43,302 nt of DNA, taken from positions 1 through 43,302 of the forward strand of contig JAOADA010000012.1 of the NCBI GenBank assembly GCA_026417555.1, given 5' to 3'. Source of the DNA: Brevinematales bacterium (GTDB taxonomy: Bacteria; Spirochaetota; Brevinematia; Brevinematales; Thermospiraceae). A program made the position numbers and the translations under genes. The notes beneath the pieces are model-generated. The model saw only the letters and a program-made list of their open reading frames with translations. It was not told the origin of the DNA and did no database searches. Positions 1-43,302 of this stretch are shown here, in pieces (the first letter of the stretch is position 1; each line of letters starts with the position of its first letter).

Positions 1-57
1 CCTAAGACACGCCGCCAGCGTTCGCTCTGAGCCAGAATCAAACCCTCCGTCATGATC
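1..57 (-). rRNA. rrs: 16S ribosomal RNA, 5' end (partial)
   Basis: Read on the minus strand, these bases contain the near-universal start of 16S rRNA, including GTTTGATTCTGGCTCAG followed by GCGAACGCTGGCGGCG. The gene runs off the left edge, so only about 57 nt are present. The exact mature 5' end is uncertain by a few bases. The form TTTGATTCTGGCTC and the following GTGTCTTAGG are compatible with a spirochaete but do not decide the genus. Confidence 0.93.
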
Positions 58-168
58 ATTTACATAATATCATAACTTCAAAGTTCGTCCTAGCTTCTCT
101 AGAGTCCCTCACCTCAGTACTATATCCTCTCCTCACTCTACCTACCCGCCTCATCAGCGTGGACTATT

Positions 169-197
169 ATTATACCATATTTCCCCACCTTTGTCAA
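169..197 (-). promoter_or_regulatory. rRNA operon promoter
   Basis: On the minus strand there is a perfect TTGACA (192-197), a 17-nt spacer, and a perfect TATAAT (169-174). Transcription would start near 162 and reach the mature 16S end after a leader of about 105 nt. An A/T-rich tract at 213-231 lies upstream of the -35 box where an UP element is expected. The position and perfect consensus fit a strong rrn promoter. Confidence 0.88.
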
Positions 198-381
198 GAG
201 CTACCCCCACTCTTTTTTAAAAAAAAATCTATACCGCACCTTCGTCAGTCCCACTTTTACATCTTCAGGATCATTTCAAGGGGTTACCCAAGAGTAAAGG
301 TGGCTTGTCTTCCAGGAAAACCTCCTATAGCTCTCGTCTTTTCTTCCGATATATGATACAAACTTGCCAAAAGGAGAGGAT
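198..381. other. intergenic region between rrn promoter and SpoIID-like gene
   Basis: No credible gene is visible here. The left part is the A/T-rich upstream region of the rrn promoter. The right part must hold the promoter of the plus-strand gene at 382. A TATGAT at 350-355 is a possible -10 box, but no good -35 box lies at the right distance. The ribosome binding site AAGGAGAGG is at 371-379. Confidence 0.5.
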
Positions 382-1521
382 ATGGGGCGTTTTTCTTTTG
401 GAAACATCTTGTGGAATAGCCTTCTTCTTCTTTTTGCAATTGCTGGTTGTTCTTCAAGCACTCTCCCACCGACAAGCCCTATGAGAGAAGATATCCCCTT
501 CCTCAAAGTACTTCTCATGGAAAATGTGTCCACTATTTCTGTCTTTTTTCCCCAAAGTTTTGTTTTCAAGGCCGGTAGTCATCAGGAAACAGGCAAGGGA
601 AAGGTCTTCCTCTCTTCAGAAAGTAATTACCTCGTGGTGAATGGCGTCCCCCTTCAGGAAACATCGTGCGAGTTTGTGAGTGAAAGGTTCCAAACACCTC
701 AAGGAAGTTACCGAGGGTATCTTCTCGTCCTTTTGACCAACCAAAAGCTTCTCATCATCAATCAGATTGATATAGAAACCTACTTGTGGAGTGTCGTTGC
801 CTCAGAGGTACCCCCTACTTGGCCAAAAGAGGCACTAAAAGCCCAGGCTGTGGCTGCACGTACCTATGCCCTCTATGAAATGATTTCCAGTCGTCAGAAA
901 AACCTCCCCTTTGATGTGTATGCTGACACTCGTTCACAAGTCTACAAGGGAGAAAATACTGAACACAAAGCCACTACGCTTGCTGTAGACGAAACTCGGG
1001 GGGAAGTCCTCCGATACCAGGGAAAAATCATCCCTGCTTATTTCCATGCCTCAAGTGGTGGATTCACAGAAAACAGCGAAGAGGTTTTTGGAATCGCCTG
1101 GCCCTACCTTCGTTCTGTACCTTCCCCCTACTACAAGGTTTATCCATCTCACGAATGGAAAATAGAAATCTCCCTTTCCACACTCTCTCAAAAGCTCGGT
1201 ATAGCCTCTATCAAAAAAATAGAAGTCTTAGAACGCACCTCTTCCCAAAGACTAAAAACTCTTCAAATCACAGATGAAGCTGGACGAATCATCACAATCC
1301 CTGGCACCAATCTGCGGGCTATGCTTGGCCCCAACCTTATGAAAAGCACTCGTGCCAATATCCGCTTGGAAGAGGAAAAACTTGTGATCCATGGTGTCGG
1401 ATACGGACATGGGGTTGGACTTGCCCAGTGGGATGCCTATGGTATGGCTCTTGCAGGGAAAAACTATCGGGAAATCCTTTCTTATTTTTATACCCGTACA
1501 GACATAGAACGTCTCTGGTAA
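382..1521 (+). CDS. SpoIID/LytB domain lipoprotein
   Basis: The protein of about 379 residues starts with a signal peptide ending in a lipobox (FAIAGC, Cys at about residue 22), so it is probably a lipoprotein. The C-terminal two thirds match the SpoIID/LytB family. It has the SVVASEVPPTW block containing the catalytic glutamate of SpoIID transglycosylases, followed by KAQAVAARTYA, HASSGG and GHGVGLAQWDA near the end. SpoIID enzymes cleave peptidoglycan glycan strands lacking stem peptides; LytB members modify amidases. An in-frame TTG at 364 lies before the ribosome binding site, so the ATG at 382, preceded by AAGGAGAGG, is the likely start. In a non-sporulating diderm the role is probably wall remodelling. 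It stands alone, divergent from the rRNA operon. Confidence 0.88.
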   Translation: MGRFSFGNILWNSLLLLFAIAGCSSSTLPPTSPMREDIPFLKVLLMENVSTISVFFPQSFVFKAGSHQETGKGKVFLSSESNYLVVNGVPLQETSCEFVSERFQTPQGSYRGYLLVLLTNQKLLIINQIDIETYLWSVVASEVPPTWPKEALKAQAVAARTYALYEMISSRQKNLPFDVYADTRSQVYKGENTEHKATTLAVDETRGEVLRYQGKIIPAYFHASSGGFTENSEEVFGIAWPYLRSVPSPYYKVYPSHEWKIEISLSTLSQKLGIASIKKIEVLERTSSQRLKTLQITDEAGRIITIPGTNLRAMLGPNLMKSTRANIRLEEEKLVIHGVGYGHGVGLAQWDAYGMALAGKNYREILSYFYTRTDIERLW

Positions 1522-1532
1522 ACACCCTCTTT

Positions 1533-1564
1533 GAGAAGAGAAATAAGCACTCTCCTCTCTTTTT
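1533..1564 (+). terminator. possible terminator after the SpoIID-like gene
   Basis: GAGAAGAG (1533-1540) can pair with CTCTCCTC (1550-1557) with one mismatch around a 9-nt loop, followed by TCTTTTT. It lies just after the stop at 1521 and before the convergent ABC-F gene. The stem is weak. Confidence 0.4.
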
Positions 1565-1610
1565 ACATTCTCCTTTGTTTTTGGCTAGACAAGGCTCTCA
1601 AAAACATCTT

Positions 1611-3431
1611 TTATCCCACATCATGTAACCTTGTCTCATATTCCTTTTCTTTCTCCTCTACCTCCGCCGCAAGCGTATAATACGCCTCATATTCCTCATG
1701 AAGCCTCTCCTCAACCTGTTTCAAGGCTATACCATACTTTTTCACCCCCTCTCCATCTGAATTCACAGAAGCCTCCATAAGGAGAGTAACCAAGCGATTT
1801 TTCTCTTCTTCCAAACGAGTAATCTCCTTCTCCAGGTGTGCCAGTTTTTGTTGCATGGGTTTAAGAATACGCGATTTCTCTTGCACAATCTCTGCTCGTT
1901 TCTGCCGATGTGTTTTTTGCCACGAATTATGCCCAGAAGATTTTCGTGACTCTACCTCCCACGTCCATCCAATTTTTTCTAAAAACTCATCATATGTCCC
2001 CTCAAAAACCTGTACCTTTCCCTCATTGAAAACAATAAATCTCGTCGCCAACACTCGAAGAAAAGCCTCATTGTGAGTAACAAGAACAATACCCCCAGGA
2101 AATTGATCCAAAGCCGCCAACAGCGCGTCTGTAGCATCCATATCAAGATGGTTGGTAGGTTCATCAAGAAGAAGAAGATTGGATGGCCTTGCCAACATCT
2201 TAGCAAGCAATACTCGATGCCTCTCTCCTCCAGAAAGAACACGCAAAGGTTTCTCGGCCAACACACCCTCAAAAAGCATAGTGCCAGCAATGGTTCTGGC
2301 CAGCGTACGGTTTCTCTCCGAAAGTGCCAAAAGAATCTCCTCTTCAACGGTATTCTCTGGATGAAGTTTTGCTACTTCAGAGTATCCAAAGTATTGGGCC
2401 TTTGCCTGAGGATGGTATATAACCCTCCCCTTCCATGGAGAAATATTGCCTCGAATCACCTCTAAAAGGGTTGTTTTTCCTTGCCCATTCCTTCCTACCA
2501 CAGCCACACACTGTCCTTTTTCTACCCGAAAAGAGAGATTCTCAAAAAGAGGTTTCTCATACCCAAACGAAATACCCTCTACCTCAAGAAGTGTTTTGGC
2601 ACTTGTCTCCGCATACGAAAAATGAAAATCAAGTTCTGGAAGCTTTTCCAATTTCTCTTTTTTCTCCATTTTGGCCAGCATACGCATACGAGATTTTGCC
2701 TGACTGGCAAGTCTTGCTTTTGCCCGAAAACGACTGATAAAAAGCTCTATCTGTTCTCGTTTTCTCTCCTCATGAAGACGGGTTTTCTCATAGACTTCTT
2801 CCTCAAGTGCTATTTGAGTATACATTTTTTCTGTTTTGCCCTCCATCTTACGTATCCTTTGGCGATGAATATACAACGTATGGGTAATCACCTCATCAAG
2901 AAAATCCCTATCATGAGAGATCAGTACCAACTCACCCTTCCACGCCAAAAGAAAATTTTTCAAAAAGCGAATGGCAAGAATATCAAGATAGTTGGTGGGT
3001 TCATCCAAAAGAAGAAGATCCGGTTTTGATGCCAAAACACAAGCCAGGGCAAGACGCATCTGGTAGCCACTGGAGAGTTCCAGAGGAGAAAGCTTCATCA
3101 TCTCATGCCCAAAACCAAGACCATAAAGCAGCTTCTCCGCCTCATAGATTGGTTTCTCCTCTCCCGGCAGAGCATTCCCCACCTCATCCAGAACACTTCC
3201 TCTCCCCCAAACAAGATGTTGCTTGAGATACCCTACCCTATATTCCCTGGGAAAAACCACCCTCCCCTCATCAACCTCTTCCTCCCCAGCAAGAATTCTG
3301 AGAAGTGTCGTTTTCCCACTCCCATTCCGGCCACACAACCCTATCCTTTCTCTAGGATGAATAGTAAATGATGCCTCAGCAAAGAGTTTTTGGCCCCCGT
3401 ATGATTTGGCAATATTCTCCACAGCAATCAT
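1611..3431 (-). CDS. ABC-F family ATPase
   Basis: This 606-residue protein has two complete ABC ATPase domains and no membrane segment, which defines the ABC-F family. Domain 1 has Walker A GRNGSGKTT (about residues 34-42), signature LSSGYQMRLALA and Walker B LLLLDEPTNYLD. Domain 2 has Walker A GRNGQGKTT, signature LSGGERHRVLLA and LLLLDEPTNHLD. The charged linker between them is typical of the ribosome-binding linker of this family. The last 90 residues form a predicted coiled coil, as in Uup-like members. ABC-F proteins act on ribosomes to relieve stalled or arrested translation and some give antibiotic resistance; which subgroup this is cannot be told here. The ATG at 3431 is preceded by GGTGGAG. 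The gene follows the V-ATPase terminator, so it probably has its own promoter. Confidence 0.93.
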   Translation of the reverse strand: MIAVENIAKSYGGQKLFAEASFTIHPRERIGLCGRNGSGKTTLLRILAGEEEVDEGRVVFPREYRVGYLKQHLVWGRGSVLDEVGNALPGEEKPIYEAEKLLYGLGFGHEMMKLSPLELSSGYQMRLALACVLASKPDLLLLDEPTNYLDILAIRFLKNFLLAWKGELVLISHDRDFLDEVITHTLYIHRQRIRKMEGKTEKMYTQIALEEEVYEKTRLHEERKREQIELFISRFRAKARLASQAKSRMRMLAKMEKKEKLEKLPELDFHFSYAETSAKTLLEVEGISFGYEKPLFENLSFRVEKGQCVAVVGRNGQGKTTLLEVIRGNISPWKGRVIYHPQAKAQYFGYSEVAKLHPENTVEEEILLALSERNRTLARTIAGTMLFEGVLAEKPLRVLSGGERHRVLLAKMLARPSNLLLLDEPTNHLDMDATDALLAALDQFPGGIVLVTHNEAFLRVLATRFIVFNEGKVQVFEGTYDEFLEKIGWTWEVESRKSSGHNSWQKTHRQKRAEIVQEKSRILKPMQQKLAHLEKEITRLEEEKNRLVTLLMEASVNSDGEGVKKYGIALKQVEERLHEEYEAYYTLAAEVEEKEKEYETRLHDVG

Positions 3432-3468
3432 AATGTTTTTTCTCCACCCAAAGAATTTCCCTCACCAT

Positions 3469-3535
3469 AAAAAAAAGGCTGTTTTTCTCCCTGTTTTCTT
3501 CACAACGCCCACGGACACAGAAGAGAAAAACAGCC
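3469..3535 (-). terminator. terminator of the V-ATPase operon
   Basis: A perfect 13-bp stem joins 3523-3535 to 3477-3489 (GGCTGTTTTTCTC when read from 3489 or its partner), enclosing a 33-nt loop that has minor internal pairing. On the minus strand the stem is followed by eight T (3476-3469). It starts 19 nt after the atpK stop codon. Confidence 0.8.
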
Positions 3536-3553
3536 CTTGAAAAAGGGACCAGT

Positions 3554-4012
3554 TTATTTCATCAGATTGGTCATCAAGATAGCAGCCACAAGCGAAAGAA
3601 TCGCATAGAATTCAGGAAGCGCTGCCATCACAAGACCCGGAACCAGGGTATTGTGTCCTGACCCAATAGCCGCAGCACTAGAGGCACAGACCTTTCCCTG
3701 ATAAATAGCGGATACCAAGCCAGCAAGCCCCACCATGATCCCTGCTCCAAGCATCACAGCCCCCTGCAAAAGGGTAAGTTCAGGCTTCATATAACTCTGA
3801 TAGAAAAAGAAACTCACAAACCCATAAATACCCTGGGTCGAAGGAAGCACCGAAGCTACAAGAAGTGTCCCAAAGGCATCCGGCCGTTTCTTGAGAGCTC
3901 CTATTGCGGTACTCCCACTAATCACAAGCCCCATCGCCGAACCTACACCCGGCATTCCCACCATCAATCCCAGTCCAATTCCTCCCAAAATCAAAGCCAA
4001 TGCGTTTTCCAT
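3554..4012 (-). CDS. atpK: V-type ATP synthase subunit K (proteolipid c ring)
   Basis: This 152-residue, very hydrophobic protein has four predicted membrane helices, the double-hairpin form of V-type proteolipids. It forms the ion-carrying rotor ring. The residues that bind sodium in Enterococcus hirae NtpK can be matched by motif: LPSTQGIYGF supplies the Leu, Thr and Gln of helix 2, YQGKV supplies the Gln of helix 3, and ALPEFYAIL supplies the essential Glu of helix 4. This predicts sodium coupling, although function was not tested. It is the last gene of the ATPase operon, 3 nt after atpI, with AAAGGAGTAGGAT before the ATG, and is followed by a strong terminator. Confidence 0.93.
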   Translation of the reverse strand: MENALALILGGIGLGLMVGMPGVGSAMGLVISGSTAIGALKKRPDAFGTLLVASVLPSTQGIYGFVSFFFYQSYMKPELTLLQGAVMLGAGIMVGLAGLVSAIYQGKVCASSAAAIGSGHNTLVPGLVMAALPEFYAILSLVAAILMTNLMK

Positions 4013-4015
4013 ATC

Positions 4016-5875
4016 CTACTCCTTTTGCATATATTCTCTATGTCGAAACGGCTCATACCGTCTCCCACCACCCTGATAGTCCATTGTTTTAAAAAACTCA
4101 AGAAAAGTGAGTCGCAAAGGATGCACAAAGGCCCCCAACAAGGCAAGGGCAAGGTTGAGGCCATGCCCGACCACAAGAATGAGAATCATACCCACCCAGT
4201 TAAGAAATCCCGGACTCTCCCCCTTGGCCATCAAGGCAATCTGATTAAAGGCACTCCCAAGCATACCCCCTGAAAGCCCCAGGGCAAAAAGACGAATATA
4301 CGAGAGAATATCCCCAGGTAACCCGGTGACGGTACCGTACAACTCCCAGAGCCCCAAAAGGGGACGCACCCACAGTTTATTCTTGGGATTATTGAAAAAG
4401 AGAATAAGCCCTACTCCCACTCCAACCATCCCCATCCCTACGGTTACTGCCTGAGGAATAGCATCCACCCAAGCCCGAATAGCAAATGGTCCTATGACAA
4501 ACCCTGGAGGCAACAAACCAGCCACCATGGCCACAAGGGCACCAAGAAGCAAAAGAAGCGTCCCCAGAGGATGAAGAGCATAGAGTATACCTTCCATACG
4601 AATTTTATTGAGTATCTTGACAATCAATCCCACCGACAACTGAAGAACACCAAGCATCAACGAAAAAGCCATGGCATCATTAATATTGGCAAAAAACACC
4701 GTCCCCTTCCACTCTCCTGGCAAAATCCCTGTAAGCTGAACCCCGAACACACTATTGAGAATCCATCCAGCCACCATAGTCATCACACTAAAAACTACCC
4801 CAAGCCACGCAAGTCTTCTCCCAGCCCCCCTCGTGAGAAAAACCAACACAAGCGTAATAAGAAGCATAATTGCCCCATACCCCACATCTGCCATACACAA
4901 ACCAAAAAAAAGCGCAAAAAACGGCGCCACAAGGGGAGTAGGGTCAATCTCGTAGTACGAAGGAACACTATGGAGCGACAAGATCGGCTCAAAAAGACGA
5001 CTGAAAAAATTATTCCGCAGAAGCACAGGAACATTCTCCCCTGGCTTGGGATCCTCAATGAGGTACACTAACGTATACGACTGAAGAAGCTGCTCAATCT
5101 TTGCCCTTTTTTTCTTAGGGAACCATCCCTGGAGAAAGCGCACGGTTCCCTCGGCCTCTTCAAGGGCTGATACCTCAGCAAGCCTATAGGCAAGCCTGTC
5201 TTCTATCTCCGCCTTTTTTCCTTCAAGCAACTCCATTGTTGGCACAAGGTGTTCCAACTCAAGAAACCATTCCGACAACGTCGCTTCTCTGAGAGCAATT
5301 TCTTTTTCTAATGCCTCCATAGAAAGGGGGCGATAGGCCACCTCATAAGGCTTAAGAAGCTCTATCTCCTCCCCTTTGGGAGTAATGGCCACAAAATACA
5401 CCGTTTTTCCAATCTGGTTGATCTTTTCTACCGGAAGATCAGAAGACAAACGTTTGTAGGCCGACTCAAGCGCCATATAAAACCGAAGAGAAAGCCCAAG
5501 CGACTCAAGTTTTTCCTTGTCCTCTGGCCCAAACTCTCCCCAGACAGAGATCTCTTTGAGTGTACGTTCCATACTCTGGATCTCTGATTGAATCTGTTGG
5601 ATAGCCCCCTGTCTCTCCACCACCCGACGAGCAATCTCAAGTGGGGAACCCTCTGGAGTTTTCTTTTGGAGCCCCTTTTCCTCTTTGCGATATCCTTTGA
5701 GAATCTTCAGGGCTTCATCAAGAAGTTTTTTCTCGGATTCTAAACGCTGGATCTCAGGATCATCGGTGGTGATAGTCTCAATATGGACAAGTCCTACATC
5801 CTGAAGATCTTGCAAAAGTTTTTCTGTTTCCTGATGATAAATGAAACAGGAGAGTTTTTGCATTTTCTCAATCAT
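4016..5875 (-). CDS. atpI: V-type ATP synthase subunit I
   Basis: Subunit I (a/NtpI family) is the stator membrane subunit that forms the ion half-channels against the K ring. The protein has about 619 residues: a soluble, coiled-coil-rich N-terminal half and a C-terminal half with about seven to eight membrane helices starting near residue 330. A longer reading frame begins at a TTG (5896), but the ATG at 5875 is preceded by GGGAGGGAGAG and gives the usual family N-terminus (MIEKMQKL). With that start the gene overlaps the end of atpD by 8 nt, consistent with translational coupling. Late motifs such as LSYIRLFALGLSGGMLGSAFN are typical of the channel-forming helices. Confidence 0.93.
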   Translation of the reverse strand: MIEKMQKLSCFIYHQETEKLLQDLQDVGLVHIETITTDDPEIQRLESEKKLLDEALKILKGYRKEEKGLQKKTPEGSPLEIARRVVERQGAIQQIQSEIQSMERTLKEISVWGEFGPEDKEKLESLGLSLRFYMALESAYKRLSSDLPVEKINQIGKTVYFVAITPKGEEIELLKPYEVAYRPLSMEALEKEIALREATLSEWFLELEHLVPTMELLEGKKAEIEDRLAYRLAEVSALEEAEGTVRFLQGWFPKKKRAKIEQLLQSYTLVYLIEDPKPGENVPVLLRNNFFSRLFEPILSLHSVPSYYEIDPTPLVAPFFALFFGLCMADVGYGAIMLLITLVLVFLTRGAGRRLAWLGVVFSVMTMVAGWILNSVFGVQLTGILPGEWKGTVFFANINDAMAFSLMLGVLQLSVGLIVKILNKIRMEGILYALHPLGTLLLLLGALVAMVAGLLPPGFVIGPFAIRAWVDAIPQAVTVGMGMVGVGVGLILFFNNPKNKLWVRPLLGLWELYGTVTGLPGDILSYIRLFALGLSGGMLGSAFNQIALMAKGESPGFLNWVGMILILVVGHGLNLALALLGAFVHPLRLTFLEFFKTMDYQGGGRRYEPFRHREYMQKE

Positions 5876-6476
5876 ACTCTCCCTCCCCAACCTCAATCAC
5901 TTTCTGTTTGGTGATTTTTTGGGCCGACTTTTCGAGATTGTCCACATCCTCAAGAAACCGCTTAATCTTTCGTATAGCCTCTTCATACGCCGGAATCTGC
6001 ACCTTCTCATAGAGGTTGACTTTTTGGGTCGTTTTTCGTCTCGCATACTCAAGAATAGCCATTTTCCTTTCAAGGATCCTAAGCCTTGAAAGAATGGCAG
6101 CTATTCTCTCCAATTGCTGAACACCATCTGTGTACCACAAGGGAGAATGAAAAAGCGAATACTCCCCCACCTTCATTTTCACCCCAGAAAAATCTGGTGT
6201 TTTGACCCCAGCAATCTTCTGTGTCGCGATCACTACCTCCTGAAGAATCACAAGCCCTTCAGGAAACTCTGACCAGAGTCGTATATTGGCCTCCATATCC
6301 CTCAGGTACTGATCAAAATCCCGAGCAGTTCTGTCCCTCTCTTCCTTGAGCCTTTTGACAGTGAGACGTAAAGCCGTTTCCTTACTCTTCAACGTAGGAA
6401 GCGCATTTTGGCGTATCTTGATCTGCTTCTGCATGGCCTGCATGGCCAGTTTGTTGAACTGATACTTGATTGCCAT
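5868..6476 (-). CDS. atpD: V-type ATP synthase subunit D (central stalk)
   Basis: This 202-residue protein has the long N- and C-terminal amphipathic helices expected of the central rotor shaft that couples A3B3 to the K ring. The N-terminal pattern (KFQFNKLAMQAM-like start, then LKSKETALRLTVKRL) matches the ATP-synt_D family. The start ATG at 6476 lies 3 nt after the atpB stop, with GGAAAGGA inside the end of atpB as a likely ribosome binding site. The end overlaps atpI. The name atpD here means the V-type subunit, not the F-type beta subunit. Confidence 0.92.
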   Translation of the reverse strand: MAIKYQFNKLAMQAMQKQIKIRQNALPTLKSKETALRLTVKRLKEERDRTARDFDQYLRDMEANIRLWSEFPEGLVILQEVVIATQKIAGVKTPDFSGVKMKVGEYSLFHSPLWYTDGVQQLERIAAILSRLRILERKMAILEYARRKTTQKVNLYEKVQIPAYEEAIRKIKRFLEDVDNLEKSAQKITKQKVIEVGEGEYD

Positions 6477-6479
6477 AGC

Positions 6480-7799
6480 TTACTGTCCTTTCCAGTACTT
6501 GTCCATCAGTTCCTTTTTGATACCAACTTCGTTGCGATTAAAATACTTGGCAAAAAGTTCCCATGCCGTATCTAACATCTCATCCACCGCAATATTCACA
6601 TCAATAGCCAAAAGTTTTTCAGAATACTCACGAGCAAACTGAATACACCTCTCATCATAATCCGTAAGATCAAACCCATTGTCTCTCTTTGTCTTGGCAT
6701 TTGCTGCATCCGCATAAAGCCGAACAGCCGCATTCATCACCTGCGGATGATCTTCTCTCGTCTTCTTTCCGATCACCAACTGCTTGAGACGAGAGAGAGA
6801 CCGGAAAGGATCAACAATTACCTTATTGATGTCACTGTCCTTGCGAAGAAAGAGCTGTCCCTCAGTGATATACCCCGTATTGTCCGGAATAGCATGGGTA
6901 ATATCCCCCCCAGACAGGGTAGTCACAGCAATAATCGTAATAGATCCCCCCGAAGGGAACTGGACTGCCTTCTCATAAATCTTGGCAAGATCTGAATAGA
7001 GTGAACCAGGCATAGAATCCTTCGAAGGAATCTGATCCATCTTGTTAGAAACAATAGCCAGCGCATCTGCATAAAGTGTCATATCCGTGAGAAGTACAAG
7101 CACCTTTTCATTTTTATCTACCGCAAAGTACTCTGCTGCTGTCAGAGCCATATCAGGAATAAGAAGCCTTTCTACAGGGGGATCTTCTGTCGTATTGACA
7201 AAGGAGACAATCTTATTGAGTGCCCCAGCATTGTCAAAGAGGTGTTTGAAGTAGAGGTAGTCATCATTTGAAAGCCCCATCCCCCCCAAAATAATCTTGT
7301 CCGCCCGAGCCCGGAGAGCCACATTGGCCATTACCATATTGTATGGCTGATCCGCATCAGCAAAAAAAGGGATCTTTTGTCCTGTCACCAGGGTGTTATT
7401 GAGATCAATACCCGCAATGCCCGTAGCAATGAGCTCAGAAGGCTGTTTTCGACGAACTGGATTCACGGAGGGAGACCCTATCTCCCGTTCTTCCCCTTCA
7501 ATCTCAGGACCCCCATCGATAGGCTGTCCATAGGCATTAAAGAAACGACCCGCCAACTGATCAGAAACCTTCAGTTTTGGAGGAGCTCCTGTGAAAACCA
7601 CCTCAGCATTTGTCCCAATCCCTGCCGTTCCCTGAAACACCTGAAGTGTAACCTCTTTGCCCTGAATCTTCACTACCTGAGCAGGACGACCATTGACATA
7701 GGCAAGTTCCTCATAACTCACGCCCTCCGCTATCAAGGAACACGTCGCCTTGGTAATCTTGGTAATTTTTGTATAGATTTTCTGAAATGCCTGGCTCAT
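6480..7799 (-). CDS. atpB: V-type ATP synthase subunit B
   Basis: This 439-residue protein is the non-catalytic nucleotide-binding subunit that alternates with A in the A3B3 hexamer. It keeps the family architecture: an N-terminal beta barrel, then a nucleotide-binding fold in which the P-loop is degenerate (around KIPFFADADQPYN, about residue 145), as expected for B. The segment GYITEGQLFLRKD and the C-terminal helical domain are also typical. The P-loop region differs from the common archaeal and enterococcal wording, as in other spirochaetal forms. The start ATG at 7799 overlaps the atpA stop as ATGA and is preceded by GGAGGAAAAGCGC. Confidence 0.95.
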   Translation of the reverse strand: MSQAFQKIYTKITKITKATCSLIAEGVSYEELAYVNGRPAQVVKIQGKEVTLQVFQGTAGIGTNAEVVFTGAPPKLKVSDQLAGRFFNAYGQPIDGGPEIEGEEREIGSPSVNPVRRKQPSELIATGIAGIDLNNTLVTGQKIPFFADADQPYNMVMANVALRARADKIILGGMGLSNDDYLYFKHLFDNAGALNKIVSFVNTTEDPPVERLLIPDMALTAAEYFAVDKNEKVLVLLTDMTLYADALAIVSNKMDQIPSKDSMPGSLYSDLAKIYEKAVQFPSGGSITIIAVTTLSGGDITHAIPDNTGYITEGQLFLRKDSDINKVIVDPFRSLSRLKQLVIGKKTREDHPQVMNAAVRLYADAANAKTKRDNGFDLTDYDERCIQFAREYSEKLLAIDVNIAVDEMLDTAWELFAKYFNRNEVGIKKELMDKYWKGQ

Positions 7800-9553
7800 G
7801 CGCTTTTCCTCCTTTCTGCTATGGCTTCACGGAGTTCCTTCTCATACTGCAAGAATTTCTCTTGTTTGAAGGGGCTGTAATTCATCTGTTTCATGATATT
7901 GATAAGCCGTTTGAAATACTGCCCCACCTCCTCAAAAGAACTAAATTCAAAATCACTCTCCAGAATCTCTGTGACAATATCCAGCATATACTTCTGACGC
8001 TCCAGAGGGGTAATAGCGTCAATCTCATCAAAAGCATCCTGTTGGTAAAGAACAAAATCGATCGTTTCTGATTTCCAGTACGTAATATGATAATCAACAG
8101 GTACCCCATCGTCTCCCAGAATCGTAATCTGATCATACGCCTCTTTCCCTCGAAGGGTCCAGTTTCTGGCATTGTACACCTTTTCTACCCAATCAGATCC
8201 AAGTCGCTTGTTGAGGTACGCCTGAATCTCTGGATACTCCAAGTACTTGGAATAACTGTCGATAGGATCAATGGCTGGGTAACGCTTCGAATCTGCCCTG
8301 GCCTGCGCAAGCGCATAAAAACATCGCGCGGCCTTTTTTGTCGCCTCGGTGACGGGTTCTTTAAGATTTCCCCCTGCAGGAGACACTGTCCCAATAAAGG
8401 TCACAGATCCTGTTTGCCCGTTGTTGAGATACACAATCCCAGCCCGTGAATAGAAATTGGAAATCACTGCTGGCAAATCCATGGGAAACGCATCAGGCCC
8501 AGGAAGTTCCTCAAGACGGTTGGACATCTCTCTCAATGCCTGCGCCCATCGAGAAGTAGAATCCGCCAAAAGAAGAACCCGAAGCCCCATATTCCGATAA
8601 TACTCTGCAATGGTCATCGCTGTATACACAGAAGCCTCACGGGCCGCCACAGGCATATTGGAGGTATTACAGATAATGGTGGTACGCTCCATGAGTTTTC
8701 GCCCCGTACGGGGATCAATAAGTTCCGGAAACTCCGTAAAGATCTCCACCACTTCATTGGCTCTTTCCCCACACGCGGCAATGAGGATAAGATCAGCCTC
8801 AGCGTTTTTCGAGATGGCATGCTGAAGCACCGTTTTTCCACATCCAAAAGGCCCAGGGATAAATCCCGTCCCCCCCTCAGCCATAGGGTTAAAGGTATCA
8901 ATGATACGGATCCCTGTTTCCATGACCTTGAAAGGTCTTGGCTTTTCCCTATAACACCGAATCTCTCTCTTGACAGGCCACCGTTGCACCATAGTAACAT
9001 CTACCGTGGTTCCCTCATCATTCTCAAGAACGGCAATCGTATCCTTGACTCTATACGATCCAGGAGACACGATAGACTTCACCTTCCATTTTCTTTCTAA
9101 TTTGAAGGGAACCATAATCTTATGATCAATCCAGTTCTCTTTCACTGACCCAAGCCAATCACCCGCCTGGACAGTATCCCCCACCCTCACAAGAGGTTGA
9201 AAATCATACCTTGCCTCCTGGTCAAGAGGCTCGGTATACTCTCCCCGTCGTAAAAAAATACCCTGCTTTTTGTCAAGGTCATTCTGTAGCCCATCAAAAT
9301 TCTTCGAAAGAAGCCCAGGTCCCAACTCTACTTCAAGCATATGACCTGTAAACTCTACATCTGTTCCTATCTTTAGACCGCGTGTTGATTCAAACACCTG
9401 CACATAGGCAATATTCCCTGTAATTTTGATCACCTCGCTCATGAGACGTGCATCCGGCATGTGAATAAAAGCAATCTCATTCTGTCCTACAGGACCATCA
9501 ACCTCAACCGAGACTAAGTTGGCAATAATGCCCTTCACTTTTCCCTTGACCAT
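7796..9553 (-). CDS. atpA: V-type ATP synthase subunit A (catalytic)
   Basis: This 585-residue protein is the catalytic ATPase subunit. It has the N-terminal barrel, the bulge or non-homologous region that separates V-type A from F-type beta, and an intact Walker A GPFGCGKT at residues 234-241. ACGERANEVVEI supplies the catalytic glutamate region, and LADSTSRWAQALRE is a family signature. The length is normal. Start ATG at 9553 overlaps the preceding stop as TAATG and is preceded by GGGAGGAAATA. Confidence 0.96.
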   Translation of the reverse strand: MVKGKVKGIIANLVSVEVDGPVGQNEIAFIHMPDARLMSEVIKITGNIAYVQVFESTRGLKIGTDVEFTGHMLEVELGPGLLSKNFDGLQNDLDKKQGIFLRRGEYTEPLDQEARYDFQPLVRVGDTVQAGDWLGSVKENWIDHKIMVPFKLERKWKVKSIVSPGSYRVKDTIAVLENDEGTTVDVTMVQRWPVKREIRCYREKPRPFKVMETGIRIIDTFNPMAEGGTGFIPGPFGCGKTVLQHAISKNAEADLILIAACGERANEVVEIFTEFPELIDPRTGRKLMERTTIICNTSNMPVAAREASVYTAMTIAEYYRNMGLRVLLLADSTSRWAQALREMSNRLEELPGPDAFPMDLPAVISNFYSRAGIVYLNNGQTGSVTFIGTVSPAGGNLKEPVTEATKKAARCFYALAQARADSKRYPAIDPIDSYSKYLEYPEIQAYLNKRLGSDWVEKVYNARNWTLRGKEAYDQITILGDDGVPVDYHITYWKSETIDFVLYQQDAFDEIDAITPLERQKYMLDIVTEILESDFEFSSFEEVGQYFKRLINIMKQMNYSPFKQEKFLQYEKELREAIAERRKSA

Positions 9554-10383
9554 TATTTCCTCCCTTGGCGGATGTCAAATTCATGTGAAAACGCAATTTT
9601 GGATTCGATAGAAGTGATGAGGCGCTGAAGTTTCTTCTTGCCCTCTTCTGCAATCAGAGAAAGCCAACGTGTCACAAGTGCCAATCGAAGCACATAACTA
9701 TATACCTCATGGGCTGAAAACGGCTCAAGCATGACCCTCTCTTCAAGCCATTTCCAGCGCACCTCATCGAAGAAAAGCTCCATCTCCATGAGTCTTCCAC
9801 TCTCATACATTTGGGCTACTTTTTCAACAAAATCAAACTCTCCCCCAACCCCAAAATCTGGTGAGGAACTTCTTCTCATCAGATCGGAAAATTCCCCCAC
9901 CGGCAACATTGCCCTCTCCATGGGACGATGAATCCGTCGCGCCACCAAACCGGCTTTGATATTACGGAGATGAGCCTCTCGCTCATAGTACTCTCTTACA
10001 AAAGGATCAGAAAAATCCTCCAAGTGCTCATAGAGCAGCACCGTGAGTTCCTCTTCTGGCAAAAGTTCTGGATAGATACGCCTCTCATTCTGATAAGCAA
10101 ACCAATACTCCGCCAGAAAAGGAAGAAAGCTCTCACTATCCTTCATATTCTCTTCAAACTCTTCCCTCGTATAGTAGGCAGGATACTGATAGACAAAACC
10201 CTCTTTGCCATAATGAGCTGCATTAGCAATATCCTGAAAAAGGAAAAGAGAACGAAGACCCTCAAAATCCTTTTCTGTCATCTCTTCCGCACAAAGAGCC
10301 CACACCTCTTCAAGGGTATTGCCTACTTTTTCCGCTTCAAGCGAGATATCATACAGGCCAGAAAGCAGATAGTAGTACTGCAC
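9553..10383 (-). CDS. DUF2764 protein of the V-ATPase operon
   Basis: This 276-residue soluble, mostly helical protein lies between atpE and atpA. That is the place of the conserved DUF2764 gene in spirochaetal V-ATPase operons (for example Borrelia BB0095), and the opening pattern MQYYYLLSGLYDI fits the family. No recognisable subunit C gene exists in the operon, and C would be expected at this position. I therefore infer that this protein does the job of subunit C, linking the rotor shaft to the membrane ring. That is inference from context, length and helicity only. The start is GTG at 10383, overlapping the atpE stop as TAGTG, with GGAGGAAAGTA as ribosome binding site. Confidence 0.82.
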   Translation of the reverse strand: MQYYYLLSGLYDISLEAEKVGNTLEEVWALCAEEMTEKDFEGLRSLFLFQDIANAAHYGKEGFVYQYPAYYTREEFEENMKDSESFLPFLAEYWFAYQNERRIYPELLPEEELTVLLYEHLEDFSDPFVREYYEREAHLRNIKAGLVARRIHRPMERAMLPVGEFSDLMRRSSSPDFGVGGEFDFVEKVAQMYESGRLMEMELFFDEVRWKWLEERVMLEPFSAHEVYSYVLRLALVTRWLSLIAEEGKKKLQRLITSIESKIAFSHEFDIRQGRK

Positions 10384-10997
10384 TACTTTCCTCCAAAAAG
10401 CATCTCTTTGGCTTGTGGCTTCAAAAAGGACTGGAAAAACTCAACAAAATCCTTGTCAGTGAAGGAGAGAACAAACGAACCATCCTTTGGAGCAACCTTA
10501 AACCCTCCCTCCATACGAGAATCAAAACGGATCTCCAAACCCTTTTCCAACAGCTGAGAGGCTTTGGCCTGAAACCACGACAAAAGCTTGTCTTTTTGCT
10601 TCTCCGGAAGAACCACTGCCATGTCAAGTTTGCCCTCTTCCTGTGACCAATTTCTCGCCAATGTAAGAATCACCTCTCCTATGACACCTTCATCAGCAAG
10701 CACCTGTTTAAGACCCGGTTTCATCACAGAATCTACAACAAGATATGTCATCTCCTGCCTCAGACTTGCGATTGCCTGATCGGAAGCCATCTTGACCTCA
10801 GAAAGGGTTCGTTGCCGAAGTTGTTCGGCTTCTTGTTGCGCTTTTTTTAGTATGTGTTCCGCTTCTTTTTTGGCCTTTTCCACAATCTGTTTTGCCTCTT
10901 CCTCGGCCTTTCGGAGAATAGCTTCGCCCTCTTTTTGAGCCTTTTCTACTCCTTCACTATAAATCTTTTGGGTGAGTTCTTTGAGTTTTCCTTCCAT
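10383..10997 (-). CDS. atpE: V-type ATP synthase subunit E (peripheral stalk)
   Basis: The first gene of the V-ATPase operon encodes about 204 residues. Residues 1-80 are a highly charged Lys/Glu/Ala-rich coiled coil (KAEEEAKQIVEKAKKEAEHI), followed by a globular C-terminal domain. This is the E subunit form of the peripheral stalk that holds the catalytic head still. No separate G/H subunit is seen. An in-frame ATG at 11006 abuts the Shine-Dalgarno GGGAGG with no spacing, whereas the ATG at 10997 has 9 nt, so the inner start is preferred. A consensus promoter lies just upstream. Confidence 0.9.
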   Translation of the reverse strand: MEGKLKELTQKIYSEGVEKAQKEGEAILRKAEEEAKQIVEKAKKEAEHILKKAQQEAEQLRQRTLSEVKMASDQAIASLRQEMTYLVVDSVMKPGLKQVLADEGVIGEVILTLARNWSQEEGKLDMAVVLPEKQKDKLLSWFQAKASQLLEKGLEIRFDSRMEGGFKVAPKDGSFVLSFTDKDFVEFFQSFLKPQAKEMLFGGK

Positions 10998-11029
10998 AGA
11001 GGCCATCCTCCCGGATTTTTGTTTTGAGT

Positions 11030-11058
11030 ATTATACCTCTTTTTGATTTTTTTGTCTA
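11030..11058 (-). promoter_or_regulatory. promoter of the V-ATPase operon
   Basis: On the minus strand there is TAGACA (11053-11058), a 17-nt spacer and a perfect TATAAT (11030-11035). Transcription would start about 26 nt before the atpE start codon. A-rich sequence lies in and above the spacer. Confidence 0.82.
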
Positions 11059-11199
11059 TATTTTGCATGTTTTTTTTTCAAAGAGAGGGAATACTCACAA
11101 GGTTTACGTGACACTCCGTAGGAATCCATACCCCTCTCAATACCATGGTAGAGAAAACATAAGACTTTGACATTCCATGAGAATTTTTCTCCTCACCAC

Positions 11200-11232
11200 A
11201 AAAAAAGGCCCACTGCCTGTATGCAGTGGGCC
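11200..11232 (-). terminator. terminator after the PorV-like gene
   Basis: A perfect 10-bp GC-rich stem (GGCCCACTGC at 11207-11216 with GCAGTGGGCC at 11223-11232) and a 6-nt loop are followed on the minus strand by seven T (11206-11200). It begins 12 nt after the stop at 11245 and insulates the V-ATPase operon downstream. Confidence 0.92.
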
Positions 11233-11244
11233 CACGAGGCATGA

Positions 11245-12606
11245 TTATTTTGTTTTTGGAGGAGTTGTTGTCTTGGGCGGCGTATTGGTATTGGTTGTTG
11301 GTGGTGTAGTCTTTGGGGGTGTAGGCGGTGTAGGAGAAGAAGGAGGTGGAGGTGCCACATTTGTTTGGGTGTTTGTCTGTTTCTGCTTCTTGAGTTCCTC
11401 AATCCGAAGCTCTTCTTGACGCTTCTGCACCTCTTCCTCAAGCTGACGAGCTTTGATCTCTTCCTCACGATAGGCAAAGGCACTATTGGGCAACAGATAT
11501 TGATAATTCAGACTCACACTTGGCTCAAGCCTCCCCATATTCACCCCCCACTGAAGAGAGGAGTCCAGCGTTACTTGATGGCTATAATTAAACACATACG
11601 TGAACCCAACACCCAAAGTGAAATTTAACACCCCCGTGAGTTTGAGAAGAAGCAAATCTATCTCATCACCCACCTTCCGGGGCTCGAAAATCATCCCCAA
11701 ACGAACCGCCAGCATCTCCCCTTTGTACAAGCTCGTGGGAAATAACTCTCCTGCTGAGAGTTGCCAGAACTCATACCCTACATGCCAAGAAGAATCTGCC
11801 TGACGGTTGTCATTGGTCTCTTTGTTCCATTCCCTGCCATAGGAAACATACCCTACTCCCAGCTTGGTCTTTTTCATGAAGAAAAGGTTGCCCATTTCCA
11901 TATTCGCTCCTATGCGGAGTTCTGAGGGCAAAACATCCTTCCCATCAGGGAGAATAGACACGTTCGGAGAAATCAGGTTTTTGTACACAAGCCCAAGACG
12001 AATCGTTTCACTGAAGTCATAGGTTGCTCCTATATCCATCCCAAAGCCAAGTCTCCCCATCGCCCCTTTGAGTTCTGGGTTTGCCGTCGTGTCCTCAAAA
12101 GCCCCTACCCCTACATCATACAGACTCAATTTTGTCCCTACCGAAATTTTCGCTCCCCTAGAGAGGACATCATTGAGATCCTTCGCGTAGATAAGACTAT
12201 ATACCCCTTCATGGTAGTATTCGACAGTATTCTCGGAAAGCCCATCTGGACCAATGAGACTCAAGCGATGGAAAGAGAGCCCAATCGCCCCACGTTTGGT
12301 AAAAAAGTTATCCGCCGGAATCGTAAACCGGTTCCAAAAAGGGGCTACCAGATTCACATCTATCACATTGATCATGGACTTGTCATCAAAACCTGCATAC
12401 GGGGTGTGCCACCCTGTATAGAGTTGGATACTTCGAGCCATGCTAATTGTGGCAGGATTATAGTGCATGGTATTCACCCCATCAAAATCCCCAAATATCG
12501 CGTTTCCCATCCCTTTGCTTCGCATGGTCCATCCAATATCCTCAAAACTTGCAAAGAGAGATGACACAAGTACCACCATCCCTGCCCACAAAATTGGGTA
12601 TCTCAT
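11245..12606 (-). CDS. PorV/UPF0164-like outer membrane protein with Pro/Thr-rich tail
   Basis: The roughly 453-residue protein begins with a signal peptide (MRYPILWAGMVVLVSSLFA). The mature start contains KGMGNAIFGDFDGVNTMHYNPATI, the glycine-asparagine-proline pattern seen at the start of PorV, PorQ and UPF0164 or FadL-like beta barrels. Alternating hydrophobic strands continue to about residue 385. Then come a charged helical segment rich in Glu, Arg and Gln and a tail of about 40 residues made almost only of Pro, Thr, Asn and Lys. Such a tail is odd after a barrel and may sit in the periplasm. The ATG at 12606 follows AGGAGGAAGGT; the in-frame codons upstream lack a ribosome binding site. 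The gene is divergent from the lipoprotein gene at 12747. The ligand is unknown. Confidence 0.65.
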   Translation of the reverse strand: MRYPILWAGMVVLVSSLFASFEDIGWTMRSKGMGNAIFGDFDGVNTMHYNPATISMARSIQLYTGWHTPYAGFDDKSMINVIDVNLVAPFWNRFTIPADNFFTKRGAIGLSFHRLSLIGPDGLSENTVEYYHEGVYSLIYAKDLNDVLSRGAKISVGTKLSLYDVGVGAFEDTTANPELKGAMGRLGFGMDIGATYDFSETIRLGLVYKNLISPNVSILPDGKDVLPSELRIGANMEMGNLFFMKKTKLGVGYVSYGREWNKETNDNRQADSSWHVGYEFWQLSAGELFPTSLYKGEMLAVRLGMIFEPRKVGDEIDLLLLKLTGVLNFTLGVGFTYVFNYSHQVTLDSSLQWGVNMGRLEPSVSLNYQYLLPNSAFAYREEEIKARQLEEEVQKRQEELRIEELKKQKQTNTQTNVAPPPPSSPTPPTPPKTTPPTTNTNTPPKTTTPPKTK

Positions 12607-12666
12607 ACCTTCCTCCTGTATTCTCTCTCCCAATATCGGCGATGATCTTCTATATCTTCATTTTTT

Positions 12667-12695
12667 TTGCAAAAACATCGCCTTGGCTGTATAGT
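12667..12695 (+). promoter_or_regulatory. possible promoter of the LVIVD-like lipoprotein gene
   Basis: TTGCAA (12667-12672), a 17-nt spacer and TATAGT (12690-12695) lie about 50 nt before the start at 12747. The -35 box matches four of six bases and the -10 box five of six. Confidence 0.42.
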
Positions 12696-12746
12696 ATACA
12701 TAGTAAAGCGTTTTCTCTACTAATATACCACATGTGGAGCAAAAAA

Positions 12747-13757
12747 ATGAAATCTTTTCGAAAATTCTTTTGGTTTTTGTTTCTCATTTTTGTTTCCTGT
12801 GGACAGAAAACACCTTCTTCTGGGAGTACGTTTTCGATCCTCTGGGAATGGCAGGCTCCGCAAAACGCTTTTATCCAGGATGCAACAAGCATAGGGGAGT
12901 ATGTTTTTCTCACCTTGAATACAGGAGAAGTAGCTTTTTTCCCCGTTGCACGCCCTCACGAGATACGTCTTTTTCCCTTTCCTCTGACAGGAGTGGTGTC
13001 TCTCACTTGGATTTCCCATTCCTCCAACGAATTCTTGGGGATAGCCTGGACTACCACAGGCAACACCCAAAGCCTCGTATGGTTCTCTTTCTCTCCATGG
13101 ATTACCAACACGACAAACTCATCACAAATCTCCGCTTTTTCTCCTCTTGCCTCCCTCACCTATCAACAGATCTCGGGAATAGCAAAAATTGCTCATACCC
13201 TATTTTGGGTTGCTGATGGATTTCTCTTTTCTCAAGATATCCAATCCTCTTTTCTCCCCAACAATCCCTCATCTCTTCCCATGCCCTATGCTTACCGCAT
13301 CTGGCACGCTATCCAATACCAACATATTCTCTATCTCGCCCAAGGAGACAAGGGATTGACACTTGTGGATCTCAAACGAAACAAGACCACAAACTATTCC
13401 TGGATAATTGGCTCCATAGGTTCGCTTCTTTTGCTCCCAGAAGAAAAAAAACTCATCCTTGCTGATAGAATAAACGGTGTCCGTGCCTACGACATCTCCT
13501 CTCCATGGACTCCTACCTTTCATGCCGTCTATGAGGCCTTAGGAAACACGATGGACATTGCTTTGACAAAACAAGGACTGTGGTTAGCAGACCAATACAA
13601 TGGCATCTCTCTTTTAAAGCTTGAGGAAAAAAAATTCATTCTCCTCACGAATATCCAAGGACGGGTAATGTCTCACGTCCTTTCCTTAGACAATGGAGAA
13701 AAGTTGCTTTTCTGGCATCAGGACAAGATACTCCTCACCAGCGTGAACGCGCCCTAA
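12747..13757 (+). CDS. lipoprotein with LVIVD-like beta-propeller repeats
   Basis: The 336-residue product starts with a hydrophobic signal and a relaxed lipobox (LIFVSC), so it is probably an exported lipoprotein. The remainder is all-beta. Later parts resemble LVIVD-type propeller blades: LYLAQGDKGLTLVDLKRNK, then LILADRINGVRAYDISSPW followed by an ALGNTMDIAL step, then LADQYNGISLLKLEE. LVIVD proteins are surface-located with unclear functions, so no substrate is proposed. The ATG at 12747 is chosen because GTGGAG lies 8 nt before it; an ATG at 12732 lacks a site. The last 23 nt overlap the end of the convergent rhomboid gene. Confidence 0.68.
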   Translation: MKSFRKFFWFLFLIFVSCGQKTPSSGSTFSILWEWQAPQNAFIQDATSIGEYVFLTLNTGEVAFFPVARPHEIRLFPFPLTGVVSLTWISHSSNEFLGIAWTTTGNTQSLVWFSFSPWITNTTNSSQISAFSPLASLTYQQISGIAKIAHTLFWVADGFLFSQDIQSSFLPNNPSSLPMPYAYRIWHAIQYQHILYLAQGDKGLTLVDLKRNKTTNYSWIIGSIGSLLLLPEEKKLILADRINGVRAYDISSPWTPTFHAVYEALGNTMDIALTKQGLWLADQYNGISLLKLEEKKFILLTNIQGRVMSHVLSLDNGEKLLFWHQDKILLTSVNAP

Positions 13758-14406
13758 GAGAACGTTTTGGTCCCACAAGGACCCAAAGAACCCCCACAAT
13801 CATCCCTCCAACATGGGCAAGATAGGCTACTCCCCCAGAAAATGAGATATTTCCTATCATAAGGAGGGAGTTCAGTACCTGCATCACCGCCCACACAAAG
13901 ATATAAAAGAAAGCCGGGATCTTGACTGGAACAAGGAAAAAACCCAGAAAAAGAAGTGTCACCACCTGCTTCGTAGGAAAGAAAAACATATACGCGATCA
14001 CAATGCCAGAGATAGCTGCACTTGCCCCTACCATGGGGAGTAAGGAATTCCCTAGGAATACCCCCTGTACCAAGGCCCCTACCACGGCCGAAAAAAGATA
14101 AAACACAAGATACGAAACATGCCCCAACCTATCCTCGACATTATCCCCAAAGATATAGAGAAAGAGCATATTCCCCAAAAGATGAAGCCACCCCCCATGG
14201 AGAAAAGCATAGGTCACAAGCCTATATGCATGCCCCAAAGGATCTTGCCAAAACCCCCCTGCCACAAAGGCATACTGCGCCATCCAGTCTTCATACAACG
14301 AGGGATGAAAAAAGCCATATACAAAGATCCCGATATTTGCCAGAAGGAGCACAGAGTTCACCAGAGGAAAGGAAAAGCGGGGATTCTCATCACCTATGGG
14401 TATCAT
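13735..14406 (-). CDS. rhomboid family intramembrane serine protease
   Basis: This 223-residue protein has six predicted membrane helices. It carries the rhomboid signatures: HGGWLHLLGNM (His70, His75, Asn79), the catalytic serine in GASAAISG (Ser129), and the catalytic histidine in AHVGG (His198). All active-site residues are present, so it should be an active protease cutting substrates within the membrane; the substrate is unknown. The start ATG at 14406 follows GGTAGGAGAGT. It begins 6 nt after the mlaD stop and is probably the last gene of the rpsF-to-rhomboid operon. Its end overlaps the convergent lipoprotein gene by 23 nt. Confidence 0.92.
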   Translation of the reverse strand: MIPIGDENPRFSFPLVNSVLLLANIGIFVYGFFHPSLYEDWMAQYAFVAGGFWQDPLGHAYRLVTYAFLHGGWLHLLGNMLFLYIFGDNVEDRLGHVSYLVFYLFSAVVGALVQGVFLGNSLLPMVGASAAISGIVIAYMFFFPTKQVVTLLFLGFFLVPVKIPAFFYIFVWAVMQVLNSLLMIGNISFSGGVAYLAHVGGMIVGVLWVLVGPKRSLRARSRW

Positions 14407-14412
14407 ACTCTC

Positions 14413-15327
14413 CTACCTAAAAAAGAGTTTGCTGGGGTTTTCTTTGATCTTTTTGCTGAATTCCTCAAGGTTTTTGATTGTATTCTCAAGGGAGGTTTTT
14501 GTTTCTTTGTCCTTGAGAAGGGCTATCACACTATTTTTATCTGAGGCAATACGGTTGAGTTCTTGAGAGAGTTTCCGCAATTCTTCGGCTGTCACTTGGA
14601 TATCTCGAAGAGTAGCTGCCAATTGCTTCTCATCAACCGATTCAATACGTTTGTTAAGCTGGGCTGAGGCAACTTCAAGATTGAGGATGATTGTATTCAC
14701 ATGCTTGATCATATCTTCTGAAAAACGAAGGGCTTTACTTAAATTTGCCATACTAGAACGAATATCGGCACTGTTATCCTTAACAAGGGCATTGAGACCC
14801 GCAATGAGTTCTGCGGTATTTTCAAAGGTAGCTTTCACCTGATAGAGGGTATCTACATTTTCCCCGGAAACCAAAGCCTGAAGCCCTACTCCAGCCACTT
14901 CAAGAACCCTTGAAAAACCCATAGGTGTCACACCAAGAATCTCCTCGTTATTGGTATAAAAATCTGTCGTCGCTGGATTGTAATGAGAGATATTGATATA
15001 CTTTTGTCCGACAAGACTCGTAGAGTAGATATTAAATTCTGCCCCTCGATTGATCTTAAACTTCTTCTGAATGTAGACCGTAACAACCAATTTCCCCTCT
15101 TTGAGATCAATCCTATCCACATACCCAATGGCTGGTCCCCCCGAGATCTTCACTTTGGCTCCTACCTGGAGGTTGTCCAAAAAGGTATAGACAAGATGAA
15201 GCTTGTATGCCCCTCCAAGAATGGCATTATACTTCCCCGCAAAGATAATAAACCCTACCACAAGAAAGAGCCCCAAAAATCCAAAAACTCCTACATAGAG
15301 AGCCTTTTTCTTTACTTGTTTTTCCAT
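14413..15327 (-). CDS. mlaD: MlaD/MCE family lipid-transport protein
   Basis: The 304-residue protein has one N-terminal membrane helix (about residues 8-30), then an MCE domain (about 38-120, with GAKVKISGGPAIGYVD and STSLVGQKYINI). A long coiled-coil region follows. MCE proteins form hexameric rings or tubes that carry phospholipids between inner and outer membranes. It lies directly after genes for the matching permease and ATPase, completing an MlaFED-like ABC transporter. The start ATG at 15327 overlaps mlaF by 16 nt and follows GGAGGTGAGGT. No mlaC or mlaB gene is visible. The long helical tail makes it larger than Escherichia coli MlaD (about 183 residues). Confidence 0.9.
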   Translation of the reverse strand: MEKQVKKKALYVGVFGFLGLFLVVGFIIFAGKYNAILGGAYKLHLVYTFLDNLQVGAKVKISGGPAIGYVDRIDLKEGKLVVTVYIQKKFKINRGAEFNIYSTSLVGQKYINISHYNPATTDFYTNNEEILGVTPMGFSRVLEVAGVGLQALVSGENVDTLYQVKATFENTAELIAGLNALVKDNSADIRSSMANLSKALRFSEDMIKHVNTIILNLEVASAQLNKRIESVDEKQLAATLRDIQVTAEELRKLSQELNRIASDKNSVIALLKDKETKTSLENTIKNLEEFSKKIKENPSKLFFR

Positions 15328-16136
15328 ACCTCACCTCCAGATTGTGCCAATGTTTTCATAGTCTGAAGCTGTTTCTGATATTCCTCCGTAATAGGACCCT
15401 GGGAACGTCCCTCAACAAACTGTTTAACATAAGGGTTGTTAGTTTTCTTGAGTTCTTCTGGAGTTCCCTCAAAAAGGAGCTGTCCCCGGTAGAGCATCCC
15501 GATCCTATCCCCTATGAAAAGAGCACTCTTAATATCATGGGTAACCACCACAAAGGTCATAGCAAGCTTCTTTTTCAGATCCACAATCAGATCATTGATT
15601 GTCGCTGTGGTAATAGGATCAAGTCCAGTAGTAGGTTCATCAAAGAGCACGATCTCTGGCTCAGCGACGATTGCCCTCGCAAGCGCCACACGCTTCATCA
15701 TCCCGCCTGAAAGAGAGGCTATCATCAAATCCTCGATACCCGGCAACTCTACCAGTTCCAGAGACCGCCGCATTCTTTCGAGTTTTTCATTCTGGTCCAT
15801 CTCTGGCCTCAAATGTTCCAAAGCAAAAAGGATATTTTCCCCTACTGTCAAGGAGTCAAACAAGGCCCCCCCCTGAAAAAGCATGCCAAAACGACTCCGC
15901 AAGGATGACATAATCTCCGGCTTGTCATAATCAAGTTGTATCCCGTCAATAAAAATCTCTCCCTTGTCCGGCCTCATCAGCCCAATGAGATGTTTGAGAA
16001 GGACGCTTTTCCCTACCCCACTCTGACCAATCAAGACGAATGTCTCTCCTCTTTGGATAGAAAGCGACAACCCATCAAGTACTTTTTTCTTGTTGAGAAC
16101 TTTGTGAAGATCGTATACCTCAATAATCGCCGCCAT
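15312..16136 (-). CDS. mlaF: MlaF-like ABC transporter ATP-binding protein
   Basis: This 274-residue ATPase has Walker A GQSGVGKS (about residues 37-44), the ABC signature SLSGGMMKRVALARA and Walker B IVLFDEPTTGLDP. The SGGMMKR wording is typical of the Mla/Ttg2 lipid-transport group. It powers the MCE transporter encoded by the neighbours. The start overlaps the mlaE stop by one base (TGATG), a sign of tight translational coupling. Confidence 0.94.
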   Translation of the reverse strand: MAAIIEVYDLHKVLNKKKVLDGLSLSIQRGETFVLIGQSGVGKSVLLKHLIGLMRPDKGEIFIDGIQLDYDKPEIMSSLRSRFGMLFQGGALFDSLTVGENILFALEHLRPEMDQNEKLERMRRSLELVELPGIEDLMIASLSGGMMKRVALARAIVAEPEIVLFDEPTTGLDPITTATINDLIVDLKKKLAMTFVVVTHDIKSALFIGDRIGMLYRGQLLFEGTPEELKKTNNPYVKQFVEGRSQGPITEEYQKQLQTMKTLAQSGGEVWKNK

Positions 16137-16933
16137 CAGAATATCCCCCCACTAAAAATAAGAAAAAACGTCCCCAACACATAATCCAAAAAGATCACCA
16201 TCACACTACTCGTCACCACCGAACGGATGGTGGCATTTCCTACCCCAGCAGCCCCTCCCCCTGCTCGAAAACCCTCAAACGTACTCACCAGAAGAATAAA
16301 TCCTCCAATAAACATCATCTTAAAAAGAGACTCAAAAATATACCCTATCTTGAGCGGGATCTGGGCCCACTCAATATAGACGGCTGTCTGCACTCCGTGA
16401 ACCCCCGAGATCATCATCCACCCACCAACAAGAGAAAACACAATAGAAATCATTCCCAAGATGGGAAGAGAGATCATTCCAGCCACTACCCGGGGAACCA
16501 CAAGGTATTCCACTGGATCTACTCCCATAGTTTCAAGGGCATCAATCTGCTCTGTCACTCTCATCGTCCCAAGATGGGCCGTCACAGAAGAACACACCCG
16601 ACTCACTACAATCAAAGCAGTAAGAACAGGACCGAGTTCCTTCACAAGGGCTACGGAAAGACCGCCACTGAGGTACTGTGCAGTTCCCATAATGATACTC
16701 TCCAGGGCATTGCCTAAAGAAAGGCCCATAATCAACCCCGAGAAAAGCCCTGTCAATATCACCACAGGGATAGACTCAAATCCAACCATATACACCTGTT
16801 TCAAAAGCTCTTCCCACTGCCTCATACCTCTCCCAAACCGCCGAAAAACGGCGAAAAGAAACAAAAAGAATTCCCCTATCTCGTGAAAAAAAAGAATAAC
16901 TCTCTCTCTAAAACTCACGATCCCCTCCCCCAT
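16136..16933 (-). CDS. mlaE: MlaE-like ABC transporter permease
   Basis: This 265-residue membrane protein has about five to six helices and the MlaE signature region VTEQIDALETMGVDPVEYLVVPR. It is the inner-membrane permease of the MlaFED-like phospholipid transporter. The ATG at 16933 follows CCGGAGAGAC and overlaps the end of dnaB by 26 nt. A GTG at 16918, preceded by GGAGGGGATC, is an equally good start and would shorten the protein by five residues. The overlap places lipid transport in the same transcript as the replication helicase. Confidence 0.92.
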   Translation of the reverse strand: MGEGIVSFRERVILFFHEIGEFFLFLFAVFRRFGRGMRQWEELLKQVYMVGFESIPVVILTGLFSGLIMGLSLGNALESIIMGTAQYLSGGLSVALVKELGPVLTALIVVSRVCSSVTAHLGTMRVTEQIDALETMGVDPVEYLVVPRVVAGMISLPILGMISIVFSLVGGWMMISGVHGVQTAVYIEWAQIPLKIGYIFESLFKMMFIGGFILLVSTFEGFRAGGGAAGVGNATIRSVVTSSVMVIFLDYVLGTFFLIFSGGIF

Positions 16934-18293
16934 GTCTCTCCGGAGAAGAGAGAAAACCCTTTTCTAATTCTTCGAAACGGGTAGTCTCCCCAAAGAAGGC
17001 AAGTTCCACCGAACCTGTGGCTCCATTCCTCTGCTTGGCAATAATCACCTCAACAATATTCTTCTTGTCTGTGTTGGGCTTGTAATACTCCTCTCGGTAG
17101 AGAAACATCACCAGATCGGCATCCTGTTCAATAGCTCCAGAATCTCGTAAATCAGACAAGATGGGCCTATGATCCTCTCGCTGATCCACAGCACGAGAAA
17201 GCTGAGAAAGAACCATCACCGGAATATTTAACTCCTTGGCAAGTGCTTTTAGATTTCGAGAGATATAGGACAACTCCTGAACGCGATTGTTTACAATAGC
17301 ATCAGATATTCTGATCAATTGAATATGGTCAATAATAATGAGTCCTAAGTCGGGATAACGAGATTTGGCACGTCGAGCTTTAGAACGAAGCTCATTGAGA
17401 GAAATGGCGGGAGTATCGTCAAGCAAGATATTTTTACGTGCTAGGGCCCCTGCCGTATCCACCAGAGAAGCCATCTCTTCTTTCGAGATCTTGGCTGAAC
17501 GGATTTTGTAGAGAGGGATCCGAGAGGCACACGAAATCGCACGAAAAGCTATCTCCAGGTTACTCATCTCAAGAGAAAAGAGCATCACAGCCGCTTCAGG
17601 ATGGACCTCCGTCATCCGAAGGGCAATATTGAGTGCAAAGGCTGTTTTTCCCATAGAGGGCCTGGCCGCAAGAACAATCATATCCTGTCTCTGAAGCCCA
17701 AGAATCTTCTCATCCAAATCCGCATACCCACTGGAATAGCCTGAGAAGACCACATCTCCTTTTTTGTGGAGTTCCACAGTCTCCATACCCTTCACCAAAA
17801 CATCCTTCAGATGAACAAAGTCTGTCCTAAGGCGACGGTTGGTGACATCAAAGATGCTTTTTTCCGCGACATTACAGATTTCATCAACGGGGCTCTGAGA
17901 TTCATAACAGGTTTGCACAATATTTTCGGCTGCCCCTATCAAAGAACGGAGAAGTGATTTTTCCAAAAGAATATTTTTGTACGCAGCAAAGTGCGAAACC
18001 ATCACAGGAGCATCTTGCAATTGGGCAATGTAGGACAAGCCTCCCACACGCTCAAGCAGTTTCTTTCGCTCTAACCACTCTGCAACAGTGACGGGATCTA
18101 CTCCCCCTCCATGATCGGCAATATCCACAATAGCCCGAAAGATACATCGGTGCCTCTCATCAAAGAAGTCTTCCTCCCGAACATCCCCTATCTCGCTCAA
18201 TATCCTGGGGGTTTTCAGTAACACCCCCAGGAGAGCCTTTTCTGCTTCAGAACTGTATGGCGGAAGTCTTTTCAGAAACTCTTCCCCTGCCAT
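16908..18293 (-). CDS. dnaB: replicative DNA helicase DnaB
   Basis: The 461-residue protein has the N-terminal DnaB domain (PPYSSEAEKALLGVLL), a linker helix, and a RecA-like C-terminal ATPase with Walker A ARPSMGKT at about residues 210-217. LIIIDHIQLI is the Walker B region, and LSQLSRAVDQREDHRPILSD is the DnaB signature. It unwinds DNA at the replication fork as a hexamer. The length is normal and no intein is seen. It follows rplI by 7 nt, the usual rplI-dnaB neighbourhood of many bacteria. Confidence 0.97.
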   Translation of the reverse strand: MAGEEFLKRLPPYSSEAEKALLGVLLKTPRILSEIGDVREEDFFDERHRCIFRAIVDIADHGGGVDPVTVAEWLERKKLLERVGGLSYIAQLQDAPVMVSHFAAYKNILLEKSLLRSLIGAAENIVQTCYESQSPVDEICNVAEKSIFDVTNRRLRTDFVHLKDVLVKGMETVELHKKGDVVFSGYSSGYADLDEKILGLQRQDMIVLAARPSMGKTAFALNIALRMTEVHPEAAVMLFSLEMSNLEIAFRAISCASRIPLYKIRSAKISKEEMASLVDTAGALARKNILLDDTPAISLNELRSKARRAKSRYPDLGLIIIDHIQLIRISDAIVNNRVQELSYISRNLKALAKELNIPVMVLSQLSRAVDQREDHRPILSDLRDSGAIEQDADLVMFLYREEYYKPNTDKKNIVEVIIAKQRNGATGSVELAFFGETTRFEELEKGFLSSPERHGGGDREF

Positions 18294-18300
18294 ACCAACC

Positions 18301-18741
18301 CTATGCTGGTTTTACCACAAGCTTCAATTCGGCTGTCACACCCTCATCCAAACGAACACGCACCACATGTTCACCAATGGTCTTGATATGCTCGTTCACA
18401 ATCTTCCGTTTCTCAATGGTATATCCCTTCTCGGCAAGCAAAACCGCCACATCCGCATTGGTAATAGACCCAAAGAGACGGTTTCCCTCACCGACACGGG
18501 CAGAGATCTCAAGTACCTCTTTTTCAAGGGCCTCCTTAAGTTGCATGGCATTTTCATACTGTTGTCTTGCTTTTTCTGCCAATTTAGCTGCTAGCCTCTG
18601 GAAATGATGTTCCTGTTCCTTTGTGGCCAGAACAGCAAGTTTTTTAGGGATGAGATAATTTCTCCCATACCCATCGCGAACTTCTTTTATCTCTCCCGCT
18701 TTGCCAAGTCCAATAACATTTTCCAGCAAAATCACTCGCAT
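18301..18741 (-). CDS. rplI: 50S ribosomal protein L9
   Basis: The 146-residue protein starts MRVILLENVIGLGKAGEIKE and continues VRDGYGRNYLIPKKLA, the L9 signature that binds 23S rRNA. A long connecting helix (about residues 45-75) and the C-terminal domain follow. The length is normal for L9. It lies between the DUF2232-like gene and dnaB in the rpsF operon. Confidence 0.97.
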   Translation of the reverse strand: MRVILLENVIGLGKAGEIKEVRDGYGRNYLIPKKLAVLATKEQEHHFQRLAAKLAEKARQQYENAMQLKEALEKEVLEISARVGEGNRLFGSITNADVAVLLAEKGYTIEKRKIVNEHIKTIGEHVVRVRLDEGVTAELKLVVKPA

Positions 18742-18752
18742 CGAAGTCCTCC

Positions 18753-19535
18753 TTATCGTATTTCTTTTCTTTGCATAAAAAAATCACCTATCAAACCTAT
18801 CCCGGCATACACCCAGAGTGCCACCAAAAACGCCTCCCCCAACAAAATCATAAGCCCAACACACAACACCACTCCTACCCAAAGGGGAAAATGCCTTCCT
18901 AGCTCTCCGTAGGCAATGGTCATGACCCCTTTCCACACAAAAAAGGAAAGAAACACCATCCAGGGGCCAGCCACAACTCGCTCTATCCACCCACCCCCCT
19001 GTATCCCAAGAAGCATCATCCCAGAAAGGAGAACAAACGCTCCTCTTTCCCTCCAGAGGGGCTTCCTCGTCAGCCTATACCACAGGGAAACGGGATATTT
19101 CCCATATACCCTATATACACCCCAGAGAATACAGGCTATCACGTAACCTGCATACCATGGGCGAAAAAACACCATCACATTTACCACATCTGGTGGGAGG
19201 TGAAGTCTCTCCCCCCATAACCGGAGGATAGGCCGGAAAAAAAACCATATCTTCTCTTCTGTGAGGCCATACCACCCCATCACCACGAGAGCAAGCCCCA
19301 CAACGAAGAACTTTCGGTACTTGATTGGGACGAGGCTTCCAAAAATCCATGTTCCACACCCTACACCCAGTCCCAACCATCCTCCCAGCCACCACCCTGT
19401 TGCCCCAACAACCACAAGCCCTCCTCCCCATCCAAGAGGAGAAGCTACCCACCTAGCAAAAACTAACGCTGCCTCATGCACTCCCCACCCTATCAAGGCA
19501 GTAAGTGCAAGGAAAAAACGAAACTCCCCACCCAC
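18753..19535 (-). CDS. DUF2232/YybS-like membrane protein
   Basis: This 260-residue protein is very rich in Trp, Gly and hydrophobic residues and has about seven to eight predicted membrane helices. Sequence motifs are weak. Its place between rpsR and rplI is where the DUF2232 (YybS) membrane protein is found in many bacteria, so I assign it mainly on context. Function is unknown. The start is GTG at 19535, directly after the rpsR stop. Confidence 0.6.
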   Translation of the reverse strand: MGGEFRFFLALTALIGWGVHEAALVFARWVASPLGWGGGLVVVGATGWWLGGWLGLGVGCGTWIFGSLVPIKYRKFFVVGLALVVMGWYGLTEEKIWFFFRPILRLWGERLHLPPDVVNVMVFFRPWYAGYVIACILWGVYRVYGKYPVSLWYRLTRKPLWRERGAFVLLSGMMLLGIQGGGWIERVVAGPWMVFLSFFVWKGVMTIAYGELGRHFPLWVGVVLCVGLMILLGEAFLVALWVYAGIGLIGDFFMQRKEIR

Positions 19536-19883
19536 TTACCGTGCCAAAAATGGCAACAAAGCAAGAATACGGGCTTTTTTGATTTCACCGGCCAAAATAC
19601 GCTGATGTTTGGCACACGTCCCCGTAATACGGCGAGGAACTATCTTGCCACTGGGCATAATATATCGACGAAGAAGTTCGACATTCTTGTAGTCAACCTC
19701 TTCCATCTTGATCTGCCCAGTACAGAAGCGGCACACCTTCTTTGAAAAGAAAAACCGTTTTTTATCCCTGTCAGAAGAAGATGCTTTTTCCGCCACTTCC
19801 TCAGCTGGCAACTCTTCTTTTTCTTTCTCTACCTCTTCAGGAACCACGACATCCATTTTGATATCGGTCTCTTTATCGATCAT
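19536..19883 (-). CDS. rpsR: 30S ribosomal protein S18 with acidic N-terminal extension
   Basis: The C-terminal 75 residues are a full S18 domain, including [19 protein letters not shown] and [20 protein letters not shown]. Two pairs of potential zinc ligands, CRFC and CAKH, mark it as the zinc-binding form. S18 binds S6 and 16S rRNA in the platform of the small subunit. The protein is unusual in having about 40 extra N-terminal residues rich in Glu, Val and Lys. The extension is in frame from an ATG at 19883; no better internal start is visible. Its role is unknown. Confidence 0.94.
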
Positions 19884-19917
19884 ACACTCTCCTTCATCTT
19901 TGTTTTTTTCAAGACCC

Positions 19918-20373
19918 TCAGAAACCTGGGTCCTCAGGATTCACCGGATTTGGATCAATGTCAGTATTGTCATAATAGAAACCCACTTCATCATCACCTT
20001 CAAAGGGGGCTGCCCCAGTTTTCGCCTCGACTGGCTTTGAGCCTCCACCACTTGAACCAAGAAACTCTACTCTCTCAGCCACCACCTCAATAGTACTTCG
20101 AGGAGAACCATCCTGAGCCTTCCACGATCGCTGATCCAAACGCCCATCAATCGCCACCATCTTTCCTTTGGTAAGATACTGCTTGCATGTTTCAGCTGTC
20201 TTGCCCCATACCACAATGGGAATAAACGAGACACTCTCTCCGCCATCATTACGAGGCTTTCCCCCTACCGCGAGGGTAAAACGGGCTACAGGGGTATTGG
20301 CTGGGGTATACTTGATCTCCGGATCTCTTGCCAATCTTCCAACAAGCACGACGCGATTAATATCCCAAGCCAT
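19918..20373 (-). CDS. ssb: single-stranded DNA-binding protein
   Basis: The 151-residue protein has the OB-fold core of SSB ([19 protein letters not shown], then VARFTLAV and [12 protein letters not shown]). A flexible linker and an acidic tail follow. The end, NPEDPGF, keeps a terminal Phe but departs from the usual DDDIPF peptide that recruits partner proteins. It lies between rpsF and rpsR, the classic S6-SSB-S18 arrangement, starting 1 nt after the rpsF stop. Confidence 0.96.
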
Positions 20374-20374
20374 A

Positions 20375-20659
20375 CTATTTCACCAATACCATGTGGCGGA
20401 TCACATCTTCATCGTACCGAACCAGTTTCTCAAAAGCCTCTACCTGAGCGGGATCCATCTCCACCTCCATGAAGTAATAAAAAGCCCGAGGAAACTTTTG
20501 GCGATTCTTGTGGATCACATACGCAAGATCACGCACTCCCATATTCGAATCACCTAGCAGGACCCCATGGAATCGCTTCAGATAGTCTTTGAGTCTTGTC
20601 TGGGCCTGAACAGAAGCCTCTCCCTCCTTGAGGAGAAAAGCCATTTCATATTTCCGCAT
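20375..20659 (-). CDS. rpsF: 30S ribosomal protein S6
   Basis: The 94-residue protein starts MRKYEMAFLLKEGE and contains FYYFMEVEMDPAQVEAFEKLVR, both typical of S6, which pairs with S18 in the small-subunit platform. It is the first gene of a ten-gene operon reaching the rhomboid gene at 13735. The start ATG is preceded by AAGGAGGCATACAC. Confidence 0.96.
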   Translation of the reverse strand: MRKYEMAFLLKEGEASVQAQTRLKDYLKRFHGVLLGDSNMGVRDLAYVIHKNRQKFPRAFYYFMEVEMDPAQVEAFEKLVRYDEDVIRHMVLVK

Positions 20660-20747
20660 GTGTATGCCTCCTTATGGTCGTTATCGCCCATCTTTTGCCC
20701 GTTTCCTACCCTCAAAGAAACGAAAGCAAAGACAGGAAGGATGGAAT

Positions 20748-20776
20748 ATTGTAAAGAACACTTTCTTTTTTGTCAA
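20748..20776 (-). promoter_or_regulatory. promoter of the rpsF-ssb-rpsR-rplI-dnaB-mla operon
   Basis: On the minus strand there is a perfect TTGACA (20771-20776), a 17-nt spacer and TACAAT (20748-20753, five of six). Transcription would start about 80 nt before rpsF. The leader has room for an S6:S18 autoregulatory structure, and a short ATGG/CCAT hairpin sits near the ribosome binding site, but I cannot assign it to that family by eye. Confidence 0.82.
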
Positions 20777-20777
20777 A

Positions 20778-21716
20778 TCAGGGTGAGAAAGTTTTCCAGC
20801 TCCACTGAACCCCATCCCAGTGAAACACCACAAGAATACTTCGGAGTTCTGATGGCAAGAAACAAAGAAAGATTCCTTTCTTCTCCCCTCTCCTCTCAGC
20901 AAGCTCCTCAAAGACCACCCCCTTCCACTCCGGTCCTGATCCTATGGGCTTCATTTCTCTATCAAAGACACGCCACGTAATGTTTTCTCCCTGTTTCACA
21001 GGGACACCCATCACCTCACCAAGAAACACCGCTTTCTGTACCACTGTCCCCTCGTGAGTAAGCGTCCTCCACTCTAGTGGTTTTGCATCAAGAAAGGCAA
21101 AAAGACTTTCTCCTCTCCCTTTTTCATAAGAGGTATATACCATCGGCCGACCAGCCAGGCGACCAAACCGAAGGGTTGCGTGAGCATTCGTAAGCGCCAA
21201 CCTTTTGTCAAGCCCTCCCGCAAACGAGACAAAAAAAACGGTATGCACACCCTTCTCATCCCTTCCAGCAAGATAAAAACCATCCTCCACTCCAAGGGAG
21301 TTTTCTGGTATCAGAGGAAAACGACACGTCACCTCTGGGACAAAATTTTTCCCCTCTATTTTCCCTATTCGGAGAAAAAATCCCTCCTCCCATGTGCTCC
21401 CTATAACAAGCACTTTTTGTCCTGATACATCAAAACCCTGAACTTCATCCTCCAGAGGAATGAAGCGTTTTCTCCCCCTCTCCCACAACCACCACCCCCT
21501 CTTCTCTTTCTCATCCATGCCATACACTATAGCCCTGGAAACACCAAGCCAACGATACCGAAGAACAGCAATGGGCAAAAATTCTCGATCCAGCATCTGA
21601 GAGAGCGCCTCATCTAAAACCACCAACCGATTTAAAAAAAAGACCTCCGTCTGATCCCTCTGAGATCCGCACCCTACGAGAACAAGCAACAACCACCCTT
21701 TCCAAATCTTTTTCAC
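20778..21716 (-). CDS. predicted lipoprotein of unknown function
   Basis: The 312-residue product has a signal peptide and a lipobox (LLVLVGC). The rest is mostly beta and rich in aromatic residues. Short recurring hydrophobic-Gly-Asp patterns hint at a propeller-like fold, but I recognise no family. The start is GTG at 21716 after AAGGAGGTGGT. It is the last gene of the HD-GYP/AmrS/Maf-type operon, and its stop lies next to the -35 box of the rpsF promoter. Confidence 0.7.
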   Translation of the reverse strand: MKKIWKGWLLLVLVGCGSQRDQTEVFFLNRLVVLDEALSQMLDREFLPIAVLRYRWLGVSRAIVYGMDEKEKRGWWLWERGRKRFIPLEDEVQGFDVSGQKVLVIGSTWEEGFFLRIGKIEGKNFVPEVTCRFPLIPENSLGVEDGFYLAGRDEKGVHTVFFVSFAGGLDKRLALTNAHATLRFGRLAGRPMVYTSYEKGRGESLFAFLDAKPLEWRTLTHEGTVVQKAVFLGEVMGVPVKQGENITWRVFDREMKPIGSGPEWKGVVFEELAERRGEKKGIFLCFLPSELRSILVVFHWDGVQWSWKTFSP

Positions 21717-21768
21717 ACCACCTCCTTGGTCGTATATTGGATTTCCTCTCTCTGTATGTGTCCCTTGG

Positions 21769-23190
21769 CTAAAAAACCAGGCCTCGATACTTGTCAGTTA
21801 ACATCTTTTTGAGTCTCTCAGAGGAATCTCCCACCATTCGCTCTCGAAGATACACAGGAGACTCGCTCTTGTCCAATTCCTCTTGTGCCCTAAAAAGAGC
21901 ATCCTCTACCCCTTCCAAGGGATCCCACACTATCTCTTTCTTTGCTACATGGGGAAGAGGAAGATATTCACACGAAGGATTGTTCCAAAAAAGAAGGGGC
22001 CTCACTATCTTCACATCAGCAAAACTCCTCTCCACCTCTGTTTTGACAAGGTCAAATGCTCGGGTTGTCCAGATTCCTTCCTTTCCCTTGACTTCTTCAA
22101 GATCGGGTCGCGAGAAAAACCCCAAGGCTGCGGTCTCAACTGTCCTCAGTCGGTGAGAAGAAAGTCGAGCAAGCTGTTGAAGTCTATTGGCCCGAGGATG
22201 CGTCCCCTGTCGACTATAGGCAAGATCAAGGCCAACGACATACACCTCGCCTCCAAACAGTCTTTTGGCTATCCACAGGGCATCAAGAACCACAGAAGGA
22301 TGGGAGAGAACAAATGAGGGGTTTTTCCCCTCTCTCTCGTAATCATACAGCACCACCGGAGAATCGAGGGAAACCACCAAAGCTGAATTCGCATACACAC
22401 TGGCAAAAACCACACTATCCTTTTCTATCCCCACCCCATGCAGCACATTGGCAACTCCCGCATCACTGACCACCACCCCCCATGGCTTGATACCAGCTTC
22501 CCTCAAAAAAGCATACGACGAAAGACACGCTAAAATTTTTCCTCCCCTCACAAACCATGCCTTTAACTCTTCACGGGATGCTTCCAGGGAGGGGCCTGAG
22601 GCAGTTACCACCACATCCTCGTAAAGCACCCCTGTGTGAGGGAGTCTGTACAGTGTTTTCTGACGAGCAACCCCCATATTTCTCACATAGTTAATCCACC
22701 AAAGCCGAGAAAAAAAGGCTGTCACCTTAATATTCTCTACAGCCCGAGCTAACACATCCTTGTACCACTGACAAAATGCCTCATACTCACGAAAAAACAC
22801 CCTCTTGTACCCTTCCAAAGCAAAGAGAAAAGGCCTTCTTCCACGAAGAAGAGCCTCCTCAAGATGAAGCGCAAGATCCCCCTCAAGAATGGGAGGAGAA
22901 ACCTCTCTACGAAGCTCGGGAACTGGCTCCAGACACCAGATGTCCTGAGGCCTATACCCTCTGGAAAGAAGAAACTCCACCACATATCCCTCAGCAGATC
23001 CAAAGAGCACAAAAAACGGATTTTCAGGAAGCGTTTCCTTTTCCAGTGATCGCTCTATCTCTCGAAAAGGATCATAAGGACTATAGAGATATCGCCCATC
23101 CACTTTGAGAGATCGGTATCCCATGTCTCCCCGTTCAATCTTCATATCTCCCCCAGAGAGATCTGCCACAATGAGAGCACTTTCCCCCAT
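21769..23190 (-). CDS. DUF115/MAF-flag10 family protein (6-hydroxymethylpterin pyrophosphokinase MptE-like)
   Basis: This protein of up to 473 residues resembles the motility-associated-factor group with a DUF115 domain. Features are the N-terminal NPFFVLFGSAEGYVVEFLL segment, then VVVTASGPSLEASREEL (the phosphate-binding GPSL motif), a central VVSDAG, and EVYVVGLDLAYSRQGTHPRA. Related Maf proteins help glycosylate flagellin with nonulosonic acids, and the same fold is found in MptE-like pyrophosphokinases. A flagellar or surface-glycan role is plausible for a spirochaete but is inferred. The start is uncertain: ATG at 23190 (TAGGA before it, overlapping the preceding gene by 56 nt), 23145 or 23124 are all possible. 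Confidence 0.78.
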   Translation of the reverse strand: MGESALIVADLSGGDMKIERGDMGYRSLKVDGRYLYSPYDPFREIERSLEKETLPENPFFVLFGSAEGYVVEFLLSRGYRPQDIWCLEPVPELRREVSPPILEGDLALHLEEALLRGRRPFLFALEGYKRVFFREYEAFCQWYKDVLARAVENIKVTAFFSRLWWINYVRNMGVARQKTLYRLPHTGVLYEDVVVTASGPSLEASREELKAWFVRGGKILACLSSYAFLREAGIKPWGVVVSDAGVANVLHGVGIEKDSVVFASVYANSALVVSLDSPVVLYDYEREGKNPSFVLSHPSVVLDALWIAKRLFGGEVYVVGLDLAYSRQGTHPRANRLQQLARLSSHRLRTVETAALGFFSRPDLEEVKGKEGIWTTRAFDLVKTEVERSFADVKIVRPLLFWNNPSCEYLPLPHVAKKEIVWDPLEGVEDALFRAQEELDKSESPVYLRERMVGDSSERLKKMLTDKYRGLVF

Positions 23191-24139
23191 GAAGTCCTAC
23201 CCGTTCCACAAGATACCCAGAGCGACGAATCAAGATCTTGCCACATCCTGGACAAAAGGTCGAGGCATCTTCAACCACATTTCCTATATAGACGTGAAAA
23301 AGATGCTTGGTAGCCACCTCCCTCATACGATGAAGAAGATCAAGGGTCGTAGGAGGTTCATGATAATGGTAATGCGGGAAATATCGAGAGAGGTGCAAGG
23401 GTATCTCAGGAGATAACGAAGAAAGCCAAGAGGATAACGCCTCCATCGCTTCCAAAGAATCACTCACCCCTGGCACCACAAGCGTCGTCACCTCCACATG
23501 CACCCCTGCCTCAAAAAGCCTCTGGATGGTTCTTTTCACAGGATCCAGACTTCCACCCAATTTTTTATATCCCTCTTGTTGAAAACTCTTGAGATCGACA
23601 TTTGCCGCATCAAGAAAAGGAACCCACCCTTCCAAGGGACGAGATTCTATAAACCCGTTGGTTACTACCACATTTTTGATACGCTTTTCACGACATGCCC
23701 TCATAGCCTCAAGAACATACTCATACCAAACAACAGGCTCAGAATAGGTGTACGCCACCATCTTTTCTCCTCCACTCCGTTCAACAAGGGCAACCAGACT
23801 CTCAACAGAAATCTCATCAATCTCCTCGATATCTCCATGGTAGTCATCAAAAAAACGAGAGAGTCCCGCATTCTGACAAAAAGGACAACGAAGGTTGCAT
23901 CCTACGGTGCCCACAGAAAAAATACGAGCCCCTGGATAGAAATGAAAAAGCGGCTTCTTCTCGATAGGATCAACAGCCATACCCGCTACCCGGGCATAGT
24001 TGAGAGAAACAAGCCTCCCGTCTCTGACTTTTCTTGCCCCACAGAGACCGACTTTGCCCTCTCGAAGGAAACAATGATGAGGACAGAGTTCACACCGAAC
24101 CCCCTCTTTTTCTTGAGACCAAAAAAGTGCCTCTTTCAT
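23135..24139 (-). CDS. amrS: AmmeMemoRadiSam system radical SAM enzyme (AmrS-like)
   Basis: The 334-residue enzyme has the radical SAM cluster motif CNLRCPFC (Cys81, Cys85, Cys88). Before it is the cysteine-rich RCELCPHHCFLREGKVGLCG segment typical of AmrS and pyruvate-formate-lyase-activating-like proteins, and a CPGCG...CSHCG pair near the end may bind metal. In the family, AmrS occurs with AMMECR1 and MEMO proteins; the reaction is not well defined. Neither partner is in this window. A longer frame starts at TTG (24151), but the ATG at 24139 overlaps the HD-GYP stop as ATGA and is preferred. Confidence 0.9.
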   Translation of the reverse strand: MKEALFWSQEKEGVRCELCPHHCFLREGKVGLCGARKVRDGRLVSLNYARVAGMAVDPIEKKPLFHFYPGARIFSVGTVGCNLRCPFCQNAGLSRFFDDYHGDIEEIDEISVESLVALVERSGGEKMVAYTYSEPVVWYEYVLEAMRACREKRIKNVVVTNGFIESRPLEGWVPFLDAANVDLKSFQQEGYKKLGGSLDPVKRTIQRLFEAGVHVEVTTLVVPGVSDSLEAMEALSSWLSSLSPEIPLHLSRYFPHYHYHEPPTTLDLLHRMREVATKHLFHVYIGNVVEDASTFCPGCGKILIRRSGYLVERVGLHGGKCSHCGRSLWGRYED

Positions 24140-25305
24140 TTCAACTTCCAATTCGGAGGAGTTTCTTCTGGCCCAAGAAATTTTTGGGCCACTTGTTGCA
24201 AGGTAGCTACAAGTTTTTCATCAAAAATCTGCCTTTCTATGAAACGATCCTCCTCAAGCGAGAGATCAATCACTACTCGCCTTGGGGGAATCTGCTTTCT
24301 CTCATTGATGAGAAGATACACCACAGGCCAAATAGTTCGACTATCCTGGGGAATATAGGCGATCTCTTTTGTGTTGAGTTGGACAAAGCTGCCCGCAGGA
24401 AAAATAGGCTTCTCCCCAAGATACTGGGGCAACTCTTTCACAAAAGTTTGAGCAAGACGAGGAGAGAAACTTCTGCCTTGCTCACGATAAATCCACACAA
24501 GAGCATACCAAAAAGGTTGGGCTGGTTTGTAGGGACGACTACTCGTAATCGCATCAAACACATCACAGAGACTAGCAATCTGGGCAAATTCCTCTATTTC
24601 CTGACCCTTTTTCCCCAACGGGTAACCTCCTCCAGAAACCTTCTCGTGATGATAAAGTACTATTGATTGCACAAAGCGGGAATACACATTCTTCACCATC
24701 TCAAAACCATACACAGGATGGCGTTTCATAATCTCAAACTCTCGCGGGGTAAGCCTATCAGGCTTATTCAGGATCTCCAGAGGAATCCTCACCTTGCCAA
24801 TATCGTGAAGCATCCCTCCCACACCAACAATCTTGAGCTGTTCTTCATTGTAACCAAGTTTCTTGCCCATCATAAGCGAAAGAAGCGCCACATTGACGGA
24901 GTGAGTATAGGTATACTCATCATATTTTTTGAGCTCAGCCAGGTTGAGTGTTGTTCCTTGGATATTCATTATCTTGTCCACAAACTCATCAATAAGTCCA
25001 TTAATCTCCTTGGTGGGAAGAGGAGCATTCTCACGAAGCCGTTTTTCTACCTCTTTGGCTATATCAAGACCTTTCTCCAAAGTAGTTGTTGGAATAATAG
25101 GGTCTTTTCCCAAACAGCGCGATGCCTCTTCAGAAGGGGTATAATAAAGCGTAGTAATACCCCTTGCCTTGAGCCAGGCAATCTTTTCATCGGTAAAAGG
25201 AACGTATCCCTCATGAACCTTCTCCCCATTTTCCGTAAAGGCATCTCCCTTGAGCACAACCCCCGGATAAAGAAAATGAACACTCACTGCCAAATGCTCA
25301 GCCAC
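24136..25305 (-). CDS. HD-GYP domain phosphodiesterase
   Basis: The 389-residue protein has an N-terminal region of about 120 residues without a known receiver domain, then an HD-GYP domain. Metal and substrate residues are present: His135, HDIGK (His167, Asp168), His196 in RHPVYG, HHEK (His219, His220), GGGYP at 225-229 and CDVFDAITS. HD-GYP enzymes hydrolyse cyclic di-GMP, so activity is likely. It has no membrane segment. The start is GTG at 25305, after AAGGAGGAGG, downstream of a good promoter. It heads an operon with AmrS, the Maf-like protein and a lipoprotein. Confidence 0.93.
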   Translation of the reverse strand: MAEHLAVSVHFLYPGVVLKGDAFTENGEKVHEGYVPFTDEKIAWLKARGITTLYYTPSEEASRCLGKDPIIPTTTLEKGLDIAKEVEKRLRENAPLPTKEINGLIDEFVDKIMNIQGTTLNLAELKKYDEYTYTHSVNVALLSLMMGKKLGYNEEQLKIVGVGGMLHDIGKVRIPLEILNKPDRLTPREFEIMKRHPVYGFEMVKNVYSRFVQSIVLYHHEKVSGGGYPLGKKGQEIEEFAQIASLCDVFDAITSSRPYKPAQPFWYALVWIYREQGRSFSPRLAQTFVKELPQYLGEKPIFPAGSFVQLNTKEIAYIPQDSRTIWPVVYLLINERKQIPPRRVVIDLSLEEDRFIERQIFDEKLVATLQQVAQKFLGPEETPPNWKLK

Positions 25306-25322
25306 GTTTTCCTCCTCCTTTT

Positions 25323-25350
25323 AGTGTAAGAAAAAATCCAGTTTTGTCAA
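25323..25350 (-). promoter_or_regulatory. probable promoter of the HD-GYP operon
   Basis: On the minus strand there is a perfect TTGACA (25345-25350), a 16-nt spacer and TACACT (25323-25328, four of six). The start point would fall only about 12 nt before the GTG start, within or next to the AAGGAGGAGG site, giving a very short leader. Confidence 0.6.
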
Positions 25351-25482
25351 GTATTTTGGAGAGCCCGATTTCCTCATGAGAACATCATCCTTTCTCACAA
25401 GAGAACCATCCCCCTTCGAGATGAACCACCTAACTTCTCTCCGGCTTTTTCCCAAGGACCACATCCTCTTTGTGCCCCACAC

Positions 25483-25518
25483 AAAAAACACCCCCACCTT
25501 CACAAGTGGGGGTGTTTT
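25483..25518 (-). terminator. bidirectional terminator after the TPR gene
   Basis: A perfect 13-bp stem (25485-25497 with 25506-25518; core CACCCCCAC/GTGGGGGTG) and an 8-nt loop have A-runs on the left and T-runs on the right. It can therefore end transcription on either strand. It lies 39 nt after the stop of the gene at 25557. No other gene is visible between 25306 and 25556. Confidence 0.92.
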
Positions 25519-25556
25519 CTTCATTTCACTTTCTTCCAACGTTGGCGTATCCAGGT

Positions 25557-26264
25557 TCACAACTTCTTCTTCAGCGCCTGAAGAAGAGAGATCTCCTTGT
25601 CCTCGGAGACTTTATTCGAGGCATCATAGGGTATCGCAAGCCCTTTCTCGATCATCTTGGCGGCTTCCTCTTTACGACCGACATCAAGGAGGAGTTCCGC
25701 ATAAAAACGGCACGCCGTTCGGTTGTTAGGATTGAGCGTCAGCGCTTGTTTATAATCAGCTTCAGCTTTTTGCTTATCCCCCACACTGATACCCGCGGGA
25801 GCACGGTGATATACCCGACCACGAAGATTATAAAAAACCCCATTGTCCCAGGTAGGGTTCACCGCCATCCCTTTGGCAATAGCGTTCATGATAGGTTTTA
25901 CAGCCCCCAAGCTCTGCATAATACCATTCGCCTCCCCCCACGATCCAAGACACACCCCCAACCAATACCACCCCTCCGGAGCATTGGGATTAAGCCTCGT
26001 TGCCTTTTCGGCTGCTTCTTTTCCCTCGGTAAAAATCACCTTCCGTTGATTCTTGTCTTTGACAAAATTTTCCGCATAATGATAGGCCGCACGGGCAAAT
26101 TTCCATGCTACCTCATAGGAATCGGGTTGCTGGAGAGAGAGAGATCTCAGCGTCTCATACCCCTTTTTTGCCCCCTCCAGGGTGTTTCTTTCAGCCCAAA
26201 AATCCTCAAACGCCCATCCCATCATCCCCATCAGCATCAAAACACCTATCAAAAACCTCTTCAT
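25557..26264 (-). CDS. exported TPR-like protein
   Basis: The 235-residue protein begins with a signal peptide (MKRFLIGVLMLMGMMGWA). The rest is helical with tetratricopeptide-like repeats. Clear units are SYEVAWKFARAAYHYAENF, EKATRLNPNAPEGWYWLGV and DYKQALTLNPNNRTACRFYA. TPR repeats mediate protein contacts, so it probably acts as a periplasmic scaffold. The start at 26264 follows AAAGGAGGTGGT. It lies 21 nt after the PC4-like gene and is followed by a terminator, so the two probably form an operon. Confidence 0.82.
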   Translation of the reverse strand: MKRFLIGVLMLMGMMGWAFEDFWAERNTLEGAKKGYETLRSLSLQQPDSYEVAWKFARAAYHYAENFVKDKNQRKVIFTEGKEAAEKATRLNPNAPEGWYWLGVCLGSWGEANGIMQSLGAVKPIMNAIAKGMAVNPTWDNGVFYNLRGRVYHRAPAGISVGDKQKAEADYKQALTLNPNNRTACRFYAELLLDVGRKEEAAKMIEKGLAIPYDASNKVSEDKEISLLQALKKKL

Positions 26265-26285
26265 ACCACCTCCTTTGGCTAGTTG

Positions 26286-26513
26286 TTATGCCATTTCTTT
26301 GAGAATTTTTTCCTTTTCCTTGAGAAGGATCTCCAAAACGGCTTCATACTGCTCTTTATTCAGAGCAATCCCTTTTTTGGTGGGTTTCCACTCTCCATCT
26401 TCCTCATAGTACTTTCTAATGTCCAGAAATTTCTGGCCATTGAATTCAGAAATACTGATAATAATATTGCCCTTCTTCACTTCCCCTATGTGGATATTCT
26501 TTTCTTCGGCCAT
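26286..26513 (-). CDS. PC4/YdbC-like ssDNA-binding protein
   Basis: The 75-residue protein is one PC4 C-terminal domain, with ISEFNGQKFLDIRKYYE and WKPTKKGIALNKEQYEAVL. Bacterial YdbC-type PC4 proteins bind single-stranded nucleic acid as dimers. The ATG at 26513, preceded by AGAGGAGAGAGT, is a better start than the in-frame ATG at 26540, which would fall at or before the predicted transcript start. A promoter at 26541-26568 serves this gene and the TPR gene after it. Confidence 0.85.
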   Translation of the reverse strand: MAEEKNIHIGEVKKGNIIISISEFNGQKFLDIRKYYEEDGEWKPTKKGIALNKEQYEAVLEILLKEKEKILKEMA

Positions 26514-26540
26514 ACTCTCTCTCCTCTTTTTTTCCTCCAT

Positions 26541-26568
26541 ATTGTAAGGAAAAATTTCCCCTTGTCAA
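26541..26568 (-). promoter_or_regulatory. promoter of the PC4-TPR operon
   Basis: On the minus strand there is a perfect TTGACA (26563-26568), a 16-nt spacer and TACAAT (26541-26546). It lies between the end of the cyclase gene and the PC4 gene. Confidence 0.78.
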
Positions 26569-26597
26569 GAGAAAATATTTTTTTCCTGCCATGACTT

Positions 26598-28874
26598 TTA
26601 CTTACTTCGGAGAACATAGACTCCATTCCAATCCGGTGGAGGGGGATTTTTCACAAACTCTTCACAACGTTCAAGGTAGGTCTTCGAAGGGGGGTCTTCA
26701 TAGTGTTCCCATAAAGCGTGAAAAATCTCCCCGGCTTCTCTCCATTGTCTTTTCTCATAGAGAGAAAATCCCTCCTGAAACCTCACAAGAACAGCCTCTC
26801 TCTCGGGAGAGAGTTTTCCTACCCGTTCAATCAGTTCATACACCGCAATAGGTTGATTCTTTCCCTTCACTCGAATAAGATCAAGTCGACGGCATACAAA
26901 GTGTTCCTTTACCTGCTCGTAGGTTGTCTCCGACATCATCGTATAAGTTCCATAAAACTTGTTGGCTCCCTCAAGACGTGAGGCAAGGTTTACCGTATCC
27001 CCCATCATGGTGTAGTTCATACGCTGCCGGGACCCCATATTTCCAACAACGGCAGGACCCGAATTCATCCCAATACGGGTCTTGAGAAGAGGATACCCAC
27101 GCTGAACCCACTCTACCGCCAGAAGAGAGAGTTTGAGTTGAATCTCAAGAGCGGCCATAGCACATCGGTAAGCATGATCCGGCTGGGTAACTGGTGCCCC
27201 AAAAAAGGCCACAATCGCATCACCCTCAAACTTGTCCACTGTTCCCCCGTACTTAAGAAGCACATCGGTGGCTGCCGTGAGGTATTCATTGAGAAGCGAG
27301 ACGACCTCCGTAGGAGAGAGTTGTTCTGAAATAGAAGTAAATCCCTCCACATCAGAGAAAAATGCCGTAATCTCTCTCTGTTCTCCTCCCAACTGAAGCT
27401 GTGAAGGATCACTCAAAAGCTGCTTGATAACCACCGGAGAAAGGTAATACGAAAAAGCCTGCTTGATAAATTGTTTCTGCTTATCAAATACCAAAAATTT
27501 GTACACTACATAAAAAAGGGACACCAAAATCCAGAGCATCACAAGAAAAAAAGCATGGACATGGCGACTCAGAAATACCATACTCCCCACCATCCAACCC
27601 ACAAGAAGTACCCAATTTGCCCCTATGACAATCACTTCTTGAAGAGCGCTTTTCGTCCATCGACTGGTAATCACCAGGATAAGAAGAAGCACCCCAGCGA
27701 TCAAACTGTCCCATCCCCAATGGGGAAAGAAAAGAAAATTTTTCATCAAGAGCGTATTCATCATATGCACCTGAAGCATAACCCGAGGCGCCGATGGATC
27801 AAAAGGAATAGCCCCCACATCTGTGGTTGCAGAAGCCGTGTAGCCAATCACCACAACCTTGTCCTTCAGATAGGCAAGAAGCTCTTGGTATTTGTGAAGG
27901 GTTTCCTCTATGGCTAGAGAATTCGTGCTGTCTTTGTTTGATTGTCTCATCGATCCAAGATACTCCTTCCATTCTCGATACTCAAGAAGGGTAACCAGAG
28001 AGATCATGTTCGTCCAGGGTTGGGTTTTCCAGCCACCTACCCAGCGAACGAGCATCTCTCCCCTTTTATTCACAGGAATGGACCATGTTTTTTCCCGAGT
28101 AGGCAAAACAAGATAGCCGTTTTGCATTCGAATCGCCGATCTTTCTACCCCCAAAGCATCCAGAACATACGCAAAAGAGAGTTGGGGCACATATCGCCCA
28201 TGAAAATGCCTGAGAAGCGCTACCTGACGGAGAACCCCATCTTCTGATTCCTCACTTGTCGTATCTCCAAGTCCCGCCGCATACATATACAGGGGAAAAA
28301 CAGGAAACTCCATTTTCAGTTCGTTGGGAAATTTCTCCATCCCAAGAGAATTTTCCACAGACAGAAAAAACTTCTCATACACCATTTGAAGCTCAGCATT
28401 ATCCTCACTCCAGGTGGCTCGTGGCTTTTCACTCTCTGTTACCCCCCGACAGGCAAGATAAACTGGAGTCCCTTCTAAGGCAATGGCCTCTCCAAAACGG
28501 CTGTCCTGATTGACCACAACCTTTTCAACATTCTTTTCCCCTGCTTCATAGAGGGCAGTATCTACCCACAACGGCGCTGGGTCAATAAACTCCGAGTCCA
28601 CAATAATCGCTTTGGCCCCAAACTCTTTGATGACCTCTATCGCCCTTGCAAGTACCAACCGAGGCACAGGATACACCTGGATTTTGTCTATCGTGGCATC
28701 GTCAATATTGACATACACAAAAAGATTAGTTGCCCCTTTATTCCTATGAAAAAAAGCAAGACCATCCTGAAGCTTCAACTCAAGTATCCTCCCTATGGGG
28801 GTAAAAGAAATACCCAACGCCACCCCTATGGCGACTACCACGATGATGCCTTCTTTTATCCCATCCTTTATCAT
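26598..28874 (-). CDS. CHASE2-domain adenylate cyclase (class III)
   Basis: The 758-residue protein has an N-terminal membrane helix (about 8-27), a large extracytoplasmic CHASE2 sensor domain (to about 380), three membrane helices (about 390-475) and a cytoplasmic class III cyclase domain. Both metal aspartates are visible: FSDVEGFT (about 506-513) and GDAIVAFFG (about 550). Lys in DKFEGD and Asp in MGDTVNLASRLEG (about 623) fit ATP rather than GTP specificity, so cAMP is the likely product. A C-terminal helical extension follows. The ATG at 28874 follows GGAGAGATC. It ends a minus-strand cluster with a FecR-domain protein, which frequently accompanies CHASE2 proteins. A cyclic-nucleotide-binding protein is encoded at 38290. 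Confidence 0.94.
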   Translation of the reverse strand: MIKDGIKEGIIVVVAIGVALGISFTPIGRILELKLQDGLAFFHRNKGATNLFVYVNIDDATIDKIQVYPVPRLVLARAIEVIKEFGAKAIIVDSEFIDPAPLWVDTALYEAGEKNVEKVVVNQDSRFGEAIALEGTPVYLACRGVTESEKPRATWSEDNAELQMVYEKFFLSVENSLGMEKFPNELKMEFPVFPLYMYAAGLGDTTSEESEDGVLRQVALLRHFHGRYVPQLSFAYVLDALGVERSAIRMQNGYLVLPTREKTWSIPVNKRGEMLVRWVGGWKTQPWTNMISLVTLLEYREWKEYLGSMRQSNKDSTNSLAIEETLHKYQELLAYLKDKVVVIGYTASATTDVGAIPFDPSAPRVMLQVHMMNTLLMKNFLFFPHWGWDSLIAGVLLLILVITSRWTKSALQEVIVIGANWVLLVGWMVGSMVFLSRHVHAFFLVMLWILVSLFYVVYKFLVFDKQKQFIKQAFSYYLSPVVIKQLLSDPSQLQLGGEQREITAFFSDVEGFTSISEQLSPTEVVSLLNEYLTAATDVLLKYGGTVDKFEGDAIVAFFGAPVTQPDHAYRCAMAALEIQLKLSLLAVEWVQRGYPLLKTRIGMNSGPAVVGNMGSRQRMNYTMMGDTVNLASRLEGANKFYGTYTMMSETTYEQVKEHFVCRRLDLIRVKGKNQPIAVYELIERVGKLSPEREAVLVRFQEGFSLYEKRQWREAGEIFHALWEHYEDPPSKTYLERCEEFVKNPPPPDWNGVYVLRSK

Positions 28875-28882
28875 GATCTCTC

Positions 28883-29455
28883 CTATAGTGTTTTTAGCCA
28901 GAGATCCTTTCGAGACCGCTTGGGAACATAGTGATGTCCCTTCTCATCTCGATAGTATTCTACCCCCTTCTCAAGGGGAACAACCACAACCTTTTCTTTT
29001 GGCTTGCCAAGGGCTACCACAAGCCCTACCCCAAACCACTCCTGCATACCTAACACTTCTCGGACCCTCGCTTCATCAAAACTCCCTATCATACATCCCC
29101 CATACCCACACGAAACAGCCAAAAGAAGAAGTGTCTGAGCCGCTATCCCAATGTCTATCGCAGGATGTTGGGAAAGACGGCTATCATACCCAATAACCAC
29201 ATAGAGAGGAGGCCGTTCTCCTGGCTGTGGGGTACCTTTTCCTTTGAGGTATCCCGCCCACCCCAAGAGGGGGAAAAGCTTCTCCCTCACCTCAGCACTT
29301 CTCACCACCACGTACCGCAAGGGTTGAAGGTTACGCGCTGAAGGCAAAAACCGCAGACTCTCTAACCACATCGTGACCTTGTTCATGGGTATCTCACGGT
29401 TCTCATGAAAGCGTCGAAAACTCCGACTCTTTCGTACCAGGGAAGCAATCCTCAT
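28883..29455 (-). CDS. nitroreductase family protein
   Basis: The 190-residue protein matches FMN-dependent nitroreductases: KSRSFRRFHE near the N-terminus (flavin phosphate binding), PSARNLQPLRYVVV, and DIGIAAQTLLLLAVSCGYGGCMIGSF. Members reduce nitro compounds, quinones or enones with NAD(P)H; the substrate is unknown. It lies between the beta-rich exported protein and the cyclase with gaps of about 9 nt, so it belongs to the same transcript. Confidence 0.9.
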   Translation of the reverse strand: MRIASLVRKSRSFRRFHENREIPMNKVTMWLESLRFLPSARNLQPLRYVVVRSAEVREKLFPLLGWAGYLKGKGTPQPGERPPLYVVIGYDSRLSQHPAIDIGIAAQTLLLLAVSCGYGGCMIGSFDEARVREVLGMQEWFGVGLVVALGKPKEKVVVVPLEKGVEYYRDEKGHHYVPKRSRKDLWLKTL

Positions 29456-29464
29456 ACCCCACCC

Positions 29465-30622
29465 CTAAAGCCTGATATTCACACCACAGGTTAAACGAAA
29501 AAGAGGAATATCTCGGTTCAAAGCAAAGGCCTCTCCTTTCAACATAACCCCTCCGGTAGTAAAAAGAGTAAAAGAAGGATCTGGCTTCACGACCACCTCA
29601 AGAGCCATCTCCTGACCTAAAAAACTCCCATCCCCATACAAACCGACAAGAATAAGATCCTTCTTCTCCATCCGGAAAAGCATCCCATACACCCCTGAGA
29701 CAAGAAAGAGTTCATTTTTTTCTCTCCATGTGAAACGCATCTGGAGAAAAGAGAGATTAGCCACGGGATGAGCAAACACCACAGGCCCATCTATTTTTCC
29801 CAAACCTGTGAAACGATTCCAACCAGACGATGACCCTTCCCCTGAAGCTACCACATAACGTAGCATCCCCTGAAGGGGAAAACTCTTCATGCCAATAAAA
29901 GCACTCACTTCCCCAGCCCAGGCCGAGACAGGTTCAGGAGAAAAGAGATTGCTCAGACATATCTCTCCCCCTTCATACCACAGATTCGCTCTATACCCCC
30001 CAAACGACCCCACACTTCCCTGGACGCCTCCGACTATATCCACCAGATGCATAGAAGCATTGGTCCGAAGATCAAGACTCCCAGCCACCCCCACTCGCAC
30101 AAACGAAAATATCCAGAGGGGAAAACTCACTCCCAGCCCTGTATATACCCGTTCATTGGTGAGGGTAAGATAGGATCTGTTGGTACCCACCCATTCTGTC
30201 CAGCCACCATACCCCACCATACTCTGAAGCTGGATGCCATTCCACGAGAGAGACCCCAACACTCCATCAGCCGTCTTCTCCAGAAGCCTTCCTTCATCGA
30301 GAAAAAATCTATCCCTCCCCACCGAAATACCCCAGAGAAGAGATTGCCTTTCTCCCTCACTTTGCCATACCAGTCGCTTCAGTTCCCAGGTATTGGAAAG
30401 ATTGGTTCCCACCAGGAGGGTATCTCTCACAATAACATCTACCCCATGCCCTCGTGTTACCCACCATCTCCCTCTTCCCTCAAGAGCATACACCCCATAC
30501 CCGTACCGGGTGTTCTCACTATCGTTAAACATGACATAAACCGGTGTCAACTCAAAACCCACATCCCCGTACCATCCATACAGAGAGGAAACCATCATCA
30601 TCACCCATAGCGAATGTTTCAT
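29465..30622 (-). CDS. exported beta-rich protein, probable outer-membrane protein
   Basis: The 385-residue product has a signal peptide (MKHSLWVMMMVSSLYGWYG). Alternating hydrophobic and polar residues, many aromatic girdle-like residues and Gly turns continue to the end, consistent with a beta barrel. I recognise no family. Its place between the FecR-domain gene and the nitroreductase, with short gaps, puts it in the CHASE2-cyclase cluster. Confidence 0.62.
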   Translation of the reverse strand: MKHSLWVMMMVSSLYGWYGDVGFELTPVYVMFNDSENTRYGYGVYALEGRGRWWVTRGHGVDVIVRDTLLVGTNLSNTWELKRLVWQSEGERQSLLWGISVGRDRFFLDEGRLLEKTADGVLGSLSWNGIQLQSMVGYGGWTEWVGTNRSYLTLTNERVYTGLGVSFPLWIFSFVRVGVAGSLDLRTNASMHLVDIVGGVQGSVGSFGGYRANLWYEGGEICLSNLFSPEPVSAWAGEVSAFIGMKSFPLQGMLRYVVASGEGSSSGWNRFTGLGKIDGPVVFAHPVANLSFLQMRFTWREKNELFLVSGVYGMLFRMEKKDLILVGLYGDGSFLGQEMALEVVVKPDPSFTLFTTGGVMLKGEAFALNRDIPLFRLTCGVNIRL

Positions 30623-30631
30623 ACTCTCCTC

Positions 30632-31291
30632 CTACAGTTTCTGAGGATCACCTAAAAGCTTGGCTATATCATCAAGAGAGAGTTCTTCACCCAAGAGGCT
30701 TCTCACAAGATCCTGAATGTCACTAAAGGTTCTCTCGTCCTTGATCTCATCAACCACACCCAGGGCCTCGTGAAGTTTCTCAGTATCTTCCCATACCTTT
30801 CCTGTAGGAGAAACCCCAAGGTTTTGGTCAGCAAACAACTGCCGTCCTACCGCCTCCACATGTCCCGAAAGCACAGTGACCTTCATCCCCCCAATGGTAT
30901 CATAGGATACCCTCTCTTCGGTCCCACGAACAGAAGCTGTCCCTTTTGGTGTCTGCACCCGAAACTCTACCTTCCCCTGAGGGGGCTTGGTATATTTGAC
31001 CTCTACCGATCCATTCTGAAGTCCTACATCCGTAGAAACATTTTGTGCCTCTGTTTTTTCCGTATAGGTGAGCAGTGTCATGGGTTTCACCACCACACGC
31101 ACATACGGCGACTGTATCTCTACAGAGGATTTTATCCCTGTCATAATTTTGGTTCCTGATGAAATCTTATCCCCCTTTTTGACAACTTGCCAAGCCTTGT
31201 TCACAAAAGCCTTCACATCCCCTTCTACTGAAACCACTTCTCCACTATAGACAAAACACGGAAAAAGAATACACCATAACCACTTTTTCAT
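30632..31291 (-). CDS. FecR-domain exported protein
   Basis: The 219-residue protein has a signal peptide and a FecR domain: GEVVSVEGDVKAFVN, KGDKISSGTKIMTGIKSSVEI, VEFRVQTPKGTASVRGTE and VTVLSGHVEA. This is the stand-alone FecR form, not the anti-sigma type with a cytoplasmic helix. Such proteins are often found next to CHASE2 sensors, and the adenylate cyclase three genes downstream has one. The ATG at 31291 follows AGGAGGTGAGT; the in-frame GTG at 31297 lies inside the site. Confidence 0.85.
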   Translation of the reverse strand: MKKWLWCILFPCFVYSGEVVSVEGDVKAFVNKAWQVVKKGDKISSGTKIMTGIKSSVEIQSPYVRVVVKPMTLLTYTEKTEAQNVSTDVGLQNGSVEVKYTKPPQGKVEFRVQTPKGTASVRGTEERVSYDTIGGMKVTVLSGHVEAVGRQLFADQNLGVSPTGKVWEDTEKLHEALGVVDEIKDERTFSDIQDLVRSLLGEELSLDDIAKLLGDPQKL

Positions 31292-31300
31292 ACTCACCTC

Positions 31301-31699
31301 CTATGGAAGTTTTCCCACAATAGCCACCATCTCTGCCCCGGTGAGAGGCATTCCACAGACCACCTCTTTATCCACTATCCCCATCCCTTGCGCCGCATGA
31401 AGGGCATACCTTTCCCAGTGGGTAAGGCGATAAAGAAGCCCTGGTTTCAGTCTCCCTGCAAGAATAAGAATACGGGCCATCTTTCCTGCCGTGAGTGTTT
31501 CCTCTAACTTGAGGGAGGCATACTTCTGCCAAGATATTTTCTCCTCAGAAAGGGTAGGATCCCCAAGAGACTCTACTAACCACACGGCATCCCTCACTGT
31601 TACAGAGGAAGAATCTATCCACGTCGCTATCTGCACAGCATCAAGAGCAAACAGAAAAATCGGCAACAGGATACCCATCCCTATGACTATTTTTTTCAT
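31301..31699 (-). CDS. small exported protein of unknown function
   Basis: The 132-residue product has a clear signal peptide (MKKIVIGMGILLPIFLFA), a helical body and two short GKM/GKL-like elements. I recognise no family. The start follows AAAGGAGGTGGT. Gaps of about 10 nt to both neighbours place it in the lipoprotein-FecR-cyclase cluster. Confidence 0.72.
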   Translation of the reverse strand: MKKIVIGMGILLPIFLFALDAVQIATWIDSSSVTVRDAVWLVESLGDPTLSEEKISWQKYASLKLEETLTAGKMARILILAGRLKPGLLYRLTHWERYALHAAQGMGIVDKEVVCGMPLTGAEMVAIVGKLP

Positions 31700-31709
31700 A
31701 CCACCTCCT

Positions 31710-32648
31710 TTATGGTAATTTGGCCCGAATCTCCGTGGGTACCATCTTCTCCCACGTCAGGTATCGGAACCGGTAGAGATCAGACACGCCAGATCCCAAA
31801 CTCTCCTCCATCGAAAAATACACCTCATAGGTTTTTCCATCGACAAAAGGAGAGGATACCCCATACAAGCCCACATACACAGGTCTCACGTTGGTGGTGA
31901 TGGCTCCTCCCTTCATGGTGACAAGAATCTGTTGAAAAACTGATGTGGTAGTTTGCCCTAGCGAGACTTCTTTTGTCCCAAGGAAAACAAAATTTGTCTC
32001 TTGTGAAGAGAACACCCCAATTCCTCCCATGGGGGCATACAGAAGCTCCGTGGCTTCTGGTGAGGCAATAATCGTCACAGAAGAAACTTGCCATCCAGCC
32101 CCTAGCATGTAGGTTAGTTTCACCCTCTTCAAAAAATTATCAAAAGAATCTCTATACACCCCCCACGTCTCCCACTTGGTGCCATCCCACACATCGACAG
32201 CAAAGACCTCCGAAGAAAAATCTGCCACACCTTGGAGACTCAAATCACTCTTCAATTCATAGATGGTCCCGCTATCCGTCCCAAGCCAGGCTTTTTTCGT
32301 TCCGGCATACTCCCCATCAAATACCACAAATGGATAAGTACTCTCCCTAACAACACGAGCCTCTCCTATCCTCCCATCAGAAAACATCTCGGCTGCATAG
32401 AGAGAAGATTGCCTCACAAAAAAGAGGTACGATTTCCCCCAGGGAGCATGATAGACCTGGGGAGAGGTCTCGTTGATTCCGGAAGTACTGATCCCGTATG
32501 ATGTCCCTTTTGCATTGGTAAGTGGCTGAAGATAAGAAACCACCTCCCTATAATCCACCCTTTTGGCTGCCTCATCCTCCATGACAAAGCCGCACCCCAT
32601 CCCAAGTAACACCATACCCACCAAGAAAGAAAGCTTTTTCTTTTTCAT
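31710..32648 (-). CDS. lipoprotein, tandem paralogue 2
   Basis: The 312-residue protein has a signal peptide and lipobox (LLGMGC). It is clearly paralogous to the gene just upstream (32677-33627): both share LQPLTNAKGTSYGISTSG, QVYHAPWGKSY, a repeated central beta pattern and the end RFRYLTWEKMVP. I recognise no wider family; the fold looks all-beta, perhaps a propeller. The ATG at 32648 follows AAAAGGAGGTGGCT; the longer frame to 32702 would run into the end of the paralogue. A nearly identical DNA block is shared with the paralogue. Confidence 0.78.
   Translation of the reverse strand: MKKKKLSFLVGMVLLGMGCGFVMEDEAAKRVDYREVVSYLQPLTNAKGTSYGISTSGINETSPQVYHAPWGKSYLFFVRQSSLYAAEMFSDGRIGEARVVRESTYPFVVFDGEYAGTKKAWLGTDSGTIYELKSDLSLQGVADFSSEVFAVDVWDGTKWETWGVYRDSFDNFLKRVKLTYMLGAGWQVSSVTIIASPEATELLYAPMGGIGVFSSQETNFVFLGTKEVSLGQTTTSVFQQILVTMKGGAITTNVRPVYVGLYGVSSPFVDGKTYEVYFSMEESLGSGVSDLYRFRYLTWEKMVPTEIRAKLP
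32468..32534. repeat. 67-nt near-identical block, copy in paralogue 2
   Basis: This block matches 33453-33519 at 65 of 67 positions; the differences are at 32476 and 32493. It encodes the LQPLTNAKGTSYGISTSG region near the N-terminus of the mature lipoprotein. The surrounding DNA is far less similar. Confidence 0.85.
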
Positions 32649-32676
32649 AGCCACCTCCTTTTCTACAAATATCAAT

Positions 32677-33627
32677 CTAGGGGAACCGCCTCCGGAGATC
32701 AACAGGTATCAGCTTGTCCCACGTGAGATATCGAAATCGATAGAGATCATATCGTGTCCCAGCACTCTCCCTCATTGAAAAATACACCTCATACGTGCTT
32801 CTCTCCACAAAAGGAGTATTCACGCCAGAAAAAACCGAATATACCCTGTTTGTTTCCCATAGAACCTCACCGGCCTTCAGAGAAATAACAAGTTGTTGAA
32901 AAATGTATATCCCTGCCCCAACAAAGGGTTCGGTTACCCGTAAAAGAACAAAATTTGTCTCCCCTTCAGAGACAACCCCCACTCCACCCAGAGGAGAAGC
33001 AAGGAAAGGAAGAACATCACTCGAAGAGATCAACACTTCGGACTCCCCTCCCCATGTCCCTTGAAAACGACATCGAAACCTATACCATTGTCCATTCGCT
33101 CCAGATCTATACACTGCCCACATCTCCCACCGAGAACCATTCCAAACAGACAGAGCAGACAATCCCCCTGGAGAGACCACAGAAACCACGGGAGAGAGCG
33201 AAAGACTAGGTTGAATAACCGCCATCCCCCCCTCTTTTTCCACGACGGGAATGGTCATCCCATTACTTTCGCCATCAAAGACACAATACGACGTCCCCAT
33301 CATCCCATTGTGAATAGTCCACTCCTGCTTTCCAAATGAGCCATCTACAAAGATTTCTCGCACCACAAGAGCATAAGGAAGATTTGGATAATCCCCCTTC
33401 ACAAAAAAGAAATATGATTTCCCCCACGGGGCATGGTACACCTGGGGAGAGATCTCGTTGGTTCCGGAAGTACTGATGCCGTATGATGTCCCTTTTGCAT
33501 TGGTAAGTGGCTGAAGATACGACACAAGTCCCACATAATCCACCGTCTTCGCTTCCCTATCCTCCACCACAAACCCACATCCCCACACACACACGATCAC
33601 TATTCCGAGAACTCTCCACCCTTTCAT
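32677..33627 (-). CDS. lipoprotein, tandem paralogue 1
   Basis: The 316-residue product has a signal peptide with the lipobox VCVWGC, followed by GFVVEDREAKTVDY. It is the first gene of the seven-gene envelope and signalling cluster. It shares the LQPLTNAKGTSYGISTSG block and the C-terminal RFRYLTWDKLIP with the downstream paralogue, while the middle is much more diverged. No function can be named. The ATG follows AAAGGAGGGAGTT. No convincing -35/-10 pair is visible upstream. Confidence 0.78.
   Translation of the reverse strand: MKGWRVLGIVIVCVWGCGFVVEDREAKTVDYVGLVSYLQPLTNAKGTSYGISTSGTNEISPQVYHAPWGKSYFFFVKGDYPNLPYALVVREIFVDGSFGKQEWTIHNGMMGTSYCVFDGESNGMTIPVVEKEGGMAVIQPSLSLSPVVSVVSPGGLSALSVWNGSRWEMWAVYRSGANGQWYRFRCRFQGTWGGESEVLISSSDVLPFLASPLGGVGVVSEGETNFVLLRVTEPFVGAGIYIFQQLVISLKAGEVLWETNRVYSVFSGVNTPFVERSTYEVYFSMRESAGTRYDLYRFRYLTWDKLIPVDLRRRFP
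33453..33519. repeat. 67-nt near-identical block, copy in paralogue 1
   Basis: Partner of 32468-32534 in the same orientation, 985 nt apart. Even third codon positions are conserved, which suggests recent conversion or duplication. Confidence 0.85.
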
Positions 33628-33924
33628 AACTCCCTCCTTTCCCCTTCTTTGTTAACTTCGCCACTTGCTCTTTTCTTTATAGTATGTAATACGATGCCCC
33701 TCTGCGAGAAGTGAAATGTTCGTCTAAAGTGTAGAGTAGAGGAGAATTTTTCGCAAGTTTGGAAAAACTTTTTTGTGTTCTTTTTGCTTTTTCTCACCCT
33801 CATCAGGGAGGCCATGCGGAAAAAAAATCAAAAAAGACGTGCTCCTAAGAAATTTGATTTTTTTTCAAAAAAGAGTTACATTATATATGTATATGCAGGC
33901 TACAGAAGCAGAAGAGGAGGAAAC
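33628..33924. other. divergent intergenic region
   Basis: No credible gene is seen in these 297 nt. The region separates the minus-strand lipoprotein cluster from the plus-strand DUF151-like gene and should hold promoters for both. On the plus strand TTGATT (33854-33859), 17 nt and TACATT (33877-33882) is a weak candidate, next to an AT-rich TTATATATG. The plus-strand frame opens earlier, at 33775, but has no ribosome binding site there. Confidence 0.45.
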
Positions 33925-34416
33925 ATGCCCGCAAAAGAAAAAAAATCTTTTTCTTCACTGGTTTTTGATCGCATATTTTTCGACCCCAACTTTGGACGTT
34001 ATACCTTTCGACTTGTCTCCTCAGAAAAAAGTGAGAAAATGGCACTGCATATCCCCATTCATGGCTCATCGGAAGAACTCATGAGCATTCCTTTTCTATT
34101 AACAGACCCCCTCATCAGAAACCTCTTCAAAACCCTTCGAATAAAGGTACATACCATCTCCCTCATCTCATCCCAAGGCACATGGAAAGCAAACATCCTC
34201 ATCCAATGGGGCTGGTGGAAAAAAACCATCGAGGTTCGCCCTCTTGATGCGATCCGTTTTTCAATAGAGTTTCACAAACCCCTTCTTGTGCCTTCCGAGA
34301 TGGTCCGACCCTTTGTCCCCCAAAAAGAAAAAGAAGAAAAAAAAGAAGCCTACAAGATTCTCTTTATGCCCAAACCTTTGCGACGGGGAGAGATCCCTCA
34401 TGAGGAGATCATGTGA
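33925..34416 (+). CDS. bifunctional nuclease (DUF151)-like protein
   Basis: The 163-residue protein shows the pattern of the DUF151/BFN family (for example Thermotoga TM0160): an HIPIHGSSEE stretch, PLIRNLFKTLRIKVHTISLIS, WKANILIQW, and the hallmark VRPLDAIRFSIEFHKPLLVP. Some family members cut DNA or RNA, but catalysis is not established for all. It has a Lys/Glu-rich C-terminal extension of about 35 residues. The ATG at 33925 follows AGAGGAGGAAAC. It is coupled by a 4-nt overlap to the exported protein gene at 34413. Confidence 0.7.
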   Translation: MPAKEKKSFSSLVFDRIFFDPNFGRYTFRLVSSEKSEKMALHIPIHGSSEELMSIPFLLTDPLIRNLFKTLRIKVHTISLISSQGTWKANILIQWGWWKKTIEVRPLDAIRFSIEFHKPLLVPSEMVRPFVPQKEKEEKKEAYKILFMPKPLRRGEIPHEEIM

Positions 34417-35837
34417 AACGTATCCTCCACCTTCTCATCGGGATAGGTCTTTTCCAGTACCTCTGGGCACAAAATACGCTAGAACCTCTTGTAGCAAGGG
34501 GAGAGCTTGTTTTTTATGTTCCCTCTCATACTTATCTTGTTGAAGGCCTCCGCTTTTTTTATACCCATTTCTATGGGGCTAACTTTAAACAAAAATGGGC
34601 TGAACTCTCCTCGCAGAGCCTGGCAAGTTATGGGGTGGACATTCTTGACGCAAAAAGCATAGCAAGTATTGGGATACATACCAATAGCCCTTTGGTTTTT
34701 GTTCACGTCTCAGAAAACAAAGGCTACCTTGCGCTCCCGGTGGCCAACAAGAAAACCTTAGAGGCCTACCTTAAAAAAAACCTTGCCCAAACAGCCTCCC
34801 GTTTTGTTTCTCATTACCTTCTCCTCTCGCAAAGTGAAGAAGTGTTTTCCTCTCTCTCAAATCAACTTATCACCAGCCAGGATTTTCTCCTCAGTGTCTC
34901 GAAACTTCCTGACGTGTGGAAAAACGGTTGGATCTGGTTTGAGAGTCGGTATCTCAGTAGTATTACACGGGGAACAGGGGTATCCGATAAGGTAAATCTC
35001 CCGACTGGTTTTGGCCTCATCAGTGTAGTTTTTGAACCAAAAATCCTTTCTTTTCGTGCGTACACAGCAGCTATTGATCCTAAGCAACAGGAGTTTCTGT
35101 ATCAATTGCAGCAGTTTGACAACACTCCCCGTTTTCATACCCTGGATTACGTGAGGGGAAATCCTCTTCTTGTGGCAAAGCTCTCTCTGAACCTTTCTCT
35201 TCTTTATAGATATTATCGAGCCGTGGATAGAATCGATATCATGGGGATAGCCGGTCTCCTTGCCTCTCTCAAAAAAGACTACGGAGTTGACATGGAGAGA
35301 GACTTCATCCACAATAGTGAGGGACGATGCTCCCTTGTGATTGACCGTTTTTCCAATGCCCAACCCTTGTATTATGGTTCTGTGGGTATCAAAAACCGTA
35401 CGCTTGCGCTTCATCTCATGGAATCCCTGAAAAACATGGTAGTACAAAAACAGGAGCCCCTGTATGCCTTCGAAATCTTCACCCTCCCCTTTTATCACTA
35501 CAAGATGAGTAACGGCTCCTTGTATTTTGGCATGGTAGAAAATGAGTTTTTCTTTGCCTCTGATAAAGAGCTTCTCGTCCAGTGCATCAAGGATATCTAT
35601 GAGAAAAAAAGTGGGATCTCTCTTCCGGCATTTTTCACAAATCCTCGCCAAAAAACAGGAATACAAGCAAAGATTGACATCCAAACCCTCCTTTCTACCC
35701 TCTCCCAAGATAACGGTATCCGTCTGGCAAGAGAATTTTTCATAGGAATGGAAAGTATGGAAATAGAGAGTTATCCGGACACCACAATGCCAGCTTATGG
35801 CTGGACAACAGAGGTGAGGGTAAAATTTTACAAATAA
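34413..35837 (+). CDS. exported protein of unknown function
   Basis: The 474-residue protein has a signal peptide (MKRILHLLIGIGLFQYLWA). The mature part mixes helices and strands, with repeated VARGELVFYVPS and FEIFTLPFYHYKMSNGSLYFG-like hydrophobic segments. It is somewhat like DUF3352-type exported proteins, but I cannot assign it. The start is GTG at 34413, overlapping the preceding stop by 4 nt, with TGAGGAGATCAT before it. A long antisense frame (34857-35840) is a shadow. Confidence 0.72.
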   Translation: MKRILHLLIGIGLFQYLWAQNTLEPLVARGELVFYVPSHTYLVEGLRFFYTHFYGANFKQKWAELSSQSLASYGVDILDAKSIASIGIHTNSPLVFVHVSENKGYLALPVANKKTLEAYLKKNLAQTASRFVSHYLLLSQSEEVFSSLSNQLITSQDFLLSVSKLPDVWKNGWIWFESRYLSSITRGTGVSDKVNLPTGFGLISVVFEPKILSFRAYTAAIDPKQQEFLYQLQQFDNTPRFHTLDYVRGNPLLVAKLSLNLSLLYRYYRAVDRIDIMGIAGLLASLKKDYGVDMERDFIHNSEGRCSLVIDRFSNAQPLYYGSVGIKNRTLALHLMESLKNMVVQKQEPLYAFEIFTLPFYHYKMSNGSLYFGMVENEFFFASDKELLVQCIKDIYEKKSGISLPAFFTNPRQKTGIQAKIDIQTLLSTLSQDNGIRLAREFFIGMESMEIESYPDTTMPAYGWTTEVRVKFYK

Positions 35838-35848
35838 CATGGGAAAAG

Positions 35849-35878
35849 TTGACAGGAAGGATTCGTTCCCATTATAAT
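35849..35878 (+). promoter_or_regulatory. consensus promoter of the tRNA-Gln/tRNA-Glu unit
   Basis: Perfect TTGACA (35849-35854), an 18-nt spacer and perfect TATAAT (35873-35878). The start point would be near 35885, only a few bases before tRNA-Gln. Confidence 0.88.
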
Positions 35879-35890
35879 ATATATCCTCAC

Positions 35891-35961
35891 TGGGGCGTCG
35901 TCTAATGGCAGGACGACAGACTCTGGATCTGTTTGTGAGGGTTCGAATCCTTCCGCCCCAG
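35891..35961 (+). tRNA. tRNA-Gln (CTG)
   Basis: The cloverleaf can be drawn by hand: acceptor TGGGGCG with CGCCCCA, a short D arm, anticodon stem ACAGA/TCTGT around loop CTCTGGA (anticodon CTG), and a T arm GAGGG-TTCGAAT-CCTTC with one G-U pair. The discriminator is G and CCA is not encoded. It reads CAG codons. The U1-A72 start pair and G73 are typical glutamine identity features. Confidence 0.93.
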
Positions 35962-35967
35962 AACGAT

Positions 35968-36042
35968 GGCCCTATCGTCTAGCCTGGTCTAGGACACCGC
36001 CCTCTCACGGCGGCGACTCGGGTTCAAATCCCGATAGGGCTA
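35968..36042 (+). tRNA. tRNA-Glu (CTC)
   Basis: Acceptor GGCCCTA pairs with TAGGGCT with a G1-U72 wobble. The anticodon stem CCGCC/GGCGG holds loop CTCTCAC (anticodon CTC). The T arm contains GGGTTCAAATCCC. The discriminator is A and CCA is not encoded. It reads GAG codons. It lies 6 nt after tRNA-Gln and is co-transcribed with it. Confidence 0.93.
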
Positions 36043-36044
36043 AG

Positions 36045-36070
36045 AGCGCCTGCAGATGCGGGCGCTTTTT
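36045..36070 (+). terminator. terminator of the tRNA unit
   Basis: AGCGCCTGC pairs with GCGGGCGCT (one G-U pair) around a very short loop, followed by a T-run to 36070. It starts 2 nt after tRNA-Glu. Confidence 0.85.
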
Positions 36071-36095
36071 GTTTTAAAGGGTTTTTCTTTTTTCT

Positions 36096-36124
36096 TTGAA
36101 AAAAATCTTTGCCCGCCTTACAAT
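36096..36124 (+). promoter_or_regulatory. promoter of the oxidoreductase-trpB-cNMP operon
   Basis: TTGAAA (36096-36101, five of six), a 17-nt spacer and TACAAT (36119-36124, five of six). It lies between the tRNA terminator and the start at 36153. Confidence 0.72.
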
Positions 36125-36152
36125 ACAGGCAAAGTGTTTTCTGGAGGAACTC

Positions 36153-37112
36153 ATGCTCAAGATAGGCATTGTGGGCACAGGACATATGGGAAAATACCAT
36201 ATCAACACACTCTCACTCATTCCAGGGATCAACTTCTGTGCCATCTGCGATATCAATGAAGCTGAAATAAAATCCCTCAGTCAAAAATACGGCGTCAAAG
36301 CCTATACGGATTATGATAGCTTTCTCCATGCTGTCGATGCTGTGATCATCGCTGTTCCAACCTATCTGCATTACAAGTATGCCTCCACAGCCCTCATGAA
36401 AGGAAAACATGTTCTCGTGGAAAAGCCTATCACCAAAACCCTCTACTTTGCCGAAAAACTTTTCAACCTCGCCGTGCAGAAAAAACTGGTTCTCCAAGTA
36501 GGGCATGTGGAACGTTTCAACGCCGCCGTACAAGAACTCACCAAGATTGTCCACACCCCTTATCTTATCCAGGCCCAGAGAATGGGACCCCAGAGCCGTA
36601 TCCGGGATGTCGGTGTGGTACTTGATCTCATGATCCATGACGTCGATATTGTGCTCTCCCTTGCCAGATCTCCGGTTGTCCATGTGGAAGCCTATGGGGA
36701 AAGGATATACTCCAATTTTGAAGATATTGCCACGGCTATTCTCTCTTTTGAGAATGGGGTAGTAGCTTCTATCACCGCGAGTCGGGTTACCCAGGCAAAA
36801 ATGCGGCATCTTGCTGTCTCCCAAAAGGATGCGTATGTGTTTCTCAACTATGACACTCAAGAAATCACCATCACCCGTCAACCACAAACCCAATACGAAG
36901 TAGCCAAGGAAGAACTCAAATACCGGCAAGAAAGCCTGGTTGAACGGGTTTTTGTTCACCGAGATAACGCTCTCAAACTCGAACAGCAACACTTCATTGA
37001 TTGTATCCTCAACAACCGCACTCCCCTCAAAACCCCCGAAGAAGATCTCGCTGCTCTGGATATCACCAAACAGATCACCGACAAAATCTACCGGCTCTGG
37101 AGAAGTCGATGA
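36153..37112 (+). CDS. Gfo/Idh/MocA family oxidoreductase
   Basis: The 319-residue protein starts [16 protein letters not shown], a Rossmann GxGxxG nucleotide-binding loop. VEKPITKT holds the conserved Lys of the EKP motif, and [15 protein letters not shown] begins the substrate-binding domain. Family members oxidise or reduce sugars or related compounds with NAD(P). The GHVERFN wording is typical of a subgroup whose substrate I cannot name. The ATG at 36153 follows CTGGAGGAACTC. The stop overlaps the trpB start as ATGA. Confidence 0.92.
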
Positions 37113-38287
37113 AGGGGTATTTTGGCCAGTTTGGTGGCATCTTTGTCCCAGAATCCTTTACTCCCATTCTTGAAGAACTTGAAAAAGCCTACGAAGAAGC
37201 CAAGAGGGATCCAGAGTTTCAGAGAGAACTTCAGAATTATCTGAGGGATTATGTAGGGCGTCCTTCTCCCCTCTACTTTGCCCGTCGTATCTCTGAGGAT
37301 ATCGGATGCAAGGTTTATCTCAAGCGCGAAGATCTCAATCACACAGGAGCCCACAAGATCAACAATACCATTGGCCAGATTCTTCTTGCCAAACGAATGG
37401 GGAAAAAACGGATCATTGCCGAAACAGGGGCCGGTCAACATGGGGTGGCCACAGCCACCGTCTGTGCCATGATGGGCATGGAGTGTGAAATCTACATGGG
37501 AAAACTCGATGTGAAACGACAATTCTTAAATGTCCTGCGCATGGAGCTTCTTGGAGCCAAAGTTCATGCTGTCGAAGAGGGGAGCCAGACCCTCAAGGAT
37601 GCCATGAATGAGGCTTTTCGCGATTGGCTTGCCAATGTTCAGACAACCCACTATCTCATCGGAAGTGTTGCTGGGCCGCATCCCTATCCCACCATCGTAA
37701 GGGATTTTCAATCCATCATCGGCAAAGAAACCAAATCCCAAATCCTCGAAAAAGAGGGACGCCTCCCAAACTTCCTTATTGCCTGTGTGGGGGGAGGATC
37801 CAATGCTATGGGATTTTTCTTTCCTTTTCTTGAGGACAAGGAGGTTGGTCTCATTGGAGTAGAAGCAGGAGGAACTGGTACCGGAATAGGACAACATGCC
37901 GCTACCCTAAATTTTGGCATTCCTGGTGTCCTTCATGGAAGTAAAACCAAGGTACTTCTCGATAACTATGGACAGGTTCTGCCGGTACATTCTATCTCGG
38001 CTGGGTTGGATTATCCGGGGGTAGGTCCCGAGGTTGCCTATCTTCAGAGTATAGGAAGGCTCGAGGCAGCCTTTATCACTGATGACGAGGCTATGGATGG
38101 ACTCATCTACCTTTCCCGGTATGAAGGCATCATTCCCGCTCTGGAATCAAGCCACGCGATTGGGTATCTTCTCAAGAACAAGCAACGCTTCCACTCTTCC
38201 GATATTGTGATTATCAATGTGTCGGGAAGAGGAGACAAGGATATGACAACCGTCCATGACTACATCCAGAAAAAAGGAGGGCTCTAG
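37109..38287 (+). CDS. trpB: tryptophan synthase beta chain
   Basis: The 392-residue protein is a TrpB1-type beta subunit. It shows [10 protein letters not shown] at the start, the PLP lysine in [11 protein letters not shown] (Lys83), the catalytic Glu in AETGAGQHG (Glu105), the phosphate-binding GGGSNA, and a serine-rich end GRGDKDM. It joins indole and serine to make tryptophan, normally with TrpA. No trpA or other trp gene is next to it. The ATG at 37109 overlaps the oxidoreductase stop, with TCTGGAGAAG before it. Confidence 0.95.
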
Positions 38288-38289
38288 CC

Positions 38290-39540
38290 TTGCCAGAGGC
38301 TTTTCAAACTGTCCTTCTCAAACAGGGAGTGGTCCCCATTGTTGAAGGCCAACCACCCCAAGATGTTTTTTATATCATCAAAGAAGGGAGAGTGAAACAA
38401 ACCAACAGTTTCATGTCTCATATTGCCCAAGAAAACAAAACTCTGGGAGTGGGCGATTTTTTTGGAGTAGTAGATTGTATGGCCCGCCGACCCAATCTTT
38501 ACACCATCGAGGCTCTTGAGGACACCACTCTCATTCAGATTCGCCGAGACCAGTTTGATCTTCTCATCCAACAAAATACCCCCATAGCCATGAAGATCCT
38601 CCGATTCTTTAGCCAGAAACTCCGTCTTTATGACAGTATCCTCACCCTTATCTCAGGCCAGAAACAGGTCACAGAAGACCCTTCTCATCTCTATGAGATA
38701 GCCCATTTTTACGAAACCAAAATGCGTGCCTACAAAGCAGCCGTATACGGATATGTTCGGTATGTTCAACAATGCCCCAACGGAACCAATGTCGCCAAAG
38801 CCAAAGAAGCTCTCCTCAAACTCTACAAAAACCATGGCAAAGCGATTGAATTCCACGAGCCTGATGTCAAGGATTTCTATGTCACCTTTGAAGACAAAGA
38901 AGTGATTTTTCTCGAACATGAAATTGGCAACAATCTCTACATCATTCAGAACGGGGAGGTAAAAATCCTCAAGGTTGTCAACAATCAGGAGATTCTCCTC
39001 AATGTGCTTCGCACAGGAGACATCTTTGGAGAAATGGCCATCCTCGAAAACAAACCCAGAAACGCCACCGCAATAGCCTCAGGCAAGGTACTTCTCATGT
39101 CCATTTCCCGAGAAAACTTTACCTCCCTCGTGGAAAAACATCCCCAAATTGCCACAAAAATCATCACTCTCCTTTCTGATAGGATATGGTTTCTCCAGCG
39201 ACATATTTTTAATATGATGATTACCGACTATGAGACCCGTCTCTATGATGCCCTCTATATTCAAGCCCTCAAAGCCAGGGTGGACATTGCCCCCAAGGTC
39301 CGCTATACCTTTTCCCTCACCTTTGAAGACCTCCTAAAATTCACCGCTCTCAATCACCCCGAAGGTTACCGTGCTCTCCAAACCATTCTTGCCAACAAGG
39401 CCATCTTTGACCTCGAAAACCAGAAAATCGTATGCAAAGACGTCTCTCTGTTGAAACGTCCCAAAAACCTCCTTCTTCGTTATCTTGATAGAGACCTTCA
39501 ACAAAAACTTGGTACCATGTTTTCCGAAAACAAAAACTAA
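38290..39540 (+). CDS. protein with two cyclic-nucleotide-binding domains
   Basis: The 416-residue protein has two cNMP-binding (CRP-like) domains. Domain 1 (about residues 10-110) has GDFFGVVDCMARRPNLYT in place of the usual phosphate-binding cassette and looks degenerate. Domain 2 (about 195-310) has GDIFGEMAILENKPRNATAI with the Glu and Arg expected to bind a cyclic nucleotide. A helical segment links them, and the C-terminal 100 residues resemble a diverged CRP-like winged helix. It may respond to cAMP made by the cyclase at 26598, by inference. The start is TTG at 38290, 2 nt after trpB; GGAGGG in the end of trpB, at good spacing, supports it. Confidence 0.88.
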   Translation: MPEAFQTVLLKQGVVPIVEGQPPQDVFYIIKEGRVKQTNSFMSHIAQENKTLGVGDFFGVVDCMARRPNLYTIEALEDTTLIQIRRDQFDLLIQQNTPIAMKILRFFSQKLRLYDSILTLISGQKQVTEDPSHLYEIAHFYETKMRAYKAAVYGYVRYVQQCPNGTNVAKAKEALLKLYKNHGKAIEFHEPDVKDFYVTFEDKEVIFLEHEIGNNLYIIQNGEVKILKVVNNQEILLNVLRTGDIFGEMAILENKPRNATAIASGKVLLMSISRENFTSLVEKHPQIATKIITLLSDRIWFLQRHIFNMMITDYETRLYDALYIQALKARVDIAPKVRYTFSLTFEDLLKFTALNHPEGYRALQTILANKAIFDLENQKIVCKDVSLLKRPKNLLLRYLDRDLQQKLGTMFSENKN

Positions 39541-39841
39541 TAATCCTTCCCACGCCATGCCCCCACAAGGCAACTCCTTTTCTCTGTGTACCCACCATCC
39601 CCCTTTTCTCAGGAACGAAAGCCTTGTGTGTCTTTTTGATTCAGAGATCCCAAGAAAAAGGAAGAAAAAGAATATTTTTGACACAAAAACAAAATAAAAA
39701 AATGCCTCAAAAAGATACATTTTCTTTCTTCTGTATCGAAAAAACCCAAAAAAACATGGATTTTTCCCCTACTTTTCTTGGGATTTTCTGGCACATTTTT
39801 TGCAAATATTTTTGTGAAAAAAAACAGAAAGGAGGTGGCCT
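39541..39841. other. long upstream region of the Hsp20 operon
   Basis: No credible gene is seen in these 301 nt. A perfect TTGACA occurs at 39678-39683, but no acceptable -10 box follows. GATACA (39714-39719) and TGTATC (39732-39737) form a 6-bp inverted repeat with a 12-nt gap that could be an operator. TTTCTG (39785-39790) can pair with CAGAAA (39825-39830) right beside the GGAGG of the first Hsp20 gene. No CIRCE element is seen. Confidence 0.45.
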
Positions 39842-40258
39842 ATGAAACTTGTCCGAAAAAACACCAATCCCTTCAGTTGGTTGGATGAGTTCTTCAAATC
39901 TGACTGGGTAACCTCGTTTGAGGATACCCCATGGTCGTTCAATGTCGACCTCGAAGAAACGGACAAAGCCTACATTGTCAAGGCTGATCTCCCAGGCATG
40001 GAAGAAAAGGATATCAAGGTCGAGTTGAACGACAATATTCTCACCATCAGTGGCTCCCGCACAGAAAAACGGGAGGAAAAAAACAAAAACTACCATCGTA
40101 TTGAGCGCTTCTCCGGAAGCTTTTGCCGCAGTATAGAACTTCCACGGGAAGTCGATGCCAACAAGGCAAAAGCAGAGTACCGAAAAGGTGTTCTCACGAT
40201 TGAACTCCCCAAAACAGGGGAATCCAAAACAAAAAAGATTGATGTAAAGATCTCATAA
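39842..40258 (+). CDS. Hsp20 small heat-shock protein 1
   Basis: The 138-residue protein has a short N-terminal arm and a full alpha-crystallin domain: WSFNVDLEETDKAYIVKADL, VELNDNILTISG and YRKGVLTIELPK. It is an ATP-independent chaperone that holds unfolding proteins. It is the most typical of the three tandem copies. The start follows AAAGGAGGTGGCCT. Confidence 0.94.
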   Translation: MKLVRKNTNPFSWLDEFFKSDWVTSFEDTPWSFNVDLEETDKAYIVKADLPGMEEKDIKVELNDNILTISGSRTEKREEKNKNYHRIERFSGSFCRSIELPREVDANKAKAEYRKGVLTIELPKTGESKTKKIDVKIS

Positions 40259-40268
40259 GGAGGGAGAT

Positions 40269-40682
40269 ATGATGAATCTCTTTTACGAACTCGAGAGAAT
40301 GAAACACCTGATGAATAGCCTCCTCGACACTCCCTTTTTCTGGGAGGAGGCAAGACAAAGTCGCCTCAGTTATGCCAACATCTACGAGAATGAAAATGGT
40401 TACATGATTCAGATGTTGGCTCCAGGTGTCAAGAAAGAAGGTGTAGAAATCCACTACGAAAACGAGGTATTGACTATCACCCTCAAAACTCCCGAAGAAG
40501 AGAAAAACGTTCAGTGGATTCGCCGGGAGAGACTCAAACCCATTGAGAGCCGAAGTTACCGTCTCTCGGCAGAAGTGGATCCAGCAAAGATAGAAGCCAA
40601 GCTTGTGGACGGTATCTTGCTCGTATTCTTGCCCAAACGAGAAAAGAAAGAACCCAAAAAGATCGAGGTCAAGGTAAAATAA
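40269..40682 (+). CDS. Hsp20 small heat-shock protein 2
   Basis: The 137-residue protein has an N-terminal helical arm (MMNLFYELERMKHLMNSLLD) and a diverged alpha-crystallin domain: SYANIYENENGYMIQMLAP, YENEVLTITL and LVDGILLVFLPK. It lies 10 nt after copy 1 with AAGGAGGGAGAT before the start. Divergence suggests a hetero-oligomer partner or different clients. Confidence 0.9.
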   Translation: MMNLFYELERMKHLMNSLLDTPFFWEEARQSRLSYANIYENENGYMIQMLAPGVKKEGVEIHYENEVLTITLKTPEEEKNVQWIRRERLKPIESRSYRLSAEVDPAKIEAKLVDGILLVFLPKREKKEPKKIEVKVK

Positions 40683-40692
40683 GGAGGGCCCT

Positions 40693-41028
40693 ATGGAAAA
40701 ACGCAAACTGATCCCTGCCACCGATATCTATGAAACCAAAGAGAGCTACGTTCTCCTCATGGAGATGCCGGGTATAGACAAGTCCACTCTCTCCGTCAAA
40801 GTAGACGACGATCGCCTGGTAATCGATGCTTCGACGGTAGAGGTAGGAAAAGAATGGAGGGCTATTGACACGGAGTTTGAATTGGGTGAGTACCATAGAG
40901 AATTCCGGATTGGCAACAAAGTCAACAAAGACAAGATTGAGGCTTCTTACCAGGATGGTATTCTCACCCTCACCCTCCACAAGGCAGAGGACTTCAAACC
41001 TCGCCAGATAGAGGTCAAAACAGCCTAA
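40693..41028 (+). CDS. Hsp20 small heat-shock protein 3 (no N-terminal arm)
   Basis: The 111-residue protein is almost only an alpha-crystallin domain: ATDIYETKESYVLLMEMPG, VKVDDDRLVIDA and YQDGILTLTLHK. It lacks the N-terminal arm that usually supports higher oligomers, and the C-terminal Ile-x-Ile motif is not obvious. It is the last gene of the three-gene operon and is followed by a terminator. GGAGGGCCCT precedes the ATG. Confidence 0.9.
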   Translation: MEKRKLIPATDIYETKESYVLLMEMPGIDKSTLSVKVDDDRLVIDASTVEVGKEWRAIDTEFELGEYHREFRIGNKVNKDKIEASYQDGILTLTLHKAEDFKPRQIEVKTA

Positions 41029-41040
41029 AACACCCCTGCA

Positions 41041-41070
41041 AGCCGCCGATGAGGCGGCTTTTCTTTTTTG
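41041..41070 (+). terminator. terminator of the Hsp20 operon
   Basis: AGCCGCC (41041-41047) pairs with GGCGGCT (41053-41059) around a 5-nt loop and is followed by TTTCTTTTTT. It starts 13 nt after the last Hsp20 stop. The hairpin shows that an ATG at 41049 is not a start codon. Confidence 0.92.
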
Positions 41071-41093
41071 TAAAAAATGCCGATACATACATC

Positions 41094-42053
41094 ATGTTTC
41101 GACGTCGATGGTTTTTAACACTCATGTGGTGTCTTGTGACTGTCCTCTTCTATGCGAGGGAGTATAGTGTACAGCCCGGAGATACTCTCATTGGTCTTGC
41201 CAAAAAAACGGGTGTCTCATCACTTTTTATTCGACGTCTGAATGAGCTCACCTCAGATACCCTCCGAGTGGGACAAAAGCTCATTCTCCCAGACGAAATC
41301 CAAGAATACACTGTTCAACAAGGAGATAGTCTTTTGGGTATTGCAAGACGTTTTTCAACTCCACTCTCGGCTATCATCCTCTGCAACCAACTTCCCCACG
41401 AAACCATTTATGTAGGACAGAAGCTCATCATCCCCCTTTTTTCGGAAAAGGACACCCAACCTCCCCCTCCCCCTCCCGCCTCAAAGCCCCTCATTCACAC
41501 GGTACGAGAAGGAGAAACCCTCTACAGTATCTCACGCCGTTATGGAGTTAGTGTCAATGATATCCTCACCTGGAATAAAAAGACATCCCCCACCCTCTTT
41601 GTAGGAGAAAAACTCCGCCTCTTTCCTATCACCCCTTCTCCCTCTTCTTCGCCTCCACTGGTTTCCTCACCACGTGGGGATATCACCTTTCCCATAGACA
41701 TATCCCTCATTGAAAATATCGAATCAACAACTCGAGGAATCAGAATCAAAGTGAGAGAAACCACCGCCCTGCGTTCCACAGCTCCCGGTACAGTAGAATA
41801 TACAGGTTGGCTCTATGGTTTTGGCAATGTCATCATCATCTCCCTCGGAGAAGAAAAACGACTCGTCTTTGGAGAACTCGAGAGCATCTCTGTGCGCAAA
41901 GGACAAAAAATCTCACCCGGTGAAGTCATAGCCATAGTTCAGGCAAACCAAGGATTTTACCTTGAGATACGAGACGGTACCACGGTCTTAGATCCGGTGA
42001 AATGGTACAAACTCCGTCTCGCTCAAAATCCCACTTCACCAGAGAATCTTTAA
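41094..42053 (+). CDS. LysM protein with degenerate LytM (M23) domain, NlpD/EnvC-like
   Basis: The 319-residue protein has a signal or anchor helix, then three LysM domains that bind peptidoglycan (about residues 23-65, 68-112 and 132-175; each has GDTL/GDSL/GETL and VGxKL). A Pro/Ser linker and a C-terminal M23-like domain follow. The metal ligands of active M23 peptidases are absent: the usual HG, YAHL and HLHFEI are replaced by LG, FGEL and FYLEI. Like NlpD and EnvC it is therefore probably an activator of cell-wall amidases, not a peptidase. No strong ribosome binding site is seen before the ATG at 41094. Confidence 0.88.
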   Translation: MFRRRWFLTLMWCLVTVLFYAREYSVQPGDTLIGLAKKTGVSSLFIRRLNELTSDTLRVGQKLILPDEIQEYTVQQGDSLLGIARRFSTPLSAIILCNQLPHETIYVGQKLIIPLFSEKDTQPPPPPPASKPLIHTVREGETLYSISRRYGVSVNDILTWNKKTSPTLFVGEKLRLFPITPSPSSSPPLVSSPRGDITFPIDISLIENIESTTRGIRIKVRETTALRSTAPGTVEYTGWLYGFGNVIIISLGEEKRLVFGELESISVRKGQKISPGEVIAIVQANQGFYLEIRDGTTVLDPVKWYKLRLAQNPTSPENL

Positions 42054-42121
42054 CCCCCCATCTCACGAACCCGTTTTCGAGAAACACCCCCAACATATCC
42101 CTGAAAAAGCCCCCTCATAAT

Positions 42122-42167
42122 ACTTCCCACTTTCCACGACCTCAATCCCACAATTGGCGGCTAAAAC
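42122..42167 (-). repeat. 46-nt direct repeat, left copy (contains a CRISPR repeat)
   Basis: The part at 42139-42167 is a CRISPR repeat whose 3' end on the minus strand reads GGGATTGAGGT instead of GGGATTTAAAG. The rest, 42122-42138, is two GTGGAAA/GTGGGAA-like heptads. The copy at 42654-42699 differs at one position. Confidence 0.88.
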
Positions 42168-42195
42168 AACACCGTCAAAACTCCAAAGTCTAACG

Positions 42196-42567
42196 TCACA
42201 AGCCCTCTTTCCTCATGAGATACTTTATCAATCCATAAATCACCTTGCTCACCTCTTCACAAGCAAAAATCAACTCCCGATGTTTCTCCACGCTGATATA
42301 CAAAAGATCATGCGCAATATGCAATAGCGACCTTAGCTCCCCACAACTCCCCTTCGCTATGTAGAGAAACTTCACAAATTCCCTGTCACTCCCCCTCTCA
42401 AAACCCTCCGCTATGTTCGACATGATAGATACAGATGCCCTCTGTATCTGATCCTTCAGGCCCAAATCATAACCATAACTCGTCTTAAACTCAAGTTTAT
42501 ACACCGCAATTGTTAAATCCCTCGCCAATTGCCAAGCCTTGATCTCTTCAAACCGTTTGATACTCAT
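42196..42567 (-). CDS. four-helix-bundle protein (23S rRNA intervening-sequence / S23 family)
   Basis: The 123-residue protein matches the four-helix-bundle family first seen as ORFs in 23S rRNA intervening sequences and related to the Avd protein of diversity-generating retroelements. Motifs are FEEIKAWQLARDLTIAVY, DQIQRASVSIMSNIAEGFER and EFVKFLYIAKGSCGELRSLL. Function is unknown; the family binds nucleic acid in some cases. The ATG at 42567 begins the usual family N-terminus (MSIKRFEEIKAW), but no good ribosome binding site precedes it. A longer in-frame reading to 42708 translates a CRISPR repeat and is rejected. The gene has the same orientation as the inferred CRISPR transcript and lies between two CRISPR repeats. 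Confidence 0.88.
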   Translation of the reverse strand: MSIKRFEEIKAWQLARDLTIAVYKLEFKTSYGYDLGLKDQIQRASVSIMSNIAEGFERGSDREFVKFLYIAKGSCGELRSLLHIAHDLLYISVEKHRELIFACEEVSKVIYGLIKYLMRKEGL

Positions 42568-42641
42568 ACTAAATTTTTCGACTGAACATCCCTCCCACTT
42601 TAAAAAACACCCATCACCACACACACACACCCTACTCCCCC

Positions 42642-42669
42642 TTTCGACTTTCCACTTCCCACTTTCCAC
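42642..42669 (-). repeat. four GTGGAAA-like heptads
   Basis: On the minus strand the units are GTGGAAA, GTGGGAA, GTGGAAA and GTCGAAA, directly next to the terminal CRISPR repeat. The left copy (42124-42137) has only two units. Confidence 0.8.
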
Positions 42670-42670
42670 G

Positions 42671-43302
42671 GCCTCAATCCCACAATTGGCGGCTAAAACA
42701 GTTTGCATTTTCTTTCCAAACCGCTAGTAGATTATACTTTAAATCCCACAATTGGCGGCTAAAACTAATTCGAAACAAAAAGCTCGGGCACACTACCATC
42801 GCTTTAAATCCCACAATTGGCGGCTAAAACGCGTGAATGTAGCAAAGCACATTCGTTTGCGAGGCTCTTTAAATCCCACAATTGGCGGCTAAAACCATAC
42901 CACGCGGCGCGCTCTTCTTTCGCAAGAGCGTCTTTAAATCCCACAATTGGCGGCTAAAACCACTACTACCTGATGTGACAGTTTGCCCACCACCACGCTT
43001 TAAATCCCACAATTGGCGGCTAAAACGTAGGCGATGAAAATTGAGATTCTTAAGAAAAGCGCCTTTAAATCCCACAATTGGCGGCTAAAACTAAGAAAAG
43101 CGCAGGAAAAAGAACAATTGAACTCTCTAACTTTAAATCCCACAATTGGCGGCTAAAACTGATTGGCAAATGCGAAAAAGTTTCTATCGATGAGACTTTA
43201 AATCCCACAATTGGCGGCTAAAACAAATCCACGCCGGAGGCGTTTCGTGGGACGGCTCTCACTTTAAATCCCACAATTGGCGGCTAAAACTCGTTCGACA
43301 GG
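42671..43302 (-). CRISPR. CRISPR array, leader-distal end (continues past the window)
   Basis: Ten 29-nt repeats are seen at 42671, 42737, 42802, 42867, 42932, 42998, 43063, 43131, 43196 and 43262, with spacers of 37, 36, 36, 36, 37, 36, 39, 36 and 37 nt and part of a tenth at 43291-43302. Nine repeats are identical; the first (42671-42699) is degenerate. On the minus strand the repeat begins GTTTTAGCCGCC and ends GGGATTTAAAG, like type I-B or III repeats ending GGGATTGAAAC. The degenerate repeat has its changes at that 3' end, as terminal repeats usually do. The leader and any cas genes would then be to the right of the window. A further degenerate repeat lies at 42139-42167. Confidence 0.96.

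Follow-up and report, generated by a model that had tools for sequence, protein, structure and literature searches.

For decades, IVP/S23 genes have been described as insertions in rRNA, and to our knowledge neither a function nor a mode of movement has been assigned to them. Intervening sequences of 23S rRNA that contain S23 genes are an old finding, and their mobility has been proposed (PMC4990558). The element that is described here resembles the intervening sequences (IVSs) with an S23/IVP ORF of Coxiella burnetii and Leptospira, which are about 0.4-0.5 kb long, contain an IVP-family gene as their only gene, have self-complementary ends, and are scattered and apparently mobile (PMC4990558). 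However, it is located at the terminal repeat of a CRISPR array and not in an rRNA gene, which excludes its classification as a 23S rRNA IVS, and its ends consist of tandem heptads. In addition, its downstream arm is weak and its RNA folds no better than shuffled sequence (z 0.14), so that a hairpin formed by the whole element was rejected.

Several other systems share single features with this locus. XCC0516 of Xanthomonas campestris (PDB 2gsc) and PDB 2rld belong to the same family by sequence (E=4.5e-11 and 0.0071, respectively), but no CRISPR context of XCC0516 is known from the search made here. The relation to the bAvd/Avd accessory proteins of diversity-generating retroelements (PF22296) is weak (E=7e-4, below the gathering score), and by score the protein is not a member of that family. 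Heptameric repeats of Xanthomonas and Nostoc are likewise intergenic tandem 7-mers that sometimes form inverted pairs, but the accessible part of that report links them to no IVP genes (PMC4692102). Insertion sequences in cas genes, as far as the available portion of the account goes, also exemplify mobile DNA inserting at CRISPR loci; unlike the element studied here, which has no transposase and is situated at an array end, they bear a transposase (PMC10359306). In the open literature searched, neither a class of IVP elements with heptad ends nor an IVP element at a CRISPR array end was described, and no paper combined the terms 'four helix bundle protein' and 'CRISPR array'.

An IVP gene between two terminal CRISPR repeats

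The window, i.e. the whole stretch of DNA analysed (43,302 nt), is the complete contig C3 of a 2.04-Mb assembly of 33 contigs and ends inside a CRISPR array. The ordinary part of the array (42731..43302, minus strand) contains nine normal repeats, all of which read ...GGGATTTAAAG, and runs off the contig. Two further repeats are degenerate and have the minus-strand 3' end GAGG in place of TAAAG: J1 on the array side of the element (42671..42699, minus strand) and J2 on its far side (42139..42167, minus strand). Each of them is contained in one copy of a direct repeat (42122-42168 and 42654-42700). The two copies are 532 nt apart and identical at 46 of 47 nt, and the identity extends no further on either side, so that the direct repeats of the preliminary description, composed of degenerate repeats and heptads, are real. 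Direct-repeat scores of at least 30 were obtained for 17 of 396 IVP loci (one of the 17 being an artefact of an N-run), in contrast to none of 341 control flanks, and the near-identity over 47 nt is therefore not due to chance. In CRISPR arrays, the terminal repeat often has a degenerate 3' end (PMC8047081); hence, the degenerate end itself is not strange, but its occurrence on both sides of a gene is.

The interval between the two degenerate repeats has a length of 503 nt, compared with 35-39 nt for the other spacers of the array. It contains an intact gene for a four-helix-bundle protein of the IVP/S23 family with 123 amino acids (42196..42567, minus strand, with the ATG at 42567 and the stop codon at 42196), which is co-directional with the array. 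The gene matches the whole PF05635 profile (23S_rRNA_IVP) with E=6.8e-34 and 116.7 bits (curated cut-off 33.8) as well as TIGR02436 with E=6.1e-33 and 113.3 bits (cut-off 24). These full-length matches above the curated cut-offs place it in the 23S_rRNA_IVP/S23 family and confirm the earlier proposal of a complete family member between the repeats, oriented with the array. It is the only ORF of at least 70 amino acids within 42168-42670 and no transposase or recombinase gene is present in this interval, so that the element is not a classical transposon or IS. An ordinary CRISPR spacer unit is excluded by the length of 503 nt, the gene, and the heptad ends. A search for Rfam families in the window from 41000 to 43302 gave no match.

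Between J1 and the gene, four upstream heptads are found (GTGGAAA GTGGGAA GTGGAAA GTCGAAA; 42642..42669, minus strand), with a best tandem period of 7 and 18 of 21 matches. The heptads downstream of the gene are weak (GACGTTA GACTTTG GAGTTTT GACG; 42173..42197, minus strand). They are partly pairable with the upstream GTCGAAA, their best period is also 7, but the score is only 14 of 21, and an inverted 11-mer common to both flanks is absent, as it is in about one third of the IVP loci. J2 is followed by two heptads (GTGGAAAGTGGGAAGT; 42122..42138, minus strand) that are identical to the first two heptads after J1 and may be the stump of a second copy of the element. By eye, three Hsp20-like small heat-shock genes were recognized in a row at 39842-41028, adjoining the LysM protein gene beside the array end.

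Heptad arrays at IVP genes of many phyla

The collection of IVP genes covered Spirochaetota, three additional phyla, and, through a sequence search, all phyla, and yielded 396 distinct loci. Both flanks were available for 383 of them, and flanks about 0.8-1 kb away served as far controls (n=345). The best upstream tandem period was 7-9 in 358 of the 383 loci (7 in 279, 8 in 65, and 9 in 14 cases) versus 123 of the 345 controls, so that upstream arrays with units of 7-9 nt are the rule at IVP genes. An inverted 11-mer joined both flanks in 240 of 383 loci, compared with 9 of 345 far controls and 7 of 383 loci after the downstream partners had been swapped. The difference from the swapped pairs shows that every element has a heptad sequence of its own that is common to its two ends. 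An IVP element is thus an IVP gene bracketed by its own short tandem arrays, of which the downstream array is usually the reverse complement of the upstream array.

As the heptads accompany the gene across many phyla, the 503-nt "spacer" of the window is an IVP element. The idea that the heptads are a property of the trailer of this array was ruled out by their presence at nearly all IVP genes, and the GTGGAAA heptads are not peculiar to this array but correspond to the ends that an IVP element normally has at any site. IVP elements accordingly form one broad class with tandem-heptad ends that occupies intergenic DNA, protein genes such as leuS, and CRISPR array ends.

The remainder of the array and close relatives

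Another 67 exact copies of the repeat are located on a second contig of the assembly, C8, which also contains a leader-like stretch and cas2 as well as the 3' part of a type I-B-like cas1. Because the leader-like stretch, cas2, and cas1 are on C8, the window gene is probably located at the trailer end of a type I-B-like array, provided that C3 and C8 form one array or have the same polarity. The two contigs have no spacers in common. The first 76 nt of C8 (C8:1-76) comprise the upstream stretch of the element and a third copy of the degenerate repeat, next to different spacers. The claim that the degenerate 3' end is exclusive to the two repeats around the gene therefore holds against the nine other repeats of the window, but not against C8. 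The overlap of C8:1-76 with the element includes one indel and is followed by divergence; this stretch could be a second partial copy of the unit in the window and thus indicate two array ends, or a strain variant, or an assembly artefact. Two array ends with the same cassette in one genome are possible because such a case was found in another genome (G852, see below). In units 64-66 (L040), the last normal repeats before the element on C8 end with TAAAC instead of TAAAG.

In a genome of the same genus (G002), a type I-B set is accompanied by a repeat that differs from that of the window at one base. No empty site was found in the same-genus genomes G001 and G002: both lack an IVP gene, and their LysM orthologues do not adjoin an array. 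G002 also contains a lone CRISPR repeat outside of a visible array, which lies between tandem repeats of the AACTTTA type and an inverted counterpart, without an IVP gene (L048, 1-170, from G002:C18).

IVP elements at array ends of three further genomes

An IVP element directly after a terminal or truncated CRISPR repeat was detected in three further genomes, namely a 'Deltaproteobacteria' MAG (G435) and two genomes from a phylum search around a Nitrospira MAG (G436), G1004 and G852. IVP genes with heptads and a duplicated CRISPR repeat thus exist elsewhere. The number is a lower bound, because the first CRISPR scan required three exact copies and missed G1004, which was found via its direct repeat. 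The scan matches at L093, L114, L257, L375, L412, and L439 were taken as tandem minisatellites or heptads and not as arrays, judged from repeated words and their spacings only.

In all four genomes, including that of the window, gene and array have the same direction, the distance between the junction and the repeat 3' end is at most about 6 nt, and the unit of repeat plus element is present in at least two copies, although in G435 the second repeat is identical at only 22 of 28 nt, as counted by eye. The G435 array (L155, contig JAGUZM010000492.1) has nine 37-nt repeats, the last of which lacks the final AC and is fused to heptads. It is followed by an IVP remnant and the repeat-like stretch, in which 22 of 28 nt agree with the repeat end together with its junction (by eye), and then by a second set of the same heptads with an intact IVP gene. 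In G1004 (L394), a cas2-like gene (by eye), a leader, two normal repeats, and two truncated repeats follow each other. The third repeat is truncated at ..GGAAT and leads into heptads without a gene, and the fourth is truncated at the same base and leads into the same heptads plus an intact IVP gene.

G852 has two arrays more than 200 kb apart on a 2.37-Mb contig, each of which ends in units of repeat and element (L368 and L369). Over 499 nt, the identity of the two cassettes is 97%, one and the same internal stop codon interrupts both genes, and the arrays also share the sequence before the first repeat. These features indicate that array and cassette were probably duplicated together, and that at least this copy was probably not spread by its own protein. 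Furthermore, the first array (L368, reversed coordinates 8523-8643) contains a gene-less element that is placed exactly at the boundary of a repeat and its spacer; after the element, the last 14 nt of the repeat occur a second time.

The IVP proteins at array ends belong to three separate lineages with identities of 33-47%. G852 and G1004 have sister proteins (81% identical, the next relative being far), and the repeats of their arrays are unrelated. In two other genomes, IVP elements whose proteins are 89% identical are located between cas1 and cas2 of type I-C-like loci (L262 and L266, by eye). A chance adjacency of gene and array in the window was ruled out by the duplicated repeat and the three further cases.

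Origin of the duplicated repeat around the element

Tandem units composed of a CRISPR repeat, or its 3' part, and an IVP element or remnant exist at array ends. We consider it probable that the 3' edge of the terminal repeat was the insertion site of an IVP element, which was then duplicated and collapsed as an oversized spacer by repeat recombination; the landing site as well as the later duplication and trimming of the unit are what we infer from the present arrangements. Having landed beside a CRISPR repeat, the element would represent an oversized spacer that is handled like any other spacer. Recombination between repeats is known to delete and duplicate spacer units in CRISPR arrays (PMC8047081), and slippage or recombination between repeats, or between heptads, could duplicate the unit of repeat and element. 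One copy would later have been cut back, leaving J2 and two heptads in the window, and a copy could travel along when the whole array is duplicated. Most likely, the IVP gene travels as a hitchhiker in tolerant non-coding DNA, and the proposed history does without a role in the CRISPR system. It would mean that whole genes can be carried and copied by a CRISPR array in the manner of a spacer. Because the CRISPR cases are natural insertions beside a known repeat, their junctions and duplications can be read exactly. The following observations do not favor the proposed history: the window has the intact unit ahead of the stump, whereas in the other cases the stump precedes the intact copy; the downstream heptads of the window are weak; and the order repeat, element, repeat is likewise expected from one insertion accompanied by a long target duplication.

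Such a one-step insertion into the terminal repeat region, with a target-site duplication of about 28-46 nt and the far repeat as the duplicated target, appears rather unlikely to us, despite the 46/47-nt direct repeat directly around the window element. It has a parallel in L391 (2382-2948), where the first codons of a YifB-family gene are present as an exact 30-nt duplication on both sides of an IVP element, and the downstream copy starts an apparently complete ORF. However, non-periodic direct repeats of at least 12 nt were found in only 17 of 385 loci (one in the swapped control) and were mostly inside the elements. Seemingly clean target duplications were confined to the window and L391 among these 385 loci, so that long target duplication is not a general rule for IVP elements and was rejected as such. 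The three other CRISPR cases contain at least two elements in tandem and not one element between two targets, and, as long exact target duplications are rare, a tandem duplication of repeat plus element fits them better. Of the earlier view that an IVP element had entered or duplicated the terminal repeat, the entry, the duplication of the repeat around the element, and the parallels in other genomes hold, but a 46-nt target duplication as a general rule does not. That the assembly wrongly joined an IVP locus to the array end is hardly credible: C3 and C8 do both end at this repeat-rich place, and C8:1-76 is the diverging overlap mentioned above, but the whole cassette and unique flanks on both sides are inside C3, about 600 nt from the contig end, and the same layout is present in three other assemblies, in G852 on a contig of 2.37 Mb. 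Nearly as improbable is that the gene serves the CRISPR system as a regulator, an integration helper, or an array boundary and is expressed from the pre-crRNA transcript. The common direction of gene and array in four genomes, the IVP genes between cas1 and cas2 in two genomes, and the listing of '23S rRNA IVP' in a figure legend on CRISPR-linked domains in a 2023 census (PMC10910872) are consistent with a function of this kind. Against it stand the internal stop codon in both array-end copies of G852, the gene-less or broken copies beside an intact one in G435 and G1004, the origin of the array-end genes from three unrelated IVP lineages, and the fact that cas genes are not regular neighbours of IVP genes.

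Array ends as possible target sites

IVP elements recur at CRISPR array ends. This suggests, but does not prove, that they prefer CRISPR repeat ends, and active targeting of such ends may be involved. A targeted association, in which IVP elements or some of their lineages recognize the 3' end of CRISPR repeats as a homing site, would be compatible with the duplication as an oversized spacer favored above, which concerns the later fate of the unit. Chance expectations were calculated for 395 loci with uniform intergenic insertion, 1-4 arrays per genome, and 11% of 3.2 Mb as intergenic DNA (the latter two values being assumed). Within 12 nt of the trailer end of an array, 0.01-0.05 loci are expected, whereas three genomes other than that of the window were observed (P 4e-7 to 3e-5); only a modest excess is left when the distance is widened to 100 nt (P 2e-4 to 0.01). 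These P values were computed after the cases had been seen and are to be read loosely. The common junction at the repeat 3' end would have a probability of about 1e-4 if insertion were uniform along the repeat-spacer unit. The presence of the sister IVPs of G852 and G1004 at the ends of arrays with unrelated repeats, and the position of the gene-less G852 copy inside an array, also argue for targeting.

On the other hand, arrays are long, tolerant, non-coding targets, and several insertions per 400 loci are expected without any targeting. Later loss of distal repeats would make internal insertions terminal, although the shared junction would then need another reason, e.g. that terminal repeats are truncated there anyway. 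Most IVP elements are found at non-CRISPR sites. Homing to repeat ends is doubtful in our view. Equally tentative is the idea that some IVP elements home to the repeat 3' end, enter the terminal repeat, and spread from array to array as oversized spacers, and would thus be transposase-less parasites of CRISPR arrays. If targeting is true, CRISPR repeats are the homing site of a new kind of element.

IVP elements outside of CRISPR arrays

Carriage by phages was rejected, as no relative was detected in the viral contigs and phage records searched, and 19 plasmid records carry distant relatives, all of which are less than 60% identical. At the purE-purM site, an IVP element is present in L168 and the site is empty in L170, and this one comparison suggests that no target duplication had occurred. 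Other elements lie between genes, e.g. between groES- and groEL-like genes in L157 (by eye). In L065, an IVP element (IVP at 1501-1815) splits leuS into an upstream piece that matches positions 83-361 of TIGR00396 and a downstream piece that matches positions 367-668. As almost nothing is lost between the two pieces, the leucyl-tRNA synthetase would either consist of two separately made parts or be missing. In L059, L062, L117, and L131, IVP elements interrupt or precede genes that resemble, by eye, DNA methyltransferase or restriction-modification genes.
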